From Candidatus Woesearchaeota archaeon (lineage in GTDB: Archaea > Nanobdellota > Nanobdellia > Woesearchaeales > GW2011-AR4), in assembly GCA_016180235.1 (NCBI GenBank), contig JACPBQ010000005.1:1-64000 (forward strand): a stretch of DNA of 64,000 bases, in the 5' to 3' direction. The notes beneath the pieces are model-generated. The model saw only the letters and a program-made list of their open reading frames with translations. It did no database searches and was not told the DNA's origin. Positions 1 through 64,000 of the stretch are shown here, piece after piece; position 1 is the first letter of the stretch, and the number at the start of each line of letters is the position of its first letter. The translations under genes were made by a program, and so were the position numbers.

Positions 1-265
1 ATATCTACTGGAGATGTCTGATGTCTGAAAGAAATGGACTTCTAGTACGAGAGGAACGAAGTCCAGAGGCCTCTGGTCAATCGGTTGTCTGACAAGGCAT
101 GCCGAGCAGCTACGCCTTAAGGGATAAATGCTGAAAGCATCTAAGCATGAAGCCTTGCTTGAAAAGAGACATCATAGAACACTCGTAAAACACGAGTTTG
201 ATGGGACAGGGGTGTAAGTACGAAGCTTCGGCGACGTATTCAGCTCGCTGTTTCCAACAGTTCAT
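1..265 (+). rRNA. 23S rRNA, 3' end (partial)
   Basis: Sarcin-ricin loop AGTACGAGAGGAAC followed by the conserved 3' terminal domain (GGGATAAATGCTGAAAGCATCTAAG); 3' boundary approximate. Confidence 0.95.
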
Positions 266-410
266 TATTTAGTCTATGCACGGTCATCATTTTTTTTTCT
301 TTTATTTTTTTATATTTCATTTCAGATAGCTTTAGCTATATGCTTTGATTTATTCTGAACCCAGCTCACTTAGAGATACCTTTAAATAATAAATTTGGAT
401 GCTTCTGGTT

Positions 411-812
411 ATGGCGCGACTCTATAAGAATATGGAGATATTTCAGTTAAGCTATTCGCTTGCTTTGGATATCCACAAACTGCTTGATAAGTTTCCGGAA
501 GAACAAAAAGAGAACATTACTTCTCAGATGAGAAGGGCTGCAACTTCAATACCTTTAAACATAGCTGAGGGCAGCGTGAAAAAATCCCAACGTGAATTTT
601 TAAATTTTCTAAGCTATGCGTATGGTTCTGCAAAAGAATTGGATGTTTTGCTGTCTATGTCAAAAGATTTGGGCTTTATTACTAAAAGCCAATATGATTC
701 TATTTTTGGAAAATTGGATGAATTGATGGCCAAATTGTTTGGGTTTATGGAAAATATTGAATCAATGTTTGAAAACAAGAAGAAGTTTTTTACGAGGTTT
801 GGAGCAAAATGA
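411..812 (+). CDS. four-helix bundle protein (23S rRNA intervening-sequence protein family)
   Basis: ORF with SQMRRAATSIPLNIAEGSVKKSQREFLNFLSYAYGSAKEL motif; MARLYKN start preferred over the ORF-track start. Confidence 0.85.
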   Translation: MARLYKNMEIFQLSYSLALDIHKLLDKFPEEQKENITSQMRRAATSIPLNIAEGSVKKSQREFLNFLSYAYGSAKELDVLLSMSKDLGFITKSQYDSIFGKLDELMAKLFGFMENIESMFENKKKFFTRFGAK

Positions 813-1786
813 TATGTCTCGGAATCGAATCAACTGCGCATACTTTCGGTTGCGGCATCGTTGATGATAAAGGAACAGTTTTGGCTAACGTTAAAGATGC
901 TTATGTTACCGAAAAAGGAGGCATTAATCCAAAATATGCAAAAATACATCATGATAATGTAAAGGATAAAGTTGTTGAGGATGCATTGAATATTGCAAAA
1001 TTAGGATTAAAGGATATTGATTTGGTATCTTTTTCCCAAGGTCCTGGAATTGGGCCGTGCTTATGGGTTGGCTTGCATAAAGCTGTGGAGATTGCCAAAA
1101 AAAATAACATACCGATTGTAGGTGTTAATCACTGCATTGCCCATCTGGAGATTGGAAAATTGAAAACAAAGGCTAAGGACCCGGTCTTATTGTATACAAG
1201 CGGTGCAAATACCCAGGTGATTGCTTACGAAGCCGGAAAGTACAGAATTTTCGGCGAGACTCTTGACCAGGGAATCGGCAATTTTATAGATGCGTTTGCC
1301 CGGCACATAGGACTAGGGTTTCCAGGCGGTCCAAAGATTGAGAAGCTAGCGTTGGAAGGGAAAAACTATATTGAAATTCCTTATGTTGTAAAAGGCATGG
1401 ACGTCTCATTTTCCGGGATTTTGACAAATTTGAAGAGGAAATTTGATTCTAAAAATTATAAAACAGAGGATATCTGCTTTTCATTGCAGGAAACGGTGTT
1501 TGCGATGATGGTTGAAGTTGCGGAGAGGGCAATGGCTCATTGCGGCAAAAAGGAATTGGTTTTGGGAGGGGGGGTTGCGTGCAACAAAAGGCTGCAGGAG
1601 ATGTGCAAAGTTATGTGCAAGGAGAGAGATGCAAAATTCTTTGTTCCGGAAAATCAGTTTTTAATTGATAATGGTGCTATGATAGGTTGGCTTGGGATTT
1701 TGCAAAGAAAACAAGCAACGAAAAACTATAAAAAAATGCATATTAGGCCTTACGAAAGGACTGATGAGGTTAAAGTTGACTGGTAG
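809..1786 (+). CDS. kae1: Kae1 / tRNA N6-threonylcarbamoyladenosine synthase catalytic subunit (KEOPS)
   Basis: LGIESTAHTFG, HHDN, SFSQGPG, NHCIAHLEIG motifs; ATGA overlap with upstream ORF. Confidence 0.95.
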   Translation: MICLGIESTAHTFGCGIVDDKGTVLANVKDAYVTEKGGINPKYAKIHHDNVKDKVVEDALNIAKLGLKDIDLVSFSQGPGIGPCLWVGLHKAVEIAKKNNIPIVGVNHCIAHLEIGKLKTKAKDPVLLYTSGANTQVIAYEAGKYRIFGETLDQGIGNFIDAFARHIGLGFPGGPKIEKLALEGKNYIEIPYVVKGMDVSFSGILTNLKRKFDSKNYKTEDICFSLQETVFAMMVEVAERAMAHCGKKELVLGGGVACNKRLQEMCKVMCKERDAKFFVPENQFLIDNGAMIGWLGILQRKQATKNYKKMHIRPYERTDEVKVDW

Positions 1787-1812
1787 TTATTATTAACTAA
1801 AAATAGAAAAAT

Positions 1813-4056
1813 TCACGCTGCTAATTTTTGGCTGGTTGCCATTGGTAACTGTCCGGCTAGAGATGGTGATGCCGCTTTTTCCAGTGAAGAGTAAACATTC
1901 TTTAAATTATTTCCGTAAGTCAATGTATTGTCTTCAAGCAGGCTTGCAATCAGCCTTGTACGCCTGTATATTGTTGAAATGCTCACTCCAAATTTATCTG
2001 CAGCATCTTTTGCGCTCATGGTTATCTTTCCATCGTTATCATAAAGCAGGTTGAAAGTATCCTGCAAGGTGCTTGCGAATCTTGTATTTGGCCTTTTGTG
2101 CTCTGACTTGTACCTTGTTGCTATTTCATGATCGGCCTTCAATCTATCATACCTGCTTCCTTGACCAAAGTCAACTGCAACAACGTTAGCTCCAAGGTAG
2201 CCGCTTGGCCCGCTTGTTGATCCGTTACCAACAGATCCTTCATTAACAACAGCACCCAATTCTTTGTCTCCTTCTCCCGGACCTTCTGGTGTTGAAGAGC
2301 CATTGCCATTTGGAGTACCATCAGGATTTGATTCCTTCCTTCTTCTATACAAAGCCAAAACGGCACCAATCAGTGTAGCTATGCCACCACCAATAGAACC
2401 CATATATCCAGCCAGAACTCCCCCTTTGCTGGGAGCGTTCCTTTCAGCATCCTGATAAGCCCTTATTGCTCCAGTAGAAGCATTATACTTTTGATTATAC
2501 TCGGGCTTAAAAGAGGCCATGGCTTCATTTGCCGCGTTCAATTCTTCTTGTGCTTTTTTCAAATCTGCCTTTTCAGCTTTAAAACTGGATTGCGCTTTTG
2601 CAAGCGCTTCTCTTGCATTGTTCAGAGTGTCATCTGCCGCAGCCAGATTATCGGTTTTTAACCCTAATTGTGCTTCTGCAGTTCCTTTAGTACTCAAAAC
2701 TGATTCATATTCTGGCTCGAAAGCATTACTGTCAGCCTGTGCTGATTTATATTTCCCGGCCATTTCCTCCGCTTTTGATTTTGCAGCTTCATAGGCTGAT
2801 TTTGCCGCATCATATATCTGCCTTGCATCTTTTAATTGTGTCTCAAGCTGGGTCAATTTTGCAGTAGTTTCTGAAACTCTTGTTACAGCAGTTGTGTATG
2901 CAATGTCCTGTGAATTGTAAGCTTTCTCAGCACCCGCAAGTTTAGTTTCCAATCCTTCAAGCTGATTTTCAAGAGATCCTGCTTTCTCAATTGATGCCAC
3001 ATGTGCCTCTTCAGCTTCTGCCACTATTTTCTCTGAATTGCTTATGGCACCGTTAAGTATAACTGAAAGATTTAGTATTTGGCCAGGCAATATCCTATGA
3101 GGGTTTCCTGCTTCCTGCAATCTTGAATAGTTTATTCCATCCAGATTTATGTGGGCGTATTTCTCCTTTACATATTTATCAAATTCCGTAGGAGTCATCA
3201 TATTGTTTGCTTTTGCTACCAGATTTACAAGGTCCATTATCTGCTGGTTTGAGGGGACGTCGCCATAAGCCAGGACATAAGCTTTCCCCACCATTCTCCA
3301 TAATGAGTCTCCTTTCTGAACCCCTTTATGCTGGGATTTCTCAAGTTCATTCAATCTGCTTAGTTTGGAGTATATATCCTCACCAGTATTGTTCATATTT
3401 TTAATCGCATCATCAAGAGAGGATTCTGTGCTCTTTACAAGTTTAGTTAATCTCTCTAAATGTTCATTTGCAGCATTGTATTTTTCTTGCTGCTTATCCT
3501 TTAATGATACTGCTTGCTTAAGCTCTGCTCTTTTCTCAAGGACAGTTTTATCGAGATTTTTGTAATTGGTCTCTGTAACCTGATAAGAACCAAAAGCATT
3601 TTTCATGTCTGCTTCTGCAGAAGTCTTTTTTGCCCTGAAATCAGCAACAAGACCTTCCAGCTTTTTCATCTGATTCTCAGCGGAGATATAATTTGTCTCA
3701 GCGTCTTTTACCCTTAATGTCTGAGCGTTAAATTGAGCTTTTGCCTCATTTTGAGCTGATGCTGCCTGGCTCTCTTCATTTTGCGCTGAAGTCAGATTTG
3801 AACTCGCAGAATCAAATTCATCAGAAGCAGTTTTAAAATTATCAATTTCCCCCTTGATTGCCTTATCAAGAGCAGTCATCCTTCCATCTGCCATTGATAA
3901 TTCCTGCTGTGCGGTATTTTTAGCGTCAATAGCATCCAGCAAGTCCTGCTGCCTTTGGTTTGCGCCCCACAAATATAATCCGGATACTATTGCTGCTGCT
4001 GCCCCTATTCCAGCAACTGATCCGCCAACAATCCTCCTATTTGCCATTTTAAACAT
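1813..4056 (-). CDS. membrane-anchored coiled-coil protein with LysM-like segment and C-terminal HTH
   Basis: N-terminal TM, long coiled coil, LysM-like HKGVQKGDSLWRMVGKAY...HRILPGQIL, second TM (IGGGIATLIGAVLALYRRRK), HTH-like SAKDAADKFGVSISTIYRRTRLIASLL. Confidence 0.7.
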   Translation of the reverse strand: MFKMANRRIVGGSVAGIGAAAAIVSGLYLWGANQRQQDLLDAIDAKNTAQQELSMADGRMTALDKAIKGEIDNFKTASDEFDSASSNLTSAQNEESQAASAQNEAKAQFNAQTLRVKDAETNYISAENQMKKLEGLVADFRAKKTSAEADMKNAFGSYQVTETNYKNLDKTVLEKRAELKQAVSLKDKQQEKYNAANEHLERLTKLVKSTESSLDDAIKNMNNTGEDIYSKLSRLNELEKSQHKGVQKGDSLWRMVGKAYVLAYGDVPSNQQIMDLVNLVAKANNMMTPTEFDKYVKEKYAHINLDGINYSRLQEAGNPHRILPGQILNLSVILNGAISNSEKIVAEAEEAHVASIEKAGSLENQLEGLETKLAGAEKAYNSQDIAYTTAVTRVSETTAKLTQLETQLKDARQIYDAAKSAYEAAKSKAEEMAGKYKSAQADSNAFEPEYESVLSTKGTAEAQLGLKTDNLAAADDTLNNAREALAKAQSSFKAEKADLKKAQEELNAANEAMASFKPEYNQKYNASTGAIRAYQDAERNAPSKGGVLAGYMGSIGGGIATLIGAVLALYRRRKESNPDGTPNGNGSSTPEGPGEGDKELGAVVNEGSVGNGSTSGPSGYLGANVVAVDFGQGSRYDRLKADHEIATRYKSEHKRPNTRFASTLQDTFNLLYDNDGKITMSAKDAADKFGVSISTIYRRTRLIASLLEDNTLTYGNNLKNVYSSLEKAASPSLAGQLPMATSQKLAA

Positions 4057-4089
4057 AGATTAACTATCTTAAAGTGATAATTGGTGGAG

Positions 4090-4126
4090 TTTATAAATCT
4101 TTCTATTTTAATCACTTTAAAGTAGT
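4090..4126 (-). promoter_or_regulatory. shared promoter/operator (AACTACTTTAAAGTGATTAAAATAGAAAGATTTATAAA)
   Basis: About 35 bp upstream of the 4056 start. Confidence 0.75.
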
Positions 4127-4169
4127 TATTCTATAGAAACGCTGCTAAAACTGCTTATAGAATTAGAGG

Positions 4170-4328
4170 CTATCCCTGCCCATGCGCCTTTTCAAACTTC
4201 TTCTCGTCTTCCGGCGCCAATTCTTCAAATACTGCGCCGCAGTCCTTGCATATTATCTGCTGTGTTTTTTTGTTATAGTATACATTATTGCTTCCGCATT
4301 CAGCGCATTCGTCTTTTCTTAAAGCCAT
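4170..4328 (-). CDS. small zinc-ribbon protein (TFIIB-type), 52 aa
   Basis: Translated by hand: MALRKDECAECGSNNVYYNKKTQQIICKDCGAVFEELAPEDEKKFEKAHGQG; two CxxC knuckles. Confidence 0.75.
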   Translation of the reverse strand: MALRKDECAECGSNNVYYNKKTQQIICKDCGAVFEELAPEDEKKFEKAHGQG

Positions 4329-4380
4329 TTTAAAACTATTTATTGACTATCGTATAATTATTTGCTTTATCCAATCATTA

Positions 4381-4553
4381 ACAACTATTTGTTTTGTCAT
4401 TATTTTCTGCGGCCTTTATCTTTTGGGGCAATAAAAAATTTGAATAATTACCTGCCGGCTATGATTTTTATTATGCTTAATTTCAAGTTTTTTATCATGC
4501 TAATCATAATCAAATTATTGTGCACTTGTTTCTTAGCAGTATTGGCATTCTTA
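4381..4553 (+). repeat. TIR-like noncoding repeat, copy 1
   Basis: CAACTATTTG (4382) ... CAAATTATTG (4511), homologous to 8423-8599. Confidence 0.75.
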
Positions 4554-4578
4554 TTTAATAGCTTTTAAAACTTATCTT

Positions 4579-6471
4579 TTATTTCGAGCTTTTGACTATC
4601 ATATTTAATATTTTTTCTTTTCCTTTCCAGTCCAATGCTTCTTTTAAAACCTCTTCAATAGTCTCCACAGGAATTATTTTTATCTTTTCAAGCTTTTCTT
4701 TGGGCAGGATTATGTCTTTCAGATTGGTTTTTGGCACTATTACCTGCTTCATCCCGGCTTCTATCGCTGCCTCAACTTTGGATGCCACTCCGCCTACCGG
4801 AAGCACTTCTCCTCTTACCGATAAGGAACCGGTCATTGCAGTATCCTGCTTTACCGGTATTTCCTTGAATGAGGAGATTATTGCGGTAGCGACAGCTATA
4901 GATGCTGAATCACCTTCAACTCCCTCATAAGTCTGGAGGAACTGCACATAAATATCGTAGGTTTCCTTTATGTCCTGGCCAAAGTATTTCTTGATTATAG
5001 CAGATACATTTTTTATGGCTTCTTTTGCTATCTCTCCAAGCTTTCCTGTCGCTATTATCTCGGACTCTTTGCCTCCGGGGGTTACTTCGGCTTCTATCGG
5101 CAGGATTATTCCGGAATAAGGAGGGGTAACCCCTATCACTGCCAGGCCATTAACTCTTCCGACTCTTTTTCCTGCGGTTACTATGATTTCGTATTCTTTT
5201 TTCTGCTCAATGTACTTGTCTGCTATCTGCTGCTCCAAAGTCCTGGCAATATTTTTCGCTTCAATTACGTGCTTTTTCATGACCAAAGATGAGTTTTGCT
5301 CTTTAGCCAAATCGCCTGCTGCCCTTATCAGGCCTCCAAGTTCCCTTAATCTCAATGTCAAGTGCCCTTTCCTGTCTGCGCGCCTTCTTGCTTCCTCTAT
5401 TATCTCATCAACTGCTTCTTTTGCAAAATGGGGTATCTTTGCATCTTTTGTAACTTCCTGCGCAACAAAAACTATTATTTTGTCCCTGTTTTCCTCTGTG
5501 TCAGGAAAAGTGTCTTTCATGTAAACTTCATAGCCATAGCCCCTTATCCTGCTTCTTAACGCAGGATGCATGTGCTTAACTGTCTCATAGTTTCCTGCTG
5601 CTATGAGGATAAAATCACATGGCACCGGCTCTGTCCTTACCATAGCTCCGGCACTTCTTTCACTCTGCCCTGTAATTGCAAACTTTCTTTCCTGCATTGC
5701 CGAAAGAAGCTCCTGCTGCGTTGCCGGGTCCAAAGTTGCTATCTCGTCTATGAATAAAACGCCCATATGGGATTTGTGTATCATTCCTGCCACTACACGC
5801 TCATGTGCCGGTGTTCCTAATCCTCCGCTCTGGAAAGGGTCGTGAAGAACGTCTCCAAGCAATGCTCCTGCATGAGATCCTGTTGCATCATTGAACGGAG
5901 CCTGCTTCTTCTTGAAATTGTCAACAATGACTTTAGGCACTCTTGCCCTTCCTTCCATTCTCTTTCCCATGTTTATGAACAGGACAAAGGCTGCTAAAAA
6001 AAGAAATGAGCCGATCAAAGAAGCTCCAAATACAATTGCTCCAACAGTGGGATTATACTTATTCCCATAATAATTAAACATAAACCAAGGCGCAAACATG
6101 GCAACAAGGACAAGAATGAAAAGGATTATGTTCTGGTTCTTGAACATGTTCATGCTCTGTATCCTTGATTTTGCAACCAAGTCGCGGCCCTGGCCTGCCG
6201 GAAGAGTCCTTATCAGCGGAGTGTTTTCATCATTGGGATTTGGAAAAGAAACAGTATCAACTAGCTTTTCTTTAGGCAATAGCTCGGCTAATGCAAGGCC
6301 CAGCATGCTTTTTCCTGTGCCTGGCTCGCCTATTAAAAGAACGTTTCTTCTCTGCTCCGCAGCTTTTTTTATTATCTCAACAGCTTTTTCCTGGCCAACA
6401 ATCTGGCCTATAAGGTTCTTGGAAACGTCAATTTCAGCTGTTGATTTGTAAGTTTTAGATATCTTTGCCAT
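4579..6471 (-). CDS. lonB: ATP-dependent protease LonB, membrane-bound archaeal type
   Basis: Walker A GEPGTGKS, two TM segments, Lon Ser-Lys protease domain ([10 protein letters not shown]...); MAKISK start preferred. Confidence 0.93.
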
Positions 6472-6593
6472 AATTTTGCGGATAATATTTTTATTTAAAA
6501 AGGTTGTGGAAAATTTGCGAAGCAAATTTTGATAAATCCTTACAATTGATAAAATTCATAATATACTAAATAAATCAATAAAGTTCAGTCAAA

Positions 6594-6689
6594 ATGCCCG
6601 TGAACATCGGCAATTTCCCCTTGCTGGCACGATTAGGTTTTTTAACATGCATTATTATGCTTTTTTTCGTTTACAGCGGGCTTGGCTAG
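6594..6689 (+). CDS. possible 31-aa hydrophobic small protein
   Basis: MPVNIGNFPLLARLGFLTCIIMLFFVYSGLG; isolated intergenic ORF, one TM. Confidence 0.25.
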   Translation: MPVNIGNFPLLARLGFLTCIIMLFFVYSGLG

Positions 6690-6739
6690 CCTATAATAAA
6701 TTCACAATATAAAGAACAAATGAAAATTATATCATCATC

Positions 6740-7954
6740 TCAAAGAACAAAAAACAAAATAACGGGCAGCATCAGGCATCCCATTGAATGGCTTCTTTTG
6801 ACATCAACAACATTCGGTATAATTCCAATAGCTGTTGAGACTGCCAATATCAGCAATCCGACCCATGAAGAGAAATAAAATACCATTAAAGTTATAAAAA
6901 TGATAATAGAGAAGCATAAGACTGAATAATTCACTTTTTCTATTAATCTTGCAAAGACTCTTGCCAGGAAAAGCACCAAAAATGTGGCCAGGCCTGCGGC
7001 TATCAATGCTGTGGCGATAAACAGAATCAGCATGCTGAGGTCAATTTTGGACAAAAGCTCCTGTATGGCAAAAATTGCGCCGTTTCTTGCCCTGTCAAGG
7101 GTGTAAAAGGTCACCATGCTTATTACCATGTCCACAGTCCCTATGCTGCCAATTAAAATCAAAAATGCGTAAGTTCCCAACGAGCCAAAAATATTGCTGC
7201 CTATAACAGCAGCCTGCGCAGGCCCCATGCCGGGAAAAAAACTTACTATGCTGCCGGAAAATGTGCCTGCAAGTATTGATTTTGCGCTTTGGAATTTTGA
7301 AAGGACAATATTTTCCGTTATCCTTTGCCTGGGGATTTGCACTTTTTGCGATAAGCTCACAATCAGCATGCTTAAGCCAAACAGGCCGGAAAGCAAGGGA
7401 AATAATGGCTGCTTTAAATTCGGCATGGTTAAAGCCAATATTCCAAGGATTCCTGAGACCAAAAAAACAACCGACGACCAAAATTTTTTGTCCAGGCCTT
7501 TCTCAATCAATATCATATAAATTACAACTGCAATCAGGATAAATCCAATATACGGCCTTATATCGTCATAGATTAAAGGGAAAATTATAATTAATAATGG
7601 AAATAATAGAATTGCCAGGATTAAGCTGGATAGGCTTCCAATCACTGTCAGCTTTACTGCCTCATAACCCATTCCCTGCAGCAATAATTTATGCCCGGGC
7701 AGAACTCCCAATGCAGTAGCTTCGTTTGGAGCTCCTAAAAAGATTGCAGGCAGAATGTCAAGGAAAGTATGGGCTATTGCCATGGAAATGATAAAAACCC
7801 CTAATGAGGGCAATGAAAATATCCCAAGCAGATAGGCAGAGGAGCTCACAACCAGCAGGCTTACAAGATTTACATGGATTCCGGGAGTCAAGCCCGTGAA
7901 AATTCCGGCAAGAACCCCCAACAATAAAGCCGCTAAAAATTCGAAAAAAGCCAT
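6740..7954 (-). CDS. TctA-family (tripartite tricarboxylate transporter-like) membrane protein, archaeal type
   Basis: GIFTGLTPGIHVN and FPGMGPAQAAVI internal repeats, many TMs. Confidence 0.75.
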   Translation of the reverse strand: MAFFEFLAALLLGVLAGIFTGLTPGIHVNLVSLLVVSSSAYLLGIFSLPSLGVFIISMAIAHTFLDILPAIFLGAPNEATALGVLPGHKLLLQGMGYEAVKLTVIGSLSSLILAILLFPLLIIIFPLIYDDIRPYIGFILIAVVIYMILIEKGLDKKFWSSVVFLVSGILGILALTMPNLKQPLFPLLSGLFGLSMLIVSLSQKVQIPRQRITENIVLSKFQSAKSILAGTFSGSIVSFFPGMGPAQAAVIGSNIFGSLGTYAFLILIGSIGTVDMVISMVTFYTLDRARNGAIFAIQELLSKIDLSMLILFIATALIAAGLATFLVLFLARVFARLIEKVNYSVLCFSIIIFITLMVFYFSSWVGLLILAVSTAIGIIPNVVDVKRSHSMGCLMLPVILFFVL

Positions 7955-7968
7955 TTTATTTGATTTAA

Positions 7969-8322
7969 TTATCTTATAATTCTTGCCCTTTGGGCAATTA
8001 TTTCCATCTTTTTCTCATACTCATCCACTTTCCCTATTATTTCAACCTCATTGCCTTCCTTAATAGGAGTTGATTCATTGTTTCCCTTGAATAAGACCAC
8101 TGTCACTTCCGTTGGCTGCGTAATTTCCATTATGGTGACTCTTTCAGTGTCTGTCAGCCTGCTTACTATGCCCCTTACCTTCACCATCTCGTCCTTGTTT
8201 TCCAGGGTAATTTTCTCCAGGGTTTTTTCCTGGATTGAAATATTATCTGAAATTATGTAAAGAATCAACAAGCCTGCCAAAGAAACAATAAGCGCAATTT
8301 TTAGAAGGGTTTTTTCTTTCAT
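7969..8322 (-). CDS. membrane-anchored OB-fold protein
   Basis: N-terminal TM then KVRGIVSRLTDTERVTIMEITQ...EGNEVEIIGKVDEYEKKMEIIAQRARII. Confidence 0.6.
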   Translation of the reverse strand: MKEKTLLKIALIVSLAGLLILYIISDNISIQEKTLEKITLENKDEMVKVRGIVSRLTDTERVTIMEITQPTEVTVVLFKGNNESTPIKEGNEVEIIGKVDEYEKKMEIIAQRARIIR

Positions 8323-8370
8323 TTTTTAATGATGTTTTTTAAACATTTATTATTTATATCCTGGCTTAAT

Positions 8371-8599
8371 CAACTATTTGTTCAGTTTTCTTCCCATTAA
8401 ATCTACCTTTATCCCACCATTTCCAGCTATTTGTTTTGTCATTAGTTTATGCACACTTTAAATCATTATGGCAATAAAATATTTTTAATAATAATTCCCG
8501 GGTATGATTTTATTATTAATTTTGATTATGAAGTTATATATTATCTTCAACCTAATCAAATAGTTGTAAACTTGTTTCATAACAGTATTGGCATTATAT
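8371..8599 (+). repeat. TIR-like noncoding repeat, copy 2
   Basis: CAACTATTTG (8371) ... CAAATAGTTG (8557), shares TATTTGTTTTGTCATTA, GGCAATAAAA, TATGATTTT, ACTTGTTTC, CAGTATTGGCATT with copy 1. Confidence 0.75.
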
Positions 8600-8699
8600 T
8601 TTTATTTTAAATGCTGCTTAATATTTGTTTTTATTTTTTGTTGATTTGTTCCTGTATTCGACCACAATCTTTTTAAACTGTTTAGGTTTCCAGAATGCC

Positions 8700-8957
8700 A
8701 TGCAAGGCACGATAGTTAATTTCAGGAGAGGAAGGAATACGCAGAAACCTAGCCATTTGATTATTCATATTAACAGCGTTAACAATAGGGAAAAAGCCGC
8801 TGAGCTGGTCGGAAAGTCTGTTGTCTGGAAAAGCCCTGCGGGAAAAGAGATAAAGGGCAAAGTTGCCAGTGCTCATGGCAATAATGGCGCAATAAGGGTT
8901 ATTTTCGAGAAAGGGATGCCGGGGCAGAGCTTCAGCACCAAAGTAGAAATCCAGTGA
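8700..8957 (+). CDS. rpl35ae: 50S ribosomal protein L35Ae
   Basis: MQGTIVNFRRGRNTQ...GKSVVWKSPAGKEIKGKVASAHGNNGAIRVIFEKGMPGQ. Confidence 0.85.
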   Translation: MQGTIVNFRRGRNTQKPSHLIIHINSVNNREKAAELVGKSVVWKSPAGKEIKGKVASAHGNNGAIRVIFEKGMPGQSFSTKVEIQ

Positions 8958-9188
8958 TTATTTGATCCTAATCTGAGGGACTGTTTCTTTTTTCTTAAAA
9001 AGCATCGATAATCCTCCAAGGATGCTGCCCAAGGCTGCGCCGTACTCCAAAGCGGTTTTAGCGTTTCCAATGTCCACAGGCAGCTTATAGCCCACTAAAG
9101 CCAAAACCAATAGAATTCCGGCCAGAACAAAAATCAGGCCTAAAATGTTTCCAATTCCAAAGCTGCTGCCTGGTTTGGGAAGATTCAT
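8958..9188 (-). CDS. small two-TM membrane protein
   Basis: 76-aa ORF with two hydrophobic segments. Confidence 0.5.
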   Translation of the reverse strand: MNLPKPGSSFGIGNILGLIFVLAGILLVLALVGYKLPVDIGNAKTALEYGAALGSILGGLSMLFKKKETVPQIRIK

Positions 9189-9191
9189 TTT

Positions 9192-9329
9192 TTATTTAAA
9201 AAACCCCTGGAAGATTGGTATGATTCCTTTTGCGATCAGGTACATAAGTATTGCTGCAAGTATAAATCCCACAAAAAACCCCTTCGTCAAATCACCGGGG
9301 CTGGTTACAATAGCTTTCTTGTTAAGCAT
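9192..9329 (-). CDS. 45-aa single-TM protein
   Basis: MLNKKAIVTSPGDLTKGFFVGFILAAILMYLIAKGIIPIFQGFFK; similar to next ORF. Confidence 0.5.
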   Translation of the reverse strand: MLNKKAIVTSPGDLTKGFFVGFILAAILMYLIAKGIIPIFQGFFK

Positions 9330-9335
9330 CTTTAA

Positions 9336-9467
9336 TTATGGTGTTGGTTTGCTGCCGAAAGGTAGCCATCCCTGCGTTGCGGCATAATACATCAAAGCTG
9401 CGCCAAGAATCAATCCAATTACAAAAAACATTCCTGCATGCACGCTTACGAACCCTTTTTTATCCAT
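9336..9467 (-). CDS. 43-aa single-TM protein
   Basis: MDKKGFVSVHAGMFFVIGLILGAALMYYAATQGWLPFGSKPTP; similar to 9192..9329. Confidence 0.5.
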   Translation of the reverse strand: MDKKGFVSVHAGMFFVIGLILGAALMYYAATQGWLPFGSKPTP

Positions 9468-9682
9468 GTTTTGCACCTCTTGAGCATTTTTTGTTTTTAT
9501 TATTATTTTTGTTTATAAACATTTCGAAAAACATATGTTTTTCGAAGCCAGAAAATTTAACAAATTTTCGTTTGTTTCTATAAATTTAAATTTTCCCCGT
9601 ATTTTAGTTTTTACTTCTTTTGAATGGAAAAATTTATAAACATGTTTAAGGAAGATTGGATTAGCTAGTTATGGTGCCAATT

Positions 9683-11347
9683 ATGAACAGGAAAAAGGTG
9701 ATTTTGTTAGCGGTTTCTTTATTCATTTTTAGTTTGGTTTCCACAATCGTTTTAGCGGCTCCAACCGATTATATGCCGGATATTCTTGAGGATTTTTTTA
9801 AATGGCTTTTCTTTACCCTGCCAGAGCAGGCAAGATCCGGAAACGAGGCTTTTGTATACTGGTTTAAGCTGATTCTGTGGCTGCTGCTTTTCCCGGTTGT
9901 TTTTTTCGGAGCAAACAAGATATTTCCGGATTCAAGAAGGATTTCAGGAGTAATAGCCGGAGTATTTTCCCTTATTGCAGTCATATTCATACCAAAAGGG
10001 ATTTTGCTGTTCATATTCACTGAGTTCAGCGCAGTTACATCTTTAATTCTGGCCCTTGCCCCAATATTCATAGGCATATTCATCAGAAGCAAAATACCGG
10101 ATGATCTGCCCATGCTAAAAAATGGGATAATGTTAATTGTTGGCGTGGTTCTTATAACAACCGGAGGCTATTTCACAGCGGCATATTTAACTGGAGATAA
10201 CAAGCTTTTTGAGCAGTTTGGAGTATGGGCTACCGCAACTGGCGCAGTGGCATTGATTTGGGGCATTTTGGGGTTCTTGTTTGGGTTTGGTTTAGGAAAA
10301 GGTGGTGAAGGTAGCGGAGAGGGAGGAGGACTTTTCGGCAAAAAAGGCGAAGCTGGAGAATCAGTCTCATCAGCAAAAGAAGAAAAGAAGCTAAAAAAAG
10401 AGGAAGCAAAGGCAGAGGCAAATGTCGCTAATCTAACATCACAGATGCAGGTTATAGAGCAAAAGCTTCAGCGAATAGAAGCCATAGAGCAGCAGGATTA
10501 CTACGCAAAACTCCACAGTTATGAAAATCAGTTAAAAGTCTTGGATGAGCTCGATAATATTCTTGCCGGAAGCTGGAACGCATTAGAGACCCTCAGGAAC
10601 GTCTTGGGCAAAATGCAGGCTTATCCCCAGCATTACAAGGATATGATACCAGAGATTGAGCAGCACTTGTCAACATTCAACAGCTTTATCCAAAAATTAT
10701 ATGATGTGCTTAACCAATTAGTCCAAAACCTTACGAGCCAATTGACAATTGACAGGCATGAAGAGACCTTAGGAGAAGCTTATAAAAAGGCAGTAAGGTA
10801 TATGAGGCTGATTAGCAAACTGGACTTAAACCAGGTAAAATTAATCTTAAAAGAGGTGCATGGGGAGGAGAGACTGAAAAAAAAGATAACAACTGCAAAA
10901 ACAACAGAGGTAAATGATGAAATTGCTGCGATAAAAGCCCTCAACAAAGGCATGATCAGAAAACTTTGGGGTTTTAACCGGATTTTGAAGGATGACCAAA
11001 AAGTTCAAGATAACTTAAAAAAAATGGACCAAGATGACTATAACAAGATAAAGAAAGCTGTTGATGCCGCTTCCGGCATGGTCAGGGACTTTAAAACAGC
11101 ATATGAAAGATGGAGGAGCGCCGGTTACGGCAGAGTAATGTCCCTGATTAAAGCATTGTCTGGCATGCAGAACATAAGGGCATTTGCAAAGGATATTAGG
11201 GAGGTCAGGCAAAGCACTTTAAAAAAGATTGATACTCTTAAGAAGCACAAGACCGACATCCAGAACAAATGGCTTCTTACGAAGGACTTCAAGGAGCTTA
11301 CACTCCGAATCAAGAATATAGATGCGATATTGCTGAAAACTCCGTAA
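9683..11347 (+). CDS. multi-TM membrane protein with long cytoplasmic coiled coil
   Basis: N-terminal signal/TM segments, Gly-rich linker, about 330-aa coiled coil. Confidence 0.65.
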   Translation: MNRKKVILLAVSLFIFSLVSTIVLAAPTDYMPDILEDFFKWLFFTLPEQARSGNEAFVYWFKLILWLLLFPVVFFGANKIFPDSRRISGVIAGVFSLIAVIFIPKGILLFIFTEFSAVTSLILALAPIFIGIFIRSKIPDDLPMLKNGIMLIVGVVLITTGGYFTAAYLTGDNKLFEQFGVWATATGAVALIWGILGFLFGFGLGKGGEGSGEGGGLFGKKGEAGESVSSAKEEKKLKKEEAKAEANVANLTSQMQVIEQKLQRIEAIEQQDYYAKLHSYENQLKVLDELDNILAGSWNALETLRNVLGKMQAYPQHYKDMIPEIEQHLSTFNSFIQKLYDVLNQLVQNLTSQLTIDRHEETLGEAYKKAVRYMRLISKLDLNQVKLILKEVHGEERLKKKITTAKTTEVNDEIAAIKALNKGMIRKLWGFNRILKDDQKVQDNLKKMDQDDYNKIKKAVDAASGMVRDFKTAYERWRSAGYGRVMSLIKALSGMQNIRAFAKDIREVRQSTLKKIDTLKKHKTDIQNKWLLTKDFKELTLRIKNIDAILLKTP

Positions 11348-11353
11348 CTATTT

Positions 11354-11393
11354 ATCACTTAGAAGTGAATAAAAATAGAAAGATTTAAATATA
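11354..11393 (+). promoter_or_regulatory. shared promoter/operator (TCACTTAGAAGTGAATAAAAATAGAAAGATTTAAATA)
   Basis: About 30 bp upstream of the 11422 start. Confidence 0.75.
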
Positions 11394-11421
11394 AGCCCTC
11401 ATTCTTAAAAAAGTGATTTAA

Positions 11422-11748
11422 ATGGGAGTAGTAAAAAGCATTGTTTTTGCAGGAGCGATTGGCGCGGCTGCGATTGCAGCAGACTATAACTGGAATTTAG
11501 TCAGTAAAGCCGGTTCTGTTACCAATGAACTAGCCAGTAGTGTAAGCGGCGCAACTTCTGTAGGACCAAGATTAAATGTGCCTACTAAAACAATAGGAGG
11601 ACTTGAAGTAAGGTGCAAAGATAGCAATATTCTTTATGACAACAAAGGAAAGCCAGTTTTAAAATTTGAGATTGGTGCAAGCGGGCAATATAACGTCAGC
11701 CCAATCACAGGCTATGAAGTTGTGGGTAGCGATTGCGTGCCAAAATAA
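11422..11748 (+). CDS. hypothetical protein, 108 aa
   Basis: ORF with promoter of the shared AATAGAAAG type. Confidence 0.55.
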   Translation: MGVVKSIVFAGAIGAAAIAADYNWNLVSKAGSVTNELASSVSGATSVGPRLNVPTKTIGGLEVRCKDSNILYDNKGKPVLKFEIGASGQYNVSPITGYEVVGSDCVPK

Positions 11749-11813
11749 GATACGTTCTTGATATTTTGAATTCTTTATTTATTTTTTTACTGTAAAATCA
11801 AAGAAAAGTAGCA

Positions 11814-12434
11814 TCAGCTTTTTCTTTTCAACAAGGCAGCTATATCCCTTTCTGCTTTTCCGCAGGCTCTCCTTGCAACATTCATCCGTTTGTTCATATC
11901 CTCTATAATTTTTAATATTGCCCTGCCTAACTTTGACCTTGAGATGCCTCTTTTAGTGATATTGTTCTGCAATTGTGCCAGATCCTTTATATCCTGCTCT
12001 GCCTTTTCCAGATCCTTCAGCATCTGATCTTCATCCCTGCCCAAGAGCATCTCAAATCTTTCCAGGGTTTGGTCCAGCTCCCTCCTTTGCCTGTTTACGC
12101 CAATAGCCGCTATCGGGCTTTTTAGCTTGCCTTTGACCAAAGCAACCATCTCGTCATATTTCTTTTTGTGGGCAAGTATTATTGCAGCATCACGCTCCAA
12201 TGACTGGGTATCATCCCAAACAACCTTGAATTTGCTGAATTCAATGTCTATTTCCTGGGCTGCCCTTATAACCTCCTTTTTCTGCTCGCTTGCTTCCCTC
12301 CACATCTCTTCCAGATCCCTAACAGCCTGCTTCTCGCTGGAGATTTCCTGCTGTATCCTTTTGTTCAGGTCAGAAGGGAGATTAGACAAAATTGTTTTTT
12401 TGCCCATTGCCAGCATATCAAGAATTCTTCCCAT
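11814..12434 (-). CDS. coiled-coil hypothetical protein
   Basis: 206-aa helical ORF. Confidence 0.6.
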   Translation of the reverse strand: MGRILDMLAMGKKTILSNLPSDLNKRIQQEISSEKQAVRDLEEMWREASEQKKEVIRAAQEIDIEFSKFKVVWDDTQSLERDAAIILAHKKKYDEMVALVKGKLKSPIAAIGVNRQRRELDQTLERFEMLLGRDEDQMLKDLEKAEQDIKDLAQLQNNITKRGISRSKLGRAILKIIEDMNKRMNVARRACGKAERDIAALLKRKS

Positions 12435-12501
12435 AAAATCACCTTTTTATCATTTTAGAATAATTAATCCGGAAAGGAGTATTTAAACTTTTTTATTTAA
12501 A

Positions 12502-12858
12502 TTAACCCAAAGCCACAAAGCCGTAGATAACCCCTATGACTCCTATGATGATTATTATAACGGGGTATAATGGCCCTGATGTGGAAATAATTGCTGGCAT
12601 GAAGCTCTGCAGGAAAGGTATAATGCCCCCAAGTATTGTCAGCAGGGCAATGGCTATAGTCGCAAATTTCTCAAAACCAAACAACAGGCTGTTGAATGCC
12701 CCATAAATTAATGCTATTATACCTATGGCTATTATAACAAACTGATAGCCGGGAGCCTTTGTTATTGCAGAATTCGGCATTATGCCAAGATTTCCAAGCA
12801 AAGGCAATAAACCAGCTAAAATTATAAGAATCCCGAGAACTGTAATCATTATTTTCAT
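12502..12858 (-). CDS. small membrane protein, 118 aa
   Basis: 3-4 predicted TMs. Confidence 0.55.
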   Translation of the reverse strand: MKIMITVLGILIILAGLLPLLGNLGIMPNSAITKAPGYQFVIIAIGIIALIYGAFNSLLFGFEKFATIAIALLTILGGIIPFLQSFMPAIISTSGPLYPVIIIIIGVIGVIYGFVALG

Positions 12859-12971
12859 TCTATACCTCTTTTTAGTTAATTTTATCCTAGACTGTATTTA
12901 AACTTTTTTATAATTGATAACGAAAAATAATAAGCAAAAGATTTATATATATTCTAATGGAGGAAAGGTTA

Positions 12972-13481
12972 ATGATTAATCCAAATACTATTGCTGCTGC
13001 TGAGAGCCCAGAGCAATTGCGCAGTACAGGAATACGAGTTTATAAAATCTTCGTAAAGGCTTCTAAAAGATTTATGAGTAAAAAAATTTATGATAGGGGT
13101 AATTTTCTAAAGGCTGTTTTCACTGGAATTCGTTTTGGAGAGTCTGCTTACCAGAAGTCAAAAGCAAAATTTATCAGGATGATTTCTAATGAAATATGCC
13201 AAAGCATTGCGCAACAATTTCAACAAAAGAAAACTCCAGAAGAAAAACAGCAGGAATTGGAAAAAATCAAAAGATTAAAGGATTTATTGCTGGTGCTGGA
13301 CCAAGAGCAGGCTATTGAACGCAGAAAGGCAGATATGATGACGCGATGGATAAGAGGCACTTACAGCGAAGTAACTAAAATTGAAAAAAGCCTGACAGGG
13401 GATTTTGAAGCATATAAACAATGGCGGCAAAAGATGATATCTAGGATGCAGCAAGAAAAACAAAGAGGGCAGGCCAGATAA
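12972..13481 (+). CDS. hypothetical protein
   Basis: ORF with upstream TATA-like AGATTTATATATA. Confidence 0.5.
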   Translation: MINPNTIAAAESPEQLRSTGIRVYKIFVKASKRFMSKKIYDRGNFLKAVFTGIRFGESAYQKSKAKFIRMISNEICQSIAQQFQQKKTPEEKQQELEKIKRLKDLLLVLDQEQAIERRKADMMTRWIRGTYSEVTKIEKSLTGDFEAYKQWRQKMISRMQQEKQRGQAR

Positions 13482-13493
13482 AACAGCCTAAAA

Positions 13494-14204
13494 ATGCAAA
13501 TAAAGCTTTCTAAAAAACCAAAGAACTGCATCCTTATAGAGGGATTTCCGGGATTTGGGCTTGTTGGGACTATTGCCGGTGAATTTCTGCTGGAGCATCT
13601 GCAGACAGAGCAAATCGGGAAGATAATATTTGACGAGATGCCTGCCATGGTTGCGATACACGAAGGCAAGGTTGTCGAGCCTTTGGGTATTTTCTACAAC
13701 AAAAAATATAACATTGTCTTATTGCATGCGATAACAGCGTCTGCGGGCATGGAATGGAAGCTTTCCGACATGGTTGTAGATTTAAGCAGGCAATTGAGCG
13801 TAAAGGAGATAATATGCCTCGAGGGAGTGGGAAGCAGCGAGGAAACAAGCACGTCAAGGGTCTTTTTTTATTCCAATAACGAGAAAAACAAGGAAAAATT
13901 CAACAAGATAAAAGTCGACCCATTGAAGGAAGGGATCATCATAGGAGTTACCGGAGCTGTTTTGCTAAGAGCGGAAAAAACACCTGTGAGCTGCATTTTC
14001 GCTGAAACGCACACCACACTGCCTGACAGCAAGGCAGCAGCCAAGGTTATCGAAGTATTGGACAAGTATATGGGCCTTAAAGTGGACTATAAGCCGCTGC
14101 TGGAGCAGGCAGAAAAGTTCGAGGAAAAGCTCAGGGGATTGCTGTCAGAAAGCCAGAAAGCCCAGGATTTAAGCGAGAAGAAAAAATTGAGTTATGTAGG
14201 GTAA
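13494..14204 (+). CDS. PAC2 family (proteasome assembly chaperone-like) protein
   Basis: ILIEGFPGFGLVGTIAGEFLLEHL ... GVGSSEE ... GVTGAVLLRAE. Confidence 0.85.
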   Translation: MQIKLSKKPKNCILIEGFPGFGLVGTIAGEFLLEHLQTEQIGKIIFDEMPAMVAIHEGKVVEPLGIFYNKKYNIVLLHAITASAGMEWKLSDMVVDLSRQLSVKEIICLEGVGSSEETSTSRVFFYSNNEKNKEKFNKIKVDPLKEGIIIGVTGAVLLRAEKTPVSCIFAETHTTLPDSKAAAKVIEVLDKYMGLKVDYKPLLEQAEKFEEKLRGLLSESQKAQDLSEKKKLSYVG

Positions 14205-14256
14205 AGGATTTGTTCTCAATTTTTATAATAAAAATAATCATTTCTCCAAAATCTAG

Positions 14257-14279
14257 GCTCGGTGCATTACGGCCTCGCA
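14257..14279 (+). repeat. dispersed 23-bp repeat copy 1 (GCTCGGTGCATTACGGCCTCGCA)
   Basis: 22/23 identity with 32917-32939. Confidence 0.85.
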
Positions 14280-14378
14280 TCATTGTAGTAACAAGTTAAG
14301 AACCCGCTTCCATCACTTGGCGGGAATTTATGTTTTTTTTGACAAAGTTTTTTAATACCAATATAACCAATAACCTCC

Positions 14379-16136
14379 ATGAATAAAAAAGCAATAACTT
14401 CCGTTCTATTGATAATATTAATTTCTCTGATTTCTTACTATAACATATTTGACAATGAGTTTGTCTGGGACGACCATCTTTTTATCCTTGATAACCAGGA
14501 TATAAGGTCTTTTTCCAATTTGCCTTTATTTTTTGCCCAGGATGCTGAAGGACTGTACAGGCCGTTAAGGAGCCTGCATTACACGCTTGTTTACTCAATT
14601 GCCGGAAAGAACGAGTTTTTATATCATTTCAACAGCCTGTTTTTCCATGCAGCAATATCCATCCTGATTTTCTTCATTATATTTGGAATTATCGGCAATA
14701 AAAATATTTCTTTGGTAAGCGCTTTGATTTTTGCCGCGCATCCGATACACACCGAGAGGGTTACAAATATTACCGGGGGCTTTGACTTATCGGGAATATT
14801 CTTCATGCTCCTGTCATTTTTCCTGTACATTAAATATTCAAAAAGCAGCCACAATGATAAAAAATATTTTTTCGCTTCCTTGATCTTGTTCATATTGGCA
14901 TTATTCGCGTCTGAGGAAGCCATAACTTTGCCATTGATAATAATATTGTATGAATTTTGCTTCAACAGGGAAAAATTCAATAAAAAATTGATTAAAAACT
15001 GCATTCCCTTTTTTGCTGCTGCTGCTTTCTATGTTTTTTTGAGATTTTCTGTTTTGGGCATTGCAGGAAGGCAGGAGCAGTACTTGGCAGGAAGTTTCTT
15101 TTTGACACAGATTACAATGCTGAAGGCTTATGTGTATTACATTTATCTGCTGGTTTTTCCGCTAAATTTAACCCTATACCATAATACCGAGCCAGTAGTT
15201 TCTGTTTTTGATCCAAAAGCATTCTTGTCATTATTTTTGATATTGGCAATATTCTTACTTGCAATCAAATATTATAAAAACAAGGTTTTATTTTTCTCTA
15301 TTTTCTGGTTTTTTATCACCTTGATTCCTTTCTCAAACATGATTCCAATACAGAATTTCATTGCTGAGAGGTATCTTTATTTGCCGTCTGTAGCTTTTGC
15401 ACTATTATTGTCTTATTCATTATTTTCATTATATAATTTGAAATTAAAAGCTATCCGGAAAAATAAAATTTTGAAAAATGCGATTATTGTTTTTATTGTT
15501 TTATTATTGGCATTGTATGTTGTTAAAACCATTGATAGAAACAAGGACTGGCAGGATAATTTAACCCTGTGGGAGAAGACTGCTGCAGCTAATCCTGAGA
15601 ACAGCAGGGCGCACGACAATCTTGGATTTACATACGAGCAGATGGGGGAGAATAATAAAGCTCTTGCTGAGTTTGAGGCTTCTGTGATGCTGATGCCCGA
15701 CAATTACAAGGCTTTGGCGAATTTGGGGGTCATATATGCAAAGCTCGGAAGATATAATGAATCAATCAGTGTATTAAAAAAATCAATTAAAATAAGCGAA
15801 TATTACAAAACATACGATAAATTAGGCTTGGTTTACGTCGAGCTCAAAGATTATGGCAATGCAGTTGAAAGCTTCAAGAAAGCGATTGAGGCAAATACAA
15901 GATATGCAAAAGCGCATAATGATTTAGGCACAGTATATGGAAAACAGGGAAAGTTTGATTTGGCTTTGCAGGAGTTTAATGAAGCTATTAGAATTGATAG
16001 GGATTATGCAGATGCACATTATAATTTAGGAATATTATTGGATTTTATGGGGCAGAAAGAGCTGGCAAAGAAAGAGTTTGAACGTGCTTATAGCTTAGAG
16101 CCGGAGAATGGGTTGTATAGGAAGAAAGCCAGTTAA
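14379..16136 (+). CDS. membrane glycosyltransferase-like protein (TMTC/PMT-like) with C-terminal TPRs
   Basis: FVWDDHLFILDN, multiple TMs, then TPR repeats (NSRAHDNLGFTYEQMGENNKALAEFEAS). Confidence 0.75.
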   Translation: MNKKAITSVLLIILISLISYYNIFDNEFVWDDHLFILDNQDIRSFSNLPLFFAQDAEGLYRPLRSLHYTLVYSIAGKNEFLYHFNSLFFHAAISILIFFIIFGIIGNKNISLVSALIFAAHPIHTERVTNITGGFDLSGIFFMLLSFFLYIKYSKSSHNDKKYFFASLILFILALFASEEAITLPLIIILYEFCFNREKFNKKLIKNCIPFFAAAAFYVFLRFSVLGIAGRQEQYLAGSFFLTQITMLKAYVYYIYLLVFPLNLTLYHNTEPVVSVFDPKAFLSLFLILAIFLLAIKYYKNKVLFFSIFWFFITLIPFSNMIPIQNFIAERYLYLPSVAFALLLSYSLFSLYNLKLKAIRKNKILKNAIIVFIVLLLALYVVKTIDRNKDWQDNLTLWEKTAAANPENSRAHDNLGFTYEQMGENNKALAEFEASVMLMPDNYKALANLGVIYAKLGRYNESISVLKKSIKISEYYKTYDKLGLVYVELKDYGNAVESFKKAIEANTRYAKAHNDLGTVYGKQGKFDLALQEFNEAIRIDRDYADAHYNLGILLDFMGQKELAKKEFERAYSLEPENGLYRKKAS

Positions 16137-16483
16137 GCGTGAAGTGGGGGAATATATGGTCTAGTTGGGGGAATTATCGAAGGGTCTATTGTTGGTGTTT
16201 CATCATCATCAGGTCTCCTGTTCTTATCTGGCCTATCCCTTTTTTCTCTGGGTATATCTTTTTTTGGGTCGTGTTCATCATCAGGCACTACTCCATCGAT
16301 TATTTTTGGAGGAGCAGCATACGATGAATTAGGGACATATCCTTGATGGACATGTGTTAAATATATCCCTGATTTTAAAGAAGGTAATAACACATCAACC
16401 AAGCCCTGCAAACCAGAACCTTTTAACGGCTTTATAATTTCACTGTTTCCTATATTATAATTAGTGGGGTTATATAACATCAT
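16133..16483 (-). CDS. hypothetical protein, Pro/Asp-rich C-terminus
   Basis: 116-aa ORF. Confidence 0.4.
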   Translation of the reverse strand: MMLYNPTNYNIGNSEIIKPLKGSGLQGLVDVLLPSLKSGIYLTHVHQGYVPNSSYAAPPKIIDGVVPDDEHDPKKDIPREKRDRPDKNRRPDDDETPTIDPSIIPPTRPYIPPLHA

Positions 16484-16519
16484 TAAATCAACTATAGGAT
16501 TTTAAATCAATTTATAAAT

Positions 16520-17317
16520 TTAATTATAAAACCCAAACAAAGAAATATATTTTTTGACCAGATTGTTGTGTATTTCCATCGGCTTTAATCCATTATTCAT
16601 CAGCTTTTTGACAAAAAAGAATGCCAAGTCATGAAGGCCGTTTCTTGCCGGGTTAAAATCCAGATCATCCTTGATATTCTCGGCTAAATTGCCTATGTTG
16701 TTTGCCTTGATGGTTTTCGCCCATTCAATCGCAAAGGAAAATGCTTTTGCTTCCTCGTCGTGGTTATTAGACAAGCAAGAAGTATAAATGTGCCCGATTT
16801 CATGACCTATTGTCAGCATTAGCTCATCTAAATGGTTATTTTTGACGAATATCTTTTTTAGTTTCCTGCCATTGACTGCAAAACCCTGTATGCCTTCCGA
16901 CCATTCGCCAAACCTGGAATGAATCTGACTTAATTCTCCAACATTGCATATATTGATGACTATATTTTCCGGCAAATTTTTTCCAAGCATTAATTGGAAT
17001 GCTTCTTCTATCAATTCCTTAACCTGTTCTGTTGCGTGGATTATTGGAGTTTCCCGACGGGACGGCTTCAGGAATATCCGGGGAGTAAAGTAATATGTTT
17101 TTGTTGGCTTGTCAGATTCATAATTGCTATTGGAATAAATCTTTGGTTTTGACTGCTGCCCGGAGTATTCTATTGGCATATTTTCTGCTGAAACATGATA
17201 ATTCTCACTTTTAGAAACAAAGTAGTTTAAGCCATTAGTATTTGATGGGGCACTATTGTACCTTACAAGGTCATCAATGAAATAAGATTTCCCATACATA
17301 AGAATGAGCAATATCAA
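16520..17317 (-). CDS. putative zinc metallopeptidase
   Basis: LTIGHEIGHIYTS (HExxH) with downstream DEEAKAFSFA. Confidence 0.6.
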   Translation of the reverse strand: MILLILMYGKSYFIDDLVRYNSAPSNTNGLNYFVSKSENYHVSAENMPIEYSGQQSKPKIYSNSNYESDKPTKTYYFTPRIFLKPSRRETPIIHATEQVKELIEEAFQLMLGKNLPENIVINICNVGELSQIHSRFGEWSEGIQGFAVNGRKLKKIFVKNNHLDELMLTIGHEIGHIYTSCLSNNHDEEAKAFSFAIEWAKTIKANNIGNLAENIKDDLDFNPARNGLHDLAFFFVKKLMNNGLKPMEIHNNLVKKYISLFGFYN

Positions 17318-17649
17318 TTGAATATTAATATTTACCTAAATGAAAATCTGTAATTGCTAAAATGGCAAAATTATGTGGTTTTAGGACTTATAAGATAAAG
17401 ATATATGCTTCATTTCATAGTGCCTAAATATGTTTTTGCCTTTAGCTCTCACTTTTAATTTTGCTTCTAAATAGCTTATTATGGGAATCTGTTCTTCCAG
17501 ATGCTTTTTTGCTCATTTTGCCTCTTAGGCCCATTCACTTTTACCGGCTCTACAGGTCAAATTACATGTTTCCAAAATAGCTGATGAAAATCATTGTTTT
17601 TTGTTCTTTATTGTTCGCTTAATCTCACTATTTAACTCTCACTTTTTGA

Positions 17650-17880
17650 GATCATAAATAATAATTTTCAATATAGAAAAGTGTAGAAAGTGTCTATTAT
17701 ATAGTTTAAAATATATATTATAAAGATAGTTTATTTATAATTATTATTAAAAATATATAATTTATAATAATTTTTTTGATAGTTATATTAAAACATTTGA
17801 TTATTAATTATTGTTAGATTTTATTAAAAATATTAGTTAATAATTAAAATATCTTAGCAAAATTAATAAAAAATGACAAT
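17650..17880. other. extremely AT-rich intergenic block
   Basis: About 230 bp of nearly uninterrupted A/T, flanked by CTCACTTTT motifs. Confidence 0.6.
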
Positions 17881-17919
17881 GGAAAAAATTAAAAAACACA
17901 AGAAAATTTCATTGACAAA

Positions 17920-18360
17920 ATGAAAAAAATATTGCTAATCCTCACTTTTTTGCTGGCTTTGATTGCTGCTAATGCGTGCAATAGCGAGGAGTTTGTTGTG
18001 ATAGATAACGGAAATGAAAAGATAAAAGTAAATGTCGAGATTGCGGATACATCTGAGGAAAGGGCTGCTGGACTGATGTCAAGGGAAAGTCTCGACGAGA
18101 ATTCCGGCATGCTGTTTGTGTATCAATGGGAAGATTATTACAGCTTCTGGATGAAAAACACCTTAATTCCTTTGGATATAATCTGGGTGTCTGGAGATGG
18201 GGAAATAGCGGATATAAAGCATGCAGAGCCTTGCACGGAAGACCCCTGCACCAGCTATAAGCCAGTCAAGCCGGCAAAATATGTCTTGGAGGTAAACGGC
18301 AATTTTACAATTAAAAATAGCGTCAGCATAGGGGACATAATAGCCATAAATTTGAATTAG
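17920..18360 (+). CDS. DUF192 family secreted protein
   Basis: Signal peptide; RAAGLMSRESLDENSGMLFVYQWEDYYSFWMKNTLIPLDIIWV. Confidence 0.88.
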   Translation: MKKILLILTFLLALIAANACNSEEFVVIDNGNEKIKVNVEIADTSEERAAGLMSRESLDENSGMLFVYQWEDYYSFWMKNTLIPLDIIWVSGDGEIADIKHAEPCTEDPCTSYKPVKPAKYVLEVNGNFTIKNSVSIGDIIAINLN

Positions 18361-18421
18361 CCGCTATAGATATTGACCGATGAAAAGCATTAAAAACATT
18401 AAAAATAATCAAATTTTATAT

Positions 18422-18745
18422 ATGAAAAAGATAATTTTTGCCTTATTGGTTCTTGGATTATACCTTATAGCTAGCTGCGTAGATGATAAGCCTAATGAAG
18501 ATCAGCTCCAAAACGGCAAGGAAACGAGCTTTGGAGGCTTTACAAAAGAGCAATGCGATGCTGCAAATGGCTATTGGAATGAGTGCGGAAGCCCTTGTGC
18601 CGGTACGGATGCTGAGGTTTGCATCCAGATGTGCCAGGTACAATGCGAGTGCGGAGGCATAGCCGGGTTTGGATGCCCTTCCGGCTATAAATGCAGGTTA
18701 ACCGGAAAAATTGCCGACGAGATGGGTGTTTGTGTTAAGGAATGA
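18422..18745 (+). CDS. cysteine-rich putative lipoprotein
   Basis: MKKIIFALLVLGLYLIASC lipobox, Cys-rich body. Confidence 0.6.
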   Translation: MKKIIFALLVLGLYLIASCVDDKPNEDQLQNGKETSFGGFTKEQCDAANGYWNECGSPCAGTDAEVCIQMCQVQCECGGIAGFGCPSGYKCRLTGKIADEMGVCVKE

Positions 18746-18759
18746 TTAATTCTAAGAGA

Positions 18760-19254
18760 TTAATTAATTGTGGGTTTTTGGTTATTTTCTATTTTTCTTA
18801 GGAGAGGACCAAATGCCATACGGCTATAGCCATTAAACAGAGCTTGGTTATGACCTGGAAAATAAACTACAGCTCTTCCAACACCAATAACAGGACTAGA
18901 TTTAGCCCTAATGCCATCAACTAGCGCCTCTAATTCCGGAGTGTCTAAAGGAAAACTAGCCAAATCGACTAGTGTTAGATCAGAAGGTCTTACATGAGTT
19001 GTCGTATCTGTCACATATACAGGAACTTCTCCATTATTTCCATGCAGATGCATGGGAGTTTTTCCACCAGTTCTAAGAATAGGGGTTAAGGTTCCTCTTG
19101 GAGCTCCATAAACTGCAGGGTTTTTCGTTAGCAATATAGCTCTTTCTTCTGGGACTACCCTATCTGCTGTTCCTCCATAAGAAATTGGTGGAGGTGTGGC
19201 TACTCCTGGTGGTAATAGAGCTTTACTTCCTGAATAATTTGGTTGGTAATTCAT
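18760..19254 (-). CDS. hypothetical protein
   Basis: 164-aa ORF with promoter ACTAGTATACAAAAAC...ATTTATATAT. Confidence 0.5.
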   Translation of the reverse strand: MNYQPNYSGSKALLPPGVATPPPISYGGTADRVVPEERAILLTKNPAVYGAPRGTLTPILRTGGKTPMHLHGNNGEVPVYVTDTTTHVRPSDLTLVDLASFPLDTPELEALVDGIRAKSSPVIGVGRAVVYFPGHNQALFNGYSRMAFGPLLRKIENNQKPTIN

Positions 19255-19406
19255 AGCCTTTTTAGTAATGTTCTAAATATATAAATCTTTTGTTTTTGTA
19301 TACTAGTATAGGAAAAGATATATTAAATTAACATAGGTTTAAGAAAAATAAGCAAAGGTTTTTAAATAAAGCCCGTTATCATATAGTATTCTTTAACTAC
19401 TAAAGG

Positions 19407-19481
19407 ATGCCACCAGAACAGGAAACTGTTTCTAAAGACGTCTTAATAAGAAAGATAATGACCTCAAAAGCATTAAGGTGA
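19407..19481 (+). CDS. possible leader peptide/uORF (24 aa)
   Basis: MPPEQETVSKDVLIRKIMTSKALR between TATA-like TTTTTAAATA and the 19513 ORF. Confidence 0.25.
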   Translation: MPPEQETVSKDVLIRKIMTSKALR

Positions 19482-19512
19482 TTGTTGTCCTTCATTAATA
19501 AAATTAAGTAAA

Positions 19513-20163
19513 ATGGTAACAACAACGATAGACGACTTTGTCAAGGCATTTCCGCACTGGGATTTAACTAGTGAAACAACTGAATATTTTAACAGATTGC
19601 ATAAAAAACTAAGGGATGGCCTGCAGAAAGTCCAAGAGTTAGCTAACGAATCACATTTAGGCGCAAGGATAGCATTTGAGCATGAAGGGAAGACTCTTGC
19701 TACTGGGGGCCACTTAGGCGGAAAAAGCCTAAAAGAGTCTTTGCCAGAAGCATTGGCACATGCACTTGCGAATCTGTATTTGAGGGCGACCTGTTATGGA
19801 TTGGATGGTGAATTAGATTACTCAGTTACACAATTTGAAGCATTTAGGGATGGTTATTTTCAGCTAAACCCCACAATAATGTTCAAGTTAATGAGGGGAA
19901 GGCTTCTTGAGGGCAAAAAAGCTGCTGGCATAAAAGTCGTTGCAACTGTGCCTGATGAATTTGCAGAGGAGGTTGATGCTAAACTCCATCCACTGTTTGT
20001 ATCAAGAGTTGTTATTTCAACGCCTCACCTTTTTACACCAGAAGATATGTATCCGGAAAGACCTGAAGTGATCTTTAGAGAAAAGCTAGGGCACGTTGAT
20101 AAAAGAAAGATTGGTGGCGCTTACATAATTCCTATTGTTTCCAAGCCTATTCTTTATAACTAA
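19513..20163 (+). CDS. hypothetical protein
   Basis: 216-aa ORF. Confidence 0.5.
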   Translation: MVTTTIDDFVKAFPHWDLTSETTEYFNRLHKKLRDGLQKVQELANESHLGARIAFEHEGKTLATGGHLGGKSLKESLPEALAHALANLYLRATCYGLDGELDYSVTQFEAFRDGYFQLNPTIMFKLMRGRLLEGKKAAGIKVVATVPDEFAEEVDAKLHPLFVSRVVISTPHLFTPEDMYPERPEVIFREKLGHVDKRKIGGAYIIPIVSKPILYN

Positions 20164-20188
20164 ATTCTTGCCTATGGAGGCTTAAAAT

Positions 20189-20389
20189 GTTCGTTTAATG
20201 CCAAAAGTAAAGCGAACTTTTTGCAAAATTAAAAACAAAAGAAATCAAAAAGTTACGCTTTACGGACATTATATGCCCGAAGGGTTTAACACTTTTCAAA
20301 ACCCAAAATAAAGAAACGACATTCTGAAAGAATGGGCGTATAAAATACCGATTTTATACGCAGTTTCTAAGTAAAGAAAGGGGGATTGA
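20189..20389 (+). repeat. left arm of diverged inverted repeat with tandem hairpins
   Basis: Shares GTTCGN(T/C)TAATGC, CATTATATGC, CACTTTTCAAAAC, ACCGATTT and AAAGAAAGGGGGATTGA with the inverted copy at 20791-20856. Confidence 0.6.
20336..20361. repeat. perfect palindrome GCGTATAAAAT-ACCG-ATTTTATACGC
   Basis: 11-bp perfect arms, 4-bp spacer. Confidence 0.85.
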
Positions 20390-20505
20390 TTTATTAAAAA
20401 GATGGGGAAATATTAAATACTCCCCCATCTTTCTCTTGTAATAAATTGCCATATATCACAAGCCTGAAGGGTAGGAGGAAATGGGAAAGGAGGAATAAGA
20501 CTTTA

Positions 20506-20676
20506 ATGTCTAATGCCCGCAAGAAAGAACCCATTGTATATGGCAACGACCCTAAAGAAGAACATCTTAAAGTATCTGAACCTAAACTTGTAGATGTTAA
20601 GAAGGTCATTTTTTATTCTGTGGTCGGGGTATTAGTGCTATCAGCCATAGTTTATCTTCTCTTAATGTCCTTTTGA
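20506..20676 (+). CDS. small tail-anchored-like membrane protein
   Basis: MSNARKKEPIVYGND...KKVIFYSVVGVLVLSAIVYLLLMSF; GGAAAGGAGG upstream. Confidence 0.5.
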   Translation: MSNARKKEPIVYGNDPKEEHLKVSEPKLVDVKKVIFYSVVGVLVLSAIVYLLLMSF

Positions 20677-20715
20677 CTATATTAACAAAATTCCAAAATT
20701 CATAATGAGAACTAA

Positions 20716-20757
20716 TTATGTAATCTATAATTCTGGTTATGTAATCTATAATTCTGG
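20716..20757 (+). repeat. tandem direct repeat 2 x 21 bp (TTATGTAATCTATAATTCTGG)
   Basis: Two perfect adjacent copies. Confidence 0.9.
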
Positions 20758-20790
20758 TGTGAATTGCCATATAGAGGAATGCACATTATT

Positions 20791-20856
20791 TCAATCCCCC
20801 TTTCTTTTCTAATAAATCGGTTTTGAAAAGTGCATATAATGCATATTATGCGAACT
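20791..20856 (-). repeat. right arm of diverged inverted repeat
   Basis: TCAATCCCCCTTTCTTT...GTTTTGAAAAGTGC...CGAAC, inverse of 20189-20389 modules. Confidence 0.6.
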
Positions 20857-20889
20857 TTTTTATAGTAGTTAACTTAAGAAAGATGAAAA

Positions 20890-21711
20890 ATGCTCCAAAA
20901 ACTCGCAACTGAACTTAAAATTCGTGGTTTTTCAGAGCAGACTATCAGTTCTTATACTTTTCACAATAGGAAATTTCTTGAATTCATAAAAAAAGAGCCG
21001 GAAAATATAGGAGCGGAAGATGTTAAAAGTTATATGGCCTACTTAATGTCGGAAAAGAGGCTAAATCCTTCTTCTGTAAGCCTGGCTATGAGCTCTTTGA
21101 AGTTTCTTTATACTGAGATGATGAGCAAAAGCCTTTTTGCAAATATAAAGATGCCAAAACTGGAGAAAAAGCTGCCTATTGTTCTTACAAAAAATGAAAT
21201 AAGGAAAATGATAGATGCAACGGATAATGAAAAGCACAAATTACTCATAAAGATGCTTTATTCTTCGGGCTTAAGAGTTTCTGAGTGCGTCAGTTTAAGG
21301 ATTGATGATCTTAATCTGGATGATAGATTTGGCACTGTAAGGGCAGGAAAAGGCAAAAAAGACAGGAATATGATACTTTCGGGGTCTTTGGCAGCAGATC
21401 TTAAGGATTACCTTGAGAAAACCGGGAAAAACAAGGAAAATGGCTATATTTTTGATGTTAAAGGCAGGGCTTTAAGCATTAGGCAGGCCCAAAAGGCCGT
21501 TACTAATGCAGCCAAGAAAGCAGGAATCAGGAAAAGAGTTTTCTGCCATGCATTAAGGAGCAGCTTTGCAACGCATCTGCTTGAGTCTGGGACGGATATA
21601 AGGGTTATTCAAGAGCTATTGGGGCATTCAAATTTATCAACTACGCAGCGCTATACTAAAGTTTCAAGGGAGCAATTAAGAAAAGTAAGAAGCCCCTTGG
21701 ATGATTTGTGA
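20890..21711 (+). CDS. xerA: tyrosine recombinase XerA
   Basis: SSGLRVSE, HALRSSFATHLLESGTDIRVIQELLGHSNLSTTQRYTK (R-H-R-H-Y). Confidence 0.93.
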   Translation: MLQKLATELKIRGFSEQTISSYTFHNRKFLEFIKKEPENIGAEDVKSYMAYLMSEKRLNPSSVSLAMSSLKFLYTEMMSKSLFANIKMPKLEKKLPIVLTKNEIRKMIDATDNEKHKLLIKMLYSSGLRVSECVSLRIDDLNLDDRFGTVRAGKGKKDRNMILSGSLAADLKDYLEKTGKNKENGYIFDVKGRALSIRQAQKAVTNAAKKAGIRKRVFCHALRSSFATHLLESGTDIRVIQELLGHSNLSTTQRYTKVSREQLRKVRSPLDDL

Positions 21712-21725
21712 ATAAGCAATAAAAA

Positions 21726-21950
21726 ATGAAAACGCAAGAAATCCCTAAAGAAAGGATCATTAGCCATATAGGATTAAGGCTTGAAATTGATGATTTTAGT
21801 GGTTTAAATGAAGCATTAAAAGTTGCAGATGATTACTTAGGAAGAAATCAGCATGATTGGTTATTTAGAAGGCAAGTTGAAATACTATGCGAGAGTGTGA
21901 TTTTGCCTCAAGGGAGGTATCATAATTTCAAATATAGATCAAAACCATGA
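21726..21950 (+). CDS. hypothetical protein, 74 aa
   Basis: Short ORF directly downstream of xerA. Confidence 0.35.
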   Translation: MKTQEIPKERIISHIGLRLEIDDFSGLNEALKVADDYLGRNQHDWLFRRQVEILCESVILPQGRYHNFKYRSKP

Positions 21951-22067
21951 ATCTAAATTATTTTCCATACTGAAAATATATTTATTGAAATGATTAAAAT
22001 ATTTAATTAATAATTAAAAAGAAGTATCAAAAATAAGATTAAAACTTTTAGGTTTTTACTAAAAATT

Positions 22068-22637
22068 TTAGTTGAAATTTACCAGCTCTTTCTGCGCTGT
22101 GTCTATCATGAGGATGTTTTCTTTGGCCTGCAGGCGCTTGAAGTCCGGATTCAGCTTTATGTAAGGCATGCTGTTCACGTATTTCTTTATTACCGGAATG
22201 CCTTTTTCCACCAAACGTGCTATATACTCGCTCACAACATAGCCCGGAAAACCTGTTTTGCGGCTTATATCAGTGTAGGAAACAAGGCCTTTCTCATCCT
22301 CCAGGGCATAAATTACCAGGAAAACATGCTGCTCTGTCTTTGTCAACGGCTTTATATCGAAACTCTTTCCTTCGACGATAAAATTGCTGTTAGACTGCAG
22401 GAAAAGCTCTATTCTTTCTATGCGCTCAGCAAGCTTTTCCATCTTGTCATTCAATCCATTCATGGACTCATAGCTGGCCTGTATCTCGCTTGTATTTTCG
22501 TTTATGGCCTCTAAATACCCATTTAACTCATTTTTAATGCCGTTTAAGTCGTCTTTAATGTCAATATCAATGCTTTTAGGCTTTCTTGAGAAGTAGCGTT
22601 TCCTCTCTCTAAAAAAATCGTCAAATATTTTTACCAC
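22068..22637 (-). CDS. coiled-coil + winged-HTH regulator
   Basis: Coiled coil then TKTEQHVFLVIYALEDEKGLVSYTDISRKTGFPGYVVSEYIARLVEKG. Confidence 0.65.
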   Translation of the reverse strand: MVKIFDDFFRERKRYFSRKPKSIDIDIKDDLNGIKNELNGYLEAINENTSEIQASYESMNGLNDKMEKLAERIERIELFLQSNSNFIVEGKSFDIKPLTKTEQHVFLVIYALEDEKGLVSYTDISRKTGFPGYVVSEYIARLVEKGIPVIKKYVNSMPYIKLNPDFKRLQAKENILMIDTAQKELVNFN

Positions 22638-22705
22638 CCCACGATTTTGGGTTAGGAGGAAATTTAAATAGATTTATGTTTTTGAAAATATGGGTTTTGT
22701 AATAA

Positions 22706-23344
22706 TTAATGCGCTTTAACCTGCTTGTAAAGGTAGTATTTCTGCTTGCCTCTTTTTGCTGTGCCTATCTCTTCCATTTTCTCTATTTCATCCAATAAGC
22801 GGTAGAATGAGCTTTTTGAGCACAAGCCCTGGTCCTGCACTATCATTTCTTTTAGCTGTAGGCCACTAATCTGGCTGTATTTCCTTATATATGACAAAAT
22901 AAGGCTTTTTACATACTCTTTTGAGTTTTTAGATACTCTTTGTACCACTTTTTCCCTAATTGTAGCTTTTCTTTGTTCTTCTAAGCTGGAAAGGCGTTTT
23001 TCTATATCATAAACATCTTTTGGAGCTGTTAATGTTTTTGATTGGTCTTTTAAGTGTAAATTATCTATCTTTTCATTTAAAAGCCTGATTCTTTCTATTA
23101 TATTGTCAAAAGAATAGTAATTATCTATGATTTTTCTTATATCCTCGGGCCTTTTGGGGATGTATGAAATCTCTAATTCCAGCTGCTTTATTTTTTGCTG
23201 CTGCTGTTGGTTTTGCTGGTTCAGGTAATTAAGCCAGGAAAAAATTTTTTGGGTGTCCTGCTTTACGTTTGCGAAAGAAGCTGCTAAAATGCGGTTCATC
23301 TGGGTAAGCCTTCTTTCGGTTTCCTGACTCTTGATCCAGAACAT
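22706..23344 (-). CDS. coiled-coil + winged-HTH protein
   Basis: Coiled coil then LILSYIRKYSQISGLQLKEMIVQDQGLCSKSSFYRLLDEIEKM. Confidence 0.65.
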   Translation of the reverse strand: MFWIKSQETERRLTQMNRILAASFANVKQDTQKIFSWLNYLNQQNQQQQQKIKQLELEISYIPKRPEDIRKIIDNYYSFDNIIERIRLLNEKIDNLHLKDQSKTLTAPKDVYDIEKRLSSLEEQRKATIREKVVQRVSKNSKEYVKSLILSYIRKYSQISGLQLKEMIVQDQGLCSKSSFYRLLDEIEKMEEIGTAKRGKQKYYLYKQVKAH

Positions 23345-23387
23345 AATCTATAAAATATTACCTTTTTTATTTAAATATTTCGTTTTC

Positions 23388-23585
23388 TGGGAAAATACTG
23401 GGACTATATTGGGACTATTGTGGGACTTGAATGGGAATAGTTTTATAACGATAAATTTAAATATTTAGGGATTTAGATGGGAATTTATTGGGAATATAAT
23501 GGGACTATATTGGGAATGAGACTGAATTTTACCGACGACAAGCGATGGCGACGGGAAAAATAGTGGGAATGATATGGGAATAAAC
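23388..23585 (+). repeat. iteron-like array of 11-bp repeats, consensus TGGGAMTATAT
   Basis: Copies at 23388, 23399, 23410, 23421, 23432; (23467), 23478, 23489, 23500, 23511; 23564, 23575, 11-bp register within each cluster. Confidence 0.85.
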
Positions 23586-23895
23586 ACAGGAACCAGAAAA
23601 TAAAAAAAACCGATAAAAAACCAAAAGATTAATTCCAAAAATTTGATCAAAAAAGCAAGAATTAAAATGATGCAAAAATACCCCGAGGTAAGGAGGAAAA
23701 AAGTGGGATGCATAGTGATCATGGGTTGTATTAGGAGGGGCTATTTTGAGCCAGAATAGGCAAAAGTGAGGCCTGATAAGGGCTAAATAGTGCTAAAAAG
23801 GTGCATATAATGTCAAAAAGTGAGAGTTTAAAGAGAGCAAATTTGATTGAAAATAGCCAAGAAAGAGAGTGAATAGCGGGGATGTGAGGCTTAAA

Positions 23896-24525
23896 ATGAA
23901 AGAAATCAACTCAAAAGGGGCATTGGCAGTGGCTTTAAGCAAGCTACAAGCCTTTACAGAGCCAAAAGTGAGTATTGAGCAGTATCCTACAGATTCGGAG
24001 ATAGCTGCTGGAGTGCTATGGCAGGCAAAGATGAAGGGAGACATAGGAAAAGTGAATGCTGACTTAGGCTGCGGTACTGGTATTTTGGGCATTGGCCTGG
24101 CACTATTGGGTAAAGTGAGAGTTTACATGGTTGATTCAGATGAAGAGGCTTTGGAAATAACCAAGAAAAATATGAAAAAAGTGCAAAGTGAGTATAAACT
24201 GCCTGGAGAACTGGTTTTTGTGCGGCAGGATATAAAAGATTTTAAGGAAAAAACCGATTTTGTCGTCGAGAATCCTCCGTTTGGGGTTAAAAACGAGCAT
24301 GCTGACAGGGAGTTTTTGAAGAAAGCGTTTGAAGTCGGAAGAATTGTCTACAGCTTCCATAAGTCGGAATCAAAGGCATTTATTGATAAATTCTCGACGG
24401 AGAATGGATTCAGGGTTACGGATGCCTGGGATTTTGATTTCCCTTTAAAGGCAACTTACGGATTCCATACAAAGAGGATCAAAAGGATAAGAGTAAGCTG
24501 TTTCCGTCTGGAAAAATGCCATTAG
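23896..24525 (+). CDS. METTL5-like N6-adenine methyltransferase (predicted rRNA/RNA MTase)
   Basis: DLGCGTGILGIG, ENPPFGV (NPPF) motifs, IEQYPTDSEIAA N-terminus. Confidence 0.85.
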   Translation: MKEINSKGALAVALSKLQAFTEPKVSIEQYPTDSEIAAGVLWQAKMKGDIGKVNADLGCGTGILGIGLALLGKVRVYMVDSDEEALEITKKNMKKVQSEYKLPGELVFVRQDIKDFKEKTDFVVENPPFGVKNEHADREFLKKAFEVGRIVYSFHKSESKAFIDKFSTENGFRVTDAWDFDFPLKATYGFHTKRIKRIRVSCFRLEKCH

Positions 24526-24611
24526 GATAAAATTAGTTATAATGAAGCCCAATAAAATAATTAAAAAATCAAATCACAACATTTTTAAACAACTTAAAGT
24601 TCCTTGCTTCC

Positions 24612-24890
24612 ATGGAAATCAAAGTTCTCGAGGATAAGAAAAACAAGCTGATTTTTGAGATTGATGGCGCAGGGCATACTTTCATAAATGTCCTTAAGAG
24701 CGAGCTTTGGAATGATGCCCATATCAAGGTTGCCACTTACAGCATAAGGCACCCAATAACAAGCAAGCCAAAGATGGTTGTAGAAACTGATGGGGATGAA
24801 AGCCCGAAGGCTGCTTTGGCAAGCGCTATTTCAAGGCTAAAGAAAACAAGCGATAAGCTTAAGGATGAAGTTAAGAAAGAGATTAAGTAA
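24612..24890 (+). CDS. rpoL: DNA-directed RNA polymerase subunit L (Rpo11)
   Basis: GAGHTFINVLKSELWNDAHIKVATYSIRHP. Confidence 0.9.
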   Translation: MEIKVLEDKKNKLIFEIDGAGHTFINVLKSELWNDAHIKVATYSIRHPITSKPKMVVETDGDESPKAALASAISRLKKTSDKLKDEVKKEIK

Positions 24891-24981
24891 TGACTCTTAA
24901 GGCTGAAAAGCCAAAATTTTAGGGTTTTAAAGCTTCTCTAAACAGAAAAGATTATAAATATCATAGTGCCTAAAACTGCTT

Positions 24982-25464
24982 ATGGGCTTTATCAGAGTGA
25001 AGAGAATTAATGGTGCAGAGTACGCTTATCTTGTTGAGAACAAGTGGTACAAAAGAGGGTTTAAGAGCAAGGGCAGGGGTTCGAGGCAGACAGTTTCCAA
25101 GTATCTTGGAAGAGTTTATTCTTTTGATAAGGTGAATGATGTTGGATTCTTTGATTTCAAGGTTATGAGCAATGCTGAGCAGTATTTGGTCAATAACACA
25201 CAGGAAGAAGTGATCAAGGACCTTGTGAGATGGGAGCTTTACAGGCACAACATTGAGAATTTTTCAATAGATTTCAGCAGCAAAAAGGTCACGAAAAACA
25301 GCAAAACCATTACGATAAAAATCAATGAAGGCTTCCTTAATGATCATACCCTGAGAAGACTGTTTAACTTAAGGAAAGAGGACAGCCTTTACCTGGCAAA
25401 ATGCTTTGTTGAGGCTGGGATTGAGGTGCCTAAGGAAGTTTTTGTGGGGTTGTTTAGCGAATAA
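24982..25464 (+). CDS. hypothetical protein
   Basis: 160-aa ORF; MGFIRVKRINGAEYAYLVENKWYKRG...RQTVSKYLGR. Confidence 0.6.
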   Translation: MGFIRVKRINGAEYAYLVENKWYKRGFKSKGRGSRQTVSKYLGRVYSFDKVNDVGFFDFKVMSNAEQYLVNNTQEEVIKDLVRWELYRHNIENFSIDFSSKKVTKNSKTITIKINEGFLNDHTLRRLFNLRKEDSLYLAKCFVEAGIEVPKEVFVGLFSE

Positions 25465-25521
25465 AAATTACAATTTCTTATTAGTAAAATAATAATATTT
25501 TTAATATGCATACAATTACCA

Positions 25522-25935
25522 GTGGCAATGCTAAACCCAAAATTTGAATCAAGCAAACCAAGTAATGATGTCTCTAATTTCCGACCTTTAGCCGATCTAG
25601 TCAGTAAGACACTTGGAGTCCCAATGGATGCCTTTGATTTAGAAGAAATCGCTAAGATTAAGTCTGATAATTGGCTTAAGTCTAATAATAGCATACTCAG
25701 TTTTGAGTCGGATTCCGGGAAATTGACTGTTAGGACCCTTGAAGGGATGAGTTATGGATTTTTTATCGTATTAGATTATGAATCTTTTGCAGATGATGCT
25801 AAATCATTCGGACATAAGAGGAGATTGTATGACCTTCCGGTAAATGGGTTACCAACAATCATAGAAACGGTTTTCGGAGAATTTATAGAAATGTTTTATG
25901 ATCCTAATAAAAGGTATGGGAAACCACTAGCTTAA
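25522..25935 (+). CDS. hypothetical protein
   Basis: 137-aa ORF. Confidence 0.45.
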   Translation: MAMLNPKFESSKPSNDVSNFRPLADLVSKTLGVPMDAFDLEEIAKIKSDNWLKSNNSILSFESDSGKLTVRTLEGMSYGFFIVLDYESFADDAKSFGHKRRLYDLPVNGLPTIIETVFGEFIEMFYDPNKRYGKPLA

Positions 25936-25957
25936 GAAATTCAAATATAACACTTAA

Positions 25958-26578
25958 TTAAAACCTATTCTCCCATTCCTTAACCTTCTTCTCGTCAATA
26001 GATATGTTTTCTTTTTTTGGCCTGTTTTCTCTATATTGCTTATAATTAATTATCCCAAAAATAATCCCTACCGCTAAACCAGCTAGATGGGATATGTTGG
26101 CTGTGTTTTGGGGAAAGAAGATTCCGAAAATGTCTATTAATGCCCAGACTATTAAAGCTATGAACATGGGCATTGGCATGCCGTAAAGCCATATCACCAT
26201 TTTGGGCCTTAAAATTGCTAGCATCCCCATAATGCCAAAAATAGCCCCAGAAGCCCCCAAAACCCTGCTGTAGAATGGCAAGCTTGCGAAAGAAGCCACT
26301 AAGCCGGCAATGAAGAACAATTTTAGGAATTTTCTGGTTCCGATAATATTCTCTAAAATTATTCCGAATAATGCCAATCCGAACAGGTTATACAATAAAT
26401 GGACTAAGCCGCTATGAATGAATATTGCCGTCAATAATGTCCATGGCCTTGTCAAAACGGCATTTGTGTCTAAAATGAATATATCTGTTAAATTTACCAT
26501 TAGTGCTTGAAATATGAATATTATAAAAATTGCCAGGCTGAGCCACAAAGAAGACCAGTGGTTTTTATTGTCCATCAT
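25958..26578 (-). CDS. rhomboid family intramembrane serine protease
   Basis: GASGAIFGIMG catalytic Ser motif, HLAGLAVGIIFG His motif, 6 TMs. Confidence 0.9.
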   Translation of the reverse strand: MMDNKNHWSSLWLSLAIFIIFIFQALMVNLTDIFILDTNAVLTRPWTLLTAIFIHSGLVHLLYNLFGLALFGIILENIIGTRKFLKLFFIAGLVASFASLPFYSRVLGASGAIFGIMGMLAILRPKMVIWLYGMPMPMFIALIVWALIDIFGIFFPQNTANISHLAGLAVGIIFGIINYKQYRENRPKKENISIDEKKVKEWENRF

Positions 26579-26677
26579 TAAATATTAATTACCAGCCTAT
26601 ATAAAATTTAGCAATAATCAGGAAAAAACCTAATATAAACAAAAACCATTAAAAATTAATCAGAATTAGCCGGAAAT

Positions 26678-27376
26678 ATGGATAAAGGCAATAATCCTGA
26701 GCATATAGCAATAATTTTAGATGGAAACAGAAGGTATGCTAGGAAACAGGGTCTGGAAGCGTGGAAAGGCCACAGTTTTGGAGCCAAAAAGGTTGAGGAT
26801 CTTTTAGAGTGGTGCAGGGATTTAGGCATTAAGGAGCTTACCTTGTACTCTTTCTCTGTTGATAATTTCAAAAGGCCGGAAAAGGAAAAAATGGCAATAT
26901 TCGAGCTGTTCAAGAAGAATTTTGAGAATCTGGAAAAGGATGAAAGGCTGATGAAAAATGGGATTAAAGTTAATTTTATAGGAAGGATTGGGATGTTTCC
27001 AAAGGACATACAGGAAAAAATGCACAGCCTAATGGAAAAAACCAGGAAAAATGGCAAGTTTAAGGTTAATTTTGCGATGGCTTATTCCGGGAAAGCAGAG
27101 ATAACGGATTCCATCAAGAGAATCATTCAAAAAATAAATGATAAGGATATTAATGATATCAATGAGGATCTAATTAAAAATAACCTATACCTTAGCTCTG
27201 AGCCTGATATTTTCATAAGGCCCGGAGGGGAAAAGAGGATGAGTGATTTTTTATTGTGGCAGTCTGCGTATGCCGAAATTTTCTTCATCTCGAAACTATG
27301 GCCTGAGTTCACCAAGGAAGACCTGATTAAGATAATTGGAGAGTTCAAGCAGAGGGAAAGAAGGTTTGGGAAGTGA
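26678..27376 (+). CDS. uppS: cis-prenyltransferase / UPP synthase family
   Basis: HIAIILDGNRRYARKQGLEAWKGHSFGA, LYSFSVDNFKRPEKE, IRPGGEKRMSDFLLWQSAYAE. Confidence 0.93.
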   Translation: MDKGNNPEHIAIILDGNRRYARKQGLEAWKGHSFGAKKVEDLLEWCRDLGIKELTLYSFSVDNFKRPEKEKMAIFELFKKNFENLEKDERLMKNGIKVNFIGRIGMFPKDIQEKMHSLMEKTRKNGKFKVNFAMAYSGKAEITDSIKRIIQKINDKDINDINEDLIKNNLYLSSEPDIFIRPGGEKRMSDFLLWQSAYAEIFFISKLWPEFTKEDLIKIIGEFKQRERRFGK

Positions 27377-27390
27377 ATAACACCATAGAA

Positions 27391-27403
27391 CAGGGTTCGG
27401 GAC
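27391..27403 (+). repeat. inverted repeat, left copy CAGGGTTCGGGAC
   Basis: Perfect inverse of 28401-28413. Confidence 0.85.
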
Positions 27404-27504
27404 ATTTATTTACAATAATCAAAAACCAATAAAAATTACAATTTTTAATAATAAATACATCCCACCATCATTCCCCACCACCCGCCGGCAGTGGGTTAGA
27501 TAAC

Positions 27505-27633
27505 GATACATAAAGATGATAGTTTGCCGTCGGAATTGCGCTCATTTTTTTGCATTTTTTAAATCAATTTTATGTAGTAATCTGCGTAAATCTCCGACGG
27601 ATTGTGCCCTTTTCTCTGGGGCTTTAATGTATC
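27505..27633 (+). other. nested stem-loop intergenic element
   Basis: GATACATAAAG/CTTTAATGTATC outer arms (27505, 27622), CCGTCGGA/TCCGACGG inner arms (27527, 27593). Confidence 0.55.
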
Positions 27634-27673
27634 TTTAAGTACACCACTCCCCACCCGCCCTTTCTAATTTTTT

Positions 27674-27712
27674 TACTACTATAATGTAACAAAAATAGAA
27701 AGATTTAAATAC
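27674..27712 (+). promoter_or_regulatory. shared promoter/operator (TACTACTATAATGTAACAAAAATAGAAAGATTTAAATA)
   Basis: About 25 bp upstream of the 27736 start. Confidence 0.75.
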
Positions 27713-27735
27713 TGTCAATTTATACGTATCATACT

Positions 27736-28368
27736 ATGAATCCAAAAACTGTACGAAGTCCAAGATCTTTAGCTCAATACGAAATAGACCCAATTTTAAG
27801 AAGGTATTTACAAAAGTTCTTAGATGGCAAAGCTGATATACCTGGTGTTGCTAAAAGAGAAATTTGGGTATCAAAACTGGTTCTAGGTATGCATACTGGA
27901 GGACTAGAGGTACAGCTTGAAGGAGCACCTCCAATTCATGATGCTTTTCCTGGGTATGGTTCAGCAGATTATGTAATGTCGGTTGGTGAATTTGCTGATT
28001 GGTTTAGAATTAAAGGCAGAAAGGAAGAAGGAAAAGATCATATCGTTGTAGAAACTATGATTAAATCAAAATATGTTCCTGTGGAAGGTCAATTATCAAA
28101 TGAAGAAGTCCCTTATTCTCACGATGAAAATTTAGTAATCGCACATATTTTAGGACATTTAAACCTATATAGAAGAGAAGATGATTTTCAAACAATATAC
28201 GCAGCAAATTGGGTTCACGGAGGTTTTAGGCCGCATAGTTCAAAAAAATTGAATGATGCTTTTGAAAGATTGTATGTAGGCCGACAAGCAATTAATAATT
28301 TTCTTGCAAGACACGGTGAAATTGCTAAAGCTGCACTTGATCAAGTAGCGAAATATGAAAGGAAGTAA
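27736..28368 (+). CDS. hypothetical protein, 210 aa
   Basis: ORF with strong shared-type promoter 25 bp upstream. Confidence 0.6.
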   Translation: MNPKTVRSPRSLAQYEIDPILRRYLQKFLDGKADIPGVAKREIWVSKLVLGMHTGGLEVQLEGAPPIHDAFPGYGSADYVMSVGEFADWFRIKGRKEEGKDHIVVETMIKSKYVPVEGQLSNEEVPYSHDENLVIAHILGHLNLYRREDDFQTIYAANWVHGGFRPHSSKKLNDAFERLYVGRQAINNFLARHGEIAKAALDQVAKYERK

Positions 28369-28400
28369 TCAAAAAGTCCGCATAATACCATAAAATTCTA

Positions 28401-28413
28401 GTCCCGAACCCTG
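28401..28413 (-). repeat. inverted repeat, right copy GTCCCGAACCCTG
   Basis: Perfect inverse of 27391-27403. Confidence 0.85.
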
Positions 28414-28495
28414 CTCTTATTCTCGGAAGCATCGCTTAACTTATTATCAAAATCAAAACCTATTTAAACAAACACTTTCCTTATTTTTCCCTAAA

Positions 28496-29908
28496 ATGGA
28501 TTCTTATGAGCTGTTCAGGGAAGATGTCAGGAAGACCGCAAATGAGTTCAGGAAGATTCCAAAGAACGAAGTCATAAGGGTTGTGAGCCATTTTGATGCT
28601 GACGGCATAAGCTCTGCTTCTTTGCTTGTAAAATTGCTTGGCAACGAGAGCAGAAAATACTCTATATCAATAATACAGAACATAAAGAAAGAAATCCTGC
28701 AAGGGCTGTCCAAAGAGCCTTACAACTACTTTATTTTTTCAGATATAGGATCCGGGGTCCTGTCATATATAGAAGAGCTTTTCAATGACAAACAAGTCTT
28801 CATTCTTGACCATCATAATCCGGAAAAAAAAGACGTAAAGGGTAATATCACTTTCCTGAATCCGCACAAGCAGGGAATTGATGGCGGCATAGAGATTTCA
28901 GGGGCAGGAGTTGTGTACCTGTTCTGCAGGGAAGTTGACAGCAATATGGAGGAGTTTGCGCATGTTGCCATAATAGGCGCAATGGGGGACATGCAGGAGC
29001 ATAATGGCTTTGAGAAGCTTAACAATGAGATACTTGAGAAGGCAGTTGAGAAGGGAAAGCTCAAGGTGATAAGGGGCTTAAGGCTCTTTGGAGCGCAGAC
29101 AAAACCGCTGCACAAAGTCCTTGAATACTGCACCGACCCTTTAATCCCGGGAGTTACCGGCTCCGAATCCGGAGCAATACAGTTCCTGCATCAGATCGGC
29201 ATAAACCCGAAAGACGGCAAAGGATGGAAGAAGGTTACTCATTTAAGCAAGGAAGAGATGAAAAACCTTGTTACTGGAGTCATATTAAAGAGGCTTGGGG
29301 AAGACAAGCCGGAAGATGTTCTTGGAAATGTGTACATCCTAAAAGCGGAGGAGGAGGAAAGCCCGACAAAAGACGCGAAAGAATTTGCAACCTTGCTCAA
29401 TGCGTGCGGAAGGATGGATAAGGCTTCATTGGGAATAGGGGCATGCCTTGGAGATGAGAAACTTAAGAAAAAAGCCATTTATCTGATGAGCGAATATAAA
29501 AGGGAGATAATCACTTCATTAAGATGGTATGATGAAAACAAAAAAGGAGATTTTGTCATCAAAGGAAACGGCTATGTGATAATTAATGCCCAAGATAAAA
29601 TAAGGCCGACTATCATAGGGACATTAGCCTCTATTCTATCGAAATCCAATGGCTCTGAAGAAAAGTTCATCATGTCAATGGCCCAGCTTGCTGACGGCAC
29701 AACCAAGGTATCATTAAGGATGAAAGGCACGGGAAATGAAATTGACTTGAGGGACATCGTCATGGACATTGTCGATGGAATGGAAGGCTGCGAGGCAGGA
29801 GGCCATGCGAATGCCGCCGGTGCCTTAATACCGACAAAAATGGAAGATGAGTTTATTGAGAAAGCGAAAATAGTGCTGGAAAAAAAAGCAATTGAAGAGA
29901 TAGTATGA
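28496..29908 (+). CDS. DHH family phosphoesterase (archaeal RecJ-like / GAN-type)
   Basis: VVSHFDADGISSAS, ILDHH, GDMQEHNG, GGHANAAGA. Confidence 0.88.
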   Translation: MDSYELFREDVRKTANEFRKIPKNEVIRVVSHFDADGISSASLLVKLLGNESRKYSISIIQNIKKEILQGLSKEPYNYFIFSDIGSGVLSYIEELFNDKQVFILDHHNPEKKDVKGNITFLNPHKQGIDGGIEISGAGVVYLFCREVDSNMEEFAHVAIIGAMGDMQEHNGFEKLNNEILEKAVEKGKLKVIRGLRLFGAQTKPLHKVLEYCTDPLIPGVTGSESGAIQFLHQIGINPKDGKGWKKVTHLSKEEMKNLVTGVILKRLGEDKPEDVLGNVYILKAEEEESPTKDAKEFATLLNACGRMDKASLGIGACLGDEKLKKKAIYLMSEYKREIITSLRWYDENKKGDFVIKGNGYVIINAQDKIRPTIIGTLASILSKSNGSEEKFIMSMAQLADGTTKVSLRMKGTGNEIDLRDIVMDIVDGMEGCEAGGHANAAGALIPTKMEDEFIEKAKIVLEKKAIEEIV

Positions 29909-29910
29909 AA

Positions 29911-30180
29911 TTAAAGCTTTGTCCTTATGCCGTCAATGTGATCTGCTATTTCTGAGCCGGTCTTTGTCAATGTGAGCAGCTTTAACCTGCCTTGTTTTTC
30001 AAAATTTATAAGGCCAGACTTCTCCATTTCCTGCAGTATCTTCACAACATGAGAATAAGTGCAGTCAACTGTCTTTGCCAGTGAGGACGCGTAGATATCT
30101 GCTTTTGCGTTCTTTAGGTGAACGAGCATCATTGCTGGCTTCTCGCGAAAAAATACGTTGAAAATTTCCTTGTTATCCAT
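29911..30180 (-). CDS. MarR/ArsR-like winged-HTH protein
   Basis: SLAKTVDCTYSHVVKILQEMEKSGLINFEKQGRLKLLTLTKTG. Confidence 0.7.
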   Translation of the reverse strand: MDNKEIFNVFFREKPAMMLVHLKNAKADIYASSLAKTVDCTYSHVVKILQEMEKSGLINFEKQGRLKLLTLTKTGSEIADHIDGIRTKL

Positions 30181-30344
30181 CTGACCAACCCCCTAACGAT
30201 GTTTTTTATGTTACTAGTGTAAAATTCCTGTTTTGGAATATAGTTTGGAGTATATAGAGTTATTTATAAAGGTTTCGGAATTTTTAATTTTTCCGTCGGG
30301 AATTCAAATAATTTCAAATTTGCTGGTTACAACAAAACTTATAA

Positions 30345-32246
30345 ATGAACATAGATTATATTTTCAAAATGCCAAAAAACGCCTTATTGAAGGAAATCCT
30401 TTTCCCGCATGACAAGGTAAGGAGCATACAGGATTCAATGATTGTTGACATTTACAATGCTTTAAACAATAAAAAAAACATCATTGTTCATGCCCCTACC
30501 GGCATCGGAAAAACCGTTTCTGCCTTGGCTCCTGCCTTAAGCTTTGCCCTGAAGAAGGGCCTTACTGTTTTCTTCCTTACATCAAGGCAGACCCAGCATA
30601 AGATTGCGGTAGACACGTTAAAGCAGATAAAGAAAAAGCACGGGAATGATTTTGGGGTTGTTGACCTTATAGGAAAGAGATGGATGTGCCTACAGGAAAT
30701 CGATGGATTGCAGAACTCTGATTTCCTGGAATACTGCAAAAAATTAAGGGAGAAGAATGAATGTGAATTTTACCTGAACACAAGAAAGAAGTCGAGAAGC
30801 ACAACAGTAGAAGCGGAAAAAAAGCTGCATGAACTAAGGATTTTAGGGCCGATGCATGTGCAGGAATTGGTTGAGGAATGCAAAAAGCCAAAACTATGCC
30901 CTTATGAGATGGCTTCATTGATGGCAAAGGATGCCAAAGTCATTATTGCAGACTACAATTATGTTTTTAATCCCAACATAAGAGACAGCCTGCTTGCAAG
31001 GACCGGCAAAAAGCTTGAGGAGAGCATAATAATAGTCGATGAGGGGCATAATCTTCCTGCCAGGGCAAGAGAGTTATTGACTGCAAAAATTTCATCTTAT
31101 ATAATGGATAATGCCGTCAAGGAAGCCAGCAAGTTCGAGTATTTTGATGCCCTTGTCAAATTAAAAAATTTGAAGGATATTTTTGAAAATCTGGGAATGG
31201 ATTTGAACTTCAATAAAGAGGAAAAGTTTGTCAGGAAGCACGAGTTTATAGATTCGGTAAAAGAAAGCATTGATTATGACGAGCTTGTTTCTGGCTTTGC
31301 ATTGATAGGTGATGACATAAGGGAGAGACAGAAGCAGAGCTATATTGGAAGCGTGGGAAAGTTTTTAGATGCATGGCAGGGGCAGGATAACGGATTTGCA
31401 AGAATACTTACAAAAACCCCAAATGGAAATTTAATTTTGAATTACAAATGCCTTGACCCATCATTAATGACGAGGGATGCCATAGAGAGGAGCTATGCGA
31501 CAATAATAATGTCAGGAACTTTAATCCCTACCGCAATGTATGCAGATATTCTTGGCTTCCCGAAAGACAGTGTTGAGAAGGTTTATGACAATCCTTTTCC
31601 AAAAAATAACAGGCTATGCCTGATAATACCGGAGACAACGACAAAATTCACAAGGAGGAATGATGAGGAATATAAAAATATAGCCAATGTGTGCAATAAA
31701 ATTGTTGGTAAGATAAACGGGAATTCTATTCTGTTCTTTCCCAGCTATGAGCTAAGGGACAAAGTGTACGGGCATTTTTACAGCATATGCAATAAAAAGA
31801 AGATAATTGAAAAACAAAATTTGAGCAAGGAAGAAAAAGAAAGCATCCTTGAAGAATTCAAAGAAAACAGGAAAGAAGGATGCGTCCTGTTGGCTGTTTC
31901 TACAGGAAGCTTTGGGGAAGGCATAGACCTGCCGGGAGATTTCCTAAAGGGAGTGGTTATTGTGGGGCTGCCATTGGAAAAGCCGGACTTGGAAACCAAA
32001 GAGCTTATTGACTATTACCAGGAAAAATACGGGAAGGGAATGGAATACGGCTATATTTTTCCTGCAATAACAAAATGCCTGCAAAATGCGGGAAGATGCA
32101 TAAGAAGCGAAACTGACAAAGGAGTTATTGTCTTTTTGGATGAAAGGTTTGCATGGGAAAACTATCACAAATGCCTGCCCCTGGACATGGGCTTCAAGAT
32201 AAGCAAGAATTATGAGGAGAGGATTGAAAGATTTTTTGGTTCTTAG
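30345..32246 (+). CDS. xpd: XPD/Rad3-type Fe-S DNA helicase
   Basis: HAPTGIGKTVSAL, DEGHNLP, four Cys between motifs Ia and II, STGSFGEGIDLPG, QNAGRCIR. Confidence 0.92.
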   Translation: MNIDYIFKMPKNALLKEILFPHDKVRSIQDSMIVDIYNALNNKKNIIVHAPTGIGKTVSALAPALSFALKKGLTVFFLTSRQTQHKIAVDTLKQIKKKHGNDFGVVDLIGKRWMCLQEIDGLQNSDFLEYCKKLREKNECEFYLNTRKKSRSTTVEAEKKLHELRILGPMHVQELVEECKKPKLCPYEMASLMAKDAKVIIADYNYVFNPNIRDSLLARTGKKLEESIIIVDEGHNLPARARELLTAKISSYIMDNAVKEASKFEYFDALVKLKNLKDIFENLGMDLNFNKEEKFVRKHEFIDSVKESIDYDELVSGFALIGDDIRERQKQSYIGSVGKFLDAWQGQDNGFARILTKTPNGNLILNYKCLDPSLMTRDAIERSYATIIMSGTLIPTAMYADILGFPKDSVEKVYDNPFPKNNRLCLIIPETTTKFTRRNDEEYKNIANVCNKIVGKINGNSILFFPSYELRDKVYGHFYSICNKKKIIEKQNLSKEEKESILEEFKENRKEGCVLLAVSTGSFGEGIDLPGDFLKGVVIVGLPLEKPDLETKELIDYYQEKYGKGMEYGYIFPAITKCLQNAGRCIRSETDKGVIVFLDERFAWENYHKCLPLDMGFKISKNYEERIERFFGS

Positions 32247-32332
32247 AATTGGTTCATTCTATTACTAAATTACTAAACTAGTATACAAAAACGTAATATT
32301 TATATATGAGCTGTGTTTTATAGTATTTCAGT

Positions 32333-32734
32333 ATGGTTATTTTGTTTGACCGGTTTAATCTGCCGGAGGATATTTACGAGATTATTTTCGCGACCAAGCA
32401 GCAGATTATTGTAGCGAAGCTGCTGATCGAGATGATCAAGACAAACGGAGGAGAGATAAACAAAACAGAGATGTCGTTGTTTGCAACCAAGCTGCATGAC
32501 GGCAACTTAATAACTGACCTGATTGAAGAAGAGCCTTACAAGGGAAAGAAGGTAAAAGTCTCCTATAACAAAAGGCAGTTTTATGACAGGATTTTAACGC
32601 CGATGAAGAGCATGGGGCTTATAGATTATGATCTTTACAAGAAAACTTACAAATTAACAGACCACTTCAACAAAGAGATGATAAGAATAGGATTAGTGTG
32701 GCTGAAGGAGATGAGAAAACCAGCAAGGAAATAA
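32333..32734 (+). CDS. hypothetical (possible winged-HTH) protein
   Basis: 133-aa ORF; promoter shares 16 bp with that of 18760..19254. Confidence 0.55.
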   Translation: MVILFDRFNLPEDIYEIIFATKQQIIVAKLLIEMIKTNGGEINKTEMSLFATKLHDGNLITDLIEEEPYKGKKVKVSYNKRQFYDRILTPMKSMGLIDYDLYKKTYKLTDHFNKEMIRIGLVWLKEMRKPARK

Positions 32735-32744
32735 TGTTTTTTAA

Positions 32745-32801
32745 GGCCCCCCCCATCAGAGTTCTTTCCAAACCACCCCCACGAATCGAAAGCGGGGGGC
32801 C
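32745..32801 (+). other. GC-rich hairpin GGCCCCCC...GGGGGGCC
   Basis: 8-bp perfect arms; alternative pairing with internal C5 tract. Confidence 0.6.
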
Positions 32802-32916
32802 AATCATTTCAAAAAAAAAGGATAGTTGAACCGCAGGGAAAAAGAGGTGATATTGGGGGTTTATTCGGATTTCATAATAATTTAATTTTTTATAATATTA
32901 ATTCCTTTAATTTTAA

Positions 32917-32939
32917 GCTCGGCGCATTACGGCCTCGCA
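32917..32939 (+). repeat. dispersed 23-bp repeat copy 2 (GCTCGGCGCATTACGGCCTCGCA)
   Basis: 22/23 identity with 14257-14279. Confidence 0.85.
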
Positions 32940-33009
32940 ATATTTAGATACGCCCACTAGACTTCTTTATAAAAACCTTTAAATATAATCGATATTTGAG
33001 TTTGCCATT

Positions 33010-36000
33010 ATGGAAGAGCAAAGCCAGCAGGTAGCTTTAGAGGAGAAAAAGGAAGGAAAGCTGGGGAAAGGCACAAAGATAAACAGGATTGTGATGAACG
33101 GCTTCAAGAGCTTTGCGAAGCATACGGAGTTCTTATTTAATGGCAGCTTTAATTGCGTTTTGGGCCCTAACGGCTCGGGAAAGAGCAATGTCCTGGATGC
33201 TTTATGCTTTGTCCTGGGAAAAAGCTCTGCAAAATCATTAAGAGCAGAGAAATCCTCTAACCTGATATATAATGGCGGGAAGGCGAAAAAGCCCGCTAAA
33301 AGCGGCGAAGTTTCGATTTTCTTCGATAATGCAAACAAGATATTCCCTACAGAAGAGGAAGAGGTCAAGATAACAAGGACAGTGAGGCAAAACGGGCAAA
33401 GCGTGTATAAAATCAACGATGAAGCAAGGACAAGGCAGGAAATCCTGGATTTGCTTGGAATAGCAAGGATAAATCCGGACGCTTACAACATAATCCTGCA
33501 AGGCGATATTATAAAGCTTGTGGAGATGCATCCAAACGAGAGAAGGGAGCTTATAGGCGAGATAGCGGGAATTTCACTTTATGAGGAAAAGAAGCACAAG
33601 GCAATTTTAGAGCTGGAAAAGGTCGATGAGAGGCTGAAGGAGACAGAGATTGTCCTGTCTGAAAGGAACACTTACCTTAAAGAGCTCAAGAAGGACAGGG
33701 ACCAGGCCCTAAAGTACAAGGACATGAACGACCAAATCAGGGTAAACAAGGCTTCCTACCTAAAGCTGCAGATTGCCAGGAAGGAAAAAGAAAGGAATGA
33801 GGTGCAGCAAAAGCTTGAGGAAGCGAATAAAGAACTGGAGAAAATAAATACCCGGGTAGAGGAGCTAAAAAATACCAATAGGGAAAAAAGAGAAGACATA
33901 GACAAGATAACCAAAGAGATAGAGGAAAAAGGGGAAGTGGGCCAAGTCAGCCTTAACAAGGAAGTTGAGACATTAAAGATAGAGCTCGCAAGGAAAAACT
34001 CAAGGACTGACGGCATCAAAAGCGAACTTGCAAAATTAGGGCAGAGAAGAAATGACCTTAAAGAAGGCATCAAGGAACTACAGGGCAAGATAAAGCAGAT
34101 TGAGGAAGAGAAAAAAGAGATGGTCAGGGAAATTGAAGAAAAAAAGAAAGAGAGGAACAGCATTGCCAACAGGATAAAAGAATTCAAAGAGAAAAACAAG
34201 CTGGATAATATAGGGGAGATAGAAAAACGGGTGGAAGAGATAGACAAAATGTCGGAGGTGCTGGAAAAAGAAGTCCACGAGGCAAGGGAAAGGCAGCACA
34301 CTTTGATAAGGGAAAAAGACAGGATAACGCACGAAGTAACAACCATAGATGCGCAGATGAGCAAAGTCCTTGATATAGAAAAAGAGCACAAAAAGCACCT
34401 GCAGGAGCTGGAAAGCAAGAGGAAAGAATTCAAGGAATCAACTTTAGAGCTGAACAAGAAGCTGGATGAGGATTCAAATTTTGCTGCCCAGCTTTCCACC
34501 GCAAGAAGAAAAGCAAACACCAAAGAGGAGGATCTTTCAAAGCTGAAGACCAGGCAGATTTCGGCAAGAGAGCTAAATTATGCTGATATTGCATTAAAAA
34601 GGATCTTAGATCTAAAAAACAAGAAGCCGGGAATTTACGGGACAGTATCAGAGCTGGGAAATGTTGATTCAAAATATGCCCTGGCCCTGGAGATTGCAGC
34701 AGGCCCGAAGATAAAAAGCATCGTTGTTGAGGATGACAGGACAGCTTCTGAATGCATCAAATACCTTAAAGATAACAAGCTTGGCGTTGTAACATTCCTT
34801 CCACTAAACAAATTAAGCTCAAAGCCCATAGATAATGAAACAAAAAGCCTGTCCAAATCGAACGGAAGCCATGGCCTGGCCCTTGACCTTGCAGGCTTTG
34901 ACGTCAAGTTCAAGAAAGTTTTTGAGTATGTTTTTGCAGATACTATAGTTGTGGACAATATAGATGTAGCCAGAAGATTGGGCATAGGCCATGCAAAATA
35001 CGTTACCCTGGATGGCGACCTAGCGGAAAAAAGCGGAGCGATGATCGGAGGCTATCGCCTGAAAAGGAAGCACAGCATGGGCTTCCAGGAAAAAGACATT
35101 GCAGAGGAGATTGAAAAGAACGGCAAAGAGCTTGATGAGCTAAAGAGCACCATTGAGCTGCTGGAGAAGAGAAGAACGGAGAATGAGGGGCTAATTGCAG
35201 GATTAAGAGTCAGGAAAGCAGCCCTTGAAGGGGAGATAATAAAGACCGAAAAATCGCTCCATCTTGATACTACCGACCTTGATGCTTCCAAGGGGAAGAG
35301 GGACACTCTGCAGAAATACGAGGATGAGGTTGACGGCAAAATAAAACTGGTCCAAGACAAGATCTCTTCCCTAAACAGGGAGCTTGCACTTGTAAAGACA
35401 GAGAAGCAGAAACTGAGAGCAAGCATAGCAGAATTAAGAAATCCTGCGCTGCTTGCAGAATTAAATGCCTTTGAGGAAAAGCACAAGCAGCTGAATGAGG
35501 AGCTTATAAAGATTGATTCTGAAATAAAGATAATGGACACGCAGTCGGAGAAAATCTACAAAAACGAGCTGGAGAAAACAGACAAAATACTCAAGCAGAT
35601 AGAAAAGGATGAGCACGAATTCAACAGGGAGATGCAGAATCTTATCAATGAAATCAAAAGCAAAGAGGATGAGCTGCAAAAGAAAGAGGCTTTAGTGCAG
35701 AATTTCTATGCAAAATTCAAAGAGCTGTTCCATAAAAGGTCTGAGATAGACAGGGATATACAGAAGAATGACAACCTCATCAGCAACAAGCAAAGCGAAA
35801 GCAGGAATGTCGAGATTAGGGCAAATACTTTATCCTTAAAGCATGCCGAGATGCAGGCTGCTCTTGCGGGACTTGAGCAGGAATTCTCCCAATATGAAGG
35901 CGTTAAGCTTGACCTGGAAAAGAACGAGGAGCAGCTAAAGGGCGAGATAAGCAAATTCGAGAGGATGAGAGAGCAGATAGGCAGCGTCAACATGAGGGCT

Positions 36001-36570
36001 CTGGAGATATATGAGGACGTGGAAAATGAGTACCGTATCCTGCTGGAAAAGAAAGAACGCCTCGGCAAGGAAAAGGAAGATGTGCTGAAGATGATGGAAG
36101 AGATAGAAGGGAAGAAAAAAGGCCTTTTCATGAGGATATTTGATGCCATAAATGCCAATTTCCAGAAATTTTTCACCATGCTCACGACAAAAGGGGCGCA
36201 AGCCACACTGGTGATAGAAGACGAGGAAAATCCTTTTGAGGCAGGAGTGAGGATCAATGTAAAGATTACAGGAAGCAAATTCCTGGATATAAGAAGCTTA
36301 AGCGGGGGAGAAAAGACAATGACAGCCCTTGCCTTCATATTTGCAATACAGGAGCACGAGCCGGCTTCTTTCTATGTTTTGGATGAGGTCGATGCGGCTT
36401 TGGACAAGCACAACAGCCAGAAGTTTGCCAAACTGATAAGGCAGTACTCCAATAATGCCCAATATGTAATAATAAGCCACAATGATGCTGTCATATCCGA
36501 GGCTGATACCCTGTACGGGGTTTCAATGAACGAGCACGGGATAAGCCAGGTTGTAAGCCTGAGGGTTTAG
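33010..36570 (+). CDS. smc: chromosome segregation protein SMC
   Basis: GPNGSGKSNVLDAL, hinge, LSGGEKTMTALAFIFAIQ, YVLDEVDAALD. Confidence 0.96.
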   Translation: MEEQSQQVALEEKKEGKLGKGTKINRIVMNGFKSFAKHTEFLFNGSFNCVLGPNGSGKSNVLDALCFVLGKSSAKSLRAEKSSNLIYNGGKAKKPAKSGEVSIFFDNANKIFPTEEEEVKITRTVRQNGQSVYKINDEARTRQEILDLLGIARINPDAYNIILQGDIIKLVEMHPNERRELIGEIAGISLYEEKKHKAILELEKVDERLKETEIVLSERNTYLKELKKDRDQALKYKDMNDQIRVNKASYLKLQIARKEKERNEVQQKLEEANKELEKINTRVEELKNTNREKREDIDKITKEIEEKGEVGQVSLNKEVETLKIELARKNSRTDGIKSELAKLGQRRNDLKEGIKELQGKIKQIEEEKKEMVREIEEKKKERNSIANRIKEFKEKNKLDNIGEIEKRVEEIDKMSEVLEKEVHEARERQHTLIREKDRITHEVTTIDAQMSKVLDIEKEHKKHLQELESKRKEFKESTLELNKKLDEDSNFAAQLSTARRKANTKEEDLSKLKTRQISARELNYADIALKRILDLKNKKPGIYGTVSELGNVDSKYALALEIAAGPKIKSIVVEDDRTASECIKYLKDNKLGVVTFLPLNKLSSKPIDNETKSLSKSNGSHGLALDLAGFDVKFKKVFEYVFADTIVVDNIDVARRLGIGHAKYVTLDGDLAEKSGAMIGGYRLKRKHSMGFQEKDIAEEIEKNGKELDELKSTIELLEKRRTENEGLIAGLRVRKAALEGEIIKTEKSLHLDTTDLDASKGKRDTLQKYEDEVDGKIKLVQDKISSLNRELALVKTEKQKLRASIAELRNPALLAELNAFEEKHKQLNEELIKIDSEIKIMDTQSEKIYKNELEKTDKILKQIEKDEHEFNREMQNLINEIKSKEDELQKKEALVQNFYAKFKELFHKRSEIDRDIQKNDNLISNKQSESRNVEIRANTLSLKHAEMQAALAGLEQEFSQYEGVKLDLEKNEEQLKGEISKFERMREQIGSVNMRALEIYEDVENEYRILLEKKERLGKEKEDVLKMMEEIEGKKKGLFMRIFDAINANFQKFFTMLTTKGAQATLVIEDEENPFEAGVRINVKITGSKFLDIRSLSGGEKTMTALAFIFAIQEHEPASFYVLDEVDAALDKHNSQKFAKLIRQYSNNAQYVIISHNDAVISEADTLYGVSMNEHGISQVVSLRV

Positions 36571-36719
36571 ATTTTCAAATAGTTTTTTCAATTAGCTTTA
36601 AATTTCCAATTATATTCTACGCAATAATTTTACCTTGCCATTCATAAAAAAGCCCTTTCAATAGGTTCAAACCAAAAATTATTAAAACGATTCGAGGGCC
36701 ACTCCAGAAAGGAGGAAAA

Positions 36720-37967
36720 ATGAAAATTGCCGTATTTACAGACTCTTTTTACCCAAAAATAGATGGCATAGCAATAAGCTCTCTGGAAACCATTAAGAGG
36801 CTTGCTGAAAAAGGCCATAAGCTAAAAGTTTTCTGCCCCGACAATCTCGGAAACAACGATGAAGTTAGAATTAAGAATACAGAATTACACAGGATTTTCA
36901 GTTTTCCACTATTATCATACAAAGAAGTGGTTGTTGCAGTTCCAAAAAAAAGAAGAATCCTGAAGATTGTTGAAGGATTTAATCCTGATGTATTATATCT
37001 TCTTAGCCCAGGACCTATCGGCATAACCGCGACGTATATCAAAAAAAAGCTGAAAATTCCGTTGGTTGGAGCATACACCACAGTAATTGCTGAGCAGCTT
37101 ATGTATCTTTCTCCGATACGCCTGCTTAAACTTGACGCGGTCAAAGAGACTTTGTTTAAAAAGCACCATTTCCACAAGCATAAGGAAGAAACCATGCTGA
37201 AAAAAATAGTTTGGGGCATAAGCCTGCACATTTATAAAAAATGTGATTTTATCACAGTCCCATCGTATCCGATAAAAGAAGAGCTGATTAAGAGAAAAAT
37301 GGAAAAGCCAATTCAAGTCATTTCTTGTGGTATCGACATTAAAAATATAAAAAAAAGAAGCCCCTTGAAAAAAACCGGATTTTCTATACTTCATGTAGGA
37401 AGGCTTTCCCATGAGAAAAAAATCGAGATTGTCATTGAAGCTTTTTCTCATTTAGTAAAAAAATATCCACAAGCAAGCCTGGATATAATAGGCGACGGCC
37501 CTGCCAGAAAAAGCCTCGAAATATTTTGCAGCAACCTAAGTTTAGGAAACAAAGTCTTTTTTCATGGTTATGTAAAGCATGAAAAGGTGCTCAATATGTA
37601 TAGAGATTATGACTTATTTGTAACTGCAAGCGACATGGAAACTTTAGGCCTGGTCGTTGTTGAAGCTATGGCCTCTGGCTTGCCTGCTATTGGGGTTGAC
37701 AAGTATGCGCTGCCAAGCATAATAATAAATGGGAAAAACGGGTTAATCTGCAAGCCAAATGATGTTGATTGTATAGCAAAATCCTGTGAAAAAATTTTAT
37801 CAGATGAAATCCTATACAGAAAATTTTCGAGAAATTCCTTAAGATTTGCAGAGGAACACGGTATTGGGAGAGTAATTAGCAAACTGGAAGCGGTTTTTCT
37901 AAAACTTGCTAAAGACAAAAAAAACCGCTTACCCGGAAACACCAACATGGAATTTCAGATAAGGTAG
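36720..37967 (+). CDS. GT4-family glycosyltransferase
   Basis: FTDSFYPKIDGIAISS, HVGRLSHEKKIEIVIEAF, SDMETLGLVVVEAMASGLPAIG. Confidence 0.92.
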   Translation: MKIAVFTDSFYPKIDGIAISSLETIKRLAEKGHKLKVFCPDNLGNNDEVRIKNTELHRIFSFPLLSYKEVVVAVPKKRRILKIVEGFNPDVLYLLSPGPIGITATYIKKKLKIPLVGAYTTVIAEQLMYLSPIRLLKLDAVKETLFKKHHFHKHKEETMLKKIVWGISLHIYKKCDFITVPSYPIKEELIKRKMEKPIQVISCGIDIKNIKKRSPLKKTGFSILHVGRLSHEKKIEIVIEAFSHLVKKYPQASLDIIGDGPARKSLEIFCSNLSLGNKVFFHGYVKHEKVLNMYRDYDLFVTASDMETLGLVVVEAMASGLPAIGVDKYALPSIIINGKNGLICKPNDVDCIAKSCEKILSDEILYRKFSRNSLRFAEEHGIGRVISKLEAVFLKLAKDKKNRLPGNTNMEFQIR

Positions 37968-38419
37968 AAAACAAAAAGGCTAAGGAATATCAGAAGCCCT
38001 ATGGCATAACCTGCAAGGATATCCTTGAAATAATGCTTTTTCAGGAAATGCCTTGAATAGCCCACGAGCATGATTATCAGGATGAAGATAGTATCAATAA
38101 GCAGGCTGTCCACGCTCTTGATTATAACCAGACCGGAGTACATTATACTGGCTGAATGAACGCTTGGAAAACTGCCTGATTCTATTTTTTCGAGAAGGTT
38201 TGTGAAATCCTCCTTATCAGGCCTGTCCTTATGGAAGATGAGCTTTATGAAGTAGCATATCGCAAGAGTTATAACGAGACCAAGGCTAGCCCGCTTAAGA
38301 AGGGACTGTTCAACAACAAGAAGGTAAAAAATTAGGATGATCAATACATTTCCAAGTCCTGAAAAGTCCCTGAAAAACTCATAAGTCTGCGTTTTTAAAA
38401 AGTTCCTGTATTTTTTCAT
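37955..38419 (-). CDS. PAP2 superfamily phosphatase
   Basis: KDRPDK, SGSFPSVHSAS, GYSRHFLKKHYFKDILAG; MKKYRN start avoids overlap with tRNA. Confidence 0.85.
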   Translation of the reverse strand: MKKYRNFLKTQTYEFFRDFSGLGNVLIILIFYLLVVEQSLLKRASLGLVITLAICYFIKLIFHKDRPDKEDFTNLLEKIESGSFPSVHSASIMYSGLVIIKSVDSLLIDTIFILIIMLVGYSRHFLKKHYFKDILAGYAIGLLIFLSLFVFYLI

Positions 38420-38426
38420 TGTAAAA

Positions 38427-38582
38427 TGCGTCGGCCGGGACTCCCAAATCCCGAGGAATTTTAGCTGCCCTCTGGGATATTCGAACCCGGATAAACGGCT
38501 GTCTTTGCGCAAGCAGGGATCCAGCGAATCTTTGATCTTAGCGCGTGGAAGGCCGTTGTCATAGCCGTTAGACCACCGACGC
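38427..38582 (-). tRNA. tRNA-Gly(UCC) with two introns (38501-38545 anticodon loop; 38441-38479 T-loop)
   Basis: Spliced sequence GCGTCGGTGGTCTAACGGCTATGACAACGGCCTTCCAAGCCGTTTATCCGGGTTCGAATCCCGGCCGACGCA folds as a full cloverleaf. Confidence 0.85.
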
Positions 38583-38690
38583 ATCCATGGTAAAAGATTG
38601 TCAAGAGATTTATAAATTTAATTGTTTTAAAGTAAAATAGCGAGCAACTTTGATCTTAGGACAAAATTCATTCTGTTCGCTTCGCTCACC

Positions 38691-39281
38691 ATGCCACTGA
38701 CCAAAATACCAAAATTATTAAATACTCCACTAAATAAGACATACTTAACGGGGGTGATAAGATTGCAGTCTGAAGAAAGTTCTACTTATAAAAATCTAAT
38801 TTCCAATATAGACCTCAACAGAAGCATAGACACTATTGATTATTTTAATTTTTCAGATATGGATAAAGAGCCAAAGTTCATGGAGTTTTTAAATGATATC
38901 AGCCAGGACAATGATACAATAGAGCTCAGCCTGATAAAGAATAAAGTGTACAAGGAAGCGGTAATAATGTCATTGAATATAATCAATGCTGAAAAAGGCC
39001 TGCTGAAAGAGATAATAAAAGACGAGCAGAAGACTTTCGGCGGAAGCAAGCTTTTTTATGTGAATGACGGCTTTGACAGGATACTGGTAATGGCTGTGCG
39101 GGGAAGCATGGACGGAAAACTGAACATGGCCATAAACAGGCTGAACAAGGCAAATGAGAAAATATACAGGCTGAATGCGAAGATAAAAAAGGACAATATG
39201 GAAGTTTATATGAAGAGGAAAAGCATAAACGACAGGAAAGATTCAATAGCAAATATGATCAATAATAATCTTAAAGTCTAG
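38691..39281 (+). CDS. hypothetical protein
   Basis: 196-aa ORF, coiled-coil C-terminus. Confidence 0.55.
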   Translation: MPLTKIPKLLNTPLNKTYLTGVIRLQSEESSTYKNLISNIDLNRSIDTIDYFNFSDMDKEPKFMEFLNDISQDNDTIELSLIKNKVYKEAVIMSLNIINAEKGLLKEIIKDEQKTFGGSKLFYVNDGFDRILVMAVRGSMDGKLNMAINRLNKANEKIYRLNAKIKKDNMEVYMKRKSINDRKDSIANMINNNLKV

Positions 39282-40306
39282 GCCAGATTTTTCTTCAGAT
39301 TCTCTACGAACTCCCTGAACTGGCGCTGCTTTACATTTGCGCCGCATGCATACTCGTGGCCTCCGCCATAGCCCTCTAAGCCGGCCAATGCCTTGTCAAG
39401 GAGCGGAGGCAGGATTGTGTTTTTGCTCCTTATGCTCATCCTCACATCATCATCTTTTTTCCTTCCAACCAATATCACCTTATCCGGGAATTGGTACAGC
39501 AGCTCATTTGCTATATCACCGGTAAAGCTCATCTTGTCATCTTCGTATGTAAAAACCAGAAGCTTATCCCTGGTTGCAGCCTTGACTGCGCTTTTCAGCA
39601 TATCATTGTATATTTTATTGAGCTTCTCATACCGTTTGTAGATGAATTTCCCGGCAGCGGTTTCCTGGTTGAGGATCTCGTAAGGGGTCTTTATCCTTGT
39701 AAGTATCTTGATGTTTTTCATGACGTCTGCTGTTTTGCCCTTCAGGCAGAAAGAAAATATTTTGATCAACGTCCCAAGTTTTGTTGTAAAATAAATGTCG
39801 CCTATCGTATTTTTATCTTCAATCAAATCCGGATACTGCTTTCTGAAATCGCCAAGAAATTCAGGAATATAGTAATCTGCTATGCTCCCTAAAGCCGCTA
39901 TCCACAAGTCCTGCTTAACGACATTATAGCACATGTAGGTCGTAGGGGTATTTGAATCCTTTTTCCTAATCCTTGGGTTGAAATACAAAACACCATTAAC
40001 CTTGTGCGGGCCGTGGTGGTCAATCCAGACTATGGGCTCGGGGCATGCATCCACAAAATCCTGGCCCAAAAGGGCAACATCGAGCACAAAAACCTTGTCA
40101 GGCTTATAGTCTTCCAGGCTTGGCGATAATCTGGCATCAAGCTTTGGGTGCGTCTTGACTACAATCCCATGGCCCTCCTTCTTGTAGCGATAAAGCAATA
40201 AGAAAGAGGACAATCCGTCAGGATCATCATCAAAGAAATACAAAGGATTCTGGCAGTGGTCCAGCTCATCCTTAATATGCTGGTACTGTTTTTGCGTCAA
40301 TGCCAT
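39278..40306 (-). CDS. DHH family phosphoesterase (second RecJ-like protein)
   Basis: YFFDDDPDGLSS, WIDHHGPHK, GYGGGHEYACGA; MALTQKQ start preferred. Confidence 0.85.
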   Translation of the reverse strand: MALTQKQYQHIKDELDHCQNPLYFFDDDPDGLSSFLLLYRYKKEGHGIVVKTHPKLDARLSPSLEDYKPDKVFVLDVALLGQDFVDACPEPIVWIDHHGPHKVNGVLYFNPRIRKKDSNTPTTYMCYNVVKQDLWIAALGSIADYYIPEFLGDFRKQYPDLIEDKNTIGDIYFTTKLGTLIKIFSFCLKGKTADVMKNIKILTRIKTPYEILNQETAAGKFIYKRYEKLNKIYNDMLKSAVKAATRDKLLVFTYEDDKMSFTGDIANELLYQFPDKVILVGRKKDDDVRMSIRSKNTILPPLLDKALAGLEGYGGGHEYACGANVKQRQFREFVENLKKNLA

Positions 40307-40408
40307 GAAAAATAAATAAAAGAGGCTATATTTAAATATATGCATCATGCCAAAACACATGATTAAGTTAAAACAACAAAATTCCACTTATGATGGGTGG
40401 TTTTTGAC

Positions 40409-41641
40409 ATGAAAAAAAAATTTTCTTTGGGAGCGCTGCTTTTTGTAGTCTTTATCGATTTAGTTGGAATAGGCATAATAATCCCAATTCTGCCCCTAGT
40501 GCTGCTGGAAAGCAGCATGACAGCAGGCCTGGAAGACTCCATAAAGACCTTCCTTACCGGCCTGCTGCTTGCCAGCTACCCCTTTGCGCAGTTTTTTGGG
40601 GCCCCTATACTCGGAGCACTGAGCGACAAGCATGGCAGAAAACCTATCCTTATACTTTCGATGATTGGGGCATTTTTTGGATACACACTTTTCGCTTTCG
40701 GGCTATTGGCAGGGAATATCTTTTTTCTGTTTATCAGCAGGATACTTGCTGGCTTTACGGCTGGAAATATCGCGGTTGTAAAGTCAATAATTGCGGATAC
40801 AAGCGATGAAAAATCAAAGGTAAAGAATTTCGGGCTTGTAGGGGTGGCATTCGGACTGGGATTCATACTTGGGCCTTTTTTAGGCGGAGTGTTGAGCAAT
40901 TCATCATTGATTCCCTGGTTCGGCATTGAGACTCCTTTCTGGTTTGCAGCATTGCTGCTTTTTGCCAACATAGGGATGGTATTGCTTCTTGTGAAGGAGA
41001 CGCTGCCAAAGCCGTCAAATATTTCAATAAACCTGCTCACGGGACTAAAGAATGTAAAAAAGGCCGTTTATTATCCAAACCTAAGGATAGTTTTTCTTTC
41101 GTATTTCCTTTTTATGTTTGGATTTACCTTTTTCACCCAGTTTTTTCCCGTGTTCCTCTATGACAGGTTTTCATACACTCCGTCTCAGATAGGGCTTCTC
41201 TTTGCATATGTGGGCTTATGGATAGCCTTTGCGCAGGGAATCATGGTAAGGCCAATAGCGAAGAGATTTAAGCCCCATGCTGTCTTAAGGTATTCTATGC
41301 TTGCCATACCGATAGTGTTATTGCTGCTATTGATCCCAGAGGATGCCCATTACCTTTATTTTATCCTTCCCCTGATGGCGCTGGCAAATGGGCTGAACCT
41401 TCCCAACTTCTCTGCATTGTTCTCCAACCTCGCAAGCAAAAGCTCACAGGGCGAGATACTCGGCATCGAGCAGTCCCTTCTTTCGCTTGCAATGATAGTG
41501 CCGCCAGTAATTGCGGGAATCGCTGCTGCTGTCTCTTCCTCGCTTCCTATTTTGCTGGGCAGCTTATTCGTGTTTACCGGCTGGGCTGTTTTTGCGCTTT
41601 TTTACAAGGAAAAAAGAAAAGAAGTTTTCGAGGAAGTCTGA
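40409..41641 (+). CDS. MFS transporter (TetA-like)
   Basis: GALSDKHGRKPILILS, 12 TMs. Confidence 0.9.
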   Translation: MKKKFSLGALLFVVFIDLVGIGIIIPILPLVLLESSMTAGLEDSIKTFLTGLLLASYPFAQFFGAPILGALSDKHGRKPILILSMIGAFFGYTLFAFGLLAGNIFFLFISRILAGFTAGNIAVVKSIIADTSDEKSKVKNFGLVGVAFGLGFILGPFLGGVLSNSSLIPWFGIETPFWFAALLLFANIGMVLLLVKETLPKPSNISINLLTGLKNVKKAVYYPNLRIVFLSYFLFMFGFTFFTQFFPVFLYDRFSYTPSQIGLLFAYVGLWIAFAQGIMVRPIAKRFKPHAVLRYSMLAIPIVLLLLLIPEDAHYLYFILPLMALANGLNLPNFSALFSNLASKSSQGEILGIEQSLLSLAMIVPPVIAGIAAAVSSSLPILLGSLFVFTGWAVFALFYKEKRKEVFEEV

Positions 41642-41703
41642 AGGCAAAATGCTGCTTTGCGATTTCCGACACATTTATATTCTGATTTTCATTGTTAAAT
41701 GTT

Positions 41704-42915
41704 ATGCACATTCCAAAATATACTGCAAAAAACCATCCTTTGTTCAACTGCGGCAATCCAAACTGCGCTATATGCGCCAAGGCATATTCCCATATAAGGA
41801 TAAAGAAGCGGATTGTCAGGGAGGATTTTTCTACAGATGCTGTTGCCCCTTTTGTGGGAAGGTACGGGTACCCTAACATAAATATAGGGATATTAGCGCC
41901 CCCGGATGAGCAGGAAGACTCATGGCTTTATGACGCTCCAAAATTCTGGGCTGCAAACAATTTCCAGATACCAAGGGTAGTTGATTTCAGGAGCTCTTTG
42001 ATAAACTCCAGGGATAAAATTGACATCAAAAAAAGAAGCAAATTTCTGGAGCTAAACCAGGAAGTTAGCATGGCTTCGATGCCAACGGATATCGATATCA
42101 ATCTTAAAAATAAGCCAAGGTTTAGGGTAAACTACGATAATTTCATGGCTCCTACGGGGCCTTATGCAGAACTGAAAAATGCCAAATTGACTGAGAACCC
42201 AAAGATACACACCAAAGTTCAGAAAGTGCATTATGATACGGACTTAAAGGCGAATGAAGCCTTGGTTTATTTATATGAAAATAAATTTGACGAGAATTTC
42301 TTGTCAAGAATATTAAGCGTCGGCACTTTAGGCATTGGGAAAAACAGGAAATTAGTGCCGACAAGATGGTCAATCACGGCAACAGATGACACTTTGGGAA
42401 AGCATCTGATTAATAAAATAAAAAAACATAATCAAATTAATTATTCTGCCTTTTTTGGAAGCTATCTTGGGAATAATTACCTGATACTATGCTTTCCGGA
42501 AGTGTGGGGCTATGAGCTGTTTGAAACAACGGTTGCAAATCCGCAACATTACATGACTGACCATGAATTCTATGACAGCAGGAAGGATTATGCTGATAAC
42601 ACAGCAGGCGGCTATTATACGGTAAGGCTTGCAATTCTGGAGAGATTAAATGAACTGAGAAAACAAGGAAGCTGCCTGGCTTTGCGCTTTATCACCGGAG
42701 ATTATACTCTGCCTCTAGGGGTGTGGGTTACCAGGGAAGCTGCAAGGAATGCTATGTCAAGCAGGCCAATAGAGTTTTCCTCCAAGGAATTAATGCTGGA
42801 ATATGCAAGGAAGCTTATCAAAAGGAAGTTTAATTGTGATGCTGATGTTTACCTAAAACAGAGCAATATCTTAAGGAATATCAGGAGCCAATCAAAATTG
42901 ATGCAATATTTATGA
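41704..42915 (+). CDS. nreA: DNA repair protein NreA family
   Basis: FNCGNPNCAICAK zinc motif, FVGRYGYPNINIGILAPP, SMPTDIDINL, C-terminal PIP-like QSKLMQYL. Confidence 0.85.
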   Translation: MHIPKYTAKNHPLFNCGNPNCAICAKAYSHIRIKKRIVREDFSTDAVAPFVGRYGYPNINIGILAPPDEQEDSWLYDAPKFWAANNFQIPRVVDFRSSLINSRDKIDIKKRSKFLELNQEVSMASMPTDIDINLKNKPRFRVNYDNFMAPTGPYAELKNAKLTENPKIHTKVQKVHYDTDLKANEALVYLYENKFDENFLSRILSVGTLGIGKNRKLVPTRWSITATDDTLGKHLINKIKKHNQINYSAFFGSYLGNNYLILCFPEVWGYELFETTVANPQHYMTDHEFYDSRKDYADNTAGGYYTVRLAILERLNELRKQGSCLALRFITGDYTLPLGVWVTREAARNAMSSRPIEFSSKELMLEYARKLIKRKFNCDADVYLKQSNILRNIRSQSKLMQYL

Positions 42916-43049
42916 TTTAGCAATATTTGAAAAAAAATGGTTAAAACCAATGCCAATAAAAATAACCCAATAATAAAAACCAGAATAGTTAAAAAAACAA
43001 ATAAAACAAAAAAGTTTAAATATAAAATACCAAATCTAAAAGGAATAAA

Positions 43050-43130
43050 ATGGCTAACAATGATAATAAATTAAGTTCTGGAAGTGTTTTGTTAGCTTTG
43101 AATCTTTTATTGCTTCTGCTGCTGTTATAA
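43050..43130 (+). CDS. possible 26-aa hydrophobic peptide
   Basis: MANNDNKLSSGSVLLALNLLLLLLLL; TATA-like TTTAAATATA upstream. Confidence 0.35.
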   Translation: MANNDNKLSSGSVLLALNLLLLLLLL

Positions 43131-43222
43131 GGCCCAATTATAGCATATTCTTAACGGGTCTTGCATCGCTTAAAGTTTCTAGGTTCTGGGATATGCTAAA
43201 AATAATTTAAGAGTGATATAAA

Positions 43223-43480
43223 ATGAATGGAAAAGAATATCCAATCCAGGTTTTGTTTAAAAATCCAAATTTGGCTCGTGATGTCTATAAAAGATACCAA
43301 ACTAGCTATAGAGCAATGGGAGTTACTTTAGATGGTCAAGTAAGATTAGGAGGCCCTAGGCTTTATGTCTGTAGCGGAGCAGGCAGATTTCTTAATGACT
43401 TTATCGAAGAAGCTTCTGCCAAGCACCCAAATCCCAGGTATAAAATTGAGAAGGGCAGAGAGCATCTTCACTCTACCTAA
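43223..43480 (+). CDS. hypothetical protein, 85 aa
   Basis: ORF. Confidence 0.4.
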   Translation: MNGKEYPIQVLFKNPNLARDVYKRYQTSYRAMGVTLDGQVRLGGPRLYVCSGAGRFLNDFIEEASAKHPNPRYKIEKGREHLHST

Positions 43481-45995
43481 AACCCCTTAGTTCATCCAAA
43501 AACCTCTTAATAGTCTTAGGCACGTGCTCCGGCTGCGTCTGCAGTATTTTGGAAATTTCCGCAAGAACATCCCCTTTAAATGGCTCTTTATTTTTTAAAG
43601 TCAAATCCTCCTTTGATAATTTAATCCCCTTGTTTGCCGCTTTTCTTGCCTTTTTCCATTTGTCAAACAGCTCCTGGACTCTTGCCGGCAGCTGATTTAT
43701 TTCAACGTCCAATAATCCTGCGCTCTCTTCCAGTATCCTGTTTTTTCCTTCCAACTCTTTTTCAGCAGCTTTTCCAGCAGTAAACTCTATCCTTACGATG
43801 CTGTCAGATATTTTTGTTGACTTGAGAATTTTTATTTTTCCAGCTTCCGAAGTGTTGTTAAGATGGGTGCCACCGCAAGCCTGAGTGTCAATGCCTTTTA
43901 TCTGCACAATCCTCAGTTTTTTGCCCGGGACTGCGCCTCCCTGGTAAATATTCATGCTGAACAGTTTTTCGGCTTCTGTCCTGGGATAAAATTTTTTTAT
44001 GATCTCTATCTTTGAATTGACAATTTTGTTGGCTTCATCTTCTATTTTTTTTGTTTGTTCAAGGTTTAGGCTTTCGTAATGGGTAATGTCTAAAGTTGCT
44101 TTCTCTTTTGTTTTTTTGGCTCCTGCCTGGTTGACATGCTTTCCCAAAACCTTCCTAGCGGCAGCTCCAACTATGTGAGTAGAGGTATGGTGCTGGGCAA
44201 GCTGTTTTCTCCTGTCCAAATCAACCACAACGTTCACATTATCCCCGACTTTGAATTTTGGCTTATTTTTCAAAACATGGACTATTATATTTCCCTGCTT
44301 GAAGACATCCGTTAATTCCTCATCATCTATTTTTCCAAGGTCGTTTATCTGGCCCCCTGAAGTCGGATAGGCAACGGTCTTATCCAGGATTACATTATTG
44401 CCTATGATTTTGAGAATTTTCCCTTTGCTTTCGGTCTTTAAAGGATCGTCATAGTAAAGCGCCTCTGTTTCGGGCAAATTTTCAAGAGCAAGCTTTTCTT
44501 CCCTTTTTGTCTCATGCTCCTGTTTGCGGCTTTCATGCATCCCAGACACAAGAGCATAGAAATTATCGGGGATTTTGATTTCCTTGCCGAGCTTTTCAGC
44601 CTCTTCCCCGATTAATTCTGGGGCAATTCCCTGGCTGTCGTACAGCATTAATAATTTTTTTTCATTTATTTCTTCTTTAATTAATTTTGATATTATTGAA
44701 TGAGTTTTTTGTCTTGTGGCTTCATATTTTCTCTTTTCAACGCCCAATATTTCATTTACCTCGTCCAAATTTTCGCTTAATTCCGGATACAGCGGCTTCA
44801 GATATTTTGCATGTATTTCGCATAACTCATTAAAATCAATTTCCCAGCCGTATTTGTCCATCAATGACATTGCCCTCCTGAATAAAACTCTTAGATTATA
44901 GCCGCCGCCTACATTGGAAGGCAAGGCCCCATCCGACAAAGCTACAAGCAATGCTCTTGAATGCTCAGCTATAGAATACAAGGCTGCTGATTCTGAGATC
45001 TGCTTTTTTAATTCATCAACATTATAGCCGGTTTTTTTTGAAACTAAATTCCATGTTTTTTCTATGTCTTCCACTTCATCTACATTTAAATAAGAAGAAT
45101 AAGGCAGGAATTTTTTCATAAGCTCCGGGTCTATTTTTATCCCAGTAGCTTTTTTTAGCTTTTCAACCACTGTCGGAAAAGTTGTCTCATAGCTTGTCGA
45201 TTTTCCCTGAGTAAACCATGCATTCCTCTCGTGGCCCATCCCCATGTCAAGCACTTTCAGATTAAGCTCTTTGTTGCCGGAAGGCGTCTGCTCGAAAAGC
45301 ATGTAAACTTGGTTTCCAAGCTCCAGGCCGCGGCTAAAATATTCCATGCACGGCCCGAAATTTCCTCCTCCTGCCCATGCATCCTCATGGAACTTTATCT
45401 CCTGGTTTTTTAATCCCAGGCCCTGCTTCAGCCAGTTATGGATGTCGCGAAAATGCCTTGCCTGGTCCCATTCTTTTGGCTTCATGAATGCATGCTGGCC
45501 AATCATGTCAAAGCATGAATAATGGGCACCAGTAATGCCAATGTTATCTATATCATTAAACCTCAGGCATAATTGGGGAACAACTAACGGATTGGCAGGA
45601 GGCTCTACTTCCCCGCTCACCACATAAGGCTGAAAATCGTAAATAGATGCCTGCACAAAATCAGTATCCTGGCGCCATCTCGCGGTTACGGGATAGCGGT
45701 TTATAGGAGTGTATCCCCATTTTCCGAATAATTTTGCAAATTCTTTCCAGACGCCAATATAATCCAGTTTTTTTGTAGCCGGGGTATTGCCAATAAACCT
45801 AAAGCCTCCGGAGCAGGCAGGGTCTCCGCAGAAATCGTCATTGGTTGTCTGCCAGAAATGAGTGCCGCATTTTGAGCATTTTTTCCTTGAAAAGCCCTCT
45901 TTCTTAAGGACAGAAGTTGCGTAGTAATTGTCAGGATTTTGAGAGGCTTTTAATTTAAACTCCTTTTTGATTTCCTTGTCTGTTTTCATAGACAA
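43473..45995 (-). CDS. alaS: alanyl-tRNA synthetase, archaeal type
   Basis: FRFIGNTPATKKLDYIGVWKEF, TARWRQDTDFVQASIYDFQP, HHTSTHIVGAA, CGGTH. Confidence 0.95.
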   Translation of the reverse strand: MSMKTDKEIKKEFKLKASQNPDNYYATSVLKKEGFSRKKCSKCGTHFWQTTNDDFCGDPACSGGFRFIGNTPATKKLDYIGVWKEFAKLFGKWGYTPINRYPVTARWRQDTDFVQASIYDFQPYVVSGEVEPPANPLVVPQLCLRFNDIDNIGITGAHYSCFDMIGQHAFMKPKEWDQARHFRDIHNWLKQGLGLKNQEIKFHEDAWAGGGNFGPCMEYFSRGLELGNQVYMLFEQTPSGNKELNLKVLDMGMGHERNAWFTQGKSTSYETTFPTVVEKLKKATGIKIDPELMKKFLPYSSYLNVDEVEDIEKTWNLVSKKTGYNVDELKKQISESAALYSIAEHSRALLVALSDGALPSNVGGGYNLRVLFRRAMSLMDKYGWEIDFNELCEIHAKYLKPLYPELSENLDEVNEILGVEKRKYEATRQKTHSIISKLIKEEINEKKLLMLYDSQGIAPELIGEEAEKLGKEIKIPDNFYALVSGMHESRKQEHETKREEKLALENLPETEALYYDDPLKTESKGKILKIIGNNVILDKTVAYPTSGGQINDLGKIDDEELTDVFKQGNIIVHVLKNKPKFKVGDNVNVVVDLDRRKQLAQHHTSTHIVGAAARKVLGKHVNQAGAKKTKEKATLDITHYESLNLEQTKKIEDEANKIVNSKIEIIKKFYPRTEAEKLFSMNIYQGGAVPGKKLRIVQIKGIDTQACGGTHLNNTSEAGKIKILKSTKISDSIVRIEFTAGKAAEKELEGKNRILEESAGLLDVEINQLPARVQELFDKWKKARKAANKGIKLSKEDLTLKNKEPFKGDVLAEISKILQTQPEHVPKTIKRFLDELRGFR

Positions 45996-46062
45996 GAATA
46001 TTTAAGGTTAATATAAAAAGATTTAGGTTTTGTTAATTGGAATAGAAATACCTAAAAAGATT

Positions 46063-46308
46063 TTAAAGCCCTGTGGCTGCAATCTCCTCTAAATGTCTTA
46101 AAACAGCTGTATCCTCTGGTGCCTCTCTTCTTCGATTTTCAATTGATCCCACATATTCCAATGCAGGATCCCCCATGGTAATAGCTCCGATTCCCAACAT
46201 TAAGGGGTCAGCTTCTTTCTGCACTGGAACTGCATCATTCGCTGGCCTAGGAGGCACTGCGTAATCCAATCCTTTTTCTGGATCATAACGAAAAGCAACT
46301 CCGTCCAT
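46063..46308 (-). CDS. hypothetical protein, 81 aa
   Basis: ORF with shared-type promoter. Confidence 0.45.
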   Translation of the reverse strand: MDGVAFRYDPEKGLDYAVPPRPANDAVPVQKEADPLMLGIGAITMGDPALEYVGSIENRRREAPEDTAVLRHLEEIAATGL

Positions 46309-46337
46309 TTTAATTCAAAAAGGTGATAAAATACTGC

Positions 46338-46377
46338 ATTTATAAATCTTTCCATTTTATAACTATGAATAAGTGGT
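46338..46377 (-). promoter_or_regulatory. shared promoter/operator (ACCACTTATTCATAGTTATAAAATGGAAAGATTTATAAA)
   Basis: About 30 bp upstream of the 46308 start. Confidence 0.65.
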
Positions 46378-46399
46378 AAAAAGAAGAATAAAGTTTTGA

Positions 46400-46690
46400 T
46401 TAAACCCTGTACACTACATCATGCTGCCTTGCATGCTCTTTTACCTTCAATCCGATGCTCTGGCCCTTTTTAGCTTCCTGTATCTTGTCTTGTTCTATCT
46501 GCATGCTCTCCACTTTCTGGGCAAAGTCGCTTGTAGCGCCTTTAATTTTTATCTTGTCTCCTACCTTTAGCGTATCGCTCAGCTCGACTACTGCAACACC
46601 GATGTTTGTGTAGTAGTGGGTTATTTTTCCTACTTTCTTGCCCAATTCCTTTTCAGCGGCTTTTTTCTTAGTTTTTTGCTCTTCAGCCAT
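46400..46690 (-). CDS. EF-Tu domain 2-like (translation elongation factor-like) protein
   Basis: KITHYYTNIGVAVVELSDTLKVGDKIKIKGATSDFAQKVESMQIEQDKIQEAKKGQSIGLKV. Confidence 0.8.
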   Translation of the reverse strand: MAEEQKTKKKAAEKELGKKVGKITHYYTNIGVAVVELSDTLKVGDKIKIKGATSDFAQKVESMQIEQDKIQEAKKGQSIGLKVKEHARQHDVVYRV

Positions 46691-46880
46691 AAAACCACCC
46701 TAAATAGATTATTCTTCTTTTGGAATATTTAAAATTGTCGGAAATTTGTTGAAAGAATAGTGGAAAAGTCTGCGTGACTGCGGTTATAAAAACTTTTCCC
46801 GCGCCTGGTTTTTTATTATTTTTTTATTATGTATGCCGAAACATATTTAAAACCACATAAAAATCCAAAGGTGCTTAAAT

Positions 46881-47036
46881 GCCCCGGTAGCTTAGACATG
46901 CTAATCATGGAGCAACAGGTAGAGCGTGCGTGTTCTACCATCAGAACCACGAAGCTGTTAGACTTGCTAGCGGGCACCGCAAGCCTTGATATTGTAAGGC
47001 CGGTAGAGGTCACCAGTTCGAGTCTGGTCCGGGGCG
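46881..47036 (+). tRNA. tRNA-Asn(GUU) with four introns (46896-46915, 46931-46953, 46961-46975, 46982-47006)
   Basis: Spliced 73-nt GCCCCGGTAGCTTAGCAGGTAGAGCGTGCGGCTGTTAACCGCAAGGTCACCAGTTCGAGTCTGGTCCGGGGCG folds as a cloverleaf; introns 2 and 4 fit 3-4-3 BHB with 5-bp inner helices. Confidence 0.85.
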
Positions 47037-47056
47037 TTTATTTTATACCAATCCAC

Positions 47057-47183
47057 GGGCCTGTAGTTCAGCCTGGTTAGAATGCTCGAGCCTCCAGAAA
47101 AGGCGGCAAAACTGATAACCGGCTGTTAGACATCGAGAGCCAAAAGCCGAGAATGGTCGACAGTTCAAATCTGTCCAGGCCCA
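47057..47183 (+). tRNA. tRNA-Ile(GAU) with three introns (47089-47110, 47118-47131, 47138-47153)
   Basis: Spliced 75-nt GGGCCTGTAGTTCAGCCTGGTTAGAATGCTCGACTGATAATCGAGTGGTCGACAGTTCAAATCTGTCCAGGCCCA folds as a cloverleaf; introns 1 and 2 fit BHB/BHL. Confidence 0.83.
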
Positions 47184-47190
47184 TCATACT

Positions 47191-47270
47191 TTCGAACGAA
47201 ATGAGAAAGCTCTTGAGGGCTTATAAGGGCAGACTGCCCTTATGTTCGAACTGAGCAGGCCCATTGATTC
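47191..47270 (+). other. three-way-junction-like hairpin element downstream of tRNA-Ile
   Basis: TTCGAAC/GTTCGAA outer arms, AAGC/GCTT hairpin, ATAAGGGCA-GAC-TGCCCTTAT hairpin, then second CAGGCCCA. Confidence 0.5.
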
Positions 47271-47372
47271 TTACCGCTATAACTTATGAAATCCGCAGGC
47301 ATTGATAAAAATTTTTACTACCCAAAAAGTTTAAATATAAGTTGCTATTTTAGAATAGATACTAATTAAAAG

Positions 47373-48371
47373 GTGGTGTTTTTGGCGAATAAAGAGATTT
47401 TTTTTGCACTGATAATAATTTCTGTGTTTCTTGTTAGCGCATGCGATGTATACAACACGATGTATACCAAGCAGCCTGCCATACAGGGAGATGCTGTTGA
47501 GGTTCCAGACATAAATGCCACTCTTGTGATTCCGGCTGATATGCTGGCTGAAGAAGCAGAAGAAGAGATGCCTGAAGCAGCAAATGTAATCATAATTGAT
47601 GAGAATGAACAGGTAACCCTAACGCCAAAAGCGGAAGACCCTGACAATGACGCCTTAATATTCACTTTCACAAGCCCTCTGGACAGCAATGGGCAGTGGC
47701 AGACAGCTTACGGAGATGCGGGGGAATACACAATTACAGTAACTGCAAGCGACGGCTTTTTGACTACAAGCAAGGAGGTCCTCATCATTGTAAAAAAGAA
47801 AGAGGAGGCTCCTGTGCTTGAGAGCTTCAATCCAGAAGATGCTGCTGTTGTAGTCAAGGAAACCGAGGCTGTTGATTTTGAAGTTGTTGCATCAGACCTG
47901 AACAAAGACACGCTGTCATATGAATGGAAGCTTGACGGCGTGAGCGTAAGCGATAAAAATTCCTATACATACCAGACAACCTACGATGACTCCGGGAGCC
48001 ATACAGTGAAAGCCAAAGTTACAGACGGCATTTTTGACACGGAGAAGATATGGGCTGTTACTGTGAATAATGTAAACAGGAAGCCAGTGCTTGAAACGCT
48101 CAATAATATAAAAGCAAAAGAAACCGATAAAGTCATAATTGAGCTAAAAGCAAGCGATCCGGACGGGGATGAGTTAAGCTACAGCATAATCGATGAAAGA
48201 TTTGAGCAGGACGGAAGCACATTCATATGGGAAACAAATTATGATGATGCTGGCCAATACACATTTACTGTAAGCGCGTCTGACGGAGTGGATACAGCAA
48301 GCCAACAGGTAAACGTGGCCGTTGAGAACGTAAACAGGCCACCAGTGATACTTGATATAGTGCAGAAGTAA
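47373..48371 (+). CDS. putative lipoprotein with PKD/cadherin-like Ig repeats
   Basis: LVSACDVY lipobox-like, repeats ending in YGDAGEYTITVTASDG; GTG start. Confidence 0.75.
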   Translation: MVFLANKEIFFALIIISVFLVSACDVYNTMYTKQPAIQGDAVEVPDINATLVIPADMLAEEAEEEMPEAANVIIIDENEQVTLTPKAEDPDNDALIFTFTSPLDSNGQWQTAYGDAGEYTITVTASDGFLTTSKEVLIIVKKKEEAPVLESFNPEDAAVVVKETEAVDFEVVASDLNKDTLSYEWKLDGVSVSDKNSYTYQTTYDDSGSHTVKAKVTDGIFDTEKIWAVTVNNVNRKPVLETLNNIKAKETDKVIIELKASDPDGDELSYSIIDERFEQDGSTFIWETNYDDAGQYTFTVSASDGVDTASQQVNVAVENVNRPPVILDIVQK

Positions 48372-48401
48372 ACTTTTCTTTTGCTGCATGAACAATGAAA
48401 A

Positions 48402-50291
48402 ATGAAAAAGCTGGCAATATTTTTAACTTTATTTTTTGTTTTAGCCTATTCTGCTGATTCTTTGAAGACATTCGAAATAAACGAGACGGATAAGATAAGC
48501 CTTGCTCCAAAAGCAGATGATCCCGATGCGGACAGGCTAATCTATACATTTACCGAGCCTCTTGATGCGGATGGAGAGTGGCAGACGACCTATGGCGATG
48601 CCGGGAACTATAAGGCCATAGTAACAGTAAGCGACGGAGAAAATCAAGCCAGCGAGGATATCATCATTACAGTCAACAGGAAAGAGGAGAAGCCATCAAT
48701 AGATGATTTTGAGCCGAAAGAAAGCACTGTTGCAATAAACGAAGGGAACAGCATAAAATTCAGCATTACCGCTTCTGATTTGAATAATGATGAGCTAAGC
48801 TATGTATGGAGTATTGATGGCAAGGAAGTTTCAAATGATAGGGAAATAATGTTTGAAACGGGCTATGAGGATGCGGGAGAATACAAAATTTCTGTATCCG
48901 TAAGCGACGGAACTTCTGAAACGACAAAAAGCTGGGATGTCAGGGTAGAGGATGTTGATGTCTCTTCAATATTAAATGGAATTAATGATGTTACTATAAC
49001 AGAGACAGAGACTGCAAGCCTAAAACTTCCTGATTTCAAGGCATATGGGCTAAGATATGAAATATCCGAGCCTTTGGGAAACGATAATAGCTGGAAAACC
49101 GGCTATGATGATGCAGGGGAATATGAAGCAACTGTAAAGGCAGAAGGCAAGGGTTTTGAAGGGGAAAGGAAAATAAAAGTTACAGTCAAGAATAAAGACA
49201 GGAAGCCTGAATTCATCGGTTTAAAGGATGCAAGCGTAAATGAGAATGAGCAGCTTAACATAGCGCTTAAGGCTGATGACCCGGACAACAATAAAATAAT
49301 TTTTTCCGTAGAAAATATCCCGGAAGGGGCTGAATTAGCGGATAATGTGTTTGTCTGGAAGCCGGGTTATGATTTCGTGCGGAAGGAAAATGCCATTGAT
49401 TATGTGCTTGATAAATTCAGGCTGTTGAGCAGAAGCATAGATGTAAAGTTCATAGCGCAGAGCGGCAGCCTAAAGGACGAGAAAAATGTAAAGATTACGA
49501 TTAAAGATGTAAACAGGCCTTTCGCTTTAGAGCCGATAGGGGATATTGAGGTAAATGAAGGCCAGGAAATTGCTATCGAGCCAAAGTATAACGATCCCGA
49601 CAATGATAAAGTATCTTTTTCCTATTCCGGTTTCATGAACAGCAACAAAAAAATGACAGGCTTTAACGATGCAGGCCAGTATATTGTGAAAATTACTGCT
49701 AGCGACGGCCATTTTGAAGAAACAAGATTTTTGAATGTAAAAGTAAGGAATGTTAACAGGAAGCCTATTTTTGATATGAAAGACAGATTTGATGCAGTTG
49801 AAGGGGAGGAATTGATGATAGAGCTGCATGCTTCTGATCCTGACAATGATGCTGTAAGGTACTCTGCTGCCAGTTTGCCAAGGGGCGCAAGCTTAAGGAA
49901 TAATTTGTTTACATGGGAGCCGGATTTTGACATCGTGAACGGGACTGAGAAGCAGTTTGGAATTGAGTTTATAGCAGGAGATGACAAGAATGAAAGCGCT
50001 GCCAAGAAAATAATAATAACAGTCCTGAATAAAAACAAGGCTCCTGAGATAACAGGTGCGAGCGATAATCTTATTGTAAATAAAAATGAGCCGACTTTAT
50101 TTGAAGTTATTGCGGAAGACATAGACGGGGATGAATTAACCTACAGTTGGGATTTTGGCTTCCTGGATAAGTTTGATGGAACTAATACGCACCAAAGGAT
50201 ATTCACCGCTGCCGGAAGCAAGGAAGTCAAAGTGACAGTTAGCGACGGGAAGGAGAAAGCGGAGAAGGTGTGGAAGGTTGAGGTTGTTTGA
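48402..50291 (+). CDS. secreted PKD/cadherin-like multi-Ig-domain protein
   Basis: Signal peptide; multiple DDPDxDxLxYxF...YDDAGEY...SDG repeats. Confidence 0.78.
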   Translation: MKKLAIFLTLFFVLAYSADSLKTFEINETDKISLAPKADDPDADRLIYTFTEPLDADGEWQTTYGDAGNYKAIVTVSDGENQASEDIIITVNRKEEKPSIDDFEPKESTVAINEGNSIKFSITASDLNNDELSYVWSIDGKEVSNDREIMFETGYEDAGEYKISVSVSDGTSETTKSWDVRVEDVDVSSILNGINDVTITETETASLKLPDFKAYGLRYEISEPLGNDNSWKTGYDDAGEYEATVKAEGKGFEGERKIKVTVKNKDRKPEFIGLKDASVNENEQLNIALKADDPDNNKIIFSVENIPEGAELADNVFVWKPGYDFVRKENAIDYVLDKFRLLSRSIDVKFIAQSGSLKDEKNVKITIKDVNRPFALEPIGDIEVNEGQEIAIEPKYNDPDNDKVSFSYSGFMNSNKKMTGFNDAGQYIVKITASDGHFEETRFLNVKVRNVNRKPIFDMKDRFDAVEGEELMIELHASDPDNDAVRYSAASLPRGASLRNNLFTWEPDFDIVNGTEKQFGIEFIAGDDKNESAAKKIIITVLNKNKAPEITGASDNLIVNKNEPTLFEVIAEDIDGDELTYSWDFGFLDKFDGTNTHQRIFTAAGSKEVKVTVSDGKEKAEKVWKVEVV

Positions 50292-50409
50292 TTAGAGTAT
50301 TAGTAAAGTTTTAATGATTTTGCACAATTTTCTTTCTTACTAAGAGGGTACTATTATCACATCTCTTATTATAATAAAGTTTTTATAATTACTCTTTATA
50401 TCTAAAGTC

Positions 50410-51312
50410 ATGTTATCTAGTCAATCAAAGAGAACTATTTTTGTTGCAGGGGTATATGGAATTTTAGTCATACTTAGTTACTTTCTAAATAAATATGTGA
50501 CTACTTTAGTTATTATTTTAGGCTTTATTTTATTAGTAATTCCTTTTTTAAAACAAAAATATTTCAACATTACACTTTTTTATGCACTAATAATAGTTCT
50601 TATTTCTACCAATTTTTATATTTTGCAATTACAATCCGATCAAAAACAATTAGACATTTCAAACCAGACTTTAAGTCAATGTAAGGAATGTAATCGTAAA
50701 ATAATTGGGATTCAAACCTCATGCCTAGATAAAATTGAAAATATTACAAAGTCTTTTCAAAATTTTGATTGTGGTATTATTCAACAAGAAAATGAGATTT
50801 GTTACAGCAATGTTACATTAGTTAAAAGTCCCAAAGATACTGCAATTTTGATAGATGAATGTGACTTCTATTTTGTTGGTAAACCTCTTAGTATGAATAC
50901 TAGCGTAGGAACCATAGTAACTACCATTAGTCCGCGATGGAAGGACGAAAATAAACATATATTGATTAGTTTATCAGATAAAATGGTAATGTATGTTGAA
51001 AATGGCCTTTTAAAATTTAAAATAGTAGAATTAGATAATACTGAGCATATATTAATTAGTGATATACCGATTAATTGGAATAATGAAATTTGGTATGAAT
51101 TAGCATCAGAATGGAATGTAGATACTGGAGAAATTAAATTATTTTATAACGAGACATTAGTTGCTCATTCTACAATAAAAAATCTTAATATCCAAATGAA
51201 TAATCTAACATTTTATTGGGGTGTGGATAGTGAAGGAAGATATCAAGCAAATGCTGCTTTCGATTGGGTTGGATTTTCATATAAGTCTGTTGAAGAATTA
51301 ACTAAAAAATAA
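50410..51312 (+). CDS. membrane-anchored hypothetical protein
   Basis: 2-3 N-terminal TMs, beta-rich C-terminal half. Confidence 0.6.
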   Translation: MLSSQSKRTIFVAGVYGILVILSYFLNKYVTTLVIILGFILLVIPFLKQKYFNITLFYALIIVLISTNFYILQLQSDQKQLDISNQTLSQCKECNRKIIGIQTSCLDKIENITKSFQNFDCGIIQQENEICYSNVTLVKSPKDTAILIDECDFYFVGKPLSMNTSVGTIVTTISPRWKDENKHILISLSDKMVMYVENGLLKFKIVELDNTEHILISDIPINWNNEIWYELASEWNVDTGEIKLFYNETLVAHSTIKNLNIQMNNLTFYWGVDSEGRYQANAAFDWVGFSYKSVEELTKK

Positions 51313-51358
51313 AAGTAAACCAACAACTTTATAAAATTCTTGATTATCTCATATTTCA

Positions 51359-52912
51359 ATGCCAGTAAAAAAAATTACTTCTGAAACCGGAAATGCTGCT
51401 CTTGACTTGGCAATAGACACCATAAAAATTGGAAAGCAGGCTTTGGTTTTTGTAAACACAAAAAGGAGCGCAGAGAAAACGGCAGAGGACATTTCTGCAA
51501 AAATAAAAACCGATGACGAGAAATTAAGAGAATTGAGCGAAAAGGCCCTAAAGGCGCTTTCAAGGCCGACAAAGCAGTGCGAGAGGCTGGCAAGATGCGT
51601 AAAGAAAGGGATTGCATTCCATCATGCCGGCCTGGTTGCAAAACAAAGAGAGCTGATAGAAGACAACTTCAGGAACGGCTCGATAAAGATAATTTGCTCG
51701 ACTCCGACACTGGCATTCGGCCTGGATTTGCCGGCTTTCAGGGCTATAATCAAGGATTTGAAAAGATATGGCAGCCACGGCTTGACATATATTCCGGTTT
51801 TAGAATATCTGCAGATGGCAGGAAGAGCTGGAAGACCTAAGTTTGACAATGAAGGGCAGGCAATCTGCGTTGCGATATCTGAAAACGACAAGAAAAACCT
51901 GCATGAAAAATACGTGCTTGGAGAACCTGAAGAAATCTATTCCAAGCTGGCTGTCGAGCCTGTCCTGAGGACTTACTTGCTGAGCCTGATAGCTGCAAAT
52001 TTTGTCAACACCAAAAAACAGATTATTGATTTTTTCGGGAAAACATTCTGGGCATACCAGTTTGTTGATATGAGCAGATTAGAGCAGATAATAGACAGGA
52101 TGCTTGACCTGCTGGAGGAATGGGAATTCATACAGAGCCAGGGAAAGGAAGATTTTACTTCCGGAGATAAGATAAATGACGGGAAAATAAATGCTACAGC
52201 CATGGGAAAAAGGGTTGCAGAACTGTATTTGGATCCTTGGACTGCTTATTTTTTCATAACTTGCTTAAGAAATGCGTCTGACAAAAAGGTGAATGAAATC
52301 TCTTTTTTGCAGATGATAAGCCATACCCTGGAGATGATGCCTTTGCTGAGGGTTTCCATAAAGGAAGAAGAAAGGATACAGCAGGAATTGCTAAAGCTCT
52401 ATGATTATTTGCTTGAGAAAGAGCCTTCTTTGTATGAGCCGGAATATGTGGATTTTGCGAACAGCGTGAAAACAGCCCTGATGATGGACGAGTGGGTCAA
52501 TGAGAAGGATGAGGAGTATCTGCTTGAGAACTACAATGCAAGGCCCGGAGAGATAAGGGGAAAATTAGAATTGGCAGACTGGCTTTTGTACGCTTCGGAG
52601 GAGATATCAAGGATTCTGCATTATCAGCATTTAAACAAGGAAATTGTAAAGCTAAGGCTGAGACTGAGGCATGGCGTCAAGGAGGAATTATTGCCGCTGA
52701 TAAGGCTGCATGATATAGGCAGGGTAAGGGCAAGGAAACTGTTTGCAAACAGGATTAAAGATGTCAAAGATGTGAAAGACGCTGATTTGATGAAATTAAG
52801 CCAGATACTGGGAAAGCAGGTTGCCTTGAGCGTGAAGAAGCAGGTAGGGGAAGAGTTCAAAGAAGTGCCTGAGGGGAAGAGGAAAGGGCAGATGGCGTTG
52901 GGGAAGTATTGA
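51359..52912 (+). CDS. Hel308/Ski2-like helicase, C-terminal half only (RecA2, WH, ratchet, HhH)
   Basis: QALVFVNTKRSAEKTAEDI, GIAFHHAGLVAKQRELIEDNFRNGSIKIICSTPTLAFGLDLPAFRAII, QMAGRAGRP; no Walker A or DExH box in the ORF. Confidence 0.85.
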   Translation: MPVKKITSETGNAALDLAIDTIKIGKQALVFVNTKRSAEKTAEDISAKIKTDDEKLRELSEKALKALSRPTKQCERLARCVKKGIAFHHAGLVAKQRELIEDNFRNGSIKIICSTPTLAFGLDLPAFRAIIKDLKRYGSHGLTYIPVLEYLQMAGRAGRPKFDNEGQAICVAISENDKKNLHEKYVLGEPEEIYSKLAVEPVLRTYLLSLIAANFVNTKKQIIDFFGKTFWAYQFVDMSRLEQIIDRMLDLLEEWEFIQSQGKEDFTSGDKINDGKINATAMGKRVAELYLDPWTAYFFITCLRNASDKKVNEISFLQMISHTLEMMPLLRVSIKEEERIQQELLKLYDYLLEKEPSLYEPEYVDFANSVKTALMMDEWVNEKDEEYLLENYNARPGEIRGKLELADWLLYASEEISRILHYQHLNKEIVKLRLRLRHGVKEELLPLIRLHDIGRVRARKLFANRIKDVKDVKDADLMKLSQILGKQVALSVKKQVGEEFKEVPEGKRKGQMALGKY

Positions 52913-52916
52913 AATA

Positions 52917-53798
52917 TTATCTCGGATTTTTTTTCATCCAGTACATCCTTTCTTCAGCTGATTTTATTGCAGTTTTATAGGCTGATGTTCCTATAGCTGC
53001 ACCTATATCCATATGCATCTGAGGGCGTCCTGAATCTGCTCTCTTCATATTGAATAGTGCCTGAGCTTGTTTTAGCCTCTTTTCAACAATGCCAATATTA
53101 TCTTCCGTTATCCCGGGCAGCACAACAAGGAATTCATCACCGCCAAGCCTTACAACATAGTCGGTCTCCCTGACGACGTTATTTTCCAGCAAAATAGCCA
53201 CCTCCCTTAGCATTTGGTCTCCTGCAGTATGGCCTTCACTATCATTTAATTCCTTAAACTTACCCAGATCTATATACAGAAAACCTACAGAATAAGACAT
53301 TCCTTGCTTGCCCTTAATCTGGGAGGTCCCATTAAGCGATGGCATTAGTTTTTCATCAAAATATTTCCTGTTAAAAACCCTTGTTAAGCCATCAATATAT
53401 GCCTCCAATACTTTTCCAGTAACATCGTATGCATCAACCCTTATCCCGCCTTCTAGCCTAGAAAAATGCATATCAAAGTATTTTGTTTTGCCATTGTGCC
53501 CTGCTTCAACAGAGTCCATTGACGCCGAGTCAAGATTTCCTTGGAGCATCTTTTGCAGCAATGCCCATGCTTCCTCATCCTTGCCTGAAAAAGGGACACC
53601 TCTAAAAAGAGCCTTACCTATCAACTCAGCAGGCTTTGTCCTATCTCCGGAAAACCCGAAATATCTTGCCTGCAGTCCGTTAAAATACCTTATATTTAAT
53701 CCTGTATCGACTAAAACAGTTCCAAATGGAGCTGACTCTAAAACAAATCTAGCTTCCGGGCTATTCAAAATGCCTTCTAAGGTAATACCTTCTCCCAT
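52917..53798 (-). CDS. PAS-GGDEF putative diguanylate cyclase
   Basis: PAS-like N-terminus; DGLTRVFNRKYFDE, RETD-(5 aa)-GGDEF (I-site plus active site). Confidence 0.9.
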   Translation of the reverse strand: MGEGITLEGILNSPEARFVLESAPFGTVLVDTGLNIRYFNGLQARYFGFSGDRTKPAELIGKALFRGVPFSGKDEEAWALLQKMLQGNLDSASMDSVEAGHNGKTKYFDMHFSRLEGGIRVDAYDVTGKVLEAYIDGLTRVFNRKYFDEKLMPSLNGTSQIKGKQGMSYSVGFLYIDLGKFKELNDSEGHTAGDQMLREVAILLENNVVRETDYVVRLGGDEFLVVLPGITEDNIGIVEKRLKQAQALFNMKRADSGRPQMHMDIGAAIGTSAYKTAIKSAEERMYWMKKNPR

Positions 53799-53822
53799 AG
53801 ATGATATAATGGCAATTAACCT

Positions 53823-53861
53823 TTATAAATCTTTCTATTTTATACTACTTTATAGTAGTTA
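53823..53861 (-). promoter_or_regulatory. shared promoter/operator (AACTACTATAAAGTAGTATAAAATAGAAAGATTTATAAA)
   Basis: About 25 bp upstream of the GGDEF gene; perfect ACTACT-N4-AGTAGT palindrome. Confidence 0.75.
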
Positions 53862-53924
53862 TAAATTTATGGCTGTTGATTGCGCAAGAATATTTATAAA
53901 CCGGATATAATTTGCTGGATTTGC

Positions 53925-54009
53925 GCCCCTGTAGTATAGTGGATCAGAACGTGAGGTTGCGGACAATGGCAGAAACCTTGAGACCTGGGTTCGATTCCCA
54001 GCAGGGGCA
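53925..54009 (+). tRNA. tRNA-Arg(GCG) with 12-nt intron at 37/38 (53963-53974)
   Basis: GCCCCTG/CAGGGGC acceptor, CTGGG-TTCGATT-CCCAG T-arm, TGAGG/CCTTG anticodon stem after intron removal; 4-bp BHL core TTGC/GCAG. Confidence 0.82.
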
Positions 54010-54137
54010 TCATTTGATAAAGAAATTACAGGCTTATTTTCCAAAAAGCCAGAACGTGATGCCAGTCATTTCTAATGCAAATATACAGGCAGCTTAATTT
54101 TAATTCTCTTTAAGTTTTATATATACAATAAAAGAAA

Positions 54138-56330
54138 TCAGAGCCCGACCATCGCATCTGTCAGTCCTTTCCTGTTCTTGATTTCCTGGGTGACTTTTGC
54201 CTGCAATTCATATGGAATCCTTTCGAAGCTCTGGTCAACCAGGCTGGAAAAGCCGCGGCCTTCTGTTGCCGACCTTAAGTCAGAGCTCCAGCCAATCATG
54301 TTCATAACCGGCATTTTCACCTTTACAAAAGTCAGGTTTCCTTCCTGAGTAACATCAAGCAGCTGCCCTCTTAAGCTGTTGGCAAGCTTTGACAAACTTC
54401 CGGTATATTCAACCGGCGCCTCAATCAGCATTACCTGCAACGGCTCCAATAAAATCGGGCTGGCTGTCAGCATCGCTCCCCTGATGCCTGCCCTAACAGC
54501 AGGATAAACCTGTGCAGGGCCCCTATGAATAGCGTCCTCATGCAGGCTCATATCCATCAAATTCACCCTTACCCCTACGCAAGGCTCCCTGACCAACGGC
54601 CCTTTTCTCATTACCTCTTCGAACATGTCAAGAATCATCTCAAGCACTTCGCCAAGATGAACCTGGCCGCGAGTCTTATCAACAAAGATATTGCCCTTGT
54701 AAATATCCTTTATCTGGTCTGCTTCCTTTGCCACCATCCCTGTCTGGATAAAAAAATCCCTGACCTCAAGATTTTTTTTCTTTATCCTGCCTTCCGGAAC
54801 CGTGCCCTCTTTTATTAATTTATAAATCTCAGGGCTTAATGGCTCAACTGTAAAATAAAATTTATTGTGCTTATTGGGAGTCTTGCCCTCGATTTCCTGC
54901 GATGCTTTAGTCACAGATTCGCGAAAAACGACAATAGGGGGGGATGTTTTAACCTCAACATTTTTTTCTGTTATTATCCTGTTTTCAATTATTTCCAGGT
55001 GCAATTCACCCATTCCTGAAATTAAATTTTCCCCGGTTTCTTCATTGATCTCAATCGTTATGGAAGGGTCTTCTCTTCCGACTTTCCTTAAGACCTCAAT
55101 CAATTTTGGCAGGTCGCTTGGCTTTTTCGGCTCAATTGCTTTTGTAATAACAGGCTCAAAAATGTGCTTTAGCTCCTCAAAAGCATCCTCTTCGCCAATT
55201 GTCACTGTTTCTCCAGCATTGCCTATGACCCCGGAAATAGCGCAAACATTCCCGGCAGGAATGTACTCAATTATCTCCGGCTTTATGCCATTATAAATGT
55301 AAAGATTCTGGATCCTCTGCCTTTGCTTTGCATTGTTCAGGTAAACTTCAACTCCTGGCCTTAGGGTGCCGGAAAATAATCTTCCAGCGGAAATATCCTT
55401 TCCAGACCTTGGATCAACAACTATCCTTGTGATTACAAATGCAAGCTTTCCATTAGGGTTACAGGCCAGCAAGTCCTTGCCAAATTCACTTTCTTTGTCC
55501 CCATGCCAAATTTTCGGAATCCTGTATGCTTGAGAGGTGATAGGATCCGGATGGTGCTTTATGACCATATCAAGAATAACTTCATGCAATGCCGCATTTT
55601 CCCAGACCCATTCTTTCCTTTTTTCCTCTTCCATCTCATAAATATTAAGAATGTCCTTAAAAGAAATGTTTTTTTTCTGCATAAAAGCAAATGACAGCGC
55701 CCAGTTCTCCCTTGCAGAGCCGAAAGCCACAGAGCCGTCCATTATGCTTACCTTCCATGCCTCCTTAAACTGAGGCTCGGCAATATCCTCTATCAGCCTG
55801 TTGAATCCTGCAATCAGTTTTACAAACCTTTCCTGTATTTTTTCAGGAGTCAGCTTCAATTCCTTGACAAGCCTGTCAACTTTGTTTATGAAAAGCACCG
55901 GCTTAACGCGTTCCCTCAAAGCCTGCTTGACAACTGTTTCCGTCTGCGGCATTATTCCTTCAACAGCGCATATCAAAACTACAGTTCCGTCAATTGCCCT
56001 CATAGCCCTTGTTACATTGCCGCCAAAATCAACGTGGCCTGGAGTGTCAATCAGATTAATAAGATACTCATGCCCCTGATAACTATGGACCATTGAGACA
56101 TTTGCGGCATCAACAGTCATCAGCCTTTCCTGCTCATCCTTATGCTGCCATGTCGCCATTCCTTCATTCAGATTTCCGGCATGCTTTTCCGCCATATGAC
56201 CGGAAGCTGCCAGCAGATTGTCTGTAAAGGCTGTCTTCCCATGATGGATATGGGCAGAGGTGCAGATATTCCTGATAAATTTAGGGTTTTTAGTTATCCT
56301 CGCGACCTTATCAACCATCCTTTCAGCCAT
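54138..56330 (-). CDS. fusA: elongation factor 2 (aEF-2)
   Basis: AHIHHGKT, DAANVSM, DTPGHVDFGGNVTRAMRA, NKVD, IHRGPAQVYPAVR diphthamide region. Confidence 0.95.
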   Translation of the reverse strand: MAERMVDKVARITKNPKFIRNICTSAHIHHGKTAFTDNLLAASGHMAEKHAGNLNEGMATWQHKDEQERLMTVDAANVSMVHSYQGHEYLINLIDTPGHVDFGGNVTRAMRAIDGTVVLICAVEGIMPQTETVVKQALRERVKPVLFINKVDRLVKELKLTPEKIQERFVKLIAGFNRLIEDIAEPQFKEAWKVSIMDGSVAFGSARENWALSFAFMQKKNISFKDILNIYEMEEEKRKEWVWENAALHEVILDMVIKHHPDPITSQAYRIPKIWHGDKESEFGKDLLACNPNGKLAFVITRIVVDPRSGKDISAGRLFSGTLRPGVEVYLNNAKQRQRIQNLYIYNGIKPEIIEYIPAGNVCAISGVIGNAGETVTIGEEDAFEELKHIFEPVITKAIEPKKPSDLPKLIEVLRKVGREDPSITIEINEETGENLISGMGELHLEIIENRIITEKNVEVKTSPPIVVFRESVTKASQEIEGKTPNKHNKFYFTVEPLSPEIYKLIKEGTVPEGRIKKKNLEVRDFFIQTGMVAKEADQIKDIYKGNIFVDKTRGQVHLGEVLEMILDMFEEVMRKGPLVREPCVGVRVNLMDMSLHEDAIHRGPAQVYPAVRAGIRGAMLTASPILLEPLQVMLIEAPVEYTGSLSKLANSLRGQLLDVTQEGNLTFVKVKMPVMNMIGWSSDLRSATEGRGFSSLVDQSFERIPYELQAKVTQEIKNRKGLTDAMVGL

Positions 56331-56392
56331 TTTTGTTTGCTCCCCAGTTTACGGCAATAGATTTTATTTTAAAATGATTAAAAAACAAGCCC

Positions 56393-56911
56393 TTACTTTT
56401 TCTTAGACTCATCTTTCCAAAAACTCTCGGTTTTAGTGACTTTTTTGGATTCCACAGCATAAATAGCCTGGATAAGCTCATGCGGCCTAAACCATAATTT
56501 GATTTCCCTTTCAGCTTCCTTTTGATTTTCGGAAGCGTGCACAACATTCTCAAAAACACCCTTTGTGGTTATCCTGCCAAATTTTCCCCTTATACTTGAA
56601 GGGTGTGCCTGCTCGGGATTGGTTGCTCCAACGACCTCTCTTACGCTTGCTATTGCATTTTCACCATGATAAACCAAAGCTAAAATGCGCTTAACATGAA
56701 ATTCCCCCATTATGTACCTAATTAGCTCGTCAAAGAATTTTTCCTCCCTTAAATGCTGGTAGTGCTCCTCAGCCAGCTCCCTTGTTACCTGCACTATTTT
56801 TGCCCCTACAACAATCAGACCCGTACCAGAAAGCTCTGTAAGTATGTTGCCTGTAAGGGATTTAGCCAAGCCATCGGGCTTTATCAAAACCAGGGTCTGC
56901 TGGACACTCAT
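56393..56911 (-). CDS. ndk: nucleoside diphosphate kinase
   Basis: TLVLIKPDGLAKSLTGNIL, SSIRGKFG, NVVHASEN. Confidence 0.92.
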   Translation of the reverse strand: MSVQQTLVLIKPDGLAKSLTGNILTELSGTGLIVVGAKIVQVTRELAEEHYQHLREEKFFDELIRYIMGEFHVKRILALVYHGENAIASVREVVGATNPEQAHPSSIRGKFGRITTKGVFENVVHASENQKEAEREIKLWFRPHELIQAIYAVESKKVTKTESFWKDESKKK

Positions 56912-57078
56912 TTTTCATACCTTCCGCTCCACTTTGTCGTTATGGGCTTTCTTCTGAGCTTAAGCATGTTCTTCTCGCATTTTGAGGAGCAGAAGTAGAG
57001 CACTTTAGCATCCTTCTGCACATAGATTTTCCCAGTTCCTCTTGGTAAGTTAATACCGCAAAAAGTGCATTTTGCCAT
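56908..57078 (-). CDS. rpl24e: 50S ribosomal protein L24e
   Basis: MAKCTFCGINLPRGTGKIYVQKDAKVLYFCSSKCEKNMLKLRRKPITTKWSGRYEK translated by hand. Confidence 0.92.
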   Translation of the reverse strand: MAKCTFCGINLPRGTGKIYVQKDAKVLYFCSSKCEKNMLKLRRKPITTKWSGRYEK

Positions 57079-57080
57079 GT

Positions 57081-57392
57081 TTAACCGGAACCTCTTCCAG
57101 ATCTTGTCAATTGCCTTGCTTCTATTTCGGTTTCCCTGAGCATCAGAATATCACCAAGCTGTATAGGACCGCGAACATTCCTTCTTAAAACCTTATTCTT
57201 GTCGCGGCCGTCCAAAATCCTGCATCTCACCTGTATGGCTTCTCCTCTTGTTCCAGTCCTGCCCATGATTTCCTCTACTTTAGCAGGCCATGCCATTGAA
57301 AAATTAACGGAGCCTTTCGGCGCTTCCTGAACTACAGGCTTTTTTTCCCTTCTTTGCCTTTCTTCCGGATTTTTTTGTTTTTCGTCTGCCAT
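57081..57392 (-). CDS. rps28e: 30S ribosomal protein S28e
   Basis: [57 protein letters not shown]. Confidence 0.92.
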
Positions 57393-57397
57393 CTTTA

Positions 57398-57745
57398 TTA
57401 CTGCTTAGCTCTGCTTACCAGTTCCTTTATCAGGTTTTTTGCTTCGCCTTCCTGGATGACTGCAACGCTTCCTGTAGGCACCTGTATGCCTGCTGCTGCC
57501 CCTAATTCCTCCTTGCTGGGCACCTGGAAGCATGGAACATTCTTCTCCTCTGCTATCATTGGTATGTGCATTATTATCTCTGCAGGCTCCACATCTTTTG
57601 CGACTGCAACAAACTTTGCCTTTCCTTTTTCAATGGATTTTGTGGTCTCGTTTGTGCCTTTCTTTATCTTTCCTGTAGATTTAGCTACCTCTATAATTTC
57701 ATAGATTTTGTCCACCATTTCCTTCGGTATTTCTACAACTGCCAT
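57398..57745 (-). CDS. rpl7ae: 50S ribosomal protein L7Ae
   Basis: [43 protein letters not shown]. Confidence 0.95.
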
Positions 57746-57938
57746 TTTGATTTCCTCCTTAATCTTGTTATGTGAGGCAATATAAGAAAATGAACCTCAC
57801 TCGGGCCATAATTTCTTACGGCCTTCATCATTTCATTGGTAAATTTGAGGAAAGAAAGGCTATTTAAAAAGGTTATTGTTTTTTGTAAATAAGTTCACGA
57901 AATACCCAATAATGATAAATAAATCTCCGCAACTATAG

Positions 57939-57976
57939 TGCGAAGCCTCGCTGTCTAGCACACGCTCGGCTTCGCA
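57939..57976. other. hairpin TGCGAAGCC...GGCTTCGCA
   Basis: 9-bp perfect arms, 20-nt loop. Confidence 0.7.
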
Positions 57977-58079
57977 TATCTATTAACATTTACTTTTGAT
58001 GCTTAAGTTGGTAACACCTTGTTTTCAAAAGTTATAGCAGCAGATACATATTTATACATCATTATAGAGTTTATAGCTT

Positions 58080-58796
58080 ATGTCAAATGAAATCATATTT
58101 TTGCTGTTAGCATTTATAATCTCGATATTCGCAACTCCCATCGGTTTTGGCAGCGCATTACTGCTGGTTCCATTGTCCTCTTTTTTGCTTCCAATTAAGA
58201 GCGCAATTGCAGTCCTGACCATATTTTTTATGGCAAGCAATGTAAGCAGGATAATTATTTTCAGGAAGCACATTGACTGGAAAATAACTCTTTTTATATT
58301 ATATGGAGCAATCCCTTTTGTTTTTGCCGGGGCGTTATTGCTTGTGTATGCCCCCAGCGATATTATTGAAAAAATACTGGGAATTATAATATTATTATAT
58401 GCAATCAATGACTATCTTAATATTACAAAAAAAGTAAAATTAAAAAATTATGCCATATCTATGGTTGGAGGATTATTTGGCTTTTTCTCTGGCATAATAG
58501 GAACAGGAAATGCCATAACTGCGGCATTATTAACCCACATGGGGATAAGAAAAGAGAGATTTATAGCGACAATGGCCATCACCGCACTTTTTGTCAATGC
58601 CATAAAAATAGGGATATACTCTAAGTTTGCCTTAGTCACAATAGATGACATTCCATTAGTAGCTGCTTTAATCATTATCGCTTTTGTTGGAGCTTATCTC
58701 GGAAAGAATCTTGTAAAAATGATTAAACCCGAGTTATTTAGGAGATTAGTGCTGATATTGTTGCTTGTGGTTTCATTGAAACTATTATTTTTTTGA
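58080..58796 (+). CDS. TauE/SafE family sulfite exporter-like membrane protein
   Basis: ATPIGFGSALLLVPLSSFLLP, GGLFGFFSGIIGTGNAITAALL. Confidence 0.88.
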   Translation: MSNEIIFLLLAFIISIFATPIGFGSALLLVPLSSFLLPIKSAIAVLTIFFMASNVSRIIIFRKHIDWKITLFILYGAIPFVFAGALLLVYAPSDIIEKILGIIILLYAINDYLNITKKVKLKNYAISMVGGLFGFFSGIIGTGNAITAALLTHMGIRKERFIATMAITALFVNAIKIGIYSKFALVTIDDIPLVAALIIIAFVGAYLGKNLVKMIKPELFRRLVLILLLVVSLKLLFF

Positions 58797-58866
58797 TTCC
58801 TTAACAGAAACTTATATAAATAAAGAATTCTTACCGTATTAACAATAGTTAACCGAGGTGGTTTTT

Positions 58867-59469
58867 ATGCACACATTGCCGAAATTGCCGTATGCTTATG
58901 ATGCTTTAGAGCCGCATATAGATGCCAAGACTATGGAGATACACCATACAAAGCATCACCAGGCCTATATTGACAAGCTTAATGGGGCTATAAAAGGGAC
59001 TGATTTTGAGGGCATGGAGCTCAACCACCTAATCAGGAATGTTGACACTCTGCCACAGGACATCAGGGCAACAGTCAGGAACAACGGCGGCGGGCATTCC
59101 AACCATTCTTTTTTCTGGGAGATAATGGGGCCAGATTGTGGTGGCGAGCCTTCTGGAGAAGTTGGAGATGCTATAAACGAAGCATTTGGAAGTTTTGACA
59201 AGTTCAAGGAAATTTTTGCAAATGCCGCTGTCAGCAGGTTTGGAAGCGGATGGGCATGGCTGATGGTTGAAGATGGAAGGTTAGGCATTACGTCAACGCC
59301 AAACCAGGACACTCCAATAATGGAAGGCAAAAAAGTTATTTTGGGATTGGATGTGTGGGAACATGCATACTATCTAAAGTACCAAAACAGAAGAGCAGAT
59401 TACATAGCGCAATGGTGGGATGTTGTAAATTGGGAGAAGGTCAATGAGCTGTTTGAAAAAGCGAGATAA
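58867..59469 (+). CDS. sod: Fe/Mn superoxide dismutase
   Basis: [48 protein letters not shown]. Confidence 0.95.
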
Positions 59470-59541
59470 TTATTCCACATTAAGCCCAAAACAATAATAT
59501 TTAAATAATATAGGAATAAAACAACAAAACGGATGGTTATA

Positions 59542-60123
59542 ATGGAACAAAAATCATTGCTGATAACAAAGGAAACAATCATAGCGGATATCGTGGAAAA
59601 ATACCCTGAAACCATAGAGCCATTAATGGAGATGGGAGTGCATTGCGTTGGCTGCCATGTAAGCCCTTATGAAACCCTTGAAGGCGGATTTAAGGGGCAT
59701 GGAATGACAGATGAGGATATAAGCGAAGCAGTAAAAAAGCTGAATGAAGTAGTGGCTAAAAACGGATCCTCACATGACAAAGAAGAAGAGTTTGACTTCT
59801 CCAAAGCTAAACTTGATATTACAGAAAAAGCTGCTGTCAAGATAAAGGCCCTAATAGGCCAGGAAAAGATGAAAGGGCTGAGAATTTCTGTCGTGCCTGG
59901 AGGATGCTCTGGATTCAAATACGGGATGGAACTTGACAGCAAGGCAAAAGAAACTGATGTTGTTGTAGAGGAAAAAGGGATAAAGGTCTTTGTTGACAGG
60001 AAAAGCATGGAAAGGCTTGACGGCTCTGTTGTTGATTATGTTGAGGCTTTGCAAGGAGCCGGATTTAAAATAGAAAATCCAAATTCAACGAAAAGCTGCG
60101 GATGCGGGAATAGTTTTCGCTAA
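59542..60123 (+). CDS. DUF1858-IscA/HesB fusion protein
   Basis: N-terminal ETIIADIVEKYPETIEPLMEMGVHCVGC then C-terminal A-type carrier VPGGCSGFKYGM...SCGCGNSF. Confidence 0.88.
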   Translation: MEQKSLLITKETIIADIVEKYPETIEPLMEMGVHCVGCHVSPYETLEGGFKGHGMTDEDISEAVKKLNEVVAKNGSSHDKEEEFDFSKAKLDITEKAAVKIKALIGQEKMKGLRISVVPGGCSGFKYGMELDSKAKETDVVVEEKGIKVFVDRKSMERLDGSVVDYVEALQGAGFKIENPNSTKSCGCGNSFR

Positions 60124-60830
60124 ATCTTCTTAGCCATCATACAAGTGAATGCATATGCTTTTTCTCCAAAAAAAACAGGGTAAAATGTATTATCACCCAA
60201 TGCAGTGAGTTTGAAATTTACCAATGGCTGGCTAACTGATTCCCTTAACACACCATATACCGAATAAAATTCCTGCATAACAGCTGATACTGTGCCATGA
60301 TACATACCCATTGCCTTCAATGCGCCCAATACCACATTGTAGCCATGATTTGGACTTGTGCGCTCATCAAATTCTATTGAAATTCCGGCATTGGCATGGT
60401 CGATTAATGATCTTCCCTGCGCAATTTGCGGTTCCATATACACTACTTTTGGCAGAGGAACCAAAGAAGCTAGTTGCTTTGCTTGTTCATCCAGCCCGGT
60501 AATAACCACAAAACTTTGAGTGCAAGCTGTTGTACTATGAACATCAATCACATAATCAAATGGTTTCAAACGATGAGTGAGATCTGCCGCAATTTGTTCC
60601 TCCCTGTTTCCGGTGGAATTCCCGGGAAATATCCTGTTCAGATCCGAATCCAGAAATCTTGTTCTTACATCTATTGCCTCTTCATTTGCTATTATCAGGT
60701 CCAATGTGCCTTTATCTGGACGCACTGTAACCAGTCTTTCAATTATATCCCTTCCAATCAGTTCATCGCCGTGCTGGCATCCGATGACTGCCGTACGCGG
60801 CGATCCAAAGCCGATAGTATAATGCTGCAT
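60120..60830 (-). CDS. succinylglutamate desuccinylase/aspartoacylase family protein
   Basis: GCQHGDELIG, DLNRIFPGN, VIDVHSTT. Confidence 0.85.
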   Translation of the reverse strand: MQHYTIGFGSPRTAVIGCQHGDELIGRDIIERLVTVRPDKGTLDLIIANEEAIDVRTRFLDSDLNRIFPGNSTGNREEQIAADLTHRLKPFDYVIDVHSTTACTQSFVVITGLDEQAKQLASLVPLPKVVYMEPQIAQGRSLIDHANAGISIEFDERTSPNHGYNVVLGALKAMGMYHGTVSAVMQEFYSVYGVLRESVSQPLVNFKLTALGDNTFYPVFFGEKAYAFTCMMAKKI

Positions 60831-60854
60831 GTTCTTTTATCCCCCTAAAATTTT

Positions 60855-60881
60855 TGCGGCTGCGGGAATAGTTTTAGGTAA
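60855..60881 (+). pseudogene. orphan 3' end of an IscA-like gene (CGCGNSFR*)
   Basis: 24/27 nt identity and identical peptide to 60097-60123, no ORF leading into it. Confidence 0.7.
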
Positions 60882-60883
60882 AT

Positions 60884-61393
60884 TCAGACCGAACTGAAAG
60901 TCATTTTCGTGAGAGTTCTTGTTTCTATTCCGTTTTCTTCCAGCATTTCAATCAAATACCCCAAACATCCGTTTGTTTCAATTCCCACATCATACCCCCA
61001 TCCGCTTTCCACTACCTGTTTCAGATATCCGCCAGCCATTAATATTGGTTTTTTGAATCCAACGACTAACTGAATAAATTTCTCATATTCAATTTCCGAA
61101 AAGAAAAGAAAACTTTCTGCTGTTTTGATAAAAAGCCTGTTTTGGGTTGCTCCAAGAGACTTGTAATAATTTGCAGTTGCCTCTAATTTTGATTCTGCCT
61201 CAAGAGTTATTACAGTGCCATTAAATCTTCGGACAAATCTTGCGAGATTTTTTACATATGGCATCCTATCAAAATGAGGATTATCCAATTTAATATAATA
61301 AAAAGGATGGACTACTATTGATAGAGTCTGCCCGTTCCGGAAATTATATGGGACCATTGAATATATTCCTGTTGAAATTTGCTCTAGTGCCAT
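60884..61393 (-). CDS. hypothetical protein
   Basis: ORF; MALEQIS start avoids overlap with upstream ORF. Confidence 0.5.
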   Translation of the reverse strand: MALEQISTGIYSMVPYNFRNGQTLSIVVHPFYYIKLDNPHFDRMPYVKNLARFVRRFNGTVITLEAESKLEATANYYKSLGATQNRLFIKTAESFLFFSEIEYEKFIQLVVGFKKPILMAGGYLKQVVESGWGYDVGIETNGCLGYLIEMLEENGIETRTLTKMTFSSV

Positions 61394-61394
61394 G

Positions 61395-61721
61395 TCAGTA
61401 TGGACCTCCCCATACATTTGTGAATTGTCTTCTTTCTTGCTTTTTTTCCTCAAATTTTTCTATAGTTACCGGGCCTGCATACAATTGGAGGAATTTATGT
61501 GCAACAAGATCTGATATTCTTGCCTCAAGAGCGAATTGCCTTCCTGTTGCCTCTATCACCAGGTGTCCATTTCTCCTTGCCATTGAGACCGACATTAAAC
61601 TTTTATAAGGGTCTTTTTTCATATAACGACTAATGGCCCTTTCCAGTACATCAAGACCTCTTTCGTAATGATGCAGCCTGTGTATGGTTATTTTGTATGA
61701 TGCTTCCATTTTTAATCTCAA
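61395..61721 (-). CDS. hypothetical protein
   Basis: 108-aa ORF. Confidence 0.5.
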   Translation of the reverse strand: MRLKMEASYKITIHRLHHYERGLDVLERAISRYMKKDPYKSLMSVSMARRNGHLVIEATGRQFALEARISDLVAHKFLQLYAGPVTIEKFEEKKQERRQFTNVWGGPY

Positions 61722-61753
61722 CCAGGGAAAATGATCTAATTTTCATGGATTCT

Positions 61754-62242
61754 CTAAAGAATTTGGAAGTACCTGGCTCCTAATATGACATGAGATAAAT
61801 TTATTACCTGTAATTCGTGGGATTGTGCAACACTACGCACTATTGCTCCCGTTTCTTGTATAAACAATGGTTGCCTTGCTCTGTAATAAAGACCAAAATT
61901 AAATCCTCCAAATCCCATATCAGTGCCTATTCTGGAACAAGGGGCATGTTGAGTAACTTCATCCATTTCCATATACAACCCTTGTTGAGTTTCAAGTGTA
62001 TATTCTATCCCCCCTCTAACATCCCCTGTAGCCTTAAAGGAGTTTCCTGTAGTCCTCTTAATCTGCTTCATAATCTCAGTTCTTGCAGCATCAAGGTAAT
62101 CTTTTCTTATAGAACCCACTACTAAAAACTCTTCAATATGATGAGCATTTTCTTGTTCTAGCTGCTCGGAAATCGTAAGTTCATTCATTTCCCTGAGTGT
62201 AGTCAAATCCCACATTTTTTCACCTAAATCAATTACCTCCAT
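61754..62242 (-). CDS. hypothetical protein
   Basis: 162-aa ORF. Confidence 0.5.
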   Translation of the reverse strand: MEVIDLGEKMWDLTTLREMNELTISEQLEQENAHHIEEFLVVGSIRKDYLDAARTEIMKQIKRTTGNSFKATGDVRGGIEYTLETQQGLYMEMDEVTQHAPCSRIGTDMGFGGFNFGLYYRARQPLFIQETGAIVRSVAQSHELQVINLSHVILGARYFQIL

Positions 62243-62334
62243 TAATTTTAATCCCTTTAGAAATCAAACAAACAACTTAAACTTTATGTCACAAAATCAT
62301 AAAATTTATAAATAAAAACTCAATTGTGTCTTTT

Positions 62335-62985
62335 ATGACAAATATATCCGACAAAATAAAAGTATTCCTGGATAATGATTTTATTATCAGAAGATGCCTC
62401 TTTCAGAATATCCTTAGCTTAAGGGCCCTTTCCAGGCACATAATCAAAGAAATTAATCTTGAGCAGGCGAATATGGATGCTGTTATGAGCGCGATAAGGA
62501 GGTACAAAAAGGACAACAAAGCAAAAGAAACCCAGAGAACTCAAAAAATTATTTCTGATGTGTCCATTAAGACTAAAGACAGGATTTTGGACGTATACCT
62601 GCCAAAAAACAAAGAAGTTCAGGCAAAAATAATCGAACTGAACAAGCACATTGATTTTGAGAAGGGAGAGATATTAAGAATAATCCAGGCCGAGCAGGGC
62701 ATAAGGGTGATTATAGAGGACAAAAATTTTAAGCATTTATCTGATATTTTTAATAAAAAGGATATAGTTTCCATAAACAGAAATTTAACAGAAATCAATA
62801 TTCAGTTTTCATTGCATGCTGCAAAAACACCCGGAATAATAGCATTGATAAGCTCAAGTTTGAATTCTGAAAACATCAATATCGTTGAGATTATGAGTTC
62901 TGCACCGGAATTAATTATCTTGCTTGATCAGAAAGACCTTATAAAAGCTTTATCAACATTAGAGAATCTAAAAAATATTTATTAA
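62335..62985 (+). CDS. ACT-domain-like regulatory protein
   Basis: Tandem ACT-like segments (AAKTPGIIALISSSLNSENINIVEIMSS...LIILLDQKDLIKAL). Confidence 0.6.
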   Translation: MTNISDKIKVFLDNDFIIRRCLFQNILSLRALSRHIIKEINLEQANMDAVMSAIRRYKKDNKAKETQRTQKIISDVSIKTKDRILDVYLPKNKEVQAKIIELNKHIDFEKGEILRIIQAEQGIRVIIEDKNFKHLSDIFNKKDIVSINRNLTEINIQFSLHAAKTPGIIALISSSLNSENINIVEIMSSAPELIILLDQKDLIKALSTLENLKNIY

Positions 62986-63413
62986 ACATCAACAACAACC
63001 AAAGCCTTGTAGCCGGCTTTTGTTTTCTCAACTTTGAACATGTGCAATGTAATGGCTTTGATGTCGTTCCTTAACTCGTGCTTTTCAGTGTTGATTTTTT
63101 CCCCGGATAATTCTGCATGCAGGCTATAATTACTATTCTTTTTTACTATTTTTATCTTTGAGCTCTTGAAAATCATTGAATAAGTGTCTTTTAAAAATAA
63201 TATCTCCGAGAGGAAATCAAACAATAGGTCCTCTGCATTTTTTGCGCTTAATTTGATTGTTTTTTTCTCTTTTTCACTGATTTTTTTTATATCTGCAGAT
63301 TCCTCAAAGATTGCATAAGCAGAATTCTCAAATAATTCATCAAGGTTTTTTCCATATGCCTCTATTGCAATGTCGGCAATGGCAACGTCTTCAAGAATTT
63401 TGTATTTTTTCAT
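62982..63413 (-). CDS. archease (RtcB activator)
   Basis: YKILEDVAIADIAIEAYGKNLDELFENSAYAIFE; MKKYK start. Confidence 0.88.
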   Translation of the reverse strand: MKKYKILEDVAIADIAIEAYGKNLDELFENSAYAIFEESADIKKISEKEKKTIKLSAKNAEDLLFDFLSEILFLKDTYSMIFKSSKIKIVKKNSNYSLHAELSGEKINTEKHELRNDIKAITLHMFKVEKTKAGYKALVVVDV

Positions 63414-63527
63414 TTCAACAATAAAATAATTTTTTAATAACAATAACCCGATTTTCAATAATAAACAAAGTTGGTTTAAATAATAAAACAATACAACATT
63501 AATAATAAAAATTATAATTTGCCGTCA

Positions 63528-64000
63528 TCAACCCTTGACATTCGCTATCGGAATCAATTTGACGACTCTCTTTGATATTCCTGCCTTATGCACAGTATCA
63601 ATGACTTCGTCTACATTCTTATAGGCTATGCCGGCTTCTTCCGCCAGTCCTGCCATTGAAACTGAACGCACGTAAATTCCCTTCTTTTCCATGTCTTTCT
63701 GCAGCTTATCGCCCCTGACTTCCCTTTTTGCCCTTGCCCTTGACATTGTCCTTCCGGAGCCATGCGCCGTTGAGCCCCAGGTCTGCTTCATTGCCCCTTC
63801 GGTTCCGACCAGCAGATAGGAACCGGTCTCCATTGAGCCCCCAATGATGACAGGCTGGCCTGTTTTTTTGAATAAAGTATTTAATTCTGGATGTCCTGGA
63901 GGGAAAGCGCGGGTTGAGCCTTTCCTGTGCACAATCAATTTTTTCTTTTTCCCATCAACTTCATGCTCTTCCAGCTTGGCTATATTATGCGCGACATCAT
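63528..64000 (-). CDS. rtcB: RtcB RNA ligase, C-terminal part (gene continues past window end)
   Basis: HRKGSTRAFPPGHPEL, GGSMETGSYLLVG, STAHGSGR; reading frame open to 64000. Confidence 0.93.
   Translation of the reverse strand, partial: DVAHNIAKLEEHEVDGKKKKLIVHRKGSTRAFPPGHPELNTLFKKTGQPVIIGGSMETGSYLLVGTEGAMKQTWGSTAHGSGRTMSRARAKREVRGDKLQKDMEKKGIYVRSVSMAGLAEEAGIAYKNVDEVIDTVHKAGISKRVVKLIPIANVKG

Follow-up and report, generated by a model that had tools for sequence, protein, structure and literature searches.

Between a gene for a coiled-coil, helix-turn-helix protein (HTH1) and a METTL5-like gene, a Candidatus Woesearchaeota archaeon carries clusters of a short TGGGA unit that recurs every 11 bp. 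What keeps this array where it is, and what might it do? We examined the locus in a window of 64,000 nucleotides (the whole stretch of DNA that was analyzed, positions 1 to 64,000 of contig JACPBQ010000005.1) and in related genomes. A sequence-only reading had described at least 11 TGGGA units with exact 11-bp spacing within three clusters, flanked by these two genes; the motif positions confirmed the units, and the neighboring genes are as described. On one strand of 23388-23585, TGGGA occurs 11 times, together with two one-base variants (AGGGA and CGGGA):

23388 to 23442, plus strand: repeat block 1, with five TGGGA at 23388, 23399, 23410, 23421 and 23432, in exact 11-bp steps.
23467 to 23521, plus strand: repeat block 2, with AGGGA at 23467, then TGGGA at 23478, 23489, 23500 and 23511, in exact 11-bp steps.
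23552 to 23585, plus strand: repeat block 3, with CGGGA at 23552 and TGGGA at 23564 and 23575.

The consensus first proposed for the unit, TGGGAMTATAT, was too strict, as only two units match it exactly; across relatives the unit reads TGGGA[A/C]T[A/G]T. Tandem Repeats Finder detected the second cluster only, and we therefore counted units by motif. Rfam gave no match in the array/spacer region. Elsewhere in the window, imperfect AT-rich tandem repeats with a period of 27-42 bp occupy 17698-17846.

The array is neither a chance product nor one of many. In 300 first-order Markov simulations of the window, the maximum was 5 TGGGA and 2 exact 11-bp pairs. The array itself packs 11 TGGGA into 200 bp, with 8 pairs spaced by exactly 11 bp, so chance is excluded. 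All 8 TGGGA pairs with six bases between them (N6) in the whole 1.04-Mb genome fall at the array locus; the nine other TGGGA pairs in the genome are solely at 10- or 12-bp spacing. The array is also the densest TGGGA/TCCCA window in 1.0 Mb of one relative (G284; 11 versus 4 for the runner-up) and in 800 kb of another (G044; 14 versus 5). In the genomes searched, the array is a single locus per genome.

On one side, the array faces two genes on the minus strand and their predicted promoter:

22706 to 23344, minus strand: HTH1, 212 aa, with N-terminus MFWIKSQ, a long N-terminal helix, coiled coils and a C-terminal winged helix.
22068 to 22637, minus strand: HTH2, 189 aa, a coiled coil plus a MarR-like winged helix, adjoining HTH1.
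23368 to 23382, minus strand: predicted BRE/TATA promoter for HTH1, which reads CGAAATATTTAAATA on the minus strand; the same element has the same place in relatives.

Read outward from the HTH1 start codon (23344), the order is TATA/BRE, block 1, block 2, block 3 and the METTL5-like gene (plus strand). The TATA element is ~29 nt from the start codon, a distance that would fit a leaderless HTH1 transcript. From the array to the METTL5-like gene, 23590-23868 is a ~280-bp purine-rich, non-coding stretch with no Rfam match.

This arrangement is the basis of the main rival to the account that we favor, namely that the array is an autoregulatory operator and nothing more: HTH1 on the phased units behind the BRE would activate or repress the HTH1-HTH2 promoter, with copy number giving a steep dose response. 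We regard this as possible but doubtful. The first unit usually lies 43-45 nt from the HTH1 start codon, as it does in 28 loci, directly behind the conserved BRE/TATA. Such a fixed distance and place behind the BRE would suit a transcriptional activator, which speaks against an anchoring role, and they have a precedent in EarA of Methanococcus, whose four 6-bp binding sites are found just ahead of the BRE (PMC5512572). The likeness is in having several short sites directly upstream of the BRE; EarA differs in that its four 6-bp sites lie at a target operon, while here about a dozen phased units are kept even off the promoter. An operator also does not readily account for the repeat blocks that extend to 200-330 nt from the HTH1 start in many loci, and a second target array was not found in the genomes searched.

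We determined how widely the array is conserved. HTH1 was detected in 40 of 60 relatives. The triple pattern TGGGA-N6-TGGGA-N6-TGGGA was detected in 21 of the 60 and, in every case where both it and HTH1 were placed, shared the HTH1 locus; the reversed control of the pattern had no matches in these 60. Among 378 genomes of the class, 11 contain the triple pattern, and two of these (G258 and G407) lie outside the order. Overall, the array adjoins HTH1 orthologs in more than 50 genomes across the order Woesearchaeales, and the named relatives are nearly all Ca. Woesearchaeota or Nanoarchaeota assemblies. Absence of the array from the same HTH gene in relatives, the outcome that the sequence-only reading had named as counting against it, was not what we found: the array is present, even where it lies away from the promoter.

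The spacing is conserved as well. Two or more exact 11-bp steps are present in 51 of the 72 loci with enough upstream sequence for this count, and spacings numbered 236 at 11, 40 at 22, 23 at 10, 16 at 12, 15 at 33 and 10 at 35. The mode of exactly 11 upholds the helical phasing that had been proposed. In some lineages (L252, L245, L247, L241 and L268, upstream of HTH1), the unit comes close to a palindrome, GGGACNGTCCC, and is found in either orientation, which looks as though a direct repeat became symmetric.

Two sets of apparent exceptions did not hold. Loss of the array in G001, G005, G015 and G017-G019 was rejected because HTH2 and the true methyltransferase ortholog are missing too; thus, the locus was probably not assembled, and these six genomes are uninformative. 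HTH1 without an array, in L274, L279 and L035, was also rejected, since the repeats lie on the other side of the gene.

The gaps between repeat blocks contain a second motif, the dyad TTTATCGWCGATAAA. The sequence-only reading had noted neither this dyad nor the part that HTH2 plays in the operon. Both copies in the window are decayed:

23441 to 23455, no strand assigned: dyad copy 1, TTTTATAACGATAAA, an 11/15 match between blocks 1 and 2 that runs into the TATA-like TTTAAATATTT.
23528 to 23542, no strand assigned: dyad copy 2, TTTACCGACGACAAG, a 12/15 match between blocks 2 and 3.

We counted 29 copies of the dyad core TCGWCGA across 24 loci, where 1.0 would be expected, and 27 of CGATAAA, where 2.4 would be. 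In L278, dyads at 112, 207 and 302 nt have repeat blocks in between. HTH2, the operon partner behind HTH1 on the same strand, may bind the dyads; this is a guess, made because HTH2 is present in every locus (the HTH1-HTH2 pair is kept in 73 of 73). Dyads are not confined to the array. In some genomes (L281-L300: G429, G423, G430 and G431), the form TTATCGWCGATAA is scattered well above chance, with 11 exact sites in G429 versus 1 control match. Of the sites read in four genomes, the majority lie between genes, and a distance of 25-60 nt to a following ORF start is frequent. Such a distribution would suit a regulon and dispersed anchor sites equally well.

Genomes in which HTH1 is absent or inverted allowed us to separate the array from its neighbors. 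In G055 and G054, HTH2 is present and HTH1 is not detectable. The ~100-bp interval between the methyltransferase and HTH2 in G055, which is the syntenic place, has no TGGGA array and no dyad, and neither was found around HTH2 in G054. In four other genomes (G171, G043, G044 and G274), the order HTH2-HTH1-repeats is kept with HTH1 inverted, so that the repeats are 3′ of HTH1. In G171, ~15 TGGGA with dyad cores follow HTH1, and in G044 all 7 matches of the palindromic unit fall within the densest site (800 kb read). The repeats are irregular in three of the four inverted loci. Since these four genomes do not group together on a weakly supported tree, two or three independent inversions of HTH1 are likely, though not proven.

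Together, the absence of the array without HTH1 and the inverted loci reveal that the array goes with HTH1, in agreement with the link to the adjacent HTH protein suggested by the sequence-only reading. The inverted loci also reveal that the HTH1 promoter alone does not explain the array, and repeats downstream of HTH1, off its promoter, are the main evidence against autoregulation as the sole function. In most loci the array stays at the HTH1 promoter; the four genomes in which it does not weaken the operator role offered by the sequence-only reading, if that is taken as the sole function.

The same genomes bear on another assignment of the array: to the METTL5-like methyltransferase gene, divergent from HTH1, or to a non-coding transcript that starts in the spacer and is likewise divergent. 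The gene lies beyond the array in 53 of 73 loci, and the spacer has a ACGATAAATTTAAAT element, a possible promoter reading away from HTH1. The lack of an Rfam match in the spacer counts against such a transcript, and the methyltransferase does not adjoin the repeats in G043, G044 and G274. Regulation of the METTL5-like gene by the array is unlikely because the gene is not beside the array in these three of the four inverted loci. As G055 has a methyltransferase beside HTH2 without any array, G055 and the inverted loci together indicate that the methyltransferase does not explain the array, and we consider an assignment to this gene or transcript very improbable.

Another conserved neighbor, along with the METTL5-like gene, RpoL and HTH2, is a recombinase:

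20890 to 21711, plus strand: tyrosine recombinase of the Xer/integrase family, linked in 46 of 73 loci and a candidate member of the system at most.

The array could be the control site of this Xer-type recombinase, for chromosome dimer resolution or as an old integration locus. The gene is nearby in the 46 loci in both orientations and as divergent subfamilies. In 27 loci with HTH1, however, the flank (short in some cases) has no such gene, and no Xer-like core site was recognized in the array; a role of this kind is highly unlikely. Upstream of the recombinase gene, at a distance of ~130 bp (20716-20758), lies a perfect 21-bp tandem duplication (TTATGTAATCTATAATTCTGG x2) that may serve in recombination or regulation.

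Could the array be a replication origin? In plasmid origins, iterons, AT-rich spacers and dyads lie next to the gene for a DNA-binding protein. The locus has the same plasmid-origin-like combination, and the sequence-only reading had suggested replication iterons; HTH1 or HTH2 would then act on them as initiator. Our results do not support this. In the two genomes with long contigs, 330-360 kb separate the only cdc6 gene from the array (495 kb for cdc6 versus 854 kb for the array in G284, and 765 kb versus 437 kb in G044); in G000, cdc6 is on another contig. The GC skew does not turn at the array in either genome: in G284 it is a featureless slope, and in G044 (800 of 1301 kb covered) it reaches its minimum near 700 kb, in the vicinity of cdc6. 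Neither the cdc6 linkage nor the skew turning point of an Orc1/Cdc6-type origin was thus found at the array. Relatives were also not found on plasmids or viral contigs; since HTH1 has no relative there, the bare repeat pattern seen in viral contigs (among the matches listed) was set aside. Because Cdc6 lies so far away, an origin is unlikely, and we give it little weight.

In the AlphaFold model of HTH1, the N terminus forms a long helix; there are further helices, and a winged helix is predicted with confidence at residues 141-206 (mean pLDDT 87.8). The full chain has a pTM of 0.40. Among relatives, the recognition segment CSKSSFYR(L/I)L is near-invariant, while the remainder falls to ~30% identity. 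The HTH2 model has a coiled coil (21-84) and a MarR-like winged helix. Neither protein matched a Pfam family above cut-off; searches of Pfam, NCBIfam and PHROGs with HTH1 gave coiled-coil noise only, and a PDB sequence search matched unrelated coiled coils. PDB fold matches of both proteins were general winged helices. AspA of pNOB8, which binds an archaeal centromere, was among them for both, more strongly for HTH2, and this match is general winged-helix similarity, one among hundreds. HTH1 and HTH2 are not claimed as paralogs, since hhalign gave 20% probability, over the coiled coil only.

The N terminus of HTH1 is unusual. Residues 2-6 contain at least one F or W plus two hydrophobics in 98% of 65 proteins, compared to 18% of 768 background ORFs. 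This start is usually followed by lysines, as in MFWKK, MVFFLKK and MWFFTKK (L208-L280). The conserved aromatic/basic composition suggests membrane insertion.

We compared the locus with known systems. R1 parC has ten direct repeats flanking the par promoter (Dam and Gerdes 1994, cited in PMC9426499 and PMC5016525). Type II parC/ParR of plasmid R1 shares with our locus 11-bp direct-repeat blocks around a promoter, beside the gene for the binding protein. ParR, however, is a ribbon-helix-helix protein that works with the actin-like ParM, whereas the HTH1 model and its PDB fold matches indicate a winged helix on a coiled coil rather than a ribbon-helix-helix fold. The HTH1 array is also chromosomal and vertically inherited, with an extra dyad motif and an operon without ParM. 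In the type III system, the winged-helix protein TubR binds direct repeats in two or three blocks upstream of its operon, which it represses (PMC5016525). A winged-helix protein and direct-repeat blocks upstream of its own operon recur here, and, as the HTH1 fold fits a winged helix and the array tracks HTH1, HTH1 may bind its repeats by analogy. The HTH1 operon lacks TubZ, TubR is small and without a long coiled coil, and tubC is on a plasmid rather than a chromosome. Thus, as in ParR/parC and TubR/tubC, tandem direct-repeat blocks lie in one locus beside the gene of the putative binder; no ParM or TubZ motor gene is present among the ORFs around HTH1/HTH2, and no filament-forming motor gene adjoins the array.

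A second group comprises proteins that anchor DNA to the membrane or cell pole. RocS has a winged helix, a coiled coil and an amphipathic membrane helix, and RacA binds centromere-like repeats (PMC11500499). HTH1 shares the winged helix plus coiled coil with RocS, RacA and pSK1 Par. It differs in having the reverse domain order, with the membrane-like end N-terminal and the winged helix C-terminal, and its membrane contact would be a prediction from that end. No sequence relation of HTH1 to RocS, RacA or Par was found.

Archaeal systems offer a third comparison. AspA of pNOB8 is a winged-helix protein that spreads along DNA (PMC5120986), and SegB sites are scattered (PMC12284271), like the dyad in some woesearchaeal genomes. 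AspA and SegAB of Sulfolobus are also archaeal and site-specific, and they have target sites ahead of the genes that encode them. The sites recognized by AspA and SegB, in contrast, are palindromes rather than phased direct repeats, and their partners are ParB/ParA or SegA, which the HTH1 operon lacks. The ParA-type ATPase that ParABS and SegAB encode beside the DNA-binding protein is not found here: no such ATPase (AAA_31) lies beside the array in six genomes, three of which have one above the Pfam cut-off, the nearest ~9 kb from the array in G171.

Since HTH1 is not a ribbon-helix-helix protein and the motor gene is absent, the HTH1 array belongs to none of the parC, tubC or RocS/RacA/Par classes. 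In layout it comes closest to R1 parC and tubC, whose partition complex also controls the operon (PMC5016525, PMC9426499).

A model that we hold with moderate confidence is that the array is a cooperative HTH1(-HTH2) nucleoprotein site, centromere-like or membrane-anchoring, that also touches the operon promoter. The array would be the cognate cis-site of HTH1, whose C-terminal winged helices would occupy successive 11-bp units on one DNA face, with the molecules held to each other through their coiled coils. The dyads between blocks would be occupied by another protein, with HTH2 the likeliest candidate. The single nucleoprotein complex per chromosome could then position the chromosome, acting like a centromere or a membrane anchor and possibly holding or sorting it when the cell divides; the aromatic/basic N terminus of HTH1 would be a candidate contact to the membrane or to a partner. 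Lying behind the operon promoter, the complex probably also tunes its own expression, as the parC and tubC sites do.

Several findings argue against the anchoring part of this model, in addition to the activator-like placement. The operon has no motor, and in three of six genomes no ParA-type ATPase exceeds the Pfam cut-off. Dyads are scattered, repeats are irregular in three of the four inverted loci and the tree behind the inversions is weakly supported. As a side observation, the window encodes, within 13 kb of the array, an SMC-like ATPase (33010-36570) and two small possible DNA-binding proteins (29911-30180 and 32333-32734); in the 20 relatives checked, no SMC gene was found near the array.

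DPANN archaea are a very large group of tiny, mostly uncultured organisms, and in the open-access literature we found no paper on chromosome segregation in them. We tentatively propose that the locus may represent an undescribed chromosomal centromere-like system of Woesearchaeota, in which two coiled-coil winged-helix proteins on TGGGA repeats and TTTATCGWCGATAAA dyads would tether the chromosome, possibly to the membrane, from an operon without a ParA/ParM/TubZ motor. Were the role regulatory alone, the site would still be an unusual operator, with a dozen units in helical phase retained at one place in each genome; in either case, HTH1 defines a family without a Pfam entry. Loci in which array, promoter and genes are separated provide a natural comparison set, and the locus offers a concrete cis-site and two proteins that are conserved through much of one order.
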